Assembly (NCBI GenBank): GCA_963383645.1 | Contig: OY726569.1 | Location: 32,279,592-32,343,591, forward strand | From: Muscardinus avellanarius | Taxonomy: Eukaryota > Chordata > Mammalia > Rodentia > Gliridae | Reading direction: 5' to 3' | Length of the DNA stretch: 64,000 nucleotides | In this document: positions 1-64,000 of the stretch, in pieces | How positions within the stretch are numbered: the stretch's first letter is position 1 | Layout of the letters: each line of letters opens with the position of its first letter | Position numbers and translations under genes: made by a program | The notes under the pieces: generated by a model | What the model saw: only the letters and a program-made list of their open reading frames with translations | Told to the model about the DNA's origin: nothing | Databases searched by the model: none

Positions 1-345
1 AGAAAAAAGTAAACAAGAGAGGTTAAGAAAGGCATGACCTACCAAGATTTCTTGTCTTAAATTCTTCCCCCAATCAAAATGAACAGATGAGAATGTAAAT
101 GGGTGTCCAGTTTTCCAACCATTTCATAATTGCTTAGCTCCATACATAAAGTCATCTGAAGTAGGCCAGCATTAACAGCAGGGCATAGAAAATGGAGAGA
201 ATTTGTGGAGATGGGGAAAACAATGTACTTCCTGAGGACCATTTGGCAAGTCATTAACATGTATGGAATGCTTAAAATGCTTGATTCTCAAGATCATGGG
301 TAAGTTCCTCACTACTGCTGGAGACATTTTCTGCAGGTGGCTGTT
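1..345. other. Unique AT-rich sequence, nothing recognised
   Basis: No repeat family, motif or coding pattern was recognised. A short antisense frame here has no domain-like content and is treated as chance. Confidence 0.5.
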
Positions 346-715
346 ATAGGCTGAATCTTATTGTTCCAAAATTCATATGTTGAAATCTTTACCCCCGGTT
401 AACTCAAAATGTGATTGTTTTGGAGATACTCTCTGAAAGAAGTAAGTGAGGAAAATCATTATGGATGGATCTGAAGCCAGTATGACCTGTGTCCTTATAA
501 AATGAAGAACTTAGATCCCCAACATCCACAGAGGAAAGATTATATGAAGACACAGGAAGAAGACTGCCAACTGTAAGACAAGAAGAGATGCTTCTGAGGC
601 CCTAATTCTTGATATTCAGACTTGATCTAAGTTGCCCAAACTCTGTAACTGCAAGAAATAACTGTCTGCTGTGTCAGTCACCCATGGGTGGTACTTGGTG
701 ATCTGTGGCCCTAGC
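346..715 (+). mobile_element. MLT1/MaLR-like solo LTR relic
   Basis: The text runs in the order of the mammalian MaLR LTR consensus as I know it: a 'ggctgaat' start, 'aaaattcatatgttgaaat', a 'tgtgattgttttggaga' block, 'gtccttataaaa', 'gaagacacaggaag', and an end with 'ctgtaactgcaagaaataa'. It is strongly diverged, with no internal retroviral sequence beside it, so it is an old solo LTR. The exact subfamily cannot be named by eye. Confidence 0.6.
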
Positions 716-764
716 AAGCTAGTTGAGTAGCAAATGACAGTGTGGACAGTCCTTGGCTTCTGTT

Positions 765-779
765 AAAGACCATTGATAG
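765..779. repeat. 5' TSD of SINE at 780
   Basis: The 15-mer aaagaccattgatag recurs exactly at 977-991 on the other side of the SINE. This is the signature of L1-mediated insertion. Confidence 0.9.
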
Positions 780-976
780 GCTGGGCGTGGTGGCGCACGC
801 TTGTAATCCCCGCGCTTGGGAGGCGGAGACAGGAGGATCGCGCAGGTTCGAAGCCAGCCGTGCTGGCATAAGAGACCCTGTTTCAAAAATATAAAATAGG
901 TCTGGGAGTGTAGCCCGGAGGTAGAAGGGCTTCCAGGAACCCCAGTACCACCAAAAAAAAAAAAAAAAAAAAAAAA
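780..976 (+). mobile_element. B1-dID SINE, young subfamily, full length
   Basis: The B1-like half starts 'gctgggcgtggtggcgcacg' and contains a 'ggttcgaagccagcc' box-B-like stretch. A short A/T linker follows, then the ID-like half 'tctgggagtgtagcccggag' and a pure A tail. The perfect TSD (765-779 and 977-991) and uninterrupted tail make it recent. It carries the 'gaagggcttccaggaacccc' end and lacks the 'cagcaacttagtgaggc' block, which mark the young subfamily of this genome. Confidence 0.92.
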
Positions 977-991
977 AAAGACCATTGATAG

Positions 992-1575
992 CACATAGGT
1001 TATTCAGCTTCTTGTTCTTCGTTTCTATTTTTCATTAACATATTTTCCAGAAAAATGAATATAAGTTAAAAGAAAAACAAATTTGATAAATATTTGTTGG
1101 GGAGAGGTGATTTAAGAACAAATATATGCCCCTTTTCTCCTTCAACACACGCAAAGTTAAATATTCCCTTTTTTGTGCTCCTATTGCACTTAGAGTATCT
1201 AAATATTTAATTATCTAGATTATAAACAGTATGCAGGTAAGAATTTGTTTTGTTTCTTTATGCATGGCATCGTAGTTTCTGTGACAGAATATCTTAGAAC
1301 CTTGGGCAGCACTTGACACACACTGGGCACTTAGTAAAGGTAATAGGGATCCATTAAACATTTTTTTGAACCAAGGAACCCTACGACAGTGGTAGCTTTG
1401 CTCACTCTTCCACTGATAGAGAAACACAGTTTAAGTGATTTTTCTAAGATTACATTAACTTTTATTTTTTAATGTGCCCCCCCAAAAAATCACACTTCTT
1501 TTTTCCTAAACTATTGGTGGTTTAACCATTGCATTCTAAACCATTGGTGGACACAAAAGAAACTGAAAATAGAAA
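992..1575. other. Mostly unique; possible L2/MIR scrap near 1300
   Basis: Around 1290-1350 'gcacttgacacacactgggcacttagtaaa' style wording resembles the end of MIR/L2 ('gcacatagtaggtgctcaat'), but the match is too short to call firmly. The rest is unique. Confidence 0.3.
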
Positions 1576-1595
1576 CCAGAATATCACCTTTATTA

Positions 1596-1796
1596 ATGTT
1601 GTTTGGGGTTTTTTTGTGGTGGTACTGGGGTCTCTGGAAGCCCTTCAACCTCCGGGCTACACTCCCAGACCTATTTTATATTTTTATTTGGAAACAGGGT
1701 CTCTTAAGCCAGAGCGGCTGGCTTTGAACCTGCATGATTCTCCTGTCTCTGCCTCCCAAGCGCGGGGATTACAAGTGTGCACCACCATGCCCAGCC
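1596..1796 (-). mobile_element. B1-dID SINE, young subfamily, antisense
   Basis: On the plus strand the copy starts with its T-rich tail and 'ggtggtactggggt', passes the inverted ID half 'cgggctacactcccagac' and ends with the inverted B1 head 'caccaccatgcccagcc'. The flanks share the TSD agaatatcacctttatta (1578-1595 and 1797-1814), which is exact. Confidence 0.92.
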
Positions 1797-1814
1797 AGAA
1801 TATCACCTTTATTA

Positions 1815-3717
1815 TAAAGACTAGATAGAGGAACATAGTAGAATACATAATGACCCAAGGCTCCCCAATACAGAACCCTAAAATTAGAAAGCCATTCCCA
1901 GATAGTCATAGAAAGAGTTGGATTGACTAGAGATCCCTCTTTCAGAACATACCACATAGGGCAGTGAGTTGGAGTATGGTGAAAACGTGCCTTTCTTGGC
2001 AGCTGGATACCCTAGAAAAAAAGAATGAAGTGACATTAAAAGTCATGCATAAGGTGAACTGCTTCACCTCTACTAGAGAGGAGGATGCAGGAGAGTGAGT
2101 GATGGGCAGAGTTACTCTAACGCTTGGTCCTCCTCAGAGAAGGAAAGATCAAGAGCCAGGGGTAAGTGTCCCCAACCCTTTCCCTTCCAACTAGCGCAGA
2201 GCTCAGACTAAAGTCTCTGACAGTCTTTTGCTTCTTACTTTAGTAGAGTCAAGGAATAAAAATGAGTCATCATAACCTGAGTTTGAACATCTATCTAGAG
2301 TCAAACTGTGGTTAAGTAGCAGGCTGTCCTTAACAGACTTATCTACAGGTCTAACATAAAGGTTATATTACAAAGCTTTACATTTTGCCTATGGCAAAAA
2401 AACAAATAAATAGCGAGATAATAATTTTTTAAGTACCACAAAAAAGAAACAACCTGGAAGCATTTCTGACCTAGGGCAAATTGGAAAATGAGAGTTAGGA
2501 TGGGCCAGGTGACAGGAGGGCTTGTAGGTTGGAGAAAAAGAATTTCTCCTGAGAGACGTTCATCTCTATTTGCACAACCACTTATTGTTTACAGAAACAA
2601 AAAAGAAAAAAAGGTTGTCAAAACATCCTTCCAACTAGCCCAGAATACAGCAGTAAGGAATGATTGCCTCCCATTAATGATGTGCTGGTCAGTGTTTATC
2701 AACCGACTTCAGGGTAAGAGAGGCCCTGATTTGTAGTGTTTGCCGATTTCTGGGGTGTCAATTCTCAAATTGTGGCCCACTTCAGCTCCAACATGATGTA
2801 AATCAGCTCACAAAATTTCTGAAAATTCAATAATAAACTTTCAAGTCAGTGCATGCAGGGTCCAGGATACTACCACCAACTGACAGATGCTTGAGAGAGA
2901 AAAGTCGACCCCTGAGGGTCTCAGCTCAGCAAGACTCTCTGGAGTCCAGAGAGTCAAAGGGAAGCGCACAGAGCTCTGGCCTTGCTTAAGAGAAGGTTTG
3001 AGTTTTCAGATGCTTGGGGCTGAAATCCAGACTCTGGCTGGGGGCAGTCTCTCTGCTTTTCCATCATATTCTATTTTAGATCTTTAAAGTAGAAAATAAC
3101 TGGGACTTAAGTTTTGATTTATTGACAGCATCTGTGTTTGCTGGATGCTAACATGAGTTTGACAAAGATAAGGAACTACTGTAATAATTAGTGCAAATAA
3201 CGCACTGAACATACCCACTGACCACATACCGAGGACGATCAAACTTGTAATTTATGTATCAGTGTGCGTAAAATGACTAAATGCAAGCAATTCCCATATA
3301 GGAAAGGCTCACATATATGCACAGAGGCACAGGATGAAACTCCATTTTAATGGTGCTTCTTTTTTGGTTCTAATTAAGCCAATTGTGGATCTCTTTGTGG
3401 GTGCCCAGTGATTTTCCTTAGGTAGTTAATTAGAGACTGCCAATTTATACCTGTGTCTGACTGAGCACAATGGAGAGGAGTAAAGATAAATTAAGATTGG
3501 GAAAAGCTGATGGCAGAAAAGATTACAAGGGCTATTAAAGATTTAGCAGTAGGATGGGGTTATAGAATGCAAACTTTTTGCCATTCTTGAAAGTTTGAGT
3601 ACTAGAATACTATTGCTATACTTGGAACACTGGGGAAGAATAGAGAAGTCAGGTGAGGAGTTTCTGCCTCCTTGTAATCTGATAATACACTGTATTTTTT
3701 AAATAGTAGGTGATTAA

Positions 3718-3718
<1 letters not shown>
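1815..3718. other. Unique sequence, 1.9 kb
   Basis: No recognisable repeat, RNA gene or coding exon. Scattered short open frames on the plus strand show no conserved domain character. Probably intergenic or intronic. Confidence 0.5.

Positions 3719-3720
<2 letters not shown>

Positions 3721-3766
<46 letters not shown>
3721..3766. repeat. (CT)n microsatellite, left of SINE
   Basis: 46 bp of pure CT directly touching the 3' (tail) side of an antisense SINE. A second CT tract of the same length lies on the other side of that SINE. Confidence 0.97.
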
Positions 3767-3768
<2 letters not shown>

Positions 3769-3972
3769 CAGTACTGGAGATGAAACCCAGGGATATTCGA
3801 CCTCTGAGCTACAGCCCCAGCCCCAGCCTTATTTTTATTCTTTATTTTGAAACAGGGTCTCACTGAGCTGCAAAGGGCCTCACTAAGTAGCTGAGGCTGT
3901 CTGCGAACCGGGATCCTCCTGTCTCAGCCTCCCAAATGCTGGGATTACAAGTGGTGCACCACCATGCCTGGT
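3767..3972 (-). mobile_element. B1-dID SINE, older subfamily, antisense
   Basis: The inverted ID half 'ctctgagctacagcccc' is followed by a T-rich linker, then the inverted 'ctcactgagctgcaaagggc' and 'cactaagtagctgaggc' blocks typical of the older subfamily, and the B1 head 'ccaccatgcctgg'. The copy sits between two CT tracts. Confidence 0.9.
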
Positions 3973-3973
3973 G

Positions 3974-3978
<5 letters not shown>

Positions 3979-4024
<46 letters not shown>
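3979..4024. repeat. (CT)n microsatellite, right of SINE
   Basis: 46 bp of TC/CT, matching the length of the tract at 3721-3766. It decays into a wider pyrimidine-rich stretch (4025-4075). Confidence 0.97.
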
Positions 4025-4027
<3 letters not shown>

Positions 4028-4194
4028 TTCTCTTTCCCTCGGTGTCTCCTTTCCTTTCTTCCCTCCCTCTCCTTCTAATATTATGTTCAATAATATCCTC
4101 TTCATTTTTGTAAACCTTTTCATTTAGCCTTTCTGATATTTACTCTTATGGCATTACTCTACCCTTTGGAATGCCCACTTTCTGTTGTTTACAT

Positions 4195-4460
4195 GTGTGC
4201 CTTTTTAAAGTGTTTTCTTTTAAACTAGTGCATTGCAATTATACATTGTAATGAGATTCAATGAGATTCAATGTGATGTGCTTCCCTCCACATCCCACCT
4301 GGCCTCCCTCCCCACGCACATTAGTGAGATTGGTAGTAACACCTTCATATATTGCCACAGTATCATTGAATTATTTTCTTCCTCAATCCTTCCTCTTCCC
4401 TTCCCTAACTTACTCCGCCACCCCCTTCACGACTCCACAGGTTTCTCTCCATATTGTTTA
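4195..4460 (-). mobile_element. L1 3'UTR fragment, antisense
   Basis: The wording 'tagtgcattgcaattataca...atgagattcaatg' followed by C/T-rich text ('cttccctccacatcc') is the reverse of the G-rich L1 3'UTR and 'aatgcaccaataaaa' tail seen elsewhere in the window. It is diverged and 5'-truncated. Confidence 0.6.
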
Positions 4461-4496
4461 AAGTCTCTTATGTTTCCTATTTTCTTTATCCTGTCC

Positions 4497-5225
4497 AACT
4501 CCAATTAGAATGGCAATCATCAAGAATACAAGCAATAACAAATGCTGGAAAGGATGTGGGGAAAAATAGAACTCTTATACACTGTTGGTGGAATTGTGAC
4601 TTAGTACAAACACTATGGAGATCAGTTTAGAGGTTCCTCAAAGAACTAGGGATGGAACTATTATATGACCTGGGTATACCACTCCTCAGTATCTTTCCAA
4701 AAGAATTAAAGTTAAAATACTAGAGTGATATATGCATACCTATGTTTATAGCAGCACAATTCACAATAGCCAAGTTATAAAATGGAATCAACCAAGGTGT
4801 CCATCAACAGATGGGATAAAGAAAAGGTGGAGCCAGGCATGGTGGTGGTGCATGCTTGCAATCCCAGTACTTGGGAGGTGGAGACAGAAGGATCCAGGCT
4901 TGCAGCCAGCCTCAGCCACTTAGTGAGGCCCTCTGCAACTTGGTGAGACCCTGCTTACAAATAAAGTATAAAAAAATAGGGCTAGGGGGTGTAGCTCAGA
5001 GGTAGACTGCCTTTAGGTTTGACTCCAGTATAACACACACACACACAAAAAAAAAAAAAAAAACGAAAGGAAAAAGAAAACATGGTATATCTACATAATG
5101 GAAATCTATTCAGCCATAAAGAAGAACAAAATTATGTCATTTTCAGGGAAATGGGTGGAACTGGAGAATATTATGCTATGTGAGATCAGCAAGTCTCAGA
5201 AGGTCAAGGGTTGGATGTTTTCTCA
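4497..5225 (+). mobile_element. L1 ORF2 3' end and start of 3'UTR, interrupted by a SINE
   Basis: The text follows the end of mammalian L1 ORF2: 'aaatgctggaaaggatgtgg', 'cactgttggtggaattgtga', 'gcagcacaattcacaatagc', then after the SINE 'tattcagccataaagaagaa' and 'gggtggaactggagaatatt'. The frame is broken by indels and stops, so this is a dead fragment. A SINE at 4831-5063 splits it. Confidence 0.88.
4831..5063 (+). mobile_element. B1-dID SINE, older subfamily, inside L1
   Basis: Head 'agccaggcatggtggtggtg', middle 'ctcagccacttagtgaggcc', ID half 'gctagggggtgtagctcaga', then an (AC)n plus A tail. It breaks the L1 text between 'gataaagaaaaggtgg' and 'aaagaaaacatgg', which together suggest an imperfect TSD. 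Confidence 0.9.
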
Positions 5226-5369
5226 CACGTGTGCCTTTCAAATATGAACTCATCAGAATTTCCTGTGGCAATGCAAGGATATCTTGGGGTGCTGTGTGGG
5301 AACATCTTGGGAGGGCAGTTAGACTCACGCATTCCTTTGAGCCACTGGGTCACACTCACCAGGCCTGGG

Positions 5370-5605
5370 CCAGGGAGCACAGCCAGTGATTTCAGACCAG
5401 CGCCCAGCCCTGGCCACCTGTGGGAGCTGCGGCAAGTGATATCATCTCTGAGTTCTCATCCCTCCTTTGTAACTTGATAATTTTGTCTTGATGTGATACT
5501 TATGAACTTTTCATAATATTAAATAATTTTTGCTTAACTTTGTAAGTGTCTAGCTCTGTGCCAGGACCACAGCAATTGCTCAACAGTTATTGACTATCTG
5601 CCCTT
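5370..5605 (+). mobile_element. MIR SINE relic
   Basis: The order of blocks matches MIR: 'agcacagccagtgatttcag', 'gagctgcggcaagtgatatc', 'tctgagttctcatccc', then the AT-rich part and 'ctgtgccaggaccacagcaa' leading to 'ctcaacagttattga'. It is ancient and much diverged. Confidence 0.65.
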
Positions 5606-6820
5606 ATGACAGTTTTTTCCAAAATCAGTATTCCTAATATCTAGCGCTACTTAACCTAGAACTAGATTAACTACTAATGCGTTAGATACCTGATATAATA
5701 ACCCCATATCCTTTAATAATATGTGAACAAGGCTTTACAAATCCATTGTTTCACATTGACTAGAGGCAGAACTATAGGATAGTTTGCAAATACAGAGGGG
5801 AAAGAAGATCTGAGCCACCCCAGAGACTTGGCAGCCAAATATTTTCCTTTCACTACCACCCTCCAGGGTCCCACACCGATATAGGACATCAGTTCTACCA
5901 GCTGTTTCCTCATCCCTCTGATGAAAGAACAAGTTATCAACTAAATAAGGCAAACCCTTATTTCACTTGTAGCAGAATGGATCTTTAATTATTGTCTGAA
6001 TGTCGGATTCTTGCTGCTACTAATAATATAGCTGAGAATTTACAGAATCATATATATTGAATCCTATATCTTTCCCAAAAAAATTACACATAAAAACAAA
6101 CCTCTTTATTTTCTCCACTTTTATTTTAACATAAAAATCTCTATCAAGCTTCTATCTTCCAGGTATTTTTTCAGGAAATTAAGGGTGTATGTTCGTGCAC
6201 GTGGGTATGTGGGTGTTCGTGTATATATGCGAATGTTCTCATGTATTTTCTTTCCTGATATTTACCTCTACTTTTAAACAAAACAGCTATGCTTATGTGC
6301 TATGGTTATCTGCCCCAACATCAAGATTTGGTTGATACCTACCTTATGGGAAGAACATTTAGCGTGCCAAATTTAAGGCACGCTCTATAACTTACATTGT
6401 ACATCAGCATTACACCTGTCTGAAGTTATAAATGTTCTCTTTAAATTCCTTCTTCTGAAAAAACATTTACTTTTTTCTTTTATTACATTTTTAATATAGT
6501 CACTTATAACCACATGGTAAGTTTTACCACTTGACCTGGTTATTTTTCTTCTTTAATGCCCTCCCCTCAAATCCTAAAATTATTTAGATTACAACAGTAT
6601 CCTCCAGCACAACAAAATCTTTTTCTAATTTTTTTGTTTGAAACCCTGAATGATTATCTAGAATTTAAAATTCTGATGGTTTGTACTCTTCTCAATATTC
6701 TTGTTTCTTTTCTACAGTTACAGTCCGAAAATAAAAAATAAAAAGAATAGAAACAAAAGTTACAGTTTACCTCTTTCTAGTCTTTAGCTTTCAAATCGGA
6801 CTTCTAATTTTTCAGAGAGT
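5606..6820. other. Unique AT-rich sequence, 1.2 kb
   Basis: No repeat or exon recognised. A diffuse TG/TA-rich patch is present near 6185-6240. Confidence 0.5.
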
Positions 6821-6825
6821 GCCAG

Positions 6826-7030
6826 ACCTGTAATCCCAGTACTTTGGAGGTACAAACAGGAGGATTGCATGTTTGAGACCAGCCTCAGCAATGTAGTGAT
6901 ATTCTCAGCAATTTAGCAAAACCTGTTTCAGAACAAAAAATAAGAAGGGTTGTGCGTGTAGCTCAGAGGTAGAATGTCCCTGGGCTCAATCCCCAGTATC
7001 ACAAGAAAAACAAAACAAAACAAAAAAAAA
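6826..7030 (+). mobile_element. B1-dID SINE, older, degenerate
   Basis: 'tgtaatcccagtactttgga', 'ctcagcaatgtagtgat' and ID half 'tgcgtgtagctcagaggtag' followed by a (CAAAA)n tail. The B1 head is eroded. Confidence 0.85.
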
Positions 7031-7195
7031 CCTCCAGCGAAATAAATAAGAAAAATTCTCATGAAATCATTGAAAGCAGTCAAACTAGCCAGTTGCTCAG
7101 GAATTCTATGAATTTCATTGGGCCTTCCAGCAAATCTCAGACATGTGATCAAGTAATAACCCAATCCACTTTTTTGTGTTGTATATGTGGTTCTA

Positions 7196-7398
7196 AAGTT
7201 TGAAGCCAGGGGGATATTCTACCTCCAAGATACACTCCCAGCCTTATTTTTTTTTTTTTTCTATTTTGAAACACGGTCTTGCCAAGTTGCAGAGGACCTG
7301 GCCAAGTTACTGAGGCTGGCCTTGAACCTTCAATCCTTGATCCTCCTGTCTAAATCCAAGTACTAAGATTACAGGTGTGTGCCACCATACTTGGCTCC
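7196..7398 (-). mobile_element. B1-dID SINE, older, antisense
   Basis: Inverted ID half with 'cctccaagatacactcccag', a T-run, then 'gccaagttgcagagg' and the B1 head 'gtgtgccaccatacttggc'. First of three SINEs in a 660-bp cluster. Confidence 0.85.
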
Positions 7399-7409
7399 CA
7401 GCTCACTGC

Positions 7410-7411
<2 letters not shown>

Positions 7412-7454
<43 letters not shown>
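7412..7454. repeat. (GT)n microsatellite
   Basis: About 43 bp of GT that directly precedes the tail end of an antisense SINE, so it probably grew from the A-rich SINE tail. Confidence 0.95.
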
Positions 7455-7457
<3 letters not shown>

Positions 7458-7459
7458 CG

Positions 7460-7860
7460 TGTGCTACTGAGGATTGAATGCAGATGCATTCTACCTCTGA
7501 GCTATACCCCTAGCCCTTTTGAGTTTTTTTTTTTTTTTTTTTTTATGTTGTACTGGAAATTGAATCCAAAGGCATTCTGCCTCTGAGCCATACCTGCAGC
7601 CCAATTTTATTTTCTGTTTTGAAACAGGGTCCCATTGAATTGCAAAGAGACTCCTTAAGTTGCTGAGGCTAGCCATGGACTTCTGATTCTCCTGTCCTAG
7701 CCTCCCAAGTACTATGATTACAGGTGTATGGAACCAAGCCTCCATTGATTTTTTGTTTTGTTTTGTTTAGTTTAACAGTATTTTGCTAGGTAGCTGAGAG
7801 TCTTGCTGAATTGCTAAAGCTGGTACTGAACCTGCAATCCTCTTGTTTCAGCCTCCCAAG
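7460..7860 (-). mobile_element. B1-dID SINE, antisense, split by a later SINE
   Basis: The ID half lies at 7460-7522 ('ctgagctatacccctagccc') and the B1 half resumes at 7743-7858 ('tgaacctgcaatcctcttgt'). The intervening 7523-7742 is another complete SINE in the same orientation. The outer copy is therefore the older one. Confidence 0.75.
7523..7742 (-). mobile_element. B1-dID SINE, antisense, inserted into the SINE at 7460
   Basis: A T-run then 'tactggaaattgaatccaaa', ID text 'ctctgagccatacctgcagc', linker and B1 half ending 'tatggaaccaagcc'. It interrupts the linker of the surrounding element. Confidence 0.82.
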
Positions 7861-10055
7861 TCACCTCGCAATAGTCATTCCAGGACTGGTGGCAGCAAGC
7901 TTTGTACGGCTCTGCAGGGAAGCCATCTACAAACATCCATCGCTGTGCATTACATTTCAGGTCCCTGTGAACCTCCCTTTTCCTTTGCCATATTTTTTTC
8001 AGCCAACAGCCACCCGACACTGGTCGTTATTCTGTTTCATCTTTCCAGAGAATGAATTTGTTTGGCCTCTTTCGATTATTTATCCCATCTTATCTAGAAA
8101 TAATGTTACTTCACTTAAAAATATCCTGAAACACAGAGGATAGTTCTCCTTTCTTTTACTTGCTTATCTAGCAGCCAAACTTGCTCATATTTATAACATA
8201 TATAATCGTTCACCACTTTCAGCAGAAATCCCAAGTACCTTAACTCCTGGGAAGACATACCTCAGTTGTGCATATTACTTCAATTTTTGTACAAAAGAGG
8301 AGGCAGAAATGTGGTTAAGTCTCTTCCCTCCCAGCCAAAAGAAAGAAAAAAAAAAATCACACCATGTTCACTGCGTAAAGCATTTGATGAGAGCCAAACG
8401 CTGGATCAATTCACTGAGGAAAACAGGGAATTTACCTCTAAAGACTGGTCACTTAAAAATAGATAAGATGTTGAGCTATGCAGTTTATCACTGGCACACA
8501 GCCTGGAACCTAAAAGAGATAATGTTGCGGACAAGTAACACTTCATTAAAAATTGAAAATATATTACTCGCATCAGTAGTGTGTTCCTTTCGACTGCTTC
8601 TGCTCCGTGTGCAAGCTCTAAGACAGGGATTGCAACGAAGCAGGCTGCGTTGCCTTTTGTAGGTCACGGGAATTACCTGAGCTTTTGATGCTATTTCTTC
8701 TCAAATTATTTATAAGGTTATAATAGCCAGGAATTTGAAGGAGCGATGTGAAAAGAGCACTTGAAGCTCTGAGAATAGCCAGACTAGCAATCTTAGGGAC
8801 ACCTGATTTGCAGATGCTAGTTGTCTGGATTGCGTTTTAAAGGGAGCTTTCTGTTAGTTGGTATCCATTGCTGGAGATGTGATTTTTCTCTGTGTTTTCC
8901 TGGGCTGGTGTTGTGGGGTTTATATTTGGCACTATCTACTCTGAAATTAGCCAGAAGATTACTGAAGAGAGAAACTTTGTACTATGAGCTCAACACCAAA
9001 ATAAAAACAAGAGCAGTGTCTCAAGGCTGTTTTCTCAGAGATTTATTGGGCCTTATTAAATTTGGAACCAGTCAAGAAGAATACAACAGCTGTTGTGAAT
9101 TTCAAACAAAAGCAAAACAGCCTCTCCTCTGTTTTCTTCCTTCCTAGTGGCCCTGTAAGCTGTTAAACTCTCTGGGCAAGATCTATCTTACTTATGCTAA
9201 CCCACTGGAAAGCAGTGTTTACATATACGATGTGATACCAGTAAGGATAATCCAAGAGATTTGTTTTGATTTACTTCTCATTTCAGGGCATTTATGGATA
9301 GCTTATAAAGAAGAAGCTGCACTACAAAGCTTACAAAAAACTGATTTCCACAAAACCAAAGATTTTGAGGTTGTTTTCTATGGTGTTTCTGCCACCATCC
9401 CTGCACCTGAATCTTCACTAAGGAATTCTAAACTATACTAAAGAGTGTAATCACAATGCGATATGTCAGTATTATTTCAAGCTTATTCCTCGGGAAAACT
9501 GGAAATGTTAATGAAAGCTTCCAGTTATCTAATGTAGATACACTTTGCTTTAATGTAAAGGAAAACTCGGGGTGCAGGTGGCTTTGAAATGGTAAAACAA
9601 AACAATAAACAAATAATTCTTACTCAGACATTTTTGTAAAGAGTGAAGATGTAGTATGTGACCTCGAGGTCAAATGGAGCTCACCTAGGAATTTGAAAAA
9701 ACATTCTTAATTATATTAGCACACATTAGTTAATAAATAGTAATGTCTTTTCAGCTATTAATTTGAGAAGTTTAGTCTAAATGAGAGAAGATGAGTTTTA
9801 ATTGCCACACTAGGCATCTATAATTGATTTTAAAAAAGGGGTTAGAGGACTTAACAGATAAAGTTTATGAGAAGAAACTTACCATAGAAATTAGTATCTG
9901 AATCTGCAAATCAGACTCCAGCACGTTGCCATGGTGAAGGTAATCCAGGTGGCACATTCTATTTGAGCTTTTACCTAGTTAGGCATGTTTAGAAGAGAGA
10001 TTAAAGTCTAACATTTGATCTTATTTTGCTGCAATTCTATGGCTCTGTCACTGTA
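7861..10055. other. Unique sequence, 2.2 kb
   Basis: No repeats recognised. Several plus-strand open frames of 66-117 codons (8309-8662, 8821-9147) lie here, but none shows a recognisable domain or convincing coding context. Confidence 0.45.
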
Positions 10056-10450
10056 TCAGTCAGGGTCCAGCCCATGAACAGAAGTCACACCTGTTGTTTT
10101 CAATGGAAATTTGTCGTATAAAGAATTTTTAGCTCACATATTGGTAAACTGTAAAGTCAAGATAGGAATACTAAGATATCAAACAGAGTATAATTATTAG
10201 GGTTGGAGGGATGAAGGTTAGAATGGTCAAAATGTAGACTCTAGGAGGGGGAAGGTGCCAGAGAATAGGAACTAAGAGTGTCTGAAACGGAGTCTTGGAC
10301 CAGGTACTGATATCTCCAGTAATTGGAGAAAGACCCTATGTGGCTGGGATAGACTGTGAGAAAAGACACCTGCCATCTGGGTCCCTTTCTTATATCTCCG
10401 AAGAAATTCAATGAGGCTAGTTTGGGGACTATCTTAAAAACAGCTGAATG
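10055..10450 (+). repeat. Unnamed old dispersed repeat, copy A
   Basis: Starts 'tatcagtcagggtccagccc', then 'gaacagaagtcacacctgtt'. A second diverged copy with the same opening order ('gcagaagtcattcaggatgtttcaagcagaaaa') lies at 56870-57240. I recall the 'cagtcagggtcca' opening from old mammalian interspersed repeats but cannot name the family. Confidence 0.35.
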
Positions 10451-10795
10451 AAATGCCTATGTTACTAGAAAACACTTTGGCTGCCAAAGTGTGGAACATT
10501 GCTAGGGTAACAATAACAGGGGTAGAGAATAAAACCAGAAAAATAATAAACAGAAAAGAACTGGTCACTTCTTTCTCATCTAGTCTCTCGGTCTCTCTCT
10601 AGTGCTTTCTTTAAGCCAAGAACAACGGGGAGTCAACCAAAAAAACAAAAATGTGCTTTACAGAGAAAGCCAGCTCAGGCATCCCAAAGCTGGCTGTGGC
10701 CACGTAGATTTGATGCTGAGAGGCAATAGCTTAATAACTGACACAGTAGTCACTGAAACTTGAAAAGGTTCACTGAATTGTTTCCTCAGATCACA
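10451..10795. other. Unique sequence
   Basis: Nothing recognised. It merges downstream into a T-rich stretch at 10805-10870. Confidence 0.4.
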
Positions 10796-10869
10796 TACTT
10801 TAGACACATTTTATTTTTTTAATCTGAATATCTTTTTATTTTTATTGTTTTAATTTAATTTTTATTTTT

Positions 10870-11035
10870 TATATGTGGAACATATTGAGAGTGGTGTACA
10901 TTTACGTTATGCTTCATGCCCTTCCCCCTCTTGTTCCCTCCCCCCCCCAGTAGAGAGTGTCCAGGTTAATCGTGTTGTATTTATGCTATTACACATATTC
11001 ATATGTAGCTCCTCCATTGAACAACCTCAGCTTTC
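10870..11035 (-). mobile_element. Possible L1 3'UTR scrap, antisense
   Basis: 'gaacatattgagagtggtgtacatt' and the C-rich 'ccctcttgttccctcccc' look like an inverted G-rich L1 3'UTR, but divergence is high. It abuts sense L1 text at 11045. Confidence 0.35.
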
Positions 11036-11044
11036 TTCTCCTAT

Positions 11045-11215
11045 CCTTGCAAGAAGATGGAAGGAACTAGAGAACATTATGTTAAGTGAGATTAGTCAAG
11101 CACAGAAAGAGAAGGGACATATGTTTTCTCTAATATGTTCAAGCTAGGGAGTAATGGTAATACCAGAGGGATTCCAGATGATGGAGGGAAAATCTCAGCA
11201 AAGCTTGAACAGAAG
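11045..11215 (+). mobile_element. L1 ORF2 end / 3'UTR fragment
   Basis: 'gaactagagaacattatgttaagtgagattagtcaagc' style text followed by 'catatgttttctctaatatg' is the same L1 section as at 5155-5225 and 17870-17920 in this window. Confidence 0.72.
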
Positions 11216-11249
11216 GATAGGAGAGGAAGAAAGCTGAGGTTGTTTAGAC

Positions 11250-11930
11250 ACGTTTTAGAAACAGGCATCTCTGAGACCTCCAACATGTTAGCTCACCAGT
11301 GGTTCACAAGATTATATTTTTTACTGATATGACAAAGTAATTCAACACAATAAAATTGAAACTACAAAGGAAAATATAAAAAACTTTGCTGATTTGTTCC
11401 AGGAAGTATACATTCACATTCAAATTGTTCTTGCAGATTGAGCCAATATATATTAGAGACTTCATTCATTTCCATTGCTAAACTGTCCTATAGTCAATGG
11501 AATCATAGTTACTGAAGATTTGCAGAGCTATATACTGGAAATATAGCCACAAATTCCGGGGAGATTCACAATCTTTGAGCATGAATCATGCTTTAAGTTT
11601 CCATGATTGCTTTTGGAGTGTGAACCTCTGTGTGTGACTGAATTGTCAAAAATCTGCCATATCATTTCAAGATGCTTTTATTCTGCTGAGAGAAGTATGT
11701 CTATCAAGAAGACAGAGTATGCTGCAGCTTTAGATAAAACAGAATATGTATGGAAAATTCCAGAACTATTCTGTAATTTCTGACTGCATACACACTTTTG
11801 GCTCTGCAAAAGTATGTTCTTTTTCTCATATATATAATGAAACTAAAGCTTAGAGTCATCTGGTCATTATTTGACTAAAAATGTAAGATATATCCAGATA
11901 CATTCTGATTTTAAGTACTCCCTAAATCAC
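11250..11930. other. Unique AT-rich sequence
   Basis: Nothing recognised. Confidence 0.45.
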
Positions 11931-11934
11931 AACA

Positions 11935-12235
11935 GAAATTATTTCTCAAAGTTCTAGAGGCTTGAAGTATAGGACCAGAATCTCAAAATGGTTGGGTGTT
12001 GATGAGGGCTCTCTTTTGGGTTCTAAGCAGCTGACTTCTTGTTGTATCCTGACTTGGTGGGAAGAGAATGGGTCAACTCTTTGGAGATTCCTTTTTTAAG
12101 GAATCTTGTTCATGAGAACTCCAGTCTCTTGACCTAATTACCTCCCAAACACCCATCTTCAAACACCAGCACATGAGATTAGATTTTACCATAAGGAAAC
12201 ATAAGCACAAGTTGGTAACAGTACCAAAGATTACT
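11935..12235 (-). mobile_element. MLT1/MaLR-like LTR, antisense
   Basis: Reads as the inverse of the MaLR consensus: 'ttctcaaagttctagaggct', 'gatgagggctctctttt', 'cctaattacctcccaaacac', 'tcttcaaacacc'. Strongly diverged and without internal region. Confidence 0.6.
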
Positions 12236-12239
12236 TTGT

Positions 12240-12888
12240 GTTGGAGTGTTAAAACTATAAATATAATTCTTTGAAAAGAGGGGGGACTAATTAAACTTAT
12301 TTGGATAAAACCTTCTTAATAGTACTGCTAAAAAAAAAACCTACAAATTATATATTTGCTATGTATAATCAGGCATAGTGACATACAGACCATCCCTAAC
12401 CTTTGAAGCTTACCATATTTTAGAATTTAGAAGTTTTCTGATTTGCAAAAGCAATGTGACAGGTAAGCCCAGGTACCATTTAAATATTCACATTATTTGA
12501 GATCGATGTACTATAGTCTTGTCCTCACACAATAAATCAGGGTTCTTTTCCATCTATTACCAGATGGCCTACAAGAAGATATTTTGATTTGTAGGATGTA
12601 CTGATGTTTTATAATTGTGAATAAAGAGTTGTTGATATCTATATTATTGACCATTGTCATATATATAATATCTATATATCTACAGAGTGGTATATCCAAT
12701 CATGTAAACTATAATGGTGACAACAAAAAGATTTAGAAGTATGATTTTTATAATAGGAGATATTTCAATGTGCTTGTGTATAAAATGGAGAATTTAGTTG
12801 AAGTTCTAAGAAATAAAAGTATAAAAGTAGCAGTGCTAAGAAGAATATGAAAAAAAAGAGAAGGGAAAAATTAGGTCATTTTTTCCCT
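12240..12888. other. Unique AT-rich sequence
   Basis: Nothing recognised. Confidence 0.45.
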
Positions 12889-12889
12889 T

Positions 12890-12995
12890 TTGAATCAGTA
12901 GTTGCTGAGTAACTTCCAGATGCCAGAATTGTGCCAGACGTGGACCATGCAAATATAAATGAACCTTCTAGGAACCTTCAACTCAGCTAAAGTTT
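12890..12995 (+). mobile_element. L2 3'-region relic
   Basis: 'cttccagatgccagaattgtgccag' followed by 'atgcaaatataaatgaac' is in the order of the L2 block 'ctatgtgccaggcactgt...acagcagtgaacaa'. Short and old. Confidence 0.45.
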
Positions 12996-13267
12996 TTAAA
13001 GTATAAAAAACAATCTCAGGATGAAAATCCATAGAAGTGTAGTGAAACAGAAAAAAAAAAAGATGTGATTGCATCTTTTGAGACAAGGACAGTTCAAAGA
13101 TCGCCTTAATAAAATGATGCTTGAAATATAAGTAGTTATTCTTCAGGTTGAGGGTGGGGGAACTGAGGGGTAGGTAAAGAGTCCTTTTACACAGAGGAAC
13201 AGTGTGAGATAAGGGACATGGTTGTGAGACAATGTGTTGTAAGAGATAAAGGATATCAATGTCATAA

Positions 13268-13695
13268 ATGGAGTGTTCCAGTCAGCATTCTTACGGCTGC
13301 AGTCTAAAATATGAACCACTTAACTTATGAGGAAAGATTTATTTTCTTATAGTTTTGGGTTGAGTCTATGTGAGGCCGGGGACCTTGGATCTCAGAGCAT
13401 GGAAGTGGGAAGCAGACAAAGGAGAGCACATGGGCTGTGATCCTCATATTATGGAGACCAGAAGCAAGAGCAAGAACATGGGAGGAGGAACCATATATAA
13501 TCCCCAAGGCTAAATCCCCAGGGATCCACTCCCTCCAGCTGCACCCTCCCTGCCCAGACCACCACGCACTGTAATGGATTTATGTGGATCCCTGGGGATA
13601 TATAAGTCCCAATGGGTTTATCAACTGCTGAAATTACATTCCTCTAGCTAACTCAATTGTATCAATTCCAAACACCAATTTATGAGCTCTTCAAG
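13268..13695 (-). mobile_element. MaLR-type LTR relic, antisense
   Basis: Inverse of the LTR type seen at 61323: 'caggaaagatttattt' style opening ('gaggaaagatttattttctt'), 'gtgaggccggggaccttgg', a purine-rich 'gggaagcagacaaagg' block, and 'ccaaacaccaatttatgagc' near the end. Ancient. The family assignment is by memory of consensus order. Confidence 0.5.
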
Positions 13696-13887
13696 GGGCC
13701 CTTCTGTATCTAACTGTAATGTGAAATTATTTTAATCAGTCTGTTCAAAATACTTTTGAGGGCCTACGATGTGCTATCTTATATATGACTATGTACCTTG
13801 GTAGTCACTGGACACTTCTTGTTCTAGAGCACTTGAAATGTGACTTGTGTGACTAAACACATCTTATTAAATTTAACTCCTTTAAAA

Positions 13888-14095
13888 ATGTGTGGTACCA
13901 AACTATGGTTTGAATGTATGCATCCCTTCACAATTTATATGTTAAAAAATATCCAATATGATTGTAGTAAGAGATGGGGCTTTGGGAAAAGGGACTAAAT
14001 CACTAAGTCATTTTGACCACCACTTGATCTCAAATCCAAAGCCATGTATTTTAGGTTCTTGTTATAACAACACTCTACTCCTAGTACCAATGACT
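13888..14095 (+). mobile_element. MaLR-like LTR relic
   Basis: 'actatggtttgaatgtatgc', 'caatttatatgttaaaaa', 'gatggggctttgggaaaa' and 'taaatcactaagtca', ending 'gttataacaaca', match the order of an old MaLR-like LTR. Confidence 0.5.
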
Positions 14096-14099
14096 AGAG

Positions 14100-15515
14100 C
14101 ATTTAAAATATAATGTTTTAAAGCATAATAAGTATTTATGGTATAAAATTGAGATTTATTAAAGGGATTAGATCTTACAAAATAGTAAGAGATTCTGGGA
14201 AAAATGGAGAAGAAGAAGATGGAGGAAAGACCAGAGAAAGCTATAACCATAGACCACACAGAAAATAAAAGCTAGAGAAAAATTTCAAAGATAATTACTG
14301 CCATGGTATTTGATGGAGGGCTGGAAGTCACTGTATATTGACAGGGAGATAGTCAGGAAGAAAACAGGACACTGAGAAGAAAAATCTAGGACACACTGGA
14401 ACACAGGAAGACAAATTGGAAATCACAAAGACCAACCACACTGTCTTTGTCTCTCACCATTCGGAACCCCATAATACATATGACCTGCAGATAAAGCTAG
14501 TAAAACTGCCTTGAAATCCCATATATACCCGGCCCAAGACTCATAGAAGCTGGAGGAGTAGATCCAGCTGCTTCCCACTGCTGAGGTGGACCAGCTACAT
14601 AAACCACAGAAGTACGTGCAGCCTTCACCAAGATAGAGCTCAGGACTTAGCAACTGCAGTACAGTAAAGGATTTTCGGCTTTGTAGGATATGAGATTTCT
14701 GTTGTGGTCACTGAGCCCTCTCATTATACCATGAAAATGGCCAAAGATAATGTATATGCTCCGAATGTAACTGTGTTCCAAGTACAACTTTATTTACAAA
14801 AACAAGTAGTGTGCTTGAATCTGGCCACTTTCAACTATGAGGACTACTATTTCATATCCACATACAATTTTCCTATGGTCCACCCTCAGCTTCAATTATA
14901 TAGGGGGAAAGTTCTGGAAATTTAATTTTACATTAGGTATATTTAAGCAGTATAACACCAACAAAGCATGTCTCAGAATTTTCTACAAAATTGCTCCTGT
15001 AATCAACAACAGTGATGATAACATCAACCTATTAAAATCTATAATAAAAATATACCTGTAGTGTAAAAATAGTGCCTATTTTGACTTTTGGCCAAAAGAG
15101 TTTTGATAAATATTGACCAGAAGACGGGAAACTAGCAGAATTTAAGAACATTCAAGAGAAATGTTGGGAAGGAGATAAATTTCTCCAAGAACTCAATGTT
15201 TTTCATGGCATAACTCTCACTAGAATAATTAATTCAAATTTCAAAGATTTTTGGAAGATGAAATTGTATCTTATTCTATCCTGTATAATGTGTATAGTTC
15301 AGTGTTTTAAAAAATAATTTTTTAGTAATACAATCCTTTCTTCAGATGAAATCTTAATCAGAAGTGAGAATAAATAAAATATAAAGAGGAGCTTCTACTT
15401 GTAAGTGTAAAGAAAGAAAAGAGATAAAAGTTAAACATCTCCAGTTAGAGCAGTACCAGAGGAGGGAGAGAGTATTTGCATTGCAAAGGTTGCTTTTCTC
15501 TGCAGACCTTACCAT
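14100..15515. other. Unique sequence, 1.4 kb
   Basis: Nothing recognised. The antisense frame at 14423-14653 and sense frames at 14704-15061 have no domain character. Confidence 0.45.
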
Positions 15516-15519
15516 TTTT

Positions 15520-15561
15520 CCTATTTATTTATTTATTTATTTGTCTATTTATTTATTTATT
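15520..15561. repeat. (ATTT)n microsatellite
   Basis: Tetranucleotide tract abutting the tail end of an antisense SINE, most likely its expanded A-rich tail. Confidence 0.95.
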
Positions 15562-15770
15562 GTGGGGATTGAATTTGGGGGCATTTTACCTCTGAGATAC
15601 ATCCACAGTCCTTTTGTGTTATTTATTTATTTTTTTGTTTGTTTTGAAACAGAATCTTGCTAGGTTCTGAGAGTCTCTCTACTTGCTAAGGCTATCTCTC
15701 AACCTGCAACCCTCCTGTCTCAGCCTCCCAAGTACAGGGAATACAGATGTGCACCACCAAGCCCAGACCG
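15562..15770 (-). mobile_element. B1-dID SINE, antisense, older
   Basis: Inverted ID half 'cctctgagatacatccacag', linker, 'cttgctaggttctgagagtc', and B1 head 'gtgcaccaccaagcccag'. The ATTT tract at its left edge is its tail. Confidence 0.88.
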
Positions 15771-17455
15771 GTTTATAGCATTTCACTGTTGACATTATGG
15801 TGTACCTACAGATTCTATAGGCACTACTCTCAGCCTATCTCATTTACTAACATCTCCTTTACCAATGAAGGCAATGAAAAGAAAACAGGTAAGGGAAAAA
15901 ATAAAGTTTGGATTCAGGGGCAAAAGTAATTTGAAGAGTAATAAAAAAAAAGTTGTCATAGCTTTTTCTGTCACTAACATTATTTTTTGTTCAGATATCT
16001 CAGGCTACATTGATATACTGGGATACCAAGAAAAAAGATCCCTCTATATCCATTAAATATCTTGCAAAGGGTGTCAATTTTAATAAAACCTCTGCAAACC
16101 ATTCCCTATAATCCCTAAGCACAATGGGTAAATTAACAGCATTGTTGGAAGGGAAATCATTCTTTCTTAGAAGTTTAAAGTTATTGCTACAGAATATATG
16201 CAATTCTTTTTCTGAAACAGCACTAAAGACTTGGAAATTCTATGCTCATATCCTTTAAACACCTAGAAGATCTACAAAACAATTTGCTTAATTGACAGGA
16301 CAGAACTCTTTCAAATGCCAGTGGGTAGCATTCTAGCGATCAAGGCTAAAACAAGATTTTTTTTTTTCTCCCTACTGCTAATGGCTAGACCTGGCACTGA
16401 GCCTTTGGCTGTCTCTTCCCAACATGGGTGTCCTTTTAGAAAATGTGCCTGCCACAGCTTGCCTCAAACTGATATAGTGTCATGATGCAGAAAAAAGAAA
16501 TGAGTTTAGGAAAGACACAACTGGACTCTATTAGCATCATATCCACTAGCGTGCAAGGTGGAGTCAGCTGGAAGGGCAAACAGGCTTTGCCCAGACAGAA
16601 AGTCCCTTTGTTCACCATGGTAACATACTAGCTTCTGAAGATGAGATATCCTAACACTCTAACCCCTATCTGTGCCTCAGTCGAGGGCACACTTCTATTT
16701 TATTAAAAGTTTTTCTTCTCTTACAGGTCTTTGTCTTAAAGACAAAGATCTGTAGAAATCAAAGACAACAAAATAACCAAAGTGGAGCTTGTATATATTT
16801 GCCCATACCCTCTGCTTATCTTGTTGTCCAGACCCTAAGATGACACTAGAGATTACAACTGAGACCCTCATGTGCCAGTAGGGCGTCCTGTGGGTGCCCG
16901 GCTTCAGGACTCCTTGGCACATAGACAAAGAAGGACGCCTTGAAATTGTGGCTGCCATTTAAAGATTCCAGTGCAGGCTTTGATAGCAGTTTGTAGGCTG
17001 AGAATCAACTGAGAGCCTTTCTAGAAATACTAAAAATAAAGATAATAGGTGCCTTCTAGAAATGTAATGTTACCCAATTAAGAATATGATAAGATGGAGA
17101 CTACAAAAGTTCCCCCTTAAGAAAAGCCAGTTTTCTAAAGGAAACTATGCAATATATTCTAGGTAAAGTATTGATATGATGAATGTAAGAATATTACAGC
17201 CATTAATCAAGTAAGACTAAAAAAAGTACATAAAATATGGGATAATATACACTTATTCAGAATATCAAATGACTGCAAGAAATGGTTAAATAATCCCAAG
17301 AAGGAATATTAACTTTTTAAAATAACATTTTCCAGCTGTTTTTAAAGGTTAGAAAATTGGTACTTGTCATATCAGAATGAGTAGAAATATCAGAAATATG
17401 CATACCACCTAAAACCATTATAATATGTAACTTTGGCATTCTTCCATTTATATAT
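15771..17455. other. Unique sequence, 1.7 kb
   Basis: No repeat recognised. At 16611-16624 ttcaccatggtaac resembles an RFX X-box half-palindrome but is not distinctive enough to call. Confidence 0.45.
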
Positions 17456-17457
17456 AA

Positions 17458-17595
17458 TTAAATTACATTAGGCATTTATTGAAGCACACTGTGTATCCAT
17501 CATTGAGCTAGATGCTAGAAATAGAAACACAAATGACATTTATTATTTATTGCCTTCAAAGTAGATCTCAAAATTTAATAGAGGAAATAGAAAGT
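17458..17595 (+). mobile_element. L2 3'-region relic
   Basis: 'catttattgaagcacactgtgtatccatcattgagctagatgct' order matches L2 ('ttattgagcacctactatgtgcca...ctaggtgct'), followed by 'gaaacacaaatgaca'. Old and diverged. Confidence 0.6.
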
Positions 17596-17833
17596 ATCAA
17601 AGATTATTAAAGATTTAAATTTCTGTTTGGTTAGGCTTACTTGGTAAAAGATACCACAGAAAAGTCTATCTTCTTTATTGAAGTACTTTTGTACTAAGTG
17701 CTAAAAAACTCAAGTGGTAAGGGATATGCAAATGACGTGAACCACATACTCTGGAAAGGTGATAGATGCCGAGGTTGGTACCACAGAGATGAGAACACTG
17801 AGCCTCGCTTAGTGAACAACATTTGCTCAGCTT

Positions 17834-18228
17834 AGCTATAAAGGAGAACAAAATTATGGAATCTACAGGGAAATGTCACAAAAATAAGAAATCAGATGCT
17901 TTCCCTAATATGTGAAAACTAGGGAGAAATGGGTAATAGGAGGGCCACTAGTTGAAGAAGGGACTCTATAGAGGAGCAATTAAGGTGACCTATTTGTGGG
18001 GATGGGAGGGGGGGAAGATGGAAAGTCTTTAAAGCACATGATATACTTAAACATATCAAAGTCAATCACTAAATCAAGCATGGGAATGAGGGAAGGGGAG
18101 GGAATGGGGTGGGGATTGGAAAAAGGCTAATTGGGTGATGTGTGCATGTATATCTCCACAAGTTTTTTTATTCCATTAAGATGTTTGACTATAATGCACC
18201 AATAAAAATATATTAAAAAGAAAAAAAC
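17834..18228 (+). mobile_element. L1 3' end, 5'-truncated, young-type 3'UTR
   Basis: Starts in the last part of ORF2 ('aaaggagaacaaaattatgg'), passes 'atgctttccctaatatgtga', the G-rich 3'UTR ('gaatggggtggggattgg') and ends 'aatgcaccaataaaaatata'. Relative to the copy at 5116-5225 it lacks about 40 bp just after 'cagggaaat'. A SINE has landed directly in its poly-A tail. Confidence 0.9.
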
Positions 18229-18459
18229 GCCGGGCATGGTGGCGCATGCTTACAATCCCAGTACTTGGGAGTCTGAGACTGGAGGATTGCACAGGATGGA
18301 AGCCACCCTCAACTACTTAGTGAGGCTCTCAGCAACTTAGTGAGACTTGTTTCCAAATAAAATACAAAATAGGTCTGGAAGTGTAGCCCACAGGTAAAAA
18401 AGTCTCTGGGTTCCATCCCACCACCACAAAAAAACAAAAAAACAAAAAAAAAAAAAAAG
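18229..18459 (+). mobile_element. B1-dID SINE inserted in the L1 tail
   Basis: Head 'cgccgggcatggtggcgcat', 'caactacttagtgaggctct', linker 'ccaaataaaatacaaaatag', ID half 'ctggaagtgtagcccacagg', then a (CAAAAAA)n tail. Its middle is of the older type but its ID half already reads like the young one, so it may be intermediate. Confidence 0.9.
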
Positions 18460-19945
18460 GAAGGAAAGGAGGAAAGAGAACATTGGGACAGCATGGTTTA
18501 TGGAGATGAGAGTATGTTATATCTAAAGAAAGAAAGCTCATTATTTAAGAATGCATAGCAGGAATAAGGAATATGAGGTAAATAGGAGATTGCAATCATA
18601 ATATAGAGTGTCTCTCAGTAATCCCTGACCCAGTAGGTCTCACTGCTAGAGGATATCTGTCTTCTGAATTCGTGGTTCTGGAATTAACCGTGATACCGTT
18701 CTTTGTTTCAGAGTTTTATTTGCTTTCCTAACTTCCTACACGCATTATTTCCATTTCACAATAAAGCAAACTATAAAGGCTAAGTTCAGAGCTACACATC
18801 CTGATTATTATATCAATAGTTTCTCTAGCATAGAGTGTAAAGTATAGCCTAGTATGCATTTTAAAGCAGCAAGAACTTTAAAAATATTCATGCACTCTTG
18901 TACTGTCTTTGTATTCAACGTTTAAAACAAAACAAGTATTAGCTACAAGGGTCTCACACTGAGATAACAGCAGTGCAAATGGAAGGGACAGAGGGGCACT
19001 TTGAAGAACCAAAATTAGCATAAAGAGAAGTAGATTCTTCACAATCCAAAATTTTGGAGAATAGAGATCCTTTGCCACTAGGAAAGTCGGGAAAGCTAAT
19101 GGTGACCCCAAGTCGGGAGGATGGTCTCCTCTGTGTTCTCTTGCTGACCTCTCTTGCCCACCGACTTCGAGTTAGATTCCGCCACTCAGAGGCACTGGGA
19201 GATAACAGAAGGGGAGAGGAGAGTAACAGGCTCTTTTTATATTTCAACTCTTCCCTTCAATAGCACCCTTCATCATTTTCAGTATCCACAGGGCAAAGCC
19301 TCCTCTGCAGTCCCAGTTTTAGTGTACCACACATTCTTAGCAGTCTAGAACCTGGCTACCTAGAACTCCCCCGGCAACTCTAGTATTTGTTCACAACATT
19401 TGCTCCATGGTCCTAGCACTAATTAGATATTCCCTCCCTGGGCACCAGGCCTTTTCTCACACTCCAAGTAGCACAGCATAAGGGTATTTCTGACCTCTTA
19501 TAATGCCTATTCTTCTCCCTTTTTTTTTTTTCTTACCCCAGCCTTAAAGGTACAACTGCATCCTATGTTAAGCTCTTGATTATATTTCCCTTTTTTTTGT
19601 TCTTTCATCTTTACAAAAACACATTTATGATTGTATCTCAGTAGTAGTTACCTGTATTAAGTCATTTCCTTTTAAAAATAATCTTTACTCTTTTACTGAG
19701 TAGATTCGTAAATTACCCAGTACTTGTTTTTAACAATGGGCCAAGGAAACAGATACAACAGGACTGGATTCTGAGAGTCAGTTGCTGAGCTGTGTAAGCG
19801 TAAATACAGGGACATCATAATCCCACTAGAAAATGTAATGCTGGTAATCTATAGCAAACATTGGACTCACAATTTCTTAAGCATCAACTGCTTATAGAGG
19901 GTAAAAATAAGGAAGAACAATTGGATGCTGCATCTAATTGTCACT
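18460..19945. other. Unique sequence, 1.5 kb
   Basis: A short MIR-like stretch may be present at 18735-18785 ('ccatttcacaataaagcaaac'). Otherwise nothing recognised. Confidence 0.4.
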
Positions 19946-19967
19946 GCAGTAATGGTGATTTTATGTA
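19946..19967. repeat. 5' TSD of the nested SINE cassette
   Basis: 'gcagtaatggtgattttatg' here and 'gcagtaatggtgactttaag' at 20917-20938 are near-identical. They bracket the whole 950-bp SINE nest, so they mark the oldest insertion. Confidence 0.85.
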
Positions 19968-20063
19968 TGTGGTGGTGGGGGGGGGGAGTACTGGGAATTA
20001 AAGGTAGAGGTGTCCACCACTGAGCTACATCCCTGGCTTTTTATTTTATTTATTTATTTATTT

Positions 20064-20252
20064 TGGTGGTACTGGGGTTCCTGGAAACTCTTCTACCTCC
20101 AGGCTACACTCCCAGACCCATTTTTTTAAATATATTTTTATTTGGAAACAGGCTCTCTTAAGCCAGCAAAGCTGGCTTCAAACCTGCACAATCCTCCTGT
20201 CTCTGCCTCCCAAGCGAGGGGATTACAAGCGTGGGCCAACACGCCCAGCCTC
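20064..20252 (-). mobile_element. Young B1-dID SINE, antisense, nest member 1
   Basis: 'ggtggtactggggttcctgg', inverted ID 'ccaggctacactcccagacc', 'ggctctcttaagccagcaaa' and head 'caacacgcccagcc'. The short repeat 'catccctgnctttttattta' recurs at 20029 and 20253, as expected for its TSD. Confidence 0.9.
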
Positions 20253-20325
20253 ATCCCTGTCTTTTTATTTATTTGTTATTTATTTATTTATTATTTATTT
20301 ATGTATTTTTATTTATTTATTTTGT

Positions 20326-20519
20326 GTGAGTGTGTGGTGGTCCTGGGGTTCATGTAAAGCCTTCCATATCCGGGCTACACTCCCAGACACCTATTTTTTA
20401 TATCTTTATTTGGAAACAGGGTCTCTTAAACCAGCAAGGCTAGCTTCAAACCTGTGTGATCCTCCTGTCTCCTCCTCCCAAGCGCAGGGATTACAAGTGA
20501 GCACTACCACGCCTGGCAT
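20326..20519 (-). mobile_element. Young B1-dID SINE, antisense, nest member 2
   Basis: 'gtggtcctggggttcatgta', inverted ID 'ccgggctacactcccagaca', 'ggtctcttaaaccagcaagg', head 'actaccacgcctgg'. 'catccctgtcttttta' at its left and 'catccctgcctttta' at its right form the TSD, so it reused the duplicated target of nest member 1. Confidence 0.88.
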
Positions 20520-20547
20520 CCCTGCCTTTTAAAAACACCTTCTAAAC

Positions 20548-20730
20548 CGGGCGTGGTGGCGCACGCTTGTAATCCCACACTTGGGAGGCAGAGACAGGAG
20601 GATCGCACAGGTTCAAAGCCAGCCGCGTGCGCTGGCTTAGGAGACCCTGTTTCCAAATAAAAATGTAAAAATGGGTCTGGGAGTGTAGCCCGGAGGTAGA
20701 AGGGCTTCCAGGAACCCCAGTACCACCAAA

Positions 20731-20773
<43 letters not shown>

Positions 20774-20785
20774 AATATTTTAAAA
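20548..20785 (+). mobile_element. Young B1-dID SINE, sense, nest member 3
   Basis: Head 'accgggcgtggtggcgcacg', 'agccagccgcgtgcgctggc', ID half 'tctgggagtgtagcccggag', then an (AAAT)n tail (20728-20774). 'aaaaacaccttct' flanks it on both sides (20532-20544 and 20797-20809). It is opposite in orientation to the other three. Confidence 0.92.
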
Positions 20786-20939
20786 AATAAAAATAAAAAC
20801 ACCTTCTGTTTTGAGACAGGGTTGCACTAAGTTACCAGGGCTGGCATCAAACCTGCGATCCTCCTGTTTCAGATTCCCAAGAAGCTGAGATTTTCAGGCA
20901 TGATCCACCATGCCCAGCAGTAATGGTGACTTTAAGTAC

Positions 20940-22085
20940 TAAGGAATAAGATGCTATTACTAGAAAGTTTACTGAGGTAAAATTTTAAAACTCAGAACTT
21001 TAAACTACCAACATAACACGTGCCCCCCCCCAAAAAAAATTTCCATGGTAGTTCTACAATAATTATTTACTTATTTATTCAGGACAATGATAGCTGAAAA
21101 CCAGGTTAAAAATCTACTTGTGCTCATGCTATAATACAACACAAATTTGAGTACATACCTTTGATAAACACTGAAAGTAAAGACATTGATGGAAAAGAAT
21201 AAAACACTGAGACTTTCAAGTGGAAATCTTTGCCTGGATGAGGAAGAATCTAAGAAACCTGAGTTTCCTCGACCAAGTTTTAAAGCATTTTCCTTCTTGA
21301 CTATGGAAACTAATTTTCCATTGATTTAAGGTCCCAGTACAACCTTAACCAAGACAACTATCTTGCAAGAGGATAACTGTTTTTCTTAGCATAACCTCCC
21401 CATCATTGCTTTCATATCTTTAACCAGAATTTGATTGCAAAATTTTCCTTTGAAGGCAAGAACAAAATATGACCCAGGAAGAGATATTTTAAACACTATA
21501 ATATTTGCAAAATGCCTCTAATCTATATCAGCAGAAACCTAGAGACTATGGATAGGAACAAATTCTAAAGACTTTAAGTCAATAAGAAGCCAATACAATA
21601 TTATCAAGCCAAATTGCTTACCCTTGGTAACACTTACCAAAGGTAAACCAGACATTCAAACTATTTTGTTGGCTTGAGCAACTAAGAACGCCTTTGGTGG
21701 GGGGGCTTTGTTAGTTGACTAAGCCAGAACTCCATAGTCATCCACATTAAAAAACAAATATTCAATATTTAGAAGACAAAACTTCCCTAACATAAATGTA
21801 AAGGAATAAATCCCAAATCTTAAGCAGATAGAAACTTGAGAGAGGATTTAGTATATGTGACCAATCCTATTTCCCACTATCTTTTAAGGAGACCCGGAAG
21901 GCCCCCCATTTTCTTTGAAATTGAAACATGAATTAGTGAGAGAAGAAGCAACATCATTGGGAAGCTCTGTGAGATCTGACCTCTGTAGACTAGAAAGGAT
22001 AATAGGACTTATCCCATTGACCCAAGTTGCCTAATTTTAATGAGAAATATAGGATCTAAATTGTAAAAACAACAGTAAAATAAGA
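20940..22085. other. Unique AT-rich sequence, 1.1 kb
   Basis: Nothing recognised. Confidence 0.45.
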
Positions 22086-22091
22086 TGCATT

Positions 22092-22186
22092 TTTTCCTTT
22101 TCCTCAGCACTGGGAATAGAACCCAGGGCTTAGCACATCCTAAGAAAATGCTCTACTACTGAGTCAGCCCCATTCTAGCCCCAATC
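22092..22186 (-). mobile_element. ID SINE (tRNA-derived only), antisense
   Basis: 'cagcactgggaatagaaccc', 'gggcttagcacatcctaaga' and 'tctactactgagtcagcccc' read as the inverse of an ID element (tRNA-Ala-like, 'gttcaatccccagcacc'). There is no B1 half, so it is a stand-alone ID. Confidence 0.75.
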
Positions 22187-22635
22187 TGAAATATTTAATG
22201 AAACAGGCAGAGAGATAGAACAGGGATCTCTGGTTTGGGGATATTTGATGGTAGTTAAGTTTCCATGGTGACTTTAGGAATGAAATCAACAAATACATTT
22301 AAAAATGCATATTTAGAAAAATTCTAGGAATCAGAAATTCCACTATGGTCCACGAGCCAGAGCAGAAAATTATGATGCTTAATGATATATGGAACTGGAT
22401 CATCTAGATGTGCCCAGATGGCTATTTTCTCAGTTCCAAGAAAAATAACTGAAACAGAGTGGTAGAATTCCCACTCTGACTCTGACCCATGGAGTGAGAC
22501 ATACCAGAAAGTAAATTAAAAGCAATACCACAGTTTTATGGAATGTGCCAAGATTCTTGTCATCATTAAAACTTGAAAAATGCAAAAGTGATGAATTCTA
22601 CCAACTCCCTGTGTCCTCAGCTATGAGAAAGGCAG
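22187..22635. other. Unclassified sequence upstream of the ERV relic
   Basis: May include more of the decayed provirus, but nothing here matches clearly enough to say so. Confidence 0.3.
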
Positions 22636-23020
22636 GTAAGTATTGAAGAAAACCTATGGATTGTAATGTATCTACTTATGCAGTGGTTCCAATTGCAGCT
22701 GCTATCTCATATGTGGGTTTTAGATATGGTCCAGAAATGAGCAAATCAGTGTAGACGTAGTGCTATTTTTCTCTGTAGTTATCCCAAAGAACCACCAGGA
22801 GCAACATTCTTTGACCAAAAAGGATTAGCAGTGTATGTACACACCTTCATCGAACATTTTGAATTATGTTAGATCAACTGATTTTGTCATTAGTGAGGCT
22901 TCAAGGACCTTAATCACCTGGACATTCCCAGATATATTAGTGAACTAAATAATATCTGCCTAACCTTTACAGTGTGAGTGTTGACATATTGTGTTCTTTG
23001 AAACAGCTGAAACATCATTG
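22636..23020 (+). pseudogene. Decayed class I ERV pol (reverse transcriptase) relic
   Basis: Text at 22665-22720 follows the order of a conserved entry block of the RT palm in class I (gammaretrovirus-like) ERVs, and 22790-22960 follows the next part of the same domain, including 'ccaccaggagcaa' and 'atcacctggacattccca'. All frames carry stops and indels, so nothing is coding. No LTR was recognised on either side. Assignment is from remembered order of family blocks and needs a search. Confidence 0.5.
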
Positions 23021-24436
23021 GACAACTTATTCTTCAAAGGTTTGGTAGAAAGTGAAGCCCTGAGAAGTAGTAAATCAATAACTTTATTTTATCCAGGGAA
23101 ACTAATCTTAATTTTCTACTTTTTACTGGTTGTTTTTATACATTATACTCTCCTTCAAAATTAATACTTGATTTTTATTTATCTTGAATTTTAAACCACT
23201 ATCATGGGCTGAAAAGTGAGTTAAAGTCTTCTATAACAATATATAAATCTCTATTTTGCAGTTTTTATTTTATGAATTTGAGGTATTTGGTTTGCGGCTC
23301 ATACCCTCTCTTTATTGTGAATCATTCTTTTTAATATTATAAAGCATTCTTTTTTTGTTGGCCACAACAAATAACTTTGCCTTGACTAATAGATTATGAC
23401 TCCCGGTTTCTTTTTGTTTGCATTTGTCTTGTATAATTTTCTCTCCTTTTATTCTCAGCCTGCCGGAATTACATTATTTTTAATATTTATCACATATATA
23501 CAGAATGTATTTCTATACATTTTATAAGGTATTTTGCTTTATTGGAAAAGTGTGTGAAATTATGTGAACAAAATGTATTTATATTTATACATAATATTGT
23601 TATTTTTATAGTATAATATTATATGGTATTTTTGTTAATAGAGATTTTATAAAAATCTAAAATTAGTGGATGACTTCTTTGCTTTATTTTTATGTGTAGT
23701 TCCTCTGAGAGTTACGAAGGTTATCTTTTGGTTTTAGTCATTATCTTTATAAATATTTATTTATATAATGCCCCTAGTTACCTATTTCTTTTGGAAGTTA
23801 TTTTCCCTAATTTGATTACTGAAAAATAGTTTCTATTTGTTTATTTTCTTGTTTGTAACCTCTTTTTACTTATAATTTTGTCAATAATACTAACTTTATT
23901 AATATATATGTAATTTTAAATGCAATTGACATTTTGTTACTAATTTTTTCAATCCTAAAGAATGTCATTGACTTTTAGCTAATAGTGTTCCTTTGTAATG
24001 AGTGAACTTATCTTCCCTTTTTTCCCCAATTTTAGTCGGCTGTACCATTTCTACATATATAAGTATATAGCTTTCATACTTTGTTCGTTCACCATAAACC
24101 CAACATTTGTTTGAGTCCTGTTTCATAGTTACATAAATTTAATACTCCCCACAAATTATTTTGCCAAAATTTCTCTGGCTCATATCTAGGTTAAAATTAA
24201 TTCCCTAGTAGTGTCCTCAAGAAAGATTCATGGGGAAAATATTCCTTGGTTTCTTTCATGTTCAAAATTGTTTATCTGAAGTCTTGATATTTGGAGAAGA
24301 ACTTGGTTGAGTAGAAAATCCTTGGCTCTCAGTTTCTCCCCTTGAGAATTCCGTAGCTCTTCACTGCATGTTGCTGTGGAGATATCTATGGACAGCTTTC
24401 TTTCCTCTTAATAAATGTCATGGTATTTTTTAACAC

Positions 24437-24483
<47 letters not shown>

Positions 24484-24484
24484 G
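24437..24484. repeat. (TTTA)n microsatellite
   Basis: About 48 bp, the expanded tail of the antisense SINE at its right. Confidence 0.95.
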
Positions 24485-24685
24485 CAGTATGAGGATGGGA
24501 CCCATTCAATCTACCTCCGAGCGACACCCCCAGCCCTCTTTTTTTATTTTTTATTTTGAAACAGGGTCTCAGTGAGTTGCAAAGGGCCTCACTAAGTAGC
24601 TGAGACTGGCTGCCAGCCTGCGTAATCCTCCTGGCTCAGCCTCCCAAATGCTGTGATTACAAGCATTCGCCACCATGTCCAGCTA
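24485..24685 (-). mobile_element. B1-dID SINE, antisense, older
   Basis: 'gggacccattcaatctacct', inverted ID 'ccgagcgacacccccagccc', 'ctcactaagtagctgagact', head 'tcgccaccatgtccagc'. Inserted into the old antisense L1. Confidence 0.9.
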
Positions 24686-25394
24686 TGTTTTGTTTTTTGT
24701 TTGTTTGTTTGCTGTTTAATGCTACTGGTCCAAAGGTTCATTTTATATCTTTAAAGTCCTGGACATTTACTAGGTTTGGTCCCAAGGTTAAACTTCTGGA
24801 TCACTGTAATTTTTTGCTGTTGTGTTTTGTTTGTTTCTAGATGAAGTTAGAGCCTTATAAAATGTAGATTCAATTTTTGCTTGTTTGCCTGTTGACTTTT
24901 GTTCTTAATCTCAGAAAAGGCTTTTTGAATTATATCTTTGACTTCTTTTTCATTCCATTGTGGGTTTTTTTTTTTCTCAAAATAAGAGATTGTTTTATCT
25001 TTTTATTTTATCTTTGGGATTTTTTATACATTTCTTGGTGCATTATAGTTTCACATCATCATGTGATTCATGGTGATAGTGGCACGTGCACATCGCACTG
25101 GGTGAGCTTCAGATTCTGCAGCTATGCATCTTTTGGTTATCTGTTGCTTATCTTTTCCAATGCCTTTTTCCTTTACTCATTGAACTCCTCCTTTGATTCT
25201 GTTTTGCTCCTGTTTGCTCAATTATTTTTGGAAGCATTTATATTTGCTTTTGTATCTATGAGTTATGTCTGCTCCCTAGTTTTACAGAACTTAGATATTG
25301 TGATTCTGTTTTCATTTAAAAAATTGTTAATTTTTATTGATTTCCAAGGAGAGATGGCCTCTTACAGAGTCATGTTTGCATAAGAAACCCTCTT

Positions 25395-25918
25395 AAGTAT
25401 TTAAATTACAATCAGTAATGAGATTAGGCCGCCCTGTACCACCACTGCTATTTAAAATTTTACTGCAGATCCTGTCAAGTCATAGAGAAAGAAAATAAAA
25501 TGTCACAAACATCAAAAAAGAAAAAAACAAATGGTTATTTTTAACAAATGTTCCCAAATGTTGACTTTCTACATAGAATACCCAAACTAATTCACATATA
25601 AATTATTAAAATTAATAAGTTTTTTAAAAAGCTAGATAAAATATTAATACAGAAATATCAATTTTGTGTGCATAACACAAAAACAAACCATATAAAAGGG
25701 CAATACAAAGAGTTTGCCACATGCACAAAAATTTAAGTCACGTAGGAATAATTCTTAAAAATGTAAACAGATAAAACACCTGTGTAGATAAAAGTCACAA
25801 AAGCCTAAAATGGTATATTAATTCAGTTCTGAAGAAAATCAACTGCCCTTCCTGGTTAAGATGACTCGGTACCACAAAGAGATTAACCAAACGAGTCAAC
25901 ACTGAGCTCAACATTTAA
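25395..25918. other. Unique AT-rich sequence
   Basis: Nothing recognised. Confidence 0.4.
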
Positions 25919-25920
25919 TA

Positions 25921-26097
25921 AGATGGGTGTGGTGACACATGCCTGTTATCCCACTACAGGAGACTGAGACAGGAGGATCACAGGTTCAAGACCAGCCTCA
26001 GTAACTTAATGAGACCTTGTTTTCAAATAAAAACAAAATAGGAATGATGGCATAATTTGGAGGTAGAATGTCCCTGGGTTCAATCCCCAGCACCACA
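25921..26097 (+). mobile_element. B1-dID SINE, older
   Basis: 'gatgggtgtggtgacacatg', 'aagaccagcctcagtaactt', ID half 'ggcataatttggaggtagaa', end 'gttcaatccccagcaccaca'. The tail became the AAAAG tract that follows. Confidence 0.88.
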
Positions 26098-26215
26098 GAA
26101 AAGAAAAGAAAAGAAAAGAAAAGAAAAGAAAAGAAAAGAAAAGAAAAGAAAAGAAAAGAAAGAAAATTAAGGAAAGGAAAGGGAAAAAATGAAAAGAAAA
26201 GAAAAGAAAATAAAG
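26098..26215. repeat. (AAAAG)n pentanucleotide tract
   Basis: Pure from 26098 to about 26160 and then degenerate purine repeats to 26215. Grown from a SINE tail. Confidence 0.95.
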
Positions 26216-26603
26216 ATTTGCTATGATTTAGGGCATGGCTAGATTTTCTAAGGAACTGGGTAAATTAATACTAAAATGTATACAGTCAAACAGAACCAAA
26301 GCAAAACTTGAAAAAGAGGAAAAATATGAGGAGCCTTTCTCTACAAATCATGAAGTCATGAATTTGAACTGATGTAGTACAATGTTATAGGAGCGTACGG
26401 CTAAACAAATATCCAATACAAACAATAGAAAGAGTGCACATGCCTATGTATATAAATTTGTGACACGAGAGAGGCTGAAATATAAAGCAGTGAGTAAACA
26501 ACAAAGCTGAAATAGTTGGGGAAGTCTAATGGATTGCTACCTTAATTCAAGGTACTTTGACTTACATGTGAAAGTACAGCTCTTGAGAAACTTAGAAGAT
26601 AAA

Positions 26604-26792
26604 CTGGGCATGATGGTGTAAACCTATAATCCGAATACTTGAGAAGCTGAAACAGGAGGATTATGGATTTTAGGTCAGCCTGAGCAATTTAAGAAGGTTC
26701 TCAGCAACCTATTCATACCTTGTTTCAAAAGATAAAAGGGCTAGGGGTGTAGCTTGGAGGTAGAATAAACTTGGGTTCAAAAAAAAAAAAAA
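26604..26792 (+). mobile_element. B1-dID SINE, older, degenerate
   Basis: 'actgggcatgatggtgtaaa', 'gtcagcctgagcaatttaag', ID half 'ctaggggtgtagcttggagg', followed by an A-run and GGAA repeats (26793-26836). Confidence 0.85.
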
Positions 26793-26836
26793 AGGAAGGA
26801 AGGAAGAAAGAAAGAAAGGAAGGAAGGAAGGAAGGT
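26793..26836. repeat. (GGAA)n tract
   Basis: Purine tetranucleotide repeat at the tail of the preceding SINE. Pure runs of tandem GGAA are ETS-binding in principle; this one is short and interrupted. Confidence 0.9.
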
Positions 26837-27183
26837 AGGTTGGTTTTTTGAGGCAAAGGATATAGATGGCCAGTGATGAAATAAATACTAAAAAAATGCT
26901 ACCCCTAAAATGCTAACTATAAAATAAATGAAACTATAAAATTAAATTTAAAACCTCTATTCATCATATGATGTCATTAAATAGGAGATAATTGTACACA
27001 TTTAGCTAATATTCAGTATATAAGTACTTTGATAAAGCTCTAAAACAAGCAGTTGAAAATAAGTTCTGCTAAGGTAACACACATTTGGAATAAAGTTTGT
27101 TTTTTAGAGAAAGAGAGAAAAAATAGAAATTAGTATAGTGGTTACCTCTAAGAGGAAGAAATAGAGAAGGAAAAGGGAAAGTA

Positions 27184-27185
27184 CA

Positions 27186-27228
<43 letters not shown>

Positions 27229-27241
27229 CAAATAAATAAAA
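27184..27241. repeat. (AAAT)n microsatellite
   Basis: About 58 bp of AAAT/ATAA in a purine-rich neighbourhood. Confidence 0.95.
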
Positions 27242-27249
27242 TTAATCTA

Positions 27250-27279
27250 TTGTGTGTCTGTGTGCATGGGTGCATGTGT

Positions 27280-27325
<46 letters not shown>
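27250..27325. repeat. (GT)n microsatellite
   Basis: Imperfect GT from 27250 and pure from about 27280 to 27325. It abuts the tail side of an antisense SINE. Confidence 0.95.
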
Positions 27326-27327
<2 letters not shown>

Positions 27328-27502
27328 CTGGGAACTGAACCCTGAGCCTTACCCACTGAGCTACATCCCTATACCTTTTTTAAAAAACGTTTTTTTAATA
27401 TAGGGGCTCTCTAAGTTTCTGAAGCTGGCCTTGAACTCTAGACCCTCCTTCCTGAGCCTCCCAAGTAGCTGGGATTACAGGCATGTGTCACCATGTCTGG
27501 AT
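27326..27502 (-). mobile_element. B1-dID SINE, antisense, older
   Basis: 'taactgggaactgaaccctg', inverted ID 'cactgagctacatccctata', 'ggccttgaactctagaccct', head 'catgtgtcaccatgtctgg'. Confidence 0.87.
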
Positions 27503-27504
27503 TG

Positions 27505-28665
27505 GTTTGGTCATTTATTTGGATAAGTCCTTTATTTGGGTAATGGTTCGAAGGTGTTTGTAAATTTTTTTTAAATGTTTAAAGATTTTTTTGTATGTTT
27601 TATATCTTAAATACATATTACCTATATCCTTCTTAAAACTTAATTATTTATAATTATAATGTAAACATAAAAAGTGCATAAATTGTAAGTGTGTAGATCA
27701 GCAAATTATTGCAAGGTGATCAGATCTATATAACCACAGCCAGATTCAAAAAGTAGAAAATGTCCCTTCTCACTACTCACACCTCCCTTCAATAGATAAA
27801 CAGTCTCAAATATTCTTTTGTATTGAGGCAATTTTACATTTAAATTATAAAAAATGAAGCAAGGAGAGTATGTTCATGTTGACATCAACTGTTTCTAGAA
27901 GGATTTTCGCCTTCAGCCAGGTGTTTTACCTTAAGGGAGAAAGGGGATACCTACCCTGCCTAGAAATCAAACTGCTGCACTCTGTGAAACAAAGGGTGGT
28001 AAAAGATAACAGAGTTCTCTAACATTTCCTGAGAAAATGTTATTATAGGTTAGTTCTGAGAAAATCCTCAGTTTAAGTCTAAACCTTTTGCTTGAGATCA
28101 CATCAACGTTTGAACACAATTGCATTGTCCCGTTCTTCTTTCTCCTAAACTATCTATACTTTAGTTTCATTTGGCAATTTTAGGAAAGTTCTATTCTTTA
28201 TAGATCCTGACAATTGGGGTGTTTTCCTCGGGACATATGGTAATTTAAAACTGCCTATCTTAATAACACAACAACATGATGCTATTAACTTATTCCAGTC
28301 TATCAGCTATGTTTGGACCATCATGGAATTTACAGGATTTGGGGCACAATACTACTGCTAATATAGCATAAACTTATGTTGACCATGTTTTTATATCAGC
28401 CCTGTAACTGCAGTGGATATTATAAATTATTAAGTTCATTTCCACTTAATCTCTACCAAGATTTTAACCTGTTATACTGCTTCTTTTTTAAATAATTAAC
28501 TTATTTTTATATCTCTTGTCTCATTCTTGTCTCATTTCATTGCATTATTTTGTGTCTTTGATAGTCTCTCTTCCAAGTGTTTTGTTTGAGAGATAGATTG
28601 GCATTGAGCCTTACATCTCTATGGTGACAACCTCATGTTCAAAACAGTAATCACACATTATTTTC
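27505..28665. other. Unique AT-rich sequence, 1.2 kb
   Basis: Nothing recognised. Part of 27620-27870 may be old L1-like, but the match is too weak to call. Confidence 0.4.
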
Positions 28666-28765
28666 ATAAAGTCCCCTAAGATAGCACAGGAATCATTATT
28701 CTTATTCAAAAATTAGATAACTAGAAATCAGAAGCATAAGCAACTTGCTTTAAACCAGCTTTGTT
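28666..28765 (+). mobile_element. MIR-like relic
   Basis: 'attcttattcaaaaattagataactagaaatcagaagcataagcaacttgc' follows the order of the MIR core region ('ttttacagatgaggaaactgaggcacagagaggttaagtaacttgc'). Old and short. Confidence 0.4.
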
Positions 28766-28779
28766 TTATTTTGTTTTGT

Positions 28780-28998
28780 TTTTGTGGTACTGGGAATTAA
28801 ACCCAGGGGCATTGTACTTCTGAGCCACACCTCAAGCCCTTTAGTTTATTTTTTGTTTGTTTGTTTTGTTCTGAAACAGGATTTCTCTAGTTGCTGAGAG
28901 TCTTGCTACATTACTGAGGAAGGCATAGACCTCGGGATTCTCCTGTCTCAGCCTCCCAAGTACTGGAATCAAAGGTTCACACTAACAAACCAAGCTCC
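28780..28998 (-). mobile_element. B1-dID SINE, antisense, older
   Basis: 'gtactgggaattaaacccag', inverted ID 'cttctgagccacacctcaag', long T-rich linker, 'gttgctgagagtcttgctac', end 'aacaaaccaagct'. 'aaaccagctttg' (left) and 'aaaccaagct' (right) may be a worn TSD. Confidence 0.85.
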
Positions 28999-28999
28999 A

Positions 29000-30190
29000 A
29001 ACCAACTTCACCACGCAGCAGATCCTAGGCCTGAGCTGAGTTGCCATATATTATGGCAATAGTTCATTTCACTGACTTTAGTGATCTTTTTTAAACTAGA
29101 CTGATTTAAACTAAGTAAAATTTGGTTTTAAAAGCTAATTCACAAATAAAGACCAAAAGTAGGTAAATAAATGTGCCTTGAAAAGAAAATAGGCTGAAGA
29201 TAGAACATGGAAAAAAAAAATCCTGAAGTCACCCCAGTTCCATTAGTAAGTGCAAACAAATTGGTGGGCCCAAGAATTACACAAAAAGAATCACAATACA
29301 CATTTTGATAGCATACATCATGCCACACGTGTTGCTGAGAATGAGAAGATTGCCCTGGCTTCAATTTAGGAATTTGCCAAAGATATATTTGTAACTCACA
29401 TGCTGGTGTTACTATCTGTTGTGGGAAATAGATTGTGGTTGGGCAATCTAGTCTGGGTTAACTGAAAGGTCTGAGTCTTTAAAACCTAATTTTAAATTAG
29501 TCTAAATCAGTCTAATTTGAGAGAGACACTGAGGTCGGCTAAATACGCTCTTTGTCTCAACATCTGTCAGCTCAGGGGTAGACTCAGCTACTTAATAAAC
29601 CTGATGTAGAGAACATTGACTATGTTCCTCATTTCTGGTTTACCTCATTTTTGAGTAGGAAAAAAATGACCCCTGTGCTATCTTAGGGATCATATTCCCC
29701 AGGGCTGTATTAAAAGGAAATGTGGGACAGGAGTAGTGTTCTGGAGACGTGTAAGTCTGTGGACATAAAATGAAACAAACTAGGTGTCCCCAATACCTCA
29801 TTTTTGGCACATTTACAACAGACATTCAACTGTGCCTTTCTCAGTCATCTGGAAACTAGAGACAATACATGGTTCTGCCAGCTACATGAATTTAACTTGA
29901 AACCCAAATAGTACTACTAATTAAAAAGAATTCTCGTGTACTAGAATGGCCAGTATATAGAAACTAGTATGTTTCCAGTCATTTCACCATTCCATGGAAT
30001 ACTAATAAATAAAATAAAAACCGAAGTATGACTGAGATAGTTTAACTGAGCTCTAATATGCTATACTGCTTTTAGTAACTGAAAGTAAGGCTTAAGACAT
30101 ATAAGTTTGTAAGAACTGGCATAAAGAGTCATAAATACTATCAGTTTTATACACAGAAAGCACCTTCTGGCACCTATATGTATTGAAAAC
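29000..30190. other. Unique sequence, 1.2 kb
   Basis: No repeats recognised. The short antisense frames are not supported as genes. Confidence 0.4.
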
Positions 30191-30191
30191 A

Positions 30192-30192
<1 letters not shown>

Positions 30193-30233
<41 letters not shown>
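30193..30233. repeat. (CA)n microsatellite
   Basis: 41 bp of pure CA, isolated from any recognised SINE. Confidence 0.97.
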
Positions 30234-30235
<2 letters not shown>

Positions 30236-30477
30236 CAGATTAGAAACTTTTGTCTAAGAGAGTATCCAAGGTAGCCAGGACCTGAACCAAGGAAGCAGCC
30301 TGCCTTTACCAAGAGCACACCTTTCTTTCATTCACTGCAATGCTCCTCCATCCAACTACTCCCCCCTCTCTCCCTCCCTCCTTCCTCCTCCCCTTCTCTC
30401 TGTCTCTTTCTGTATCCCTGTGTGTATTTTTTCTTGTATCATCAGCAAGACCCTAAGCTAGATTTATAATTTTATAA

Positions 30478-30712
30478 ACATTTTCTCTTATTCTGGCTTT
30501 ATTTTTTAGAGCAGTTTTATGTTCACAGCAAAATTGAACAGAAGGTACAGAGATCCCCATCTAAGTCCTGCCCCTACACATGCCTAGCTCACATAAAACC
30601 CCCACCAGAGTGTCTCATTTGTAACAGTTGATCAACCCAAATCAACACATCATAATTGCTCAAAGCTCATAGTATACCTGACATTTACCATAATTTATTT
30701 TTAAAAAACGTA
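30478..30712 (-). mobile_element. Old L1 (L1MB-like) 3'UTR relic, antisense
   Basis: 'agagcagttttatgttcacagc', 'ggtacagagatccccatcta', 'tgcccctacacatgccta', 'ccaccagagtgtctcatt' follow the inverse of an old mammalian L1 3'UTR in unbroken order. The following portion of the same consensus appears at 63835-64000, but as a separate copy. Confidence 0.72.
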
Positions 30713-30869
30713 AGATTATAACTAGAGTTAAGAACACATAGCATATTTTCTTAAACTGAATTTCCAGAAAATACAGTGAAAAATATAAAATTGGGCTTTA
30801 GACTCAAGCAAACCATGTTTCACCAAACAGATCTTACATTTTGCTTCTGGAAGAAAAAAAAAGTGGGGA

Positions 30870-30884
30870 AAATAGCATACAAAA
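30870..30884. repeat. 5' TSD of the composite retrotransposon
   Basis: aaatagcatacaaaa, repeated without mismatch at 32792-32806. The insertion point lies at a run of G then A (gggg/aaaa), compatible with an L1-type endonuclease nick at TTTT on the other strand. Confidence 0.92.
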
Positions 30885-30896
30885 GGAGCTGGCAAG

Positions 30897-31544
30897 ATGA
30901 CGGTGGCCAAGGTCACAGTGGCAACCACGGCCGCCAAAAAAAAACATGCATTCCTTGGAGAAGCCCTGGACAAAAGATTTTGGTTTAATATCGGATTGGG
31001 ACAACTTAAGGAGACACTTCCAGCTGTGACTTCCTATCTAGAATACAGGAGAGAGAGAGTGGATAATGGCAGAATTAGAAGCAAGATGACAACGAGGTGC
31101 TCACCACACAAGAAAAATGATTTTTGGAAGAACATCCCAGAAGGGATTAGAGAAAAGACCACTTCAGCCGTGCATGCTGGGAAACTTTTAACATACCTTG
31201 TAAGGAAAATGATCCAGGCATGTTGGAAGGAGCCCAGTAGTGCTGGGTGGGAAGCCCAGCTGCAAGTCCTGGAGAACTCAGCACACCTGGCTGCCCCACT
31301 CCTCTGTGCTGCGCCAGGGGCTGGGATGTGCTTGGAAGAGCATATCCTGCTTTACATGGTGAGGCTGTGGCCTCTGCTCTTGGAGGGGAGATCAAATTCA
31401 ATGCTGCTGAGTGCTCGATCCCACAACCTCTTCAAAACACACATATTGTCTTCTCTTATTAAAAAATATTGGAGAGGGGTAAGATGGCGGCGGCAGCAGC
31501 CAGGATTCAGGAGATGCAGACAAATCCTATCCAATCCACCTTGA
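30897..31544 (+). CDS. Unrecognised 215-codon open frame in the composite's 5' part
   Basis: Starts with ATG 13 bases into the element, overlapping the first YY1-like site, and ends inside the second monomer. The deduced product is basic, with K/R-rich stretches (residues 13-15 'KKK', a 'WRGVRWRRQQ' segment near the C-terminus) and no domain I recognise. It is not L1 ORF1 by any feature I can see: no coiled-coil heptads and no obvious RRM order. It may be a chance frame in a GC-moderate leader, and low confidence reflects that. Confidence 0.15.
   Translation: MTVAKVTVATTAAKKKHAFLGEALDKRFWFNIGLGQLKETLPAVTSYLEYRRERVDNGRIRSKMTTRCSPHKKNDFWKNIPEGIREKTTSAVHAGKLLTYLVRKMIQACWKEPSSAGWEAQLQVLENSAHLAAPLLCAAPGAGMCLEEHILLYMVRLWPLLLEGRSNSMLLSARSHNLFKTHILSSLIKKYWRGVRWRRQQPGFRRCRQILSNPP
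31481..31491 (+). promoter_or_regulatory. YY1-type site AAGATGGCGGC
   Basis: An exact match to the YY1 core as found near the start of primate L1 5'UTRs, where it positions transcription initiation. Degenerate relatives lie at 30894 (aagatgacggt), 31083 (aagatgacaac) and about 31648. Its placement at the head of a monomer supports the L1 5'UTR-like reading. Confidence 0.7.
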
Positions 31545-31805
31545 ACTTTTGAAAAAAAATCTCCGCAAAGGGGGACTGCTCCTGCCGCACATGCTTAGGA
31601 ATTCTGGACATCATACCATGTAAGGAAAGTGCTCAGTGGAGAACCAGAAGGATGGGGCAGCAGCAGGGGTGGCGGCCAGTATTGGAAGAGGCAGAGATCC
31701 TATCCAATCCACCTTGAACTTTTGAAGAAATCTCCCCAAAGGTAGACTGCTACCGCCATGCATGCTCAGGAATTCTGGACAATATGCTATATGGGAAAGT
31801 TGTTT
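31481..31805 (+). repeat. Two tandem 5' monomers, period about 173 bp
   Basis: 'tcctatccaatccacctt' at 31525 recurs at 31698, and 'aggaattctggaca' follows in both. A third, more diverged copy ends near 31205 ('gtgcatgctgggaaac', 'ccttgtaaggaaaatga'). The arrangement recalls monomeric 5'UTRs of murine L1. Confidence 0.82.
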
Positions 31806-31947
31806 GGTTCGAAGCTAGCCTCGCTGGCTTAAGAGACCCTGTCCTCAAATAAAAATATATATAAAAAAAATGGACTCTGGGAGTGTAGTCCGGAGGTAGA
31901 AGGGCTATAGAAGTTACCACCAAAAAAAAAAAAAAAAAAAAAAAAAG
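31806..31947 (+). mobile_element. 5'-truncated young B1-dID SINE inside the composite
   Basis: Begins 'ggttcgaagctagcctcgct', continues with 'ggcttaagagaccctg' and ID half 'ctgggagtgtagtccggagg', and ends in A26. The left part of B1 is missing. I find no convincing TSD of its own (only 'gggaaagttg' against 'gggaacatct'), which favours its being a structural part of the composite, but this is not proven. Confidence 0.85.
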
Positions 31948-31989
31948 GAAGAAAAAAGGGAACATCTGTAGACAACCTGCTTGCAGTGA

Positions 31990-32420
31990 CAGAGACCAGA
32001 GCCTGCTGCACAGCAAGACTTGTGCCGGGGCCTCTGAGGCCAGGATAGGAGCCTGCGACACGGCGAGGCAGGTGTCAAGGCCAGTGAGGCTGGGATCAGA
32101 GCCTGCCATAAGTCCAGGCCGGTGTTGGGGCTTTTGAGACCAGGATCAGAGGCTGCCAAGTTGTGAGGCCGATGCCAGGGCCAGTGTGGCCAGAATCGGA
32201 GCCTGCCATGAGGCCAGGCCAGTGTCGGGGCCACAGAGGCCAAAATTGGAGCCTGCGGAGGGATGAGACTGGTGCTGGGGCCAGCAAGGCCAGGATCGGA
32301 GCCTGCCATGAGGTATGAGGCCTGTGCTGAGGCCTCCAAGGCTGGGATTGGATCCTGCCAAGGGGTGAGGCCAGTGCTGGAGTCTTTGAGAGTGGGATCG
32401 GAGGCTGTAATGAGGCATCC
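31990..32420 (+). repeat. GC-rich VNTR, exact 50-bp period, about 8.5 units
   Basis: The word 'gcctgc' (or one mismatch) falls at 32001, 32051, 32101, 32151, 32201, 32251, 32301, 32353 and 32403. Each unit contains 'gaggcc', 'gtgtcgggg' and 'ccaggatcgga' variants. Spacing is exactly 50 apart from one 52-bp step caused by a 2-bp insertion in 'atgaggtatgagg'. The minus strand has few stops, so three overlapping minus frames of 112-141 codons run through it. These are by-products of the repeat. Confidence 0.95.
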
Positions 32421-32421
32421 A

Positions 32422-32791
32422 CTGAAAAAATCACAGAAAATAAAAATTCAGATGCTTTCCCTAATATGCAAAAAATAGGAAGAAATGGGTAATAGGAGGA
32501 AATCTACTTGAAGAAAGGGCCCTATGGAGGAGCAATTAAGGTGACCTATCAGAGGAGATGGGATGGGGGAAGAAGGAATCTCTTTAAAGCACATGATGTA
32601 TGTAGACAAATATATCAAAGTCAATCACTAAATTAAGCATGGGATAGAGGAAGGGGGAGCAAATGGGATGGGGATTGGATAAAGGCTAATTGGATGATGT
32701 GTGCTTGGATATATTCACAAGTCTTGTATTCCATTGAGATGTTTGACTACAATGCACCAATAAAATATATTAAATAAAAATAAAAATAAAT
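32422..32791 (+). mobile_element. L1-derived 3' module of the composite
   Basis: Colinear with the L1 3' ends at 17834-18228 and 47902-48235: 'agatgctttccctaatatg', 'gaagaaatgggtaatagg', 'gcacatgatgta', 'gatggggattggataaagg', 'ttgactacaatgcaccaat'. It would supply the 3' end recognised by the L1 machinery. Confidence 0.92.
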
Positions 32792-32806
32792 AAATAGCAT
32801 ACAAAA
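32792..32806. repeat. 3' TSD of the composite retrotransposon
   Basis: Exact copy of 30870-30884, directly following the A-rich tail. Confidence 0.92.
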
Positions 32807-35005
32807 ATTTAAAAAGTGGGTAGCTTCATTATTTGACATTTTTTAAGAATCATAAAAAGTAGAACCAAAAGAAAATATTTTGATTAACTTCCTAGTAACC
32901 AAAATTATCAGTTAAAACTATTTTCATTTGGATGGATAGAAAGGGAAATAAAAAAGAGAGAATAAAAACCGGATGTGCCAGCTTCATTTGCATTTTGTCC
33001 TCTTTGATTTGAAACATAAATAGGCTCCAACATATTAACTCACACCCTTGCACCCTTGCTGTTTGAGCTTTCCTGAAGCCTAGAGGAGACAAGAACCAGG
33101 ATTCAGCTGGGACTCACTTCTGTGAGGTCTGAGCAATTCACATACAACAAGCATTCAGGAAAAGACAGAGAGATCTATTTCCCCATCAATTGCCAGGGGC
33201 ATTGGCAGATTCTTCCTACTGCCAGCAGGACCACCAGAATCCCTGAGAAGTCCCACTTAATTAAGATATTAGCTCCTAACATCCTGAAGAAAGCTTTCTA
33301 AATTCATATGTTCTGAGTGAAATGGAGATTTCCCACTCCCTTTTGTGTATATCAACCTGCACTGTGTAAAGTGTCAGCTCATCCTAGCTAACTTTGTTAG
33401 AGGGAGGACCAATAACAACATTCAGTTGATTATAAAAGAAAAGGGAAGAGACTCTGAGTGATTATAGAATTCTTATAATGTGCATAGTGTTATTATGGCA
33501 CTCTGCCCAGGGCTCATCAAAGATAAATGAGGTTTGAAGAGTGGTTTTTTTATGTTAAACTTAATAGACATTCCCTTTCTTTCTTAAAAAAAAAAAATCT
33601 GGCAAGGGAATGGAAAAGACATCAAAGCAATTTTCCTATAAATCTATACAGAAATGAATTTTAGAGTCAACTTTTCTGCTTTTATTACTTATTTTTTATT
33701 TTTTGGAAGCTGAAAGAGACCATAATTCAGTGCCTTTCAAAGTGCTTTGGAGAAATATAATAAATCCAATATATATGAAAAAGTTTATAGGGTTTTTTTA
33801 CCAAATATATAAGACTGAAATATTTCTCTGATATTAAGAATGTTTCTAAAACTTTTTCTTCAGAATTTTTCATACATATCTCACTAAATTTTCTTGACAC
33901 TTAGTAATTTATAATTCTGAAGTCCAATGACAGGAGACAAGGTTTAATATTTTGTCTTTAAGAAGCTATTGTCTCTTCCAAACTGCTATTCCTAAAAATC
34001 CCCATTCAAACTTTATAATACAATAACAATTTCTCATTTCAGTTCCTATGGCTAAGAATTTTGATGGGAAGTAGAAGGGGGATAGTGTCCATTAATATTG
34101 CAACATCAGCCTCTGAATGTGCTCCTTGTGTGTGAAATTATATTTTTATGACACTTCTCTGGTTTTGTTTGAATCAGCTCAATTGAAAATCATCTTGAAC
34201 CCAATTTTTATCCAGTAACTGCCTCTCAATACACATTACCCTTATAACTGTTAAAGATTTGTTGGTTCAGCTTTTCAGGCAAGGCTATTTGAATGCACAA
34301 GAGAGTTGCCAGAGTGTACTTAGGACTACGTCAAAGTTAAACAAATTCAAAGTTGCCTAGTTCCATCCATCGTTAAGTCTTCTTTACAAAACCAATAGTG
34401 GAAGAGAAAGTTCAAGTTCACAGTCCCAAGGAAAAGGTATTTAGCACCAGTAACATAACACTACTATCAAACTATTAAACCAAAGTTATTGTGGATTCCA
34501 AGGCCTAGATGACTTCTTCTGATCTGGGAATCTTATAGTCCTAATTTTTCCCAGGACTAAGTGCTGGGTCCGTTTCATTATAAATGGCTCACTACATATA
34601 ACAGTTAATACTAATCACCTAACACATATAATCGACACCAAATATTATCCCAAAGATGTTGTTAGTATGACTGGAAAAAGCCTGGGCCAGAGACTGATAT
34701 TTCCCCAGATTTTCTTCATTTACCTAAATTTAAATTGCCTTACAAAGTGGAAGGTGGGAATTAATAGACATTGGCAAGAACATAGTAAAACTCCAGTGCT
34801 TTATATCGGATACCAAATCATTAGCACAGCAAGGAAAACTTTAAATAGGTGTTAAGGAATTGAAAAGCATTTACCCCTTTGAAAGTCAACCTCCTCTAAA
34901 TGTGCAGAACAAAGTTGGCAGCCATTCAGTGACGCTAATAGTATTGAAACTATCCCAAATTTAGAAGACTACTGCAGATGTGGCTAAACAGGATCCTTCC
35001 CTATG
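32807..35005. other. Unique AT-rich sequence, 2.2 kb
   Basis: No repeat, RNA gene or exon recognised. Confidence 0.45.
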
Positions 35006-35007
35006 GA

Positions 35008-35150
35008 CTAAGCCAATGTTTCTCCACCTTGGGTAGACATTAGAATTACCTGGGGAGCCTGTGACATAATTGATCAGTGTTGGAGAAAAGTATGTTCTTG
35101 AAGCTCTCCAAGTAATCCTAATGTGCAAAGACGGAAAACAGGGGGGAGAA
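35008..35150. mobile_element. MER5/Charlie-type hAT transposon relic
   Basis: 'caatgtttctccaccttggg', 'gacattagaattacctgggg' and, inverted, 'agctctccaagtaatcctaa' with 'tgtgcaaag' give the palindromic arrangement of MER5A. This is an ancient non-autonomous hAT element. Confidence 0.8.
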
Positions 35151-35740
35151 AACAAAACAAAACAAATTAGGAATGGTGTAAAAATTCAAAATTTCAACAC
35201 TCTAAACAGATATGTTGACTTTCTCCACACCTCCAGCAACAGAACAACAATAGTCTAAAAGCAGGAAGAGTTTTTTAAGAAGGTGCAGAAAAAAATAAAA
35301 AATGATTGCATTAGGTGGTTGAAGCCTGGTAAATAGAAGCATTTCTCCGTTTTATATAATTTCTATCACATATATAAGGAATATAAAATTCATTAAGTTA
35401 TTAGATATACAGAAATTACATATGACTTGACTGTGTCAAAGCTTCCTTGAAGACAACATCCTCTGGATCGTAGGAGGGAAAGTTATTTTAAGTTTAAACT
35501 TAGCCTGACTCAATAATCAAAGGATGTCTTTCACAGTACTTTCTTTGAAAACGAAATCTCAGACTCATAAATATGTTTCCTCATTCATTGCTTCTTCTCT
35601 TAAAAAATGAATCAAGCATGATTTGGTGTGTGGCCTGTGGGTCTTCATGGCATAGGAGAAAAGTAGAAGAGAACTCTGTTATGAGTCCTTTAGTGATGGA
35701 GAGATACCCTGGTCTCTAGCAGGATGGTCCACTGTCTTCC
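35151..35740. other. Unique sequence
   Basis: Nothing recognised. Confidence 0.4.
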
Positions 35741-35934
35741 TGCTCACTGGGTACCATGCTTGCTCACATCTGGCCAGTGAGTCCCCTGATGCACGCTGGT
35801 CAGCTCCGTCCTGCGACTTGGATCTTGTCCCTTCTTGCTTTCTTCACACCCTTGGGTATCTGCTACATCCTCCACCTGACCTGAAGGTTCATAATCCACT
35901 CCTCCCGCTGTGCGGTGCAGTAGGTTCCACTCAC

Positions 35935-35981
35935 CCTGCCGCACATTGGAGATGGCAGCAATTCTGCTCTTTTTCTCCTTC
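35935..35981 (-). other. Candidate 47-bp exon on the minus strand
   Basis: Read on the minus strand: a pyrimidine-rich 'catcttttctag' acceptor, a 47-base open segment encoding a short basic peptide (core 'SRIAAISNVRQ'), then the strong donor agg|gtgagt. The frame stays open beyond the donor to about 35744, and the stretch is richer in GC than its surroundings. No parent gene can be named and no other exon is visible in the window, so this is a splice-signal prediction only. Confidence 0.25.
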
Positions 35982-36124
35982 CTAGAAAAGATGAGGCTTT
36001 ATTTTCAAAAGATGTCATGAGATGAAATAAAATAAAACAGCCTTCAAATGTACTTGGTACTTGGAGGGCTCCAACTTCACAACTTTACTGCAAGCTTCTT
36101 TCATACCTCGCACATTTTTTCCAA

Positions 36125-36199
36125 CTACTTCCTCCCTTCCTTTCTTTGTTCCTCCCTCCCTCCCTTCCTTCTTTTCTTTTCTCTTTCTTTCTTTCTTTC

Positions 36200-36212
<13 letters not shown>
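36125..36212. repeat. Pyrimidine-rich (CCTT/CTTT)n stretch
   Basis: Low-complexity CT-rich sequence leading into the GT tract. Confidence 0.85.

Positions 36213-36278
<66 letters not shown>
36213..36278. repeat. (GT)n microsatellite
   Basis: 66 bp with one 'at' interruption, adjoining the tail side of an antisense SINE. Confidence 0.96.
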
Positions 36279-36282
<4 letters not shown>

Positions 36283-36334
36283 GGGAATTCAACCCAGAGA
36301 TATTCTACCTCTGAGCTACACTCCCAATCCTATT

Positions 36335-36385
<51 letters not shown>

Positions 36386-36440
36386 TTTGAAATAGGGTCT
36401 GTCCCATATACTGGGACTACAGTCAGGTATGACCACGATT
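36279..36440 (-). mobile_element. B1-dID SINE, antisense, internally deleted
   Basis: ID half 'tgggaattcaacccagagat' and 'tctgagctacactcccaatc', then an expanded (ATTT)n linker (36335-36388), then only the end of the B1 half ('actgggactacagtcagg'). The middle of B1 is missing. Confidence 0.82.
36335..36388. repeat. (ATTT)n inside the SINE linker
   Basis: 54 bp expansion of the A/T-rich linker between the two SINE halves. Unusual, because most tracts here grow from the tail rather than the linker. Confidence 0.93.
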
Positions 36441-36637
36441 AATTGATTTTTCTTTTTTAAAAACTTTAATTTTTTCTCTTCTTTCTCTGGTTAAGATGTT
36501 TCCTATTGAATAAGTAAAGAAATTACAAGAGATTGCCTCATTTTTTGTCTTTTCTGTTTTCTATTCCAGTTTACTTCTTAGTTCAAGGGCCAACAAAAGA
36601 TGTCAGGAAAAAATGCTGATAAAAATATGATTGCTTA

Positions 36638-36819
36638 GCCGGGTGTGGTGGTGCATGCTTGTAATCCCCGCGCTTGGGAGGCCAAGACAGGAGGATGCAC
36701 AGGTTCAAAGCCAGCCGCGCTGGCTTAAGAGATCCTGTTTCCAAATAAAAAAGTATAAAATAGGTCTGGGAGTGTAGCCTGGAGGTAGAAAGGTTTCCAG
36801 GAACCCCAGTACCACCAAT
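36638..36819 (+). mobile_element. Young B1-dID SINE
   Basis: Head 'gccgggtgtggtggtgcatg', 'aaagccagccgcgctggctt', ID half 'tctgggagtgtagcctggag', 'aggaaccccagtaccacc'. It lacks a long A tail and is followed by 'agctagctagctag', then directly by another SINE. Confidence 0.9.
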
Positions 36820-36841
36820 ACAGATAGCTAGCTAGCTAGCT

Positions 36842-37061
36842 TAGCCGGGCGTGGCAGCACACGCTTGTAATCCCAGCATTTAGGAGGCTGAGACAGGAGG
36901 ATCCGGGTTCTTTGACAGTCTTAGCTACTTACTGAGGCCCCTTGCAACACAATGAGACCCTATTTCAAAATAAAAAATAAAAAAATAGGGCTGGGGTTGT
37001 AGTTTGGAAGTAGAATGACCCTGGGTTCCACCCCTAGTACTGAAAAAAAAAAAAAAAAAAG
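36842..37061 (+). mobile_element. B1-dID SINE, older, in tandem with the preceding one
   Basis: 'gccgggcgtggcagcacacg', 'cttagctacttactgaggcc', ID half 'gctggggttgtagtttggaa', A tail. 'gattgctta' left of the first SINE and 'gactgcttc' right of this one suggest that the young SINE landed at the 5' edge of this older one. Confidence 0.9.
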
Positions 37062-37164
37062 ACTGCTTCAGACCCCAGTCTATTATATGAGAAGGAAAAG
37101 TTCATTGAAGGTGAGGTGAAAGGTGTTAAGTTAGAAATACAGAAGCTAGTATGTTGTTGCCTTT

Positions 37165-37480
37165 TTTTTTCCAGTATTTGTAGTTTTAATTTTATTTCAA
37201 CAATGGACAGTTTTCATACCATTAAATACTATTGTACATCACCTGGAAGAGGCTGTGTGGAATTGTATTCTGTGGAGACTTAGTAATTCAGTTAACTGAA
37301 CACACACACACACCTGTTCATAGTTTTTCACTATTATAAACAGCACTGAAGATTCCTGTGTACAGATAGTTAAAAAAATCTTAGGATAAAAGCTCTGGAA
37401 GGCAACCATTTGTTCAGAAATTTTTAATGGCTGCTAGAATGTTCCCATTTTGATATTTAAAGTTCTCTGTTTAGAAATAG
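37165..37480 (-). mobile_element. Possible old L1 relic, antisense
   Basis: 'catagtttttcactattataaacagcactgaag' is worded like the old L1 'ttcactattataaataatgctg' block. The rest is too diverged. Confidence 0.3.
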
Positions 37481-37747
37481 AGGGGATTTGAACACTACTT
37501 TCTGAAAATGCTATTTCTGGGAGAAGTAGAATTTGCAAAATTGGACACTAAAATCGAATGGCTATTAGAGTTTCCTAGGCTATGTTTTTAAAATGTTAAA
37601 CAGCAGGGGAGAAAAACCTACATTCCTGTGGTTTCTTATCTGGGTAATTTTAAATGGCAGTTTTCTAAAATTATCATAGTAATCAGTCTTTCAGTAAACA
37701 TTGCACTTTTGGCAGGAATGCACTTAAATTTTAGTATGATTGGTGTA

Positions 37748-37749
<2 letters not shown>

Positions 37750-37793
<44 letters not shown>
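37750..37793. repeat. (GT)n microsatellite
   Basis: 44 bp, pure. Confidence 0.96.
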
Positions 37794-37794
<1 letters not shown>

Positions 37795-38430
37795 GAGGTG
37801 AGGCGCCAGAGTAGGAAATAATCTAGTTAGACTGCATGATCACTCAGTGACTCAACTTCATGGTGCAAATGAAAATTCCTTATGTATTTACTTATTTAAA
37901 ATCACCCCAGGGTGCAGACTTAAGCGCCAAGAATTAATTAGACTATACAAAATAGAACACCAATGACCAAGAGCAATTCAATTCCACCAGATATATTTTT
38001 AAATATCTCATTTCTACCTAAAAATGAGTCTAAAATTCATTTACCCAACCATCATAAAGAGCTAATGTCTTTGATTCCATGTGCTCTACAACACATTTTT
38101 GTGTTCTTGTCTATGCTTTCATTTCTTCAGCTCTAACTTATAAATTCAGCAAAAATGCTTTCTCCTTTCCTTTAGTGGACAATGTACAGAAGTATTGATA
38201 AGGATAAGAGACTATTTGACCTTTGATACTTCACAGATGAAAATAATTATATACCCTTTTAGATATATATGTATGGGTTTATATAGATCTGTATGTGTAT
38301 AAGTACAGAGAGATAAATAGATGCTTTTTATGTCTGTCTTTAAAATACAATGTATTTTGTGGTCTGAATTAGTGAATCTCCATGCTTTAAACTTGCTCAA
38401 TGTCTAGTCTATCTGTAGTTCTCTGCTAAA
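37794..38430. other. Unique sequence
   Basis: Nothing recognised. Confidence 0.4.
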
Positions 38431-38441
38431 TCTGTTTTTTG

Positions 38442-38629
38442 TTTTGTTTTGGTGGTACTGGGGTTCCTGGAAGCCCTTCTACCTCCAGGCTACACTCCCA
38501 GACCTATTTTATATTTTTTATTTGGAAACAGGGTCTCTTAAGCCAGAGCGGCTGGCTTCGAACTAGCGCGATCCTCCTGTCTCCGCCTCCCAAGAGCGGG
38601 GATTACAAGCGTGCACCACCACACCCAGC
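38442..38629 (-). mobile_element. Young B1-dID SINE, antisense
   Basis: 'ggtggtactggggttcctgg', inverted ID 'ccaggctacactcccagacc', 'tctcttaagccagagcggct', head 'gcaccaccacacccagc'. 'aaatctgttttttg' at left and 'caatctatctttta' at right form an imperfect TSD. Confidence 0.92.
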
Positions 38630-38645
38630 ACAATCTATCTTTTAA

Positions 38646-38735
38646 AAATAGGGACCAGGGGTCTAATTCCATAGGAGAGCGTGTGCTTAACATGTGTGAG
38701 GCTTTGAGTTCAATCTCCAGCACCAAGAAAAAAAT
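38646..38735 (+). mobile_element. ID SINE (tRNA-derived only)
   Basis: 'gaccaggggtctaattcc', 'gagcgtgtgcttaacatgtg', 'gagttcaatctccagcacca' and an A tail. It keeps the tRNA-like box-B wording 'gagttcaatc'. It has no B1 half. Confidence 0.8.
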
Positions 38736-38813
38736 ATGCAACTAGCTTTGAAACACTTATGTAGTTACTAAATGTCAGTTTATCACTGAGAGTGACTTGA
38801 ATGAAGACTTGCT

Positions 38814-38819
38814 TTATAT

Positions 38820-38862
<43 letters not shown>

Positions 38863-38863
38863 T
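38814..38863. repeat. (TTTA)n microsatellite
   Basis: Tail-derived tract of the next SINE. Confidence 0.95.
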
Positions 38864-39052
38864 GTTTGGTACTAAGGATTATACCCAGGGAAATTGTATC
38901 ACTGAACTACACCCGTAGGCTTTTTAGAATTTTTTTTTTTAAACAGAGTCTTACTAAGTTGCTGAGGCCAGCCCTGAACCTTCAATCCTCCTGTCTCGGC
39001 CTCTGGAGTACTGAGTACTAGTGCTATAGGCATGAGCCACCATACCCAGCTG
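38864..39052 (-). mobile_element. B1-dID SINE, antisense, older
   Basis: 'ggtactaaggattataccca', ID 'cactgaactacacccgtagg', 'cttactaagttgctgaggcc', head 'gagccaccatacccagc'. Confidence 0.88.
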
Positions 39053-39149
39053 AGACTCAGCCTTTCGGTGCACCCGCCACACTCTACCTACCAGTCACCA
39101 GAGTCCTAACAAAAAAAGAGACTGAGGATAAAGAAAAAATATATACACT

Positions 39150-39290
39150 GTTTCACTTATTGTAGCTTTATATGGTTTGAAATCAGAAAATATATATCTT
39201 CTAGCTTTGTTCTTTTTCAAGATCATTTTGGGTACCTAGAGTCCATATTCCATATTAGGATAGATTTTTTTCTGAAAAATAAATAAATAA
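39150..39290 (-). mobile_element. Old L1 ORF2 relic, antisense
   Basis: 'gtagctttatatggtttgaaatcag' and 'ctagctttgttctttttcaag' are inverted L1 ORF2 wording. The fragment is short. Confidence 0.55.
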
Positions 39291-39454
39291 ATATATGATA
39301 GTTTCACCTAAAAAATAGAAAAAAAATATTCTCTGGTAAGAAAGAAAGCAAAAAGAAATATTGAAATGTTATCTTTAAGTCATCAAAAGCTTGGTATCAG
39401 ACAAATGAAACTGTTATGTGAGATTATCATTTTTAATTTTAGATAAATTGCCAT

Positions 39455-39640
39455 AATACTAGATGTCAACTACTAAGCCAAGCATGGGAGGGAGGGATAG
39501 GGAGAGAATGGGGTGGGGATTGGGTGGGGGCTGACTGGGATAAGTGCGCATGTATGTCTACAAAAATATGTATCCTATTATGATGTATGAATACAGTGCA
39601 CCAATAAAAAAAAAAGAAAAAAAAAGAAAAAATATATTTA
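39455..39640 (+). mobile_element. L1 3'UTR end, 5'-truncated
   Basis: 'aagccaagcatgggagggag', 'gaatggggtggggattgggt', 'tatgaatacagtgcaccaat' and an A-rich tail. Only the last 180 bp of L1 is present. Confidence 0.88.
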
Positions 39641-41215
39641 AGTACAAGATCTACTGGTTTTCAATGGTCTGTGAAGCCTGCCAAGCATGCTATTGTTTGC
39701 TGAAATCACTGAGAAGGGCACAGAACGGCAGTATTGATCTTTCACTAAAAAACAAATTCAGGCCTAACATTGTAATGAATGACTTGGTCATCAAGCCAGT
39801 AAGACCAGTGTCACAGGAAGTGGGGCTCTTCCATGTGCAGAGATGAAGTGTTGGTGCAACAGTCCCTGACAGAATGGATTCACACAGGTCAGATGTCTCA
39901 ACACCACCGGAGGCCATGTGAACAGCAGCCCCCAAGGTCCTTCCCACAATTATTTCCCACCATTTTTATCACCTCATTAATTCTACATATTTTCTTGTGA
40001 GGCTTTTATGTGGTATTATTAGATCTATTTTATTGGAAGAAAAACCCTAGGAGAGGTGAGGTGACATTGTGTGTTTGAGGTCATCGGCTAGGCCTCGCAT
40101 GAGCCACCTATGCATTTCACAGACTAATTTTCATATCTGTGGCCTCTCTGGTAACAGAACTTAGAGAATGTCTGGACTTTCAGCCCAGTTTTCTCCAAAG
40201 AGATCTTTTATATTTTTTTTCAAAAATACTAATGTATTAGAAATTAGTCATAAATGAGTAAGCATCATGCATGGCTCCCTAAACCAATTAATATGTCAGG
40301 TCTAATTTACTGTTAGACAAATAATTTGAAATATTTGCAAAAGAGCAGCAAGAGAATTTAATCTCTGCAATTAGGCAGAGATTTCGGTAAATTCTTTATA
40401 TGCCTTGAGGTTACTCATAACTAGAAAAAAAATCTCTTTATTTATTTATTTTATTTTATTTTATTTTTGCTGTCTATTGTTTCTATGAGAAGACCACACT
40501 GGGCAACTTTACAAATTTCAAAACCTAGTATTGGGAGGAATTTTAAGAGGTGTTCATGTCCCTAGGGTGATAAACAAGCCAGATAATCATAATAGTATCT
40601 AACCTGATGCTAAAGATCCACAGAGAAAGAAGTGAAAATCTTTGTATTGGAGGCACCAGAGGTGGCACAAGGTTTTCTTTAGTCCTTAAATAATTTTCTT
40701 CTACTCTGATTAGAGCCTGTTTGTTTTAATCCTATAGAATGAAATAATAAATACATAATTTCATATACAGTTCTTAAAAGCTCCTCCCAGTATAACCTTA
40801 CATTCTTTTCGCTTTTTATGTCAAAGGTATTTACCAGTCATTTTGATGATGAAAATCTCGAGTTTACAGAAAATCTGGAGTGTGTAGTCTGTGAAATAGC
40901 TGGCTTTCCAGTTTGCCTGTGTGTGTTTTTGGGGACTGAATAGGTGATCACGTAAAGGTCAGATTTAAAGGTAACAGAAAGGACCATCGTATCTTTTCTC
41001 TTTTCTCTTAAGAGTGCCTAAAATGGTCACGTTATTTCTTGTGGGTAAGGCATAAATGTACTTAGTTAAAATAAAAATACTACCTAGAATGAGTTAGAAA
41101 ATAAATTATCTATCATGAAGATAGTTATCCACTTAAAAGGTAACTTAATTATTTGATGTGGAGATTCTTTTGAAAGTGTGGGACACTGAAAAGGTATGCA
41201 GTTATGTACCCTATA
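39641..41215. other. Mostly unique; MIR-like patch 40005-40150
   Basis: 'tctattttattggaagaaaaacc...ggagaggtgaggtgacattg' has the order of MIR. The remainder is not recognised. Confidence 0.35.
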
Positions 41216-41324
41216 ATATTTTTTCAGTTAATAACAGTATATTCCACCCTTATCCTTTGGTTGGAAAGTTCCTAGTGGTGACATTAGAGCCCTCATAAAT
41301 TTGTAACAAAGTATATTACTCAAA

Positions 41325-41690
41325 TATTTGTAGTGATCCTGGTGTAAACAAACTTGTTACACTACCAATAGTATAGAAGTAGCACCTACAATCACATGCA
41401 GCACCGAAGACCTATTAATGACAACCAACCTCAGAGCACACTTCTTCTACTTATATATTTTTTAAAGTTTGCTGTAAAACAGTATGTCATGTTATACCAG
41501 CAGCTGCCACCTGTATCTTGTATTCATTGCCTGCCTTGATTGCATCTAGATGCAATGGGCAGCGAGGGACTTACACTGTAGGTTTTTGTAAGCACACTTG
41601 GTGATGGTCTCACAATGAAACAATCACCTAGTGAGGCATGTCTCAGAATGTATGCTCATTATTAGACTACGCATGGCTGGACACTGAGGA
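41325..41690. mobile_element. Tigger2/MER2-like DNA transposon relic
   Basis: 'ctggtgtaaacaaacttgtt', 'agaagtagcacctacaatca', and near the right end 'cacaatgaaacaatcaccta', 'gaggcatgtctcagaatgta' and a terminal 'gcatggctgg' follow the order of Tigger2 and its MITE MER2. This is an ancient pogo-type element with no open frame. Confidence 0.62.
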
Positions 41691-42004
41691 AAGTCAGAAA
41701 GGACTCAACATACCCACCCAGACATTCCCAGGAGGCTTGAATTGAATGCCAGGACTACATACATGGGATGATAAAGGTCAATGGGTGAGGAATAGAAACC
41801 CAGGAGAAATAATTTTCCTGGCTTTAAACTTTTTCCTGGAGTTGCCTATTATATATTCTTAACTGACAGGGTGGATTATATATTGTACCTGGAGAAAAGA
41901 GAACTCAGTATTCTCTGTGGTTTTCTTCATTTTGGTTCTAATGCTTTTAGAATTGTACAGATAAAGGAAAAGGAAACAAATTCTTGATACCTTTATTTCT
42001 TGTT

Positions 42005-42830
42005 CTCATTCTGTTCTTCCTTTATTTCCCCATCCCAATAATTTTCTCTTGTCTTCCATTTCCATATCCACAATCTCTTTGCCAAACACACTCTTTTTTC
42101 AGATGTACTTCTATTGGTTTACTGTAGTCTCACATCATTACATAATTCAGACTAATGGTGACATGACGCACACAGCCCCTGGTGAGCTTCTCCCTGGCTT
42201 CCTCCCCTTACCCATACCTGAGACTGAAATTGGTGTTGATAATTTCACATATGTGCATAACAACAAAGGAAATGTTTACTTCACCCACTGGAGTTTCTTT
42301 TTCTTCATCTAAATCCCTTTTTTATTTTTATTTATTTATGTATTTATTTGTTTTTTTTTTTTTTTTTTTTTTGCAGGACTGTGGATGGAACCCAGGGGCA
42401 TTTGACATCGAGGTATACCCCCTGCCCTGTTTTTTTATTCTGTATTTTGAAACAGGTCTCACTAAGTTGCAGAGGGCCTCACCAAGTAGCTGAGGCTGTC
42501 CACGAACCGCGATCCTCTGGTCTCAGCCTCACAAATGCTGGGATTACAAGCGTGCGCCACCACGCCCGGCTTAAATCTCTCTTATATCTCCCTAGCTTCT
42601 GCATATGACAGAAAACATATGACCTTCACTTTTTGAGACTGGCTAGTCTCCTTAATATAATGTTCTTCAGGTCCATCTACTTTCCTGCAAATGTCATAAT
42701 TTTGTTCTTTATTGCTAAGTAGAATTCCATGCCTGTATATCCATCCCATCATTTTGTAGTCCATTCCCCTGTTGATAGACACTTAAGTTGGTTCCATGTT
42801 TTGGCTATTGCAAACACATTTTATAATTTC
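42005..42830 (-). mobile_element. L1 3'UTR and ORF2 end, antisense, split by a SINE
   Basis: 'agtctcacatcattacataa' and C-rich 3'UTR text to 42310, then after the SINE 'gagactggctagtctcctta', 'ttgttctttattgctaagta', 'ttgatagacacttaagttgg' and 'ggctattgcaaacacat', the inverse of the L1 ORF2 end. No open frame survives. Confidence 0.82.
42322..42570 (-). mobile_element. B1-dID SINE, antisense, older, inside L1
   Basis: T-rich tail, 'gactgtggatggaacccagg', 'ctcactaagttgcagagggc', head 'cgccaccacgcccggc'. 'taaatccctttttta' (about 42310) and 'taaatctctctta' (42572) form its TSD. Confidence 0.9.
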
Positions 42831-42834
42831 ACTT

Positions 42835-44295
42835 TCTCAGTCGCACATTTTAGTCTAGGAAAGATTCAAATTTATTGCAAGAAAAAGAGGGCAACATTGT
42901 AGGAATCTTTCTATTGTAAAACCTAAATCCCAGCTCCCTAAACTGAAGAACAAAGAATACACATTTTCCTAATCCTTCCAAATATAAGCTCCTCTTAGTT
43001 TAACCATTGCCTTTTGTCTCCCCATTCTTTTCCTTTCTTACTGACAACCCTAAAGAGTAGTAGAAAACAGGATTTTCTAGAACATTTTGGATGATAAAGC
43101 CAGTAATTTCAAAGATACAATGAGGAGTGTTTCCAGGCAAATGCAATGAGCTCCTTCCTCTCCTCTTCCAACCAAACAAAACAGCCAGGCTCAGGAATTG
43201 AAGTCCAATCAAGTGTTGGACCCACTGATCTATCGTCACATGTTGGGCAGGGCCACTCATTAGCTGGCTTTCTCTGCTAGCTGGCTATGCTTAGGGAGAG
43301 GAAGACTGTCAGGCAGAGACTTCTGAGTTCCTTATTCCTTCACTAAAGTTGACCTTGGACATTTCATTAATTACCAGCACCTGAAGCAATGATGAGATAT
43401 AATCAGAAATGAAAGTCAGGTACAACGTGCTCTACAAAAGTTATGCCATCAATGTCAATGCTTTCCTTAATAGGCTGACCTCACTGAGCTCTTGGGATGC
43501 TTTTCCACTAGTTCCTTCTCATTATTTGCATTTTATCAACCATCACACCAGCCTGCCCACGAGCAGTCTCTCACAGGGAAGATTTAACCATGAGTAGCAG
43601 CCATGTGAGGAACTGCAGTAGTTCCAGCATGAAAAGTACTTAATAACTCAATTAATGGGCAATAAAGAAAAGCCTGAGTAAAACAAATAAATCACATGGC
43701 ATTGAAGAATGAACTTTTAAATGGCCATTTTTTTCATTAGTTTTCTGTCCTATCAGGACTCATCACGAATTCCATCTGGAGAGACAAAGAGAGGCCCAGT
43801 GACCTTCGCTGATTTAGTGGAAGCCTAATGGTGAGGAAAAAGCCATCAAAGACCATGAGTTACACTGCTTTCCCTGCCTCTCGCTATGTGTCCAATGAAA
43901 TGAGCTTGAGTTCTTGGAGATGCCAACTTTCACTTACTCAGCTCCAAAGGCTCGGGTTACTTTTTTCTTTCCCCTTGCTCTCAGGCCGGAAGAGCTCCCC
44001 TGGGAGAGTCTGCTGTCCCCAGCTCCATGTTACATCCATAACATGGCCATGTCTAACTTTTCAAATGTTACCACCCTGATCCTGGCCACTGCCGTCTCCC
44101 ACCGGGCATATAAACTGACTTTCTTGCTTACCTTCTTGAGTTTCAACACTCTACCTGGAGATTCTGATGGAGAAGTAAGTTCGAGCCTCTTATTCTTCTG
44201 TTTCAAATATTTCAGTAGATTTTTGCATTTCCTAACAAAAGTCCTTTGAATTATCCACTAAGTTCTTCACCAGCAAGTTCTCCCCTCCCCACTAT
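42835..44295. other. Unclassified, 1.5 kb; 3' part may be L2
   Basis: 43914-44249 contains an open frame without recognisable domains. 'catgtctaacttttcaaatg' and the following text may belong to the same L2 as 44515-44890, so I do not call a gene. Confidence 0.4.
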
Positions 44296-44309
44296 TTAAG
44301 TTCTTACTC

Positions 44310-44512
44310 ATTTTTTTTTTTTTTTTTTTGGTGGTACTGGGGTTCCTGGAAGCCCTTCTACCTCCGGGCTACACTCCCAGACCTATTTTATACTTTTTTT
44401 TTTTTAAACAGGGTCTCTTAAGCCAGCATTGCTGGCCTTGAACCAGCGTTCAAACATAGGTGTCTCCACCTCCCAAGAGTGGGGATTACAAGTGTGTGCC
44501 ACCACGCCAGGC
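44310..44512 (-). mobile_element. Young B1-dID SINE, antisense
   Basis: T-run, 'ggtggtactggggttcctgg', inverted ID 'ccgggctacactcccagacc', 'tctcttaagccagcattgct', head 'gccaccacgccaggc'. 'aagttcttactcatt' (44298) and 'aagttcttacttatt' (44513) are its TSD. Confidence 0.92.
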
Positions 44513-44514
44513 AA

Positions 44515-44890
44515 GTTCTTACTTATTTAATCTGACCTCTAGTCATACTACCCTCTCTGCTGCTCTGAGAGGACCCCAGGCACATGCCTACCTCAAGATG
44601 TTTTTCCTGGCTGTTGGCTCCACCTAAAACACCCTCTGCTAAGACATATATATGGATCACTCTCTCATTGGTAAAATTTTGTCTTCCCCATAAAGCCATT
44701 ATTGACTTTTTAAGTTTCAGCTCCCTATCCCAGCATTCCTGATACCCTTATTCTCTTTCCCCTTTTTTTCTTATCATTGGTTAACTACTGCATTATGTTT
44801 TGATTTTCTTATATTTATTGGTTGCTTTCTCTCTTCATCCTACCACCAAAGGCTCCACAAAGACAAACTGTTGTCTTGTTGTTGTTGTTG
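44515..44890 (+). mobile_element. L2 3' region relic
   Basis: 'gctgttggctccacctaaaacaccctctgc', 'gatcactctctcattggt', 'cataaagccattattgac', 'ccctatcccagcattcctga' and 'ccaaaggctccacaaag' run in the order of L2 ('ctgttccctctgcctggaa...ggctcactccctca...agtgaggccttccctgacc'). Confidence 0.65.
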
Positions 44891-45405
44891 TTTACATACT
44901 CTCTTTCTAGAAATCCTTCAGAAAATTTGATAGGAATCAAATTCAATCTATGGATCCATTTAGGAGGAATTAACGTTATGATGGTTTCAAGTATTCCAAT
45001 CCATGATCATAGACTGTGTCTTCACTTATTTAAAATTCATTTAATTTCTCTCAGGAAGGCTATAGATTTCATAGACTATTATTTGTGCTTACTATTATTT
45101 CTATGTTATCATAGTTAATAGACCTACCATTATATTTTATCATTTAATTAATTAATGAGTGTATTTATTACTATATTAAAATAATAATTTTAATATTATA
45201 ATTTTATTTTTATATAATACGTTCCCTTTATAAAAAGATTATTCTGATAATGAGTCCATAGGCTTGGTCAGATTGTCCAGTAAATTCATTGGCAAATATT
45301 TTAAGATTCTCTGATTCAGAAAAAAATCTAGAGCGAGTCCTTTTCTAGAGCTCTATAGAAAGCTGATGTCCAGACAATGACAGTCACCAAGAGTGTGAAG
45401 GAATG
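44891..45405. other. Unique AT-rich sequence
   Basis: Nothing recognised apart from a short GTT repeat at 44876-44892. Confidence 0.4.
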
Positions 45406-45407
45406 AA

Positions 45408-45535
45408 CCTTATATTTATTTATCCATTAAGTACTCACTGAGGCACCTAGGCTATGCCAGGTGTTCATCCTGGGCACTGAGGCTTCGCAACACAGGCCTG
45501 TCCTCCTGTGAACAAAATCCATGAACAAAACATAC
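45408..45535 (+). mobile_element. L2 3' end relic
   Basis: 'ttatttatccattaagtactcactgaggcacc...ctatgccaggtgttcatcctgggcactgagg' matches the L2 'attgagcacctactatgtgccaggcactg' order, then 'gtgaacaaaa'. Confidence 0.62.
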
Positions 45536-47435
45536 ACCGTCTATCATCTCTGAGCAGGACACAGCCTGTCCTTGTGAAACTTCTAACACATATCCCTTTA
45601 TTTAGTATTTACCATATTCTTAGTTTTAATACAGATTCAGAAAAGCATGATCTTGGGTACATGTGTCCTCAAATGAATGTTCAATGGATCCATGAATATA
45701 GATCTACCATGCTCATCTACTCAGAAAGTCAATCATCCTACAATAAGCACATTATTATAGATTTTCAGGAACAAGAGGGGCTTCAAAGAAAATATAGTGC
45801 CTGGGCCTTTTGAAGTTTAACTACCGAAGTCAATATCCCAATAATCTTTTTGTTACAGTACAGAGTCTTGCAGTTTCTGGGGTAAGTTTGCAAAGAGAAA
45901 ACTTTGCTATACAGTTATTAAGTCATGAGTATTAAAAATGTGAGAAGATAACAGTAATAGTAGATAGCATTTGAGGAAGGAAGAAATGAAGGGAGGGAAG
46001 GGAGTGGAGGGGAAGGAAAGGAAAGAAGATAGAAAGTATCATACTGAGATCTTTGTACTAGTGATTTCAGCATCTGAAGCTAAGAATGACTAAGAACCTG
46101 AAACAAACTTTGAATCCAGTACAGCTGCTTAGTAAAATAACCATACAGTCTCAAAGAAAATTCTATTTAGATCCTTTATGCTCTTGGTTCTAAAGTTGAA
46201 AAGTAAAATGATATAGTCTCATTCAGCACATCTGTTTTCTATTCATAGAGGAAGCCATCTAGGGGAATCCTGACCAGTAAGTAGGTATAGAGCATGCCAT
46301 CAACATTCCTAAACAGAAATGAACTTGCTTGGAGCATTCAGTGATTTTATAAGTCGAGTAAGAATAGGGTCTATATTCTCTCTGTGTGTTTTTTTCTGTT
46401 AACTTTTTTTAGTGTATATATGTATCACTTTTTTCAGATAGATATATGTAAAACTTGATTGATCTCCATTTTAAGTACTTGTAAATTTTTGCAGCTTGCT
46501 ACCTTCGGAATTGCTTAAGTGGTCTATCAAACCAAATTTCACAGTTTACATTCTAATTCTAAATATATATATATATTTTGCACACTTATTTTCTTGTATA
46601 TTTCTTAAGCAGTAGGATATATGTTTATATGTGCACTTGTTTTTTATGTGCTTTAAATAACTAATGTCCCTGGATTATTGAAAAGGTATAGACAGAATTG
46701 ATATTACATTGTAGAAGAAAATTTCTGATAATTTCTTAGAACTATATAATGTGTACGTAGGAATATTTTTTCCTCTAATGCAGTGTCCTTTGGTAGCTTT
46801 GATTTTGTAAATAGCTCCGGGCCACACACAAATGTGTCATATATTGGATGGAACAAATTAAATGAAAACTATAAGCAGAGGCTATGGCCACACTTCTGAT
46901 GAAGATGGCCCAAACTTTTCATTCTAACCTTTTGTGTTCAGCAAATGTTGAAATCTTTAAAAAGTTCTCTTGTGAGAAATAGATGTTCCTTGTCCTTTCC
47001 TAGCAAAAGATGATGACATTTTGAGAAATTTGATAAAAGTTATTTCGGCAAGTATCATAACGGTGGAAAAGTAAAAGCCATCTTCCAATAGGAGACTTAA
47101 GAATCAGTCAAATGTCAATTGGCTGAAATGGCTGAAAATAAAATGTTAGAATGAGTAGTCCTTGCTGAAGACAGGACAGACACATTAAGGAACTGTCAAG
47201 CATAGGACGCTTTGGGGAACGATTGTGGTCATTCTGTGGACAGAAATTTCACCCCAGAAATAAGAGAAGTGTAGGGACTTTTTTTTTCTTCGGAAAAGGA
47301 GAGTCTTAATCAAAGATCAAAAGTCCCAGGGCCCTTCCTTCAGCTTTGGACCATCTTCAGGGTCAGTACCACAATGTCCTGTCATCAAGGGCATGGGCTG
47401 CCCGGCATGAACATCTGAGCATGATTACTCCAACA
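45536..47435. other. Unique sequence, 1.9 kb
   Basis: A GGAA/AGGG-rich purine patch at 45970-46030 and a short AT repeat near 46563. Nothing else recognised. Confidence 0.4.
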
Positions 47436-47439
47436 CCAG

Positions 47440-47654
47440 CCACTGCTACACACATATACACACATACCATGCACAGCACATCACACCACACACACACCAC
47501 ACACACACCACACACACACCACACACACACCACACACACACCACACACACACACACCCAACACACACACATACCACACACCCCACACACATCACACCACA
47601 CGCATAGCACACACACACCACACACATCACACCACACACCCCCCCAAACCCCCA

Positions 47655-47702
<48 letters not shown>

Positions 47703-47715
47703 ACCTGCGCACACA
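47440..47715. repeat. Complex CA minisatellite with 11-bp units
   Basis: The 'cc' step falls at 47486, 47497, 47508, 47519, 47530 and 47541, an exact 11-bp period of the form CC(AC)nA. Irregular CA and 'caccacac' text follows, then pure CA from about 47650 to 47700. Long plus and minus frames of TH/H or CV repeats are a by-product. Confidence 0.95.
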
Positions 47716-47886
47716 CACAGAACCAGAATGTGTTCTTGCTACTAACTCTGTGCAACTAGTTACTAGTTACTCTTTCACTATTTCTTTCACTTTTCTTCTA
47801 GGACAATTAGCATCTTTTTCTCTTATATAGTTCAAGTTCAAACTCTCCTACCTGGACCCAAAACCTTGTCTCTTAATTCCACACTT

Positions 47887-47901
47887 GAAAAGCTTTCTCT
47901 G
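47887..47901. repeat. 5' TSD of L1 at 47902
   Basis: gaaaagctttctctg here and gaaaagctttccctg at 48236-48250, one mismatch in 15. Confidence 0.88.
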
Positions 47902-48235
47902 AATCAGATGCTTTCCCTAATACGTGAAAGCTAAGGAGAAATGGGTCATAGGAGGAACTCTAGATGAAAAAGGAAATCCTACAGGTGAGCAAACAAGACA
48001 ACCTAAATGAGGATATGGGAGGGGGCAAGAAGGAACTTCTCTAAAACACGCAGTGTACTTAAACATATCGAAGTCAACCACTAAGACAAGCAAGGGAAGG
48101 AGGGATGGGGAGGGAATGGGGTGGGAATTGGGTAGGGGTTAGATTGGTGATGTGTACATGTATGTACACACAAGTGTTTTTTTTTTACCCCAATATGATA
48201 TATGAATATAATGCACCAATAAAAAATTAAAAAAA
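47902..48235 (+). mobile_element. 5'-truncated L1, 334 bp, with TSD
   Basis: Starts exactly at 'aatcagatgctttccctaat', carries the whole G-rich 3'UTR ('gaatggggtgggaattgggt') and ends 'aatgcaccaataaaaaatta'. The near-perfect TSD defines it as one insertion. Confidence 0.92.
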
Positions 48236-48250
48236 GAAAAGCTTTCCCTG

Positions 48251-48925
48251 TAACATCCTAATCTCAATGCTGTGTTTCTATTTCTCAGTCCTCGACCTCC
48301 CCCCAAAACCAATTTTAACTGAGTTTCCTTACAGTAATTTTATTCAGTAATGCCTCAAATAGCAACACCGTGCTACAAACCTAACAGAATAATCAGGTTT
48401 CTCTAGGAAGATTTTTTTTGCTCTTCTTATTTTTACCTTAAAAAATCCCTCACACTAAATAAATTGATTTTGAAAATGATATTAATCTCTTTCTTCTACA
48501 GCCAGCCACATTTTAATGCTACTTATTTCTTATTTTTAGTTTTAAAATGTTTTTAGTGCCGTTTGTAGACTTCTCACCTTCATTGTCTTTAAAGCTCAAT
48601 TAAATTACATTATTGTTCTCCTATCTAAAGAGTGTTACATTAAATCCATCTAGGATTAAGGCCAAGGTGTTCCTCAGACTGCACTGCGTGTGTCCTTAGA
48701 AACTGAAAATGTACTTAGGGTTTTGAAAACTAGTCATACTTTAAATATTCTTAAAGTGCAGGGTATTTGAAAGAATCTCATCAAACCCTTTTTAATAATT
48801 TGAATTTCATCACTTAATTATGTTCCTTGTGAATTCTAATCGTAATATATTATGTAGTTGAAAAGCAAGGCCCACCTGTATTTAATCTGCAGGTCCTCCA
48901 GGGAGTATTTTGGAGAATGGGAGAA
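48251..48925. other. Unique AT-rich sequence
   Basis: Nothing recognised. Confidence 0.4.
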
Positions 48926-49110
48926 AAAGGCTGCACTTCCTACATAAACTCTGCTCACTCCGAAGACCAGAAAGTCTCAAATATTTTGGTCCGAGGATCT
49001 CTTCATATTCTTAAAACACATACAGGGTTTCAAGGAGTTTTTGTATGTTATAACTATCCATATTTTCCACATTATAAACTAAGTCAGATATTTTATGAAT
49101 GTTTATTTAT

Positions 49111-49116
49111 GAATAG
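49111..49116. repeat. 6-bp TSD of the solo LTR
   Basis: gaatag, repeated at 49520-49525. Six bases is the duplication length typical of class II (betaretrovirus-like) ERVs. Confidence 0.8.
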
Positions 49117-49231
49117 TGTGGGGAGCCATTAAGGCTTTCCCCTTTAAGAACACTTCTGACTGTCCTTTGCCCAGAGCCAATAAGGTTTGGGGTCATGGAA
49201 AGTTCAACATCTGAGAGAAGCTCAGGTGGAA

Positions 49232-49345
49232 TTGATTGCTTTGACCGTTAAGCGCACAGGTGCTGACGGCACAGGCTTGATTGGTTTGACCGTTACGTGC
49301 GTAGGTGGTGACGTCATGAGGGTTGGTTGACCGTGAGCGGTATAA
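49232..49345 (+). repeat. U3 direct repeats, 45-bp spacing
   Basis: 'ttgattgctttgaccgtta' (49232), 'ttgattggtttgaccgtta' (49277) and 'gttggttgaccgtgag' (49322) are spaced exactly 45 bp apart. The third runs into the TATA box. Repeated U3 enhancers are common in active retroviral LTRs. Confidence 0.88.
49309..49316. promoter_or_regulatory. Full CRE, TGACGTCA
   Basis: A perfect palindromic ATF/CREB site in the second U3 repeat unit. The equivalent site in the first unit is the weaker tgacggca. Confidence 0.8.
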
Positions 49346-49348
49346 ATA
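49341..49348 (+). promoter_or_regulatory. LTR TATA box (tataaata)
   Basis: Lies about 225 bp into the LTR, with initiation expected near 49370. Confidence 0.8.
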
Positions 49349-49440
49349 GGACGAGAGCGATAAAACCGGGATCGGTCAGTAGAGATATCGACCCGGGAGT
49401 GTACTGGCGATCCTTCCATGAGAGAACAAAGTATTCTATG

Positions 49441-49460
49441 AATAAAATTCATTGAATAAA
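49441..49460 (+). terminator. LTR polyadenylation signals (two AATAAA)
   Basis: AATAAA at 49441 and again at 49455, 100-115 bp downstream of the TATA box, at the expected end of R. Confidence 0.8.
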
Positions 49461-49567
49461 ATTCTTTTCATCCTCACTCCTCTCTTCAGAACCCGTACTT
49501 TTGCCGGCTGGCTCCGGAAGAATAGTTAAAAATAACAATAAATTTGTATGTTTAAATGAATAATGTA

Positions 49568-49776
49568 GAGGCAGGCATGATAGAGCATGCTTATAATCCC
49601 ACCATTTAGAAGGCTGAGACTGGAGGATCGTGGTTTGTGGACAGTCTCAACTACTTAGTGAGGTCCTTGGTAACTTAGACCATGTTTCAACATAAAGAAT
49701 AAAAAATAGGGCAGGGGGTATAGCTAGGAGGTCGAATGCCCCTGGTTTCCATCTCCAGACCCGTAGAAGAAAAAAA
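49568..49776 (+). mobile_element. B1-dID SINE, older
   Basis: 'ggcaggcatgatagagcatg', 'ctcaactacttagtgaggtc', ID half 'gcagggggtatagctaggag', A tail. 'aataatgta' at 49559 and 49777 forms a short TSD. Confidence 0.87.
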
Positions 49777-50335
49777 ATAATGTATTTTAATGAAAGAACT
49801 ATATTTCCTAAATGAAAATTAGAGAAAAGTTCAGTGTTATACATTTTTAAAACTTTATTAATTTCTGGGTGACAAGCAATCGTCTATGTGCTTCTGCATT
49901 TTATGTGTTCTGATATCAAACCACATGCTGTTTGCAAAACTCACTCATTTCTGAGAGAATAAGAGTGGAAATGACCAATAACAGAACAAAAAAACTAGTT
50001 CTGATTTTGAGAGCCTCCTGGAAGGGTCTTGAGAACCCCTGAGGATGTCCAGATCACATTTGGAAAAGCCTGTGATAGTCCTGTTACTTTTTGTAGCTAG
50101 GAAGTACAGGCTGAATACAGAGAGGAACAGGAGAAAAGAGAGTAGATGCGGGATGGCTGACTGCACCTATCTGGAAAAGACCAAGACTGAAATTGCAAAT
50201 CTGCAGACAATTATCTAGAAGTGATTGTGCCTGAAACTCCCCCCAACCAACCTTGGGATCTGTCTTGCACGCAGGTCTTCTCAGGCAAAGGGCATGTGAG
50301 GGTGTGGGGTGGTGGGCTGCTCCAGTACTCTATTT

Positions 50336-50885
50336 TTTGTTGTTGGTGATACAATACCACAAACTAGCCATGTTTTAAGAAAAAGAGGCCTATTTTTTTC
50401 TTTTTATCAAAACTGAGGTCGAACCCAGGGACATTCTACCTCTGAGCTATACCCTCAACCTGATTTTATTTCTTATTTTGAAACAGGGTCTCACAAGTTG
50501 CAGAGGGCCTAAGTAGCTGAGACTGGCAGTGAACCTGCGATTTTCTGTCTCAGCCTCCCAAGTACTGGAGTTACAAGCATGTGCCACCATGTCCAGCTAA
50601 AGAGGTCTATTTTGGTTCAGGGTTCTGGAGGTTCAAGGGCCCCTATCTGATGATGGCCTTGGTGGCAGAGTCCCAAAATGGCACAGGGCATCACATGCCA
50701 AGAGGTGTAGAACCTGCCCGTGTCTCTTCTGGTTTCTCTTCTTTTTTTTTTTTTTTCAAAGTCACCAGTATTTAATCATGGGGACTCCACCCTGATGGTG
50801 TTATCTAATCCTAATCACCTCCCCAAAACCCTGCCTCAGAACATCACAGTTTCCACCTGATTCATAACTGTCAATAAAAACTGAA
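50336..50885 (-). mobile_element. MaLR-like LTR relic, antisense, split by a SINE
   Basis: 'tacaataccacaaactagcc' at left, then after the SINE 'ggttcagggttctggaggtt', 'tgatggccttggtggcagag', 'cctaatcacctccccaaaac' and 'catcacagtttccacc'. This is the inverse of a MaLR-type LTR. Confidence 0.58.
50398..50600 (-). mobile_element. B1-dID SINE, antisense, older, inside the MaLR LTR
   Basis: 'aactgaggtcgaacccaggg', ID 'cctctgagctataccctcaa', 'gtctcacaagttgcagaggg', head 'gtgccaccatgtccagc'. 'aaagaggcctatttt' and 'aaagaggtctatttt' on the two sides are its TSD. Confidence 0.9.
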
Positions 50886-52100
50886 TAGCAGCACAGGAAA
50901 CCTTGGGAACACACTTGAATCCTAGGCACACAACAGCAAGAACTCTAAGAAACCTAGTTCTACTCTTTCTTCACTCTGCATTTCTGCGGAAAATAATCAC
51001 CGCCTTTCCCAGAAAAAGCTGTCCTGCCTGGAAGACTCTGTGCGCCACACCACAGCGTGTGCTAGCGGGGATGGGCTTCCGTCCATATCGGCTCCCAGCA
51101 GCACTCTGCTCCCTTGATCCCAATCAAACTGGAAGGAGATACTCATCTGGCATAGTAAACATAAAACTCAAAAACAATGAGAAGTAAGCAAATAAGCAAG
51201 CCAAACATCGATGCAGAGGTTTTTAAATAAGTTTGCTGGTGGAAAAGAAAACTCTAGGGTATCAAGTTTTTCTAAGTTTCTGTTCCACAAATTTCAAGTT
51301 GACATCATAATTTTCCCTCGTGTTACCTCTTTAGTTGCTGCTTCATTTGTTGCCATGGAAACGGAAAACAGCCAAATAAACTAAGCTTCAAGGAGAATGA
51401 AAATCAGATGTGTTCCGAGAAGATGTGCTTTTGCTTCATCCTTGGATCGCTCTCTCTGAAGGCTTTTGGTTTCAGAGGACAGCGCTATTGGGCAGGGGTT
51501 ATTTTCCAAGTTCAGGCGTGGAGGGGAGGGCCCCAATACTCTGCCATGTCTTGTTTTGGCCTGGTGGGGAGCATCTCTCTTCACTGCTACTTAAAAGCTG
51601 TAAAAAATACAGGGCATGTTCAACCGAGTCCATTTTCCAATCCTTGTTTTCAAAATTACTTATTTAGAAATGATTTTCTCTTCACACACAATAATCACGC
51701 AGAGAATTTTTTTCCCCATGGCCTTCATAGAGTGAAGAGCAGCAGCTACTTAAACATGTTTTATTAGACGTATGTGTATGTACAAGAGAGACAGAGAAGA
51801 TGATTCTGTGTTCGGGGTTAAGAAGCTACGTCCAGAAGATCAACTGTACTGACTTCCCGAGGCCTTACCATAGTCTGGGCTAAGAGGCCAATCTTCTGCT
51901 AAACAATCGAATGTAATATTTGGAGGCATTGGGTTGTTGTACAGATTTTCAACTAGATATAATCTCAAGTGTTCACATAGCCAGGGGCATTCTAAAAATG
52001 GAGCAGTGGATTAAGACCATTTTTAAAACTCAAAAAGTCTTTTCTCCTCCTAAAAGAAGGTTTTTAGATATTGGCTTCAATGGCCACAGTTGGTGGTACA
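50886..52100. other. Unique sequence, 1.2 kb, with an X-box-like motif
   Basis: Slightly richer in GC at 50990-51130. Open frames of 85-119 codons near 51410-51767 have no domain character. Confidence 0.4.
51349..51362. promoter_or_regulatory. RFX X-box-like palindrome GTTGCCATGGAAAC
   Basis: Fits the RFX consensus of two inverted GTTRCC half sites separated by two bases, with one half imperfect. Such sites occur by chance, and no promoter context is visible. Confidence 0.35.
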
Positions 52101-52104
52101 TGCC

Positions 52105-52305
52105 AGGCCAGCTGGTGTATGCCTATAACCCCAGCACTTAGGAGGCAGAGACAGAAAGATTGCAGGTTCAAGGCCAGCCTCCGCGATTTAGCAAGACCCT
52201 CAGCAACTTAGTGAGACTCATTTTAAAATTAAAAATAAAATCAAATAAGAAGAGCCGGAGATTTAGCTATGCCTTTGGGTTCAGTTTCCAGTACTGAAAG
52301 AAAAC
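52105..52305 (+). mobile_element. B1-dID SINE, older, degenerate
   Basis: 'gccaggccagctggtgtatg', 'gcctccgcgatttagcaaga', weak ID half 'ccggagatttagctatgcct', A-rich tail. Confidence 0.83.
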
Positions 52306-52309
52306 AAGA

Positions 52310-53995
52310 AAGAGAAAACTAAAATAAAGTTCCTATCTTTGCTTCTCCCTTGGTTCTCTTATTTTTTCCTCCTCTTCTTATCCCCTCTTTCTCCACTCTT
52401 AGCAGCTCTCCGTTCCCGCCTGTCCTCCGGCCACCCTCTCACTCGTCGCCATCGGTGAGTGTTGTGTGGAAGCAAGGGCTTCATCATAAATGGCTTACCC
52501 ATCAGCTCTTTCTTAGAATTTTTGATGATGGAAATGGAATGTATAATGATCTAAGCTGTTTTCTAGTCAAATAAAATGCTTGACAATGTCTGTTAAACTA
52601 GATAGAGACAAGGCTTATGTTGTGTCTGACTTAAAAAAAATCATTGTCTTTTTTCCCTAAACTATAAACTTTCATTATCTGATAACACTTGATTTTGCCA
52701 ATGTATCTGCCTAATTTTAACAATGAACAGTGCAGATCTAACCGTGCTGAAAACAAACCTCTTAAACAGAGTCATTTAAATGGGTCACAGTAAACTGATC
52801 TTTCTTATCCTTCTTTATTCCCATCCACCACTACATCCTCTCCAAACACGAGCAGTTTTAACAAGTGTCTCATGAGAATAAGAGCCGGGGGTAAGGCATC
52901 AGCAGTTTCAAGTTAGCAAAATAAAGTTCGAAGATGGAAAGTAATATGTAAAAGAGAGAGCTTGCCTTCCAGAAGTCTGTGTTTTCTCTTCACAATATTT
53001 GCATTATGTTCAGAGGGTTTTCAAAATAGAAACCGGAATATTTTGATTAATCACACAAAATATAAGAGATGACAGAGTTTGCCAGAGGAAAACTGAATAT
53101 GCGAGACATTCAAAACGTGTGGCAAAAAACCCCAAATATTGATGTATCCTCGATATTCTCAGCACGTCTAGATTTTGAATGAACATTTTATTTTCTTGTC
53201 AGTGATTCAGAATTTCCACAGCTCCTGGTGAGCAATGAGGGAAAATCATGCCAAATGGGAGAAAGCTTTATTTTAAGGTTGAAGGCATGAAATAAGCAGT
53301 AAGAAGACAATTGTACACCTGTTTTCAAGAGTAAAAAGGCATCTCAAATCTGCTTTGCTTTTGAAAATTTGGCCAAGGAGTGTATTTCAAAGGCCCAATA
53401 GCCCATAACATTATTCCCAGGGCTCTGTGCTCTCCGCCTAATTGGGCTTCTCCACATTTGCATAAGCATGATACCTCATGATTAATGCATAAGACCCAGC
53501 ATGGAGCCCAGTATCGATTCTTCTGGGGAGATTTTTCTCCCACTGAAAACAATCAACACGCCTAAAACATAATCTATCATATTTGTAGGTATGACTGCAT
53601 TGTGGAATATCAGACTATATAAACGCCACGACAAGACCAGTACAGAACTGCAAACCTCTTCGGGGTAAGAAAAAAGTTTTATGATAAGTGCCCGCAGTAC
53701 TGCTGCCTGGGGAGCATCACCAATGCCAGACAAAGTTTATTTACAAAATGAAAAGTCAGGGCCACAGATTGCTCTTATTTGGCCCAGGTACCCAATGAAA
53801 AAGGGAGATTATGGAAATAACCACCTTATGATTATTTCTGGATTGCAAAATAAACAATAGCTCTCCCCTTGACACCTTGAAGCACCAAACAATAGCAATA
53901 ATGATTTCCAGGATAGAGACTCCTGGTAAAGGGGAGAAAGCTTAGCAAAAATAAATAAAATAAACAACAACAACAAAACAAAAAAACCTAAAGAA
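52310..53995. other. Unique sequence, 1.7 kb
   Basis: Nothing recognised. The antisense frames at 53325-53733 are not supported as genes. Confidence 0.4.
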
Positions 53996-53996
53996 T

Positions 53997-54222
53997 GTTG
54001 GCGGTAGGGCACCCTTGTCATTCCAGTACTTGAGAGGCTGAGACAGGAGGATTGCAGGTTCAAAGCCAGCCTCAGCAACTTAGTGAAGATCTCAGCAATG
54101 TAGTAAGATTTTATTTTATTGCCAAATAAAAAAATAAATAAAATAAACCTGGGGGCGTAGCCCAGAGGTAGCATGTTCATGGGTTCAATATTACCAAGTA
54201 CCAAAAAATAAAAAATAAAAAG
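53997..54222 (+). mobile_element. B1-dID SINE, older
   Basis: 'ttggcggtagggcacccttg', 'cagcctcagcaacttagtga', ID half 'ctgggggcgtagcccagagg', A-rich tail. Confidence 0.88.
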
Positions 54223-54224
54223 AT

Positions 54225-54875
54225 AGCTGAGATGGACTACTGCACAATAAGGAGAACAATTCTCAGTGTGAGTTCAGGTGTTCCAAAGAGTGTTGCGCCT
54301 ACCTGTCCTGCTGGCTGGGTTGCTTAATTTAACGGGACTCCATTCCCCAGATGGAGAGATGGAACTTGGAATTCACTGACACAACTTCTGGCAGAATTTA
54401 TCATGGACATAAGTACACAACAGCTCTTGACAGCTTCTTTCTAAAAGGATCTGAGAAAATGTTTTAATTATTAAAAATAATACGTAGCCACAGGAAAAGA
54501 AGTAAAACATCTGAAATTCCATAGTGTTAATAGTATTAATAGGAACCATCTCACCTCTTCCTCCTCCACCATTTCTTAGTGGTGACTCTCCAATGTGGTG
54601 TATAATCTTTCAGAATCTTTATTGTATAGGTATGAGTGCGTTTGTGTGTGCCTTTATAACTGAAAACAAATCCTACTGTGCATAGATTCTGTGACATTTA
54701 TGGATGTTCTCTGCAGTGGTACATTTCTATTTATCTTATTCACTTTAATAATTTTATAATATCATGAAACACATAAGTATCCTTCCACCACTCTGATATT
54801 TTTCGGTTTGGTCGACTGTTTTTGAATCATTATGAACCAGAGTACGTTTTAGATTGCTGGTGCTTTAACGGCAGC
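54225..54875. other. Unclassified sequence
   Basis: 54600-54790 has a vague old-repeat feel ('ataatatcatgaaacacata'), but no family can be supported. Confidence 0.35.
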
Positions 54876-54877
54876 TG

Positions 54878-54968
54878 CTCTTTCTTGGTCACTGTTGTAT
54901 ACCTAGTATTTAACACAGAGAGTGTCACATACCAAGTGCTCAATAAATATTTGTTAAATGAAAAAATA
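54878..54968 (+). mobile_element. L2 3' end relic
   Basis: 'gtatacctagtatttaacac', 'agagtgtcacataccaagtgctcaataaatatttgttaaatgaa' order is the terminal L2 block. Confidence 0.75.
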
Positions 54969-55021
54969 GCATCTTCAGGGGAAATTCCAGCTATAGAATT
55001 CTTTGTGGGACATAGGAATTG

Positions 55022-55218
55022 TTTTTGTGTGTGGTAATGGGGGTGGAACCTTTGGGCTATACTCCCAGACCTATTTTAAACTTTATTTGGAAACAGGGTC
55101 TCACTAAGTTGCTGAGAGCCTCACTAAGTAGCTGGGGCTGGCTTTGAACCTGTGTGATCCTCCTGTCTCGGCCTCTAACGCACTGGGATTACAAGTGTGT
55201 GCCACCACACCCCGCAGT
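55022..55218 (-). mobile_element. B1-dID SINE, antisense
   Basis: 'ggtaatgggggtggaacctt', ID 'gggctatactcccagaccta', 'tctcactaagttgctgagag', head 'gccaccacaccccgc'. Confidence 0.9.
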
Positions 55219-55399
55219 TGAAACATATGAATTTAAATTTATATAGAAATTGCTAGTTTACCTCCAAGAAGATAATGCCATTTAGACTCACACAAAGTAC
55301 ATTATTTTCTATATTTTATTTTGCTAATAATGAGATTTAATGGCTTATTTTTCCCAATGTGATTTATGAGAAAATAAGATTAATTATTTTAAATTGCAT

Positions 55400-56860
55400 T
55401 TTGTTAACTTTGAAGAATGTTAGGAATATTACTAAGGTTATTAGCTACTTATATTTCTTTCCCTTTGACTGTTTATGTCTTTGGCCAATTTTCCTATTGG
55501 ATTGTTTATTAATCTTTGTACCATTGATTTTCATGTGCTTTCTTTTATATTCAGAGAGTCAATCCTTTTGTGTGACATGTTTTAGAAATATTGTTTACTC
55601 AGTCTTATTATTTGTATTTTTACTTTAGCCATCTACACATCTATCCCCATCCATCCATTCATCTGTCCATCTTAACTAAGAGAAAATTTTGATATACATT
55701 ATTTATTATATCAGTGAGTTGATTCATGGTTTCCAAGTTTTATGTTTATTCTTGGATAAATTTTCTCCACTTAAAGAATAAAAACTAGCACATCATAATG
55801 TACTTCTAATACTTAAGTGTTCATTTGTACCTTGAATTTTTTACTAATTTGGAATTTATTTTACTATCATGAGAGCAAGTAATCTGTCTCTATTTCACTT
55901 GTGTCATACCAACAGCTAATTATTCTATTACTCTTTATTAAAAAGTGTATATTCCAAAGATTTGAAATGCTATCTGTGTCATATATGTAGTTCTCAGGGG
56001 TACTTGAGTCTATTTTGGAATCCCTGTTCTGCTTCATTGCTAGCAAGTCTGTTTCTGTATCGGTGCCATACTGTTTTAATTACTATAACACTCATGGTAC
56101 ATTTTATATTTGGATACAGCTAGTCCACCCACGCTGCTTTTTTGCCTTCTCTTAGTACCCTCTCAAGTTTATGTTTTATATTCTAAAACTAAAATAATGC
56201 ACACTGTTATTTTGAGTGGTTTTGGAAGATTATTTTAGAAAGAATTAGAGTCTTTGCAACGTTGAACCACCTAATAAAAAAGTAAGATACATATTTTTAT
56301 ATTTTCAATAATTTTAGTACCTCCCACTATTGTTCTAAAGTTTGCTTCATATAATTCGGCATGTTTTCCAAAGTTTATTTTCACTTTTATTTTTCTCTTT
56401 GCTCTTGACTGAGATATTTTCTTTCATACTAGTTATTGCTTTTAAAATAAAAGCTAATTATTTTATAAATTAATTTTGTAGCCAGTCACTTTATTAAATA
56501 TTCATATTGCTTCTAATAGCTTCTCAGCTGATTTCTTTAGTGCTATAGAAGCACATTACCATAAAAAATAAATTTATCTTCCCCTTTGGAAAATTTACAC
56601 CTGTTATTTTATTCCCTGTCTTCCTTTGATATATTAATATGATAAATGATTTTGGGATGAGCCCCAGTTACTAATGATTTATTACTTTTTAAAATTATTC
56701 ATTAAATTCTGTTTTTATTTTAATATTTTATATTGCATTTTACTTAGAAGTTGTGCTCTCACACTCATTAGTAAAACTGGCTTGAAGTTTTTATGCTGCC
56801 TTTTTTAGATTATATGATCAATTTGAGTGGGCTTTATAAAAATAATGTGAAAGCTTACCT
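55400..56860 (-). mobile_element. Old L1M ORF2, antisense
   Basis: Inverted ORF2 blocks in order: 'tctgtatcggtgccatactgttttaattactataac' (56055-56090), 'gttttggaagattattttag', 'gtagccagtcactttattaa', 'ttttgggatgagccccagtt', 'gtaaaactggcttgaagttt'. Heavily mutated. The left boundary is uncertain. Confidence 0.68.
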
Positions 56861-56869
56861 CCTGTATCT

Positions 56870-57245
56870 GTTAGGCTTCAATAAGAACAGCAGCAGAAGT
56901 CATTCAGGATGTTTCAAGCAGAAAAGGATTTGAAAAATGAAAATTGGGTATCAAAACATTTGGAAGGGCTAGAAGAGGAAGAGAGAGGTGAGTCTCATCC
57001 TGAGGTCAGGATGGATGAGACGCAGCTGTCGCTCCTGACAGAGACGCAGGCACTGTGGTCGTCACCATCTCTGAACCTCACGGCCCTTCATCCCTGAGCC
57101 CTCCTGCCAGCCTGGGAGCCGCCGCTACTGCCAGTGTGGAACATGGCTTCTACACACCTCTTCCTTTCTAATCTTGCACTAATGCCTCCAACTGGTTGAA
57201 CTAATCATAGCCTAGCTAACAAAAGCACTGTTTTTTAGACCCTAA
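56870..57245 (+). repeat. Unnamed old dispersed repeat, copy B
   Basis: Opens 'ctgttaggcttcaataagaa', then 'gcagaagtcattcaggatgt', and resembles the region at 10055. The middle part (57000-57130) is GC-rich. The short frame 56909-57097 is not convincing. Confidence 0.35.
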
Positions 57246-57554
57246 ATACAGAGGAGAACAGAGATGGTTCACATTAGGACTGGACACCTATAAACAATAT
57301 CTGGTACATTGCTTTCCTGAACTTCCTGGGACCATATAAATAATGTGGGAATTATTTATTTCTTCAACATTTAAAAAATAAACCGTAAAGGCATTTGGAC
57401 TGGTGCTCTTGTGGGAAACTTGATACTCATAATTCCTCTCCATGGATAGACTTTTTCCTGCCTGAGCTCATCTAAGATTGAATGAATTATGTTTTATTAG
57501 AAAATCATTCATTTCAGTAGGTTTTCATGTTTATTTGCAAAGAGTTGTACTCAA

Positions 57555-58425
57555 TCTTTTAAGCATTTTATTGGTACAATGTGAATATACAGTGAGTGAG
57601 GTTCAAAGTGATGCATTCATATAGCACACAACATCTCTCCATGAGTTTTTATCCTCACATCAATACCCTGTACATGCTATTGAGATTGGTAGTGAAACCT
57701 TCGTAGATGAACACATCATTATTTGATCAGTTTCTTTCCTCAAGCCTCCTTTTCCCTTTCTCTCCTCCCTCCCCTGGTTTTCATGTAATTCACTATTCTA
57801 ATGGTCTTTCTTCTTTTGTTTACTATTTTCTCTCTAGCTTCCACCTATAAGAGAAAACCTATCACCCTTGACTTTCTGAGACTGGCTGAACTCAGCATGA
57901 TTGTCTCCAGTTCCACCCATTTTTCTGAAAGTGGTACAATTTTGTCCTTCTTTAAGGCTGAGTAAAACTCCACAGTGTATATGTTCCGGTTTCTTTATCC
58001 ATTTTTATGTTGATGGGCCCCTAGGTGGTTCCATAATTTGGCCATTGTGAACTGTGCTGCTGTAAACATGGGTACTCATGTATCACCATAGCACTCTGAC
58101 TTTAATTCCTTTGGAAATATACCCAGGAGTACTATACCTGCGTCATATGGTGGTTCTATGCCTGGTCTTTCAAGAAATTTTCATACTGATATCCATATGG
58201 GGTATATTAATTTACAATCCCACCAACAGTATAGAAGTGTTCTTTTTCACCCACATCCTCACCAGCATTTATTATTGTTTGTATCCTTGGTAATTGACAT
58301 CTTCACTGGAGTTAGATGAAATCTCAGTGTAGTTCTGATTTTTATTTCCCTGATTCTAATGATGCTGAATATATTTTTATATATTTGTTGGCCATTTGTG
58401 TTTTGTAAATTTTTTTCTCTTTCTC
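57555..58425 (-). mobile_element. L1 3'UTR and ORF2 end, antisense
   Basis: 'cattttattggtacaatgtg', C-rich 3'UTR text, then 'tgagactggctgaactcagc', 'ccttctttaaggctgagtaa', 'ttgatgggcccctaggtggt', 'gctgctgtaaacatgggtac', 'caatcccaccaacagtatag', 'catcctcaccagcatttatt'. This is the clearest antisense L1 in the window, but it is not coding. Confidence 0.9.
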
Positions 58426-58497
58426 TGCATTGATGAATCCCTTTTCTGTTATGCTTGTTTTGTTTTCCTTATGGTAAGCAAAATAATGCCCTGCCAC

Positions 58498-58499
<2 letters not shown>

Positions 58500-58539
<40 letters not shown>
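58500..58539. repeat. (CA)n microsatellite
   Basis: 40 bp, pure. Confidence 0.97.
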
Positions 58540-58541
<2 letters not shown>

Positions 58542-58559
58542 CAAAAAGCCCAGTGGCTT

Positions 58560-59145
58560 CCTCTGCAGGATTTGTGAGAATATGATACATGAGCTTGTAA
58601 CATAAAGGACTGTGCATATGTGATGAAGGATGTAGACCCTGAGAGAGAGATTTTCCTGGATCTGCTTGGTGGACCCAATCATAGCACATGAGTCTTTGAA
58701 AGTATAAAGAAGTTTCTCGGCTGGAGTAGAAAGATGGAGCAGAGGGAATAGAGCTCAAGAAAAAGAGACACTGGAAACTTGAGAATAACCTCACATACTG
58801 CTGCTGGTTCTGAGATGGAGGGAAGGCTGGCCAGGAACGTGGGAAGCCATCGCTGCTCAGAAGCTTCTGACTGCCTTCCAGCGAGGAAACAGTGACCTCA
58901 GCCCTACAACCAAACGGCTGAAATCTGCCAACACCTAGATGAGTTTGGAAGCGGATTCTCCCCCAGAGCTTCCAGAGAACTGGTTGGCTGACACTTGTGA
59001 GACCTGGAACAGATGAGCCAGCTGCCCAGCTAAGCCCACCTGCACTCCTGGCCTACAGAATTGTGAGACAATGCATTTGTATTACTTTAAACCATTTTGT
59101 GCTAATTTGCTAAAGAAGCAATAGAAAACTAACATAATATTATTT
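58560..59145 (+). mobile_element. MLT1-like MaLR LTR
   Basis: 'gtgaccacctcagccctac' region preceded by 'gatggagggaaggctgg', then 'attctcccccagagcttccagagaact', 'tggctgacacttgtgagacc', 'cctacagaattgtgagacaa' and 'aagcaatagaaaactaac' at the end, all in MLT1 order. Solo and old. Confidence 0.75.
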
Positions 59146-59199
59146 GTATGTGTGTATGTTTCTCCTACTTTGTTTTCTTGATTACCTTATATCATTTTG

Positions 59200-59850
59200 T
59201 TTATTTTATGTTTTAATTTTAATTTTTTCAAAGATCTGTCTCTTGTTAATTCATTGATTGACAATGAATGAATCCACTGATTCTGTCATCACTTTTTCTA
59301 TTGTGATAATTTCTGAGAAATCATCTCAAATTGTGTATGGCATTCAAATACAATTATGCCCTCTGTATAATGCCATGGATTGCTTTTTTCCTCAATATTT
59401 TGATACTGAGACTTACCTGGTTCTCACGGACAGTGCAATTTATTTCTTTACGAGGAGTGTCTACACCACAAAGAATCCACCATTCCAATAATGGATGACA
59501 CACTGGGTTATTTTCAGTCTTTACTTTTGTAAGGTGTACTGCTGCAAAATGATTATCCTATGTTCCGGTGTCATGTGTGCAATACAACTCTGTTATAAAT
59601 TAAGTTTTGTCATATATGTTTATATGTTTGGGGATTATCTCTCATCTTAAACCTGTGTATTTTTTTTCACCCCATGCCAATATCATATGTGTATAAAGAC
59701 CCTAGATCTGGTAAGGCTAGTTTCTTCATCCTATTCTTTAGGAGAATTTTGGTGATTATTTACCATTTGTTGTTTATACAAACTTGAGATTTATACAAAC
59801 TTGAGATTTTTGATGGAATAATGTTGAATCTATGGATACAATTGCTTTTT
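59200..59850 (-). mobile_element. Old L1 relic, antisense
   Basis: 'gggttattttcagtctttac', 'gtgtactgctgcaaaatgat', 'ctggtaaggctagtttcttc', 'gttgaatctatggatacaat' are inverted L1 wording. A 16-bp tandem duplication ('atacaaacttgagatt' twice) sits at 59776-59808. Confidence 0.5.
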
Positions 59851-59968
59851 AATCCTTGAGGCAGATTTTATTTTTCTAAATTAAAAAGAAAGGATTTATT
59901 TTACTTATATTGGCTGCTGGTAGTAGGAAATTTAGTTATCCTCCAGGATGTGTTTTTGGGTTTTCAAA

Positions 59969-59981
59969 CAGTTTTTCATGT
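59969..59981. repeat. 5' TSD of SINE at 59982
   Basis: cagtttttcatgt, exact copy at 60213-60225. Confidence 0.85.
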
Positions 59982-60212
59982 AAGCCCACCATGGTGGAGC
60001 CCTCCTTCATCCCTGTATCTGGGAGACTGAGACAGGAGAATCACAGGTTCATAGTCAGTCTCAGCTACAAAGTGAGACCCTGTTTTAAAATAAAGAGTAA
60101 AAATACCTGTTTAAAATAAAGAATAAAAAATAGGGGTGTAGCTTAGCAGTAGAATGCTCCTGGGTTCAATCTGCAGTTTTGCCAAAAAAACAAAACCAAG
60201 CAAAACAAAAAC
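59982..60212 (+). mobile_element. B1-dID SINE with a duplicated linker
   Basis: Degenerate head, 'gggagactgagacaggagaa', 'gtgagaccctgttttaaaataaagagtaaaaa', then a second 'tgtttaaaataaagaataaa' copy, then the ID half 'ggggtgtagcttagcagtag'. The linker is duplicated in tandem. Exact 13-bp TSD. Confidence 0.88.
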
Positions 60213-60549
60213 CAGTTTTTCATGTTACAGACTACGACCCTTTGGAAGGGATCAGATTTTTTTCTCACTTGATGGGAGTTTTCCATTATCTCTTCAAATG
60301 CCTTTCATTTTATTGTGTTATTCTATACAATAAAGAACTTCAATTATTGATTAATTTAATCTTTAACTTCTAACTGCCATAATGATTATAACCTATTTTG
60401 ATATTATTTTGCTTCTTTATTTTTTGTTATTTTCCTAAATATTTCTTCCATGTTACTGGTTTGGTCGTTGCTCTTGTTGACTATATGCAGCCCTATTTTA
60501 AATTTTTAAATTAGTCTAGGAATAGTTCTCTTTTTACTCATATGTTTTA

Positions 60550-60655
60550 TTTATAACAGGGCCTCACTAAGTAGTTGATGCTGTCTGCAAACCGCGAGCC
60601 TCTGGTCTTAGCCTCCTGGATGCTGGGATTACAAGTGTGCTCCACCACACCTGGC
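60550..60655 (-). mobile_element. B1-only SINE fragment, antisense
   Basis: 'acagggcctcactaagtagt' to 'gctccaccacacctggc' is a B1 half without an ID half. 'tactcata' on both sides (60536 and 60656) suggests that it inserted in this short form. Confidence 0.8.
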
Positions 60656-60659
60656 TACT

Positions 60660-61098
60660 CATAAGTTTTAAATTGACTTACAGATATCCATATTTTATAC
60701 CAGTTTCCAAATTTCTGGGTTCTTTCATGTTTTCCTCTATGTATTTAGTATTCAATTTAAATTTTGATAATATGCAGGATTTGATATGAATTTTTTTCTG
60801 TTTTTTGTAATACATTTTCTTCCAAAATGGTCACTTCACCTGGAATCATTGTCATATTTTTGTTATAACCTTATATTGGTTCTTTTACCATACTTTGCAC
60901 ATGTTTCATTCAAAACTTTTGTAGTAGCTATTAATCATGTTTCTCAAACACCTTTGCTGTTGAAATATATCATGTTCTACTCTAGGAGTGGGCTGTGATT
61001 GTTTTTAACCAGTCAGAACATTCTGGTTTTATTTGTCAGAGTTATTGGGCAAAGGGGTTGGTTCTTTAATAGATATTTAACCTATTTATACCAATTCA

Positions 61099-61100
<2 letters not shown>
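60660..61100. other. AT-rich, unclassified
   Basis: May be old L1, but no block is clear. Confidence 0.35.

Positions 61101-61103
<3 letters not shown>

Positions 61104-61155
<52 letters not shown>
61104..61155. repeat. (AT)n microsatellite
   Basis: 52 bp of pure AT, able to form a cruciform. Confidence 0.96.
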
Positions 61156-61157
<2 letters not shown>

Positions 61158-61322
61158 CTAGACAATAGCTTTAATAGTTCTCTATTGTCCTCTGAAGAAA
61201 GCCATACATGTATGCAAGTTTAGAATTATTGTAGCCATTTGCAGCCATCATGACATCTTATAGATGTCATTATATGAAGCAGTGCTGGGTCTTTGATGTT
61301 GGAGTTGAGCCTCAGAAACAAT

Positions 61323-61669
61323 ATGCTTTGGATCTTAAATGTCCTCAGAGGCTCATGTGTTGAAAACTTGGCCTTCAGAGGGTGGCACTATTAAGTAAGA
61401 TCTGGTTAAATAGGTAGGTTTGGGGGGGTGAGTGGAATAAAATTGAGTCATTGGAGGGGTGTTCTTGAAGATAATATTGGGACTCTGACCAATTCCTCTC
61501 CTCCCTTGCTCTACTATATGCCCCCTGCCATGATTTTCTGCCTTAACACAAAGCCCAAAACAGCAGAACCCACTGCCTGTGGACTGACACCTCCCTCAGC
61601 CAAATAAACCTTTCCTCCTTCATCTTCTCACAGGTATTTTAGCAAAGCAACGAAAAGCTGAATAACACA
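61323..61669 (+). mobile_element. MaLR-type solo LTR
   Basis: 'tatgctttggatcttaaatg', 'ggctcatgtgttgaaaactt', 'gaggggtgttcttgaagata', 'ccatgattttctgccttaac', 'caaataaacctttcctcctt', end 'gaaaagctgaataacaca'. The AATAAA lies at 61602-61607. Complete in outline. Confidence 0.68.
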
Positions 61670-62592
61670 ACTCATCTTCAGACTTTATAGTTGATGAGCC
61701 AATAAATTCTTATTATTATTTTAGCCAGTTCAAAGCAGAGCTTCTGATATTTTCAACACTTAGAGTCCAAACAAATGTAACTGTTATTTGAAAGGGAAAA
61801 TAAGCTATCCTTTCAGCATTCTTCACTTTTTCTTTGTACTCTTTAGAACTTTCCATTTAAATTCAAAGGCTCTTACTGATAATAGATTGTGTCCAAATAC
61901 TATTTTTTTAAAATTTGAAACATTTTTATATGCATATGCATGGTAGTATTTTTTGTAATAAATATTGTAGATTGTGTATGAAATTTGATAGACTCCAGAC
62001 AATAACGTTGGTCCTCTTCCCCACTCAGCTACATAACAATATCTCTATGTCATCAAGGGCTGAGATTGGAATTCAGTCTTCAAATCTACCTACCCCTTTT
62101 CCATCTTCCCCCTATCCTAGAGCACAGTCCTCTAGGGATTCTGTCTGAAAGCCTAGGTATTTACTGGACCCTTCCTCTTTGACATAGACCAAACCTGTTT
62201 GTTTCACTTTCTTCTTTGGAATCATGGCACTGCCAACAACCTCCACCTTATTTTCAACACAATTTTGTTTAGCTTCCCTCCTAAGCTCCAGCACTGAGCA
62301 GTGAACAATTTATCATGTGCCCACAAGGGAAGGACATTGAGTGTCAAGCGTACCTTCTTGTGTTTCTCTGCACTCCAGGTATTAGGCTCTCAAGCCCTCT
62401 CTGCTTTCACAGCCCTGTAATCCAAGATTTGTTTCCAGGAGCCAGATGATGGTAAGAGCTGTGCTGGATTCCTTGGCTCTTAGCTGGAGCTCCCCAAAGA
62501 TTCTCTACCTCATACATGGCTCCAAGAATCAGGTAACTTCCAGAAGGGATAAGTGAAACTTAGGATGCTGGTTTCATTCTCTGTGTAATCTT

Positions 62593-62594
<2 letters not shown>
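61670..62594. other. Unique sequence
   Basis: Nothing recognised. Confidence 0.4.

Positions 62595-62658
<64 letters not shown>
62595..62658. repeat. (CT)n microsatellite
   Basis: 64 bp of pure CT, the longest dinucleotide CT tract in the window. No SINE adjoins it. Confidence 0.97.
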
Positions 62659-62660
<2 letters not shown>

Positions 62661-62869
62661 CCTTCAAACAGTTGTTTATGTATTTTATCTGATTTTCCAG
62701 CTCTCCAAGTAGAAATGTTTGCTTGATGCCAGCCAATGTTGCAGTGAGAAGTATGACTTCCAAGTCTGAATGTGTTGGCACACTCCACCTTCTTTCACTG
62801 TCTATGTTCCCAGTCTCATCACTCACTACTCTTAACTTCTAATGGCATATCTAGAAAACATGGAGCCAT

Positions 62870-63010
62870 GCAATTTTAGAATTAAAAGAGATCATCGAAT
62901 TCAAGTCTCTCATTCTCAAGATAAAGAAAACAAGGCTTGAGTGTAAGCTGCTTATCTCAGACCATAGAGCAGGATTGGCTACAGAGCCCAAGTGCATTTA
63001 TTCCTATATT
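62870..63010 (+). mobile_element. MIR/L2-type ancient relic
   Basis: 'aattaaaagagatcatcgaattcaagtctctc', 'gataaagaaaacaaggcttg', 'tacagagcccaagtgc' follow a well-known ancient mammalian repeat block ('gagatcatctagtcca...gatgaggaaactgagg'). Confidence 0.55.
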
Positions 63011-63735
63011 AGGAACCACTGGAACAAGGCAAAGGGCAGAGCAGAGCAAAGAGTGTAAATCCTATATTCATCTTCATATCCAGAAGAATATTTCAGTTCT
63101 TTCTCCCAGGGAATAAGACCTATTGCTTTCTAATACACACCTCCACTGATACCACACTTGTCCCCATAGCATAAACTATGATTTTTCCAAGTTGTTAATT
63201 ATAACTGTCATTTCTGAGTCAAGAGATAAAAGTAATTATCACACTGAAAATCAAGCCTCTTCTTAAACCAAATATAAGGAAACCTGGGGAAACATCTATG
63301 AACCATGCTCCAACCTGTTTTACCATAAAAGAAATCTCATAATCTGAAAGTCAAGCCCAAAGGGTTACCAATAGAACCATCATATCATTTATTGCTCAAA
63401 CAGGAGACTTTTTGAGAGCAATGAAAGATGCTATTAGAAATTACTCAAGGCAAGGGGCATAAGCTAGTATGGGTATGGGCATCCTTGTTACTTATGCATT
63501 ATAGAAACGGTCTTCTAATACTTTCTTAAAAATTCCAATCAGTCTGATATATAAAAAGAAATATTCATTATTAGATAATTAATTCTTTGGAATTAGCAGA
63601 ATTTTTATTTTATAGTTACAGAAAAAAATGAACAGAAAGAATTCCAGTGCTCTGATTCCCCCTTCCTGTTTTTCCTTATTATTAATATCTTGCTCTACTG
63701 TGGGGCACTTGGTGATGAGCCAGTATTTATACATT
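63011..63735. other. Unique sequence
   Basis: Nothing recognised. Confidence 0.4.
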
Positions 63736-63737
63736 AT

Positions 63738-63776
63738 TGTTATTATTGTTATTACTATTATTATTATTATTATTGA
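63738..63776. repeat. (ATT)n microsatellite
   Basis: Imperfect trinucleotide tract. Confidence 0.92.
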
Positions 63777-63834
63777 AAGTCCGTAATTCACATTGGCATT
63801 CATCATAATGTTGAACATTCAGCATGTTTTGAAA

Positions 63835-64000
63835 AATATATAATGGCGTGTATCTACCGTTATGGCATCACACAATAGTTTCGCTTCCTTAAAAATCCCC
63901 TGTGCTCTGCCTATTCATCCCTCCTTCCCCCAGAGCCTTGGCTACCAACACTGTGTTTATTATCTCCATGATTTTGCCTTTTTCAGAGTGTCAAATGATT
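63835..64000 (-). mobile_element. Old L1 (L1MB-like), antisense, runs off the window
   Basis: 'ataatggcgtgtatctaccg', 'atcacacaatagtttcgctt', 'ctgtgctctgcctattcatc' and 'attttgcctttttcagagtg' follow the inverse of the same old L1 family as 30478-30712 and continue past the edge. Confidence 0.78.

What the first reader, a model, noticed from the sequence alone, without database searches (positions are those of the whole stretch)
30870..32806. SVA-like composite retrotransposon built from rodent parts
A single insertion (perfect 15-bp TSD aaatagcatacaaaa on both sides) contains an L1-5'UTR-like leader with YY1-type sites, a same-sense truncated young SINE, a 50-bp VNTR and an L1 3' end, with no L1 coding sequence. 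SVA and LAVA are the known elements with SINE plus VNTR plus L1-dependent mobility, and they are confined to apes. I know of no described rodent counterpart with this plan, though I cannot search. It may be a new non-autonomous family mobilised by L1 in trans.
Basis: partly seen in the sequence, partly recalled or inferred. Interest (0 to 1): 0.9.

Follow-up and report, generated by a model that had tools for sequence, protein, structure and literature searches.

The report
L1-type composite insertion, family status unknown
A single piece of jumping DNA in a rodent-like genome is stitched from a LINE-1-type front end, a SINE fragment, a 50-base tandem array and a LINE-1 tail; it resembles the ape elements SVA and LAVA in plan, but only one copy could be examined, so it may be either a new family or a one-off damaged LINE-1.

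Summary
The anatomy reported is really there. Window 30870-32806 is bounded by an exact 15-nt duplication found nowhere else in the window. Between the copies lie, in one sense: a leader with two 79%-identical monomers and one exact YY1-type site; a 5'-truncated SINE of the window's most homogeneous SINE group; eight and a half diverged ~50-nt GC-rich units; and an L1 3' end with a tail. Corrections: the L1 part keeps about the last 15 codons of ORF2 plus the stop; that the leader is an L1 5'UTR is inferred, not shown. The SINE has no detectable target-site duplication of its own, which speaks against later nesting. The decisive test, other copies and full-length L1s of the same genome, could not be run: 23 of 23 genome-search requests did not complete (last). 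The insertion was most likely copied by L1 proteins from an RNA already lacking the ORFs (0.6). Whether it is a propagating SVA/LAVA-like family (about 0.33) or a one-off deleted, spliced or chimeric L1 (about 0.5) is open. In design it resembles LAVA; it is not a member of the ape VNTR-composite families.

The parts
30870..30884 (+). 5' target-site duplication AAATAGCATACAAAA
   Evidence: exact 15-nt match to 32792-32806, only copies in window; preceded by GGGGA, i.e. bottom-strand TTTT before the nick, compatible with L1 endonuclease (read)
30885..31470 (+). leader, first part: begins GGAGCTGGCAAGATGACGG, contains a divergent monomer-like stretch at 31122-31247
   Evidence: local alignment to the monomers, scores 51 and 52 against maxima of 30 and 46 in 200 shuffles each; two other comparisons (30885-31078, 31215-31470) stayed within their shuffles; no convincing other copy in window (best outside hit E 0.47)
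30897..31544 (+). open frame of 215 codons plus stop from the first ATG of the element; probably not a protein
   Evidence: 5 of 2000 dinucleotide shuffles of the leader have as long a frame, 38 of 2000 for the whole element; no codon-position GC bias; no Pfam family, no homolog at E up to 1, best PDB match E 0.94
31471..31805 (+). two tandem promoter-type monomers (31496-31630 and 31672-31800); YY1-type site AAGATGGCGGC at 31481 before the first, not kept exactly before the second
   Evidence: 79% identity; site unique in window
31806..31946 (+). 5'-truncated SINE, starts at GGTTCGAAG, ends in 25 A
   Evidence: BLAST to window SINEs, group alignment, 7 of 103 mismatches to consensus and no own TSD (best flank match 9 of 11, 91 of 300 shuffles as good)
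31984..32417 (+). tandem array, eight full units of 50-52 nt and part of a ninth, about 61% GC
   Evidence: Tandem Repeats Finder and self-repeats, unit layout and GC of 31961-32425, mean unit identity 67%
32418..32478 (+). tail end of L1 ORF2; the secure part is the last 15 codons and TAG (32431-32478)
   Evidence: frame; homology to 17877 on and to 11101-11188; the latter's upstream frame hits the LINE-1 ORF2p C-terminus
32479..32791 (+). L1 3'UTR with AATAAA words and an A-rich, interrupted tail
   Evidence: 84%, 73% and 72% identity to three other L1 3' ends in the window
32792..32806 (+). 3' target-site duplication AAATAGCATACAAAA

Best explanation
It is an ORF-less, L1-dependent composite retroelement that was inserted here as one unit. 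Shown: the TSD, the common sense of all modules, the SINE's membership in a homogeneous group and lack of a detectable TSD of its own, the array, and the L1 ORF2-end/3'UTR/tail. Inferred: a pol II transcript started in the L1-type monomer leader, ran through SINE and array to the L1 3'UTR and poly(A), and was reverse transcribed by L1 ORF2p (in trans, since it codes for neither L1 protein) with target-primed insertion. The RNA already lacked ORF1 and nearly all of ORF2. Whether that RNA came from a dispersed composite family or from a single spliced, recombined or deleted L1 is not settled.
For: Exact TSD around the whole and none detectable around the SINE; other L1 3' ends in the window show that the tail is L1; the element begins with an AAGATG-containing leader, tandem monomers and a YY1-type word, as in mouse L1 Tf, whose monomers carry functional YY1 sites (PMC11602158, abstract seen). 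Array units (67% alike on average) and monomers (79%) are far more diverged from each other than the SINE is from its group consensus (6.8%), so array and monomers probably existed before this insertion.
Against: One copy only. No full-length L1 of this genome could be read, so a post-insertion deletion inside an ordinary L1 (about 5 kb by recalled L1 length) gives the same picture. The leader has no aligned L1 5'UTR relative. The sequence after the SINE aligns weakly with the monomer's continuation (29 of 300 shuffles score as high), which would fit a later SINE insertion.
Confidence: 0.6

Rival explanations
1. One-off internally deleted or spliced L1: full-length L1s of this genome have a 5'UTR of leader, monomers, SINE piece and 50-nt array, and this copy lost ORF1 and ORF2, by DNA deletion (before or after insertion) or by splicing before it (as in SpIREs). 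About 0.15 of the 0.38 is the pre-insertion splicing or deletion form, which overlaps with the best explanation.
For: The 3' boundary lies inside ORF2, as expected of a deletion or splice; a short GGAG or ATGRGG likeness lies at the array/ORF2 border (alignments). Spliced L1 retrocopies are documented in human (PMC5860796, abstract and passages).
Against: The SpIREs named in that abstract are intra-5'UTR or 5'UTR/ORF1, not 5'UTR to ORF2 end; my motif scan of the element looked for donor-like words only and found none at the array/ORF2 junction (nearest 32365); acceptors were not scanned. No L1 5'UTR with such a SINE and array is known to me (recall).
Confidence: 0.38
2. One-off chimera: reverse transcriptase switched templates between L1, SINE and another RNA during one insertion. 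(Overlaps with the best explanation, since the RNA templates lacked the ORFs.)
For: 452 TSD-bounded Alu/L1 chimeras, mostly same-sense, are reported in human (PMC13174262, section 12 read); here the SINE keeps its poly(A) 3' end and lacks its 5' end.
Against: Needs several joins in one event; in that paper most Alus are full-length and lie next to an L1 3' end, whereas here a leader precedes a truncated SINE and an array separates it from the L1 end.
Confidence: 0.12
3. Sequential build-up at this locus: a leader/array/L1-tail element landed first and the young SINE inserted into it later.
For: The SINE belongs to the most homogeneous group of the window; a weak likeness between the monomer's continuation and the sequence after the SINE (score 23, 29 of 300 shuffles as high).
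Against: No detectable TSD around the SINE (91 of 300 shuffles match as well) and the SINE is truncated at its 5' end.
Confidence: 0.08

Closest known systems
LAVA (gibbon L1-Alu-VNTR-Alu)
   Same: Non-autonomous composite with SINE pieces, an array of 36-50 bp units, L1 and Alu fragments at the 3' end and a poly(A) tail; depends on L1 proteins (PMC7353768 background section)
   Different: LAVA starts with (TCTCCC)n and antisense Alu-like pieces; here an L1-type monomer leader and a sense SINE; array units not compared by computation; host not an ape (recall from the SINE type); copy number here unknown
SVA (SINE-R-VNTR-Alu)
   Same: VNTR composite dependent on L1
   Different: No hexamer run, no antisense SINE region; an L1 tail in place of the HERV-K-derived SINE-R
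SpIRE (spliced integrated retrotransposed L1)
   Same: L1 5' part joined to a later L1 part by loss of the sequence between
   Different: [quoted passage not shown] no SINE or VNTR is mentioned in them in what I saw (PMC5860796)
Alu/L1 chimeric insertions
   Same: SINE and L1 in one TSD-bounded insertion, mostly same sense
   Different: No promoter leader or array is described in the section read; most Alus full-length (PMC13174262)

Membership tests
Ape VNTR composites (SVA/LAVA/PVA/FVA) | 5' (TCTCCC)n hexamer and antisense Alu-like region | tested here: not met
   Element begins GGAGCTGGCAAGATGACGG with no hexamer run (read); the SINE is in the sense of the L1 tail
Ape VNTR composites (SVA/LAVA/PVA/FVA) | central array of GC-rich 36-50 nt units | tested here: met
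   eight full units of 50-52 nt and part of a ninth, 61% GC; likeness in plan only, the ape units were not compared
Ape VNTR composites (SVA/LAVA/PVA/FVA) | multi-copy family with shared junctions | not tested
   The genome search unanswered in 23 of 23 requests (last)
L1-mobilised retrocopy | short TSD, A-rich 3' tail, T-rich nick site | tested here: met
   15-nt exact TSD; tail near 32760-32791 and TTTT before the nick, read
L1-mobilised retrocopy | mobilisation by L1 proteins in cells | not testable with these tools
   needs a retrotransposition assay
Autonomous L1 | ORF1 and ORF2 | tested here: not met
   only about the last 15 codons of ORF2; four open frames of the element scanned against Pfam, three without any match and one with a sub-cutoff UPF0640 match, E 0.13
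SpIRE | splice donor and acceptor at the deletion ends | tested here: inconclusive
   donor-like words listed only, none at the junction; no reference L1 to locate the lost sequence

The most novel reading that the evidence does not exclude
An independent, non-primate family of VNTR composite retrotransposons: an L1 promoter leader, a captured SINE, a 50-nt array and an L1 tail, spread by L1 in trans. The ape plan would then have arisen twice from unrelated parts.
Probability: 0.33. Interest if true: 0.85.

Novelty: new variant of a known kind. Interest (0 to 1): 0.45.

Why it matters
[quoted passage not shown] A second, unrelated lineage with a VNTR between a SINE and an L1 tail would suggest that the array is a feature L1 machinery favours, and would allow a comparative test of what the VNTR does. 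If it is instead a deleted L1, the genome's L1s would have a 5'UTR containing a SINE and a minisatellite, a smaller but real surprise for L1 promoter evolution.

Tried and rejected
Genome copy search: 23 requests of the genome search 'own', all with the same query, none answered. Waiting between them used scripts that only slept or slept after computing.

Exact patterns: L1 tail in viral contigs and genome contigs, monomer in genome contigs and viral contigs, array in viral contigs only: 0 matches each. Two open frames as protein queries, the 222-aa leader frame and the 176-177-aa antisense array frame: no hit at E up to 1; the protein database's coverage of rodents was not checked and the third protein search was not used. 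Pfam: one sub-cutoff match, E 0.13, in four frames. PDB for the leader frame: best E 0.94. Rfam: two matches below gathering score in 30600-33100, none in the window at gathering score.

A protein-coding role for the 215-codon frame: long for a leader (5 of 2000 shuffles) but 38 of 2000 for the whole element, no relatives found, no codon-position GC bias; not pursued further.

Squirrel origin: the SINE type suggested it to me (recall), but a recalled sciurid L1 3'-end word and two ID words are absent from the window on both strands, so the host is left as 'rodent-like', itself by recall of the SINE type.

My first SINE divergence (28 of 131, 21%) came from a visibly misaligned 3' end and was replaced by 7 of 103 (6.8%), which scores only aligned positions; gaps, including several in the altered 3' end of the SINE, are not counted. 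A gap-tolerant pairwise check gives 88% mean identity to the 8 group members, the same as among themselves; its local alignments to the 16 other SINEs are short (mean 37 nt) and not comparable (five of the 29 SINE stretches given to that script were left out as shorter than about 130 nt).

Full report
OBSERVATION. The element lies at 30870-32806. Its two 15-nt ends are identical and occur nowhere else in the 64 kb. In 200000 random draws of two 20-nt blocks at about that distance, 11 shared a 15-mer (draws at the window's end were skipped but counted), so chance is a poor explanation. The order in between, all on the + strand, is: leader 30885-31805, SINE 31806-31946, short spacer 31947-31983, array 31984 to about 32417, L1 end about 32418-32791.

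LEADER. Two stretches, 31496-31630 and 31672-31800, are 79% identical, and 31122-31247 is a more distant relative of them (scores 51 and 52 against maxima of 30 and 46 in 200 shuffles each; two further comparisons, of 30885-31078 and of 31215-31470, did not exceed their shuffles). A perfect YY1-type word, AAGATGGCGGC, stands at 31481 and is the only one in the window (the motif is recalled). Tandem monomers with YY1 sites are known from mouse L1 Tf (PMC11602158, abstract). This makes an L1-type promoter likely, but no L1 5'UTR was aligned to it, so it remains an inference.

SINE. Of the 29 window SINE stretches aligned, I picked eight that share a group-specific sequence (words like GCTGGCTTAAGAGACCCTGTTTCC and GGGCTTCCAGGAACCCCAGTACCACC). 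They are 88% alike on average (28 pairs), against 78% for 16 of the other SINEs (120 pairs), so they are probably the younger group. The composite's SINE belongs with them: 88% mean identity (8 pairs), and 7 mismatches to their consensus at 103 aligned positions, gaps not counted. The eight themselves differ from that consensus by 2-16% over the same part. It starts at GGTTCGAAG, inside the full-length sequence. It has no detectable TSD of its own: the best flank match is 9 of 11, equalled in 91 of 300 shuffles.

ARRAY. Tandem Repeats Finder gives a period of 50; eight full units and part of a ninth can be laid out, 67% alike on average (28 pairs of the eight, 52-78%). The array has 61% GC against 37% for the window. 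It is much more diverged inside than the SINE is from its consensus, so it probably existed before the insertion.

L1 END. BLAST finds three other copies in the window at 84, 73 and 72%; a laxer search adds 11101-11188 (67%, E 8e-6) and three weaker matches (E 4e-4 to 0.02) that were not followed. The reading frame SQKIKIQMLSLICKK-stop at 32431-32478 matches the end of ORF2: the relative at 11101-11188 lies at the end of a frame whose only four PDB hits are LINE-1 ORF2p, all at its last residues (E 0.28-0.44, weak singly). Pfam gave nothing for three such short frames, and the 20-residue composite frame itself had no PDB hit. The secure homology begins at about 32431-32436 and fades between there and 32412.

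MECHANISM. Element-wide TSD, tail and T-rich nick site mean L1-type insertion as one unit. The element codes for no L1 protein, so the copying enzyme came from elsewhere if the RNA was already short. I give 0.6 to an RNA that lacked the ORFs before insertion: a propagating family 0.33, splicing or deletion in a single L1 before insertion 0.15, template-switch chimera 0.12. A deletion after insertion has about 0.23, nesting 0.08. These cannot be told apart with one copy; the rival figures in the form overlap with the best explanation in the way just stated.

WHAT IS MISSING. The finding's own test needs the source genome. Viral, prokaryotic and protein collections gave no second copy, which says little about a rodent repeat. 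That the rest of this 64 kb holds no second leader or array (no outside hit better than E 0.47) is also uninformative: a family of a few thousand copies would rarely appear twice.

LITERATURE. Five of the searches asked for such an element: 'squirrel, SVA, retrotransposon, VNTR' (6 of 6 listed), 'composite retrotransposon, rodent, VNTR, SVA' (20 of 132), 'SVA-like, rodent, composite, retrotransposon' (1 of 1), 'LINE-1, non-autonomous, internal tandem repeat, composite, mammal' (12 of 71) and 'VNTR, LINE-1, SINE, chimeric retro, rodent' (15 of 76). No title or abstract start listed there describes a rodent VNTR composite; only open-licence PMC text is held and three of the five listings are partial. 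VNTR composites are described as specific to hominoids (PMC4432496 abstract and passages; PMC7353768 abstract start and background section). Alu/L1 chimeras and possible 5'UTR swaps are described in PMC13174262 (outline, passages and sections 12 and 22 seen). LINE or SINE quiescence in the ground squirrel is cited in PMC5857283 (passage), but the host here is not identified.

VERDICT. A real and unusual composite insertion, better documented now than as reported, working on paper like LAVA, not a member of the ape families, and undecided between a new family and a one-off L1 derivative.

Noticed in passing
47887-48250: A solo L1 3' end flanked by a 14-of-15 direct repeat (GAAAAGCTTTCTCTG / GAAAAGCTTTCCCTG, read) starts within a few dozen bases of the composite's ORF2/3'UTR boundary; possibly a preferred 5' stop, possibly coincidence.
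   Followed up: partly
30876-31544: Longest stop-to-stop frame listed for the window (222 codons) holds the element's first ATG at 30897; no relatives found.
   Followed up: partly
20048-20923: Cluster of four SINEs in under 1 kb, three of them of the younger group.
   Followed up: no
17810-18440: L1 3' end with a SINE not of the younger group inserted right in its A-tail.
   Followed up: no
11054-11188: End of an L1 ORF2 frame; the match to the composite's L1 tail stops at about 11188, so it may mark a different L1 lineage.
   Followed up: partly
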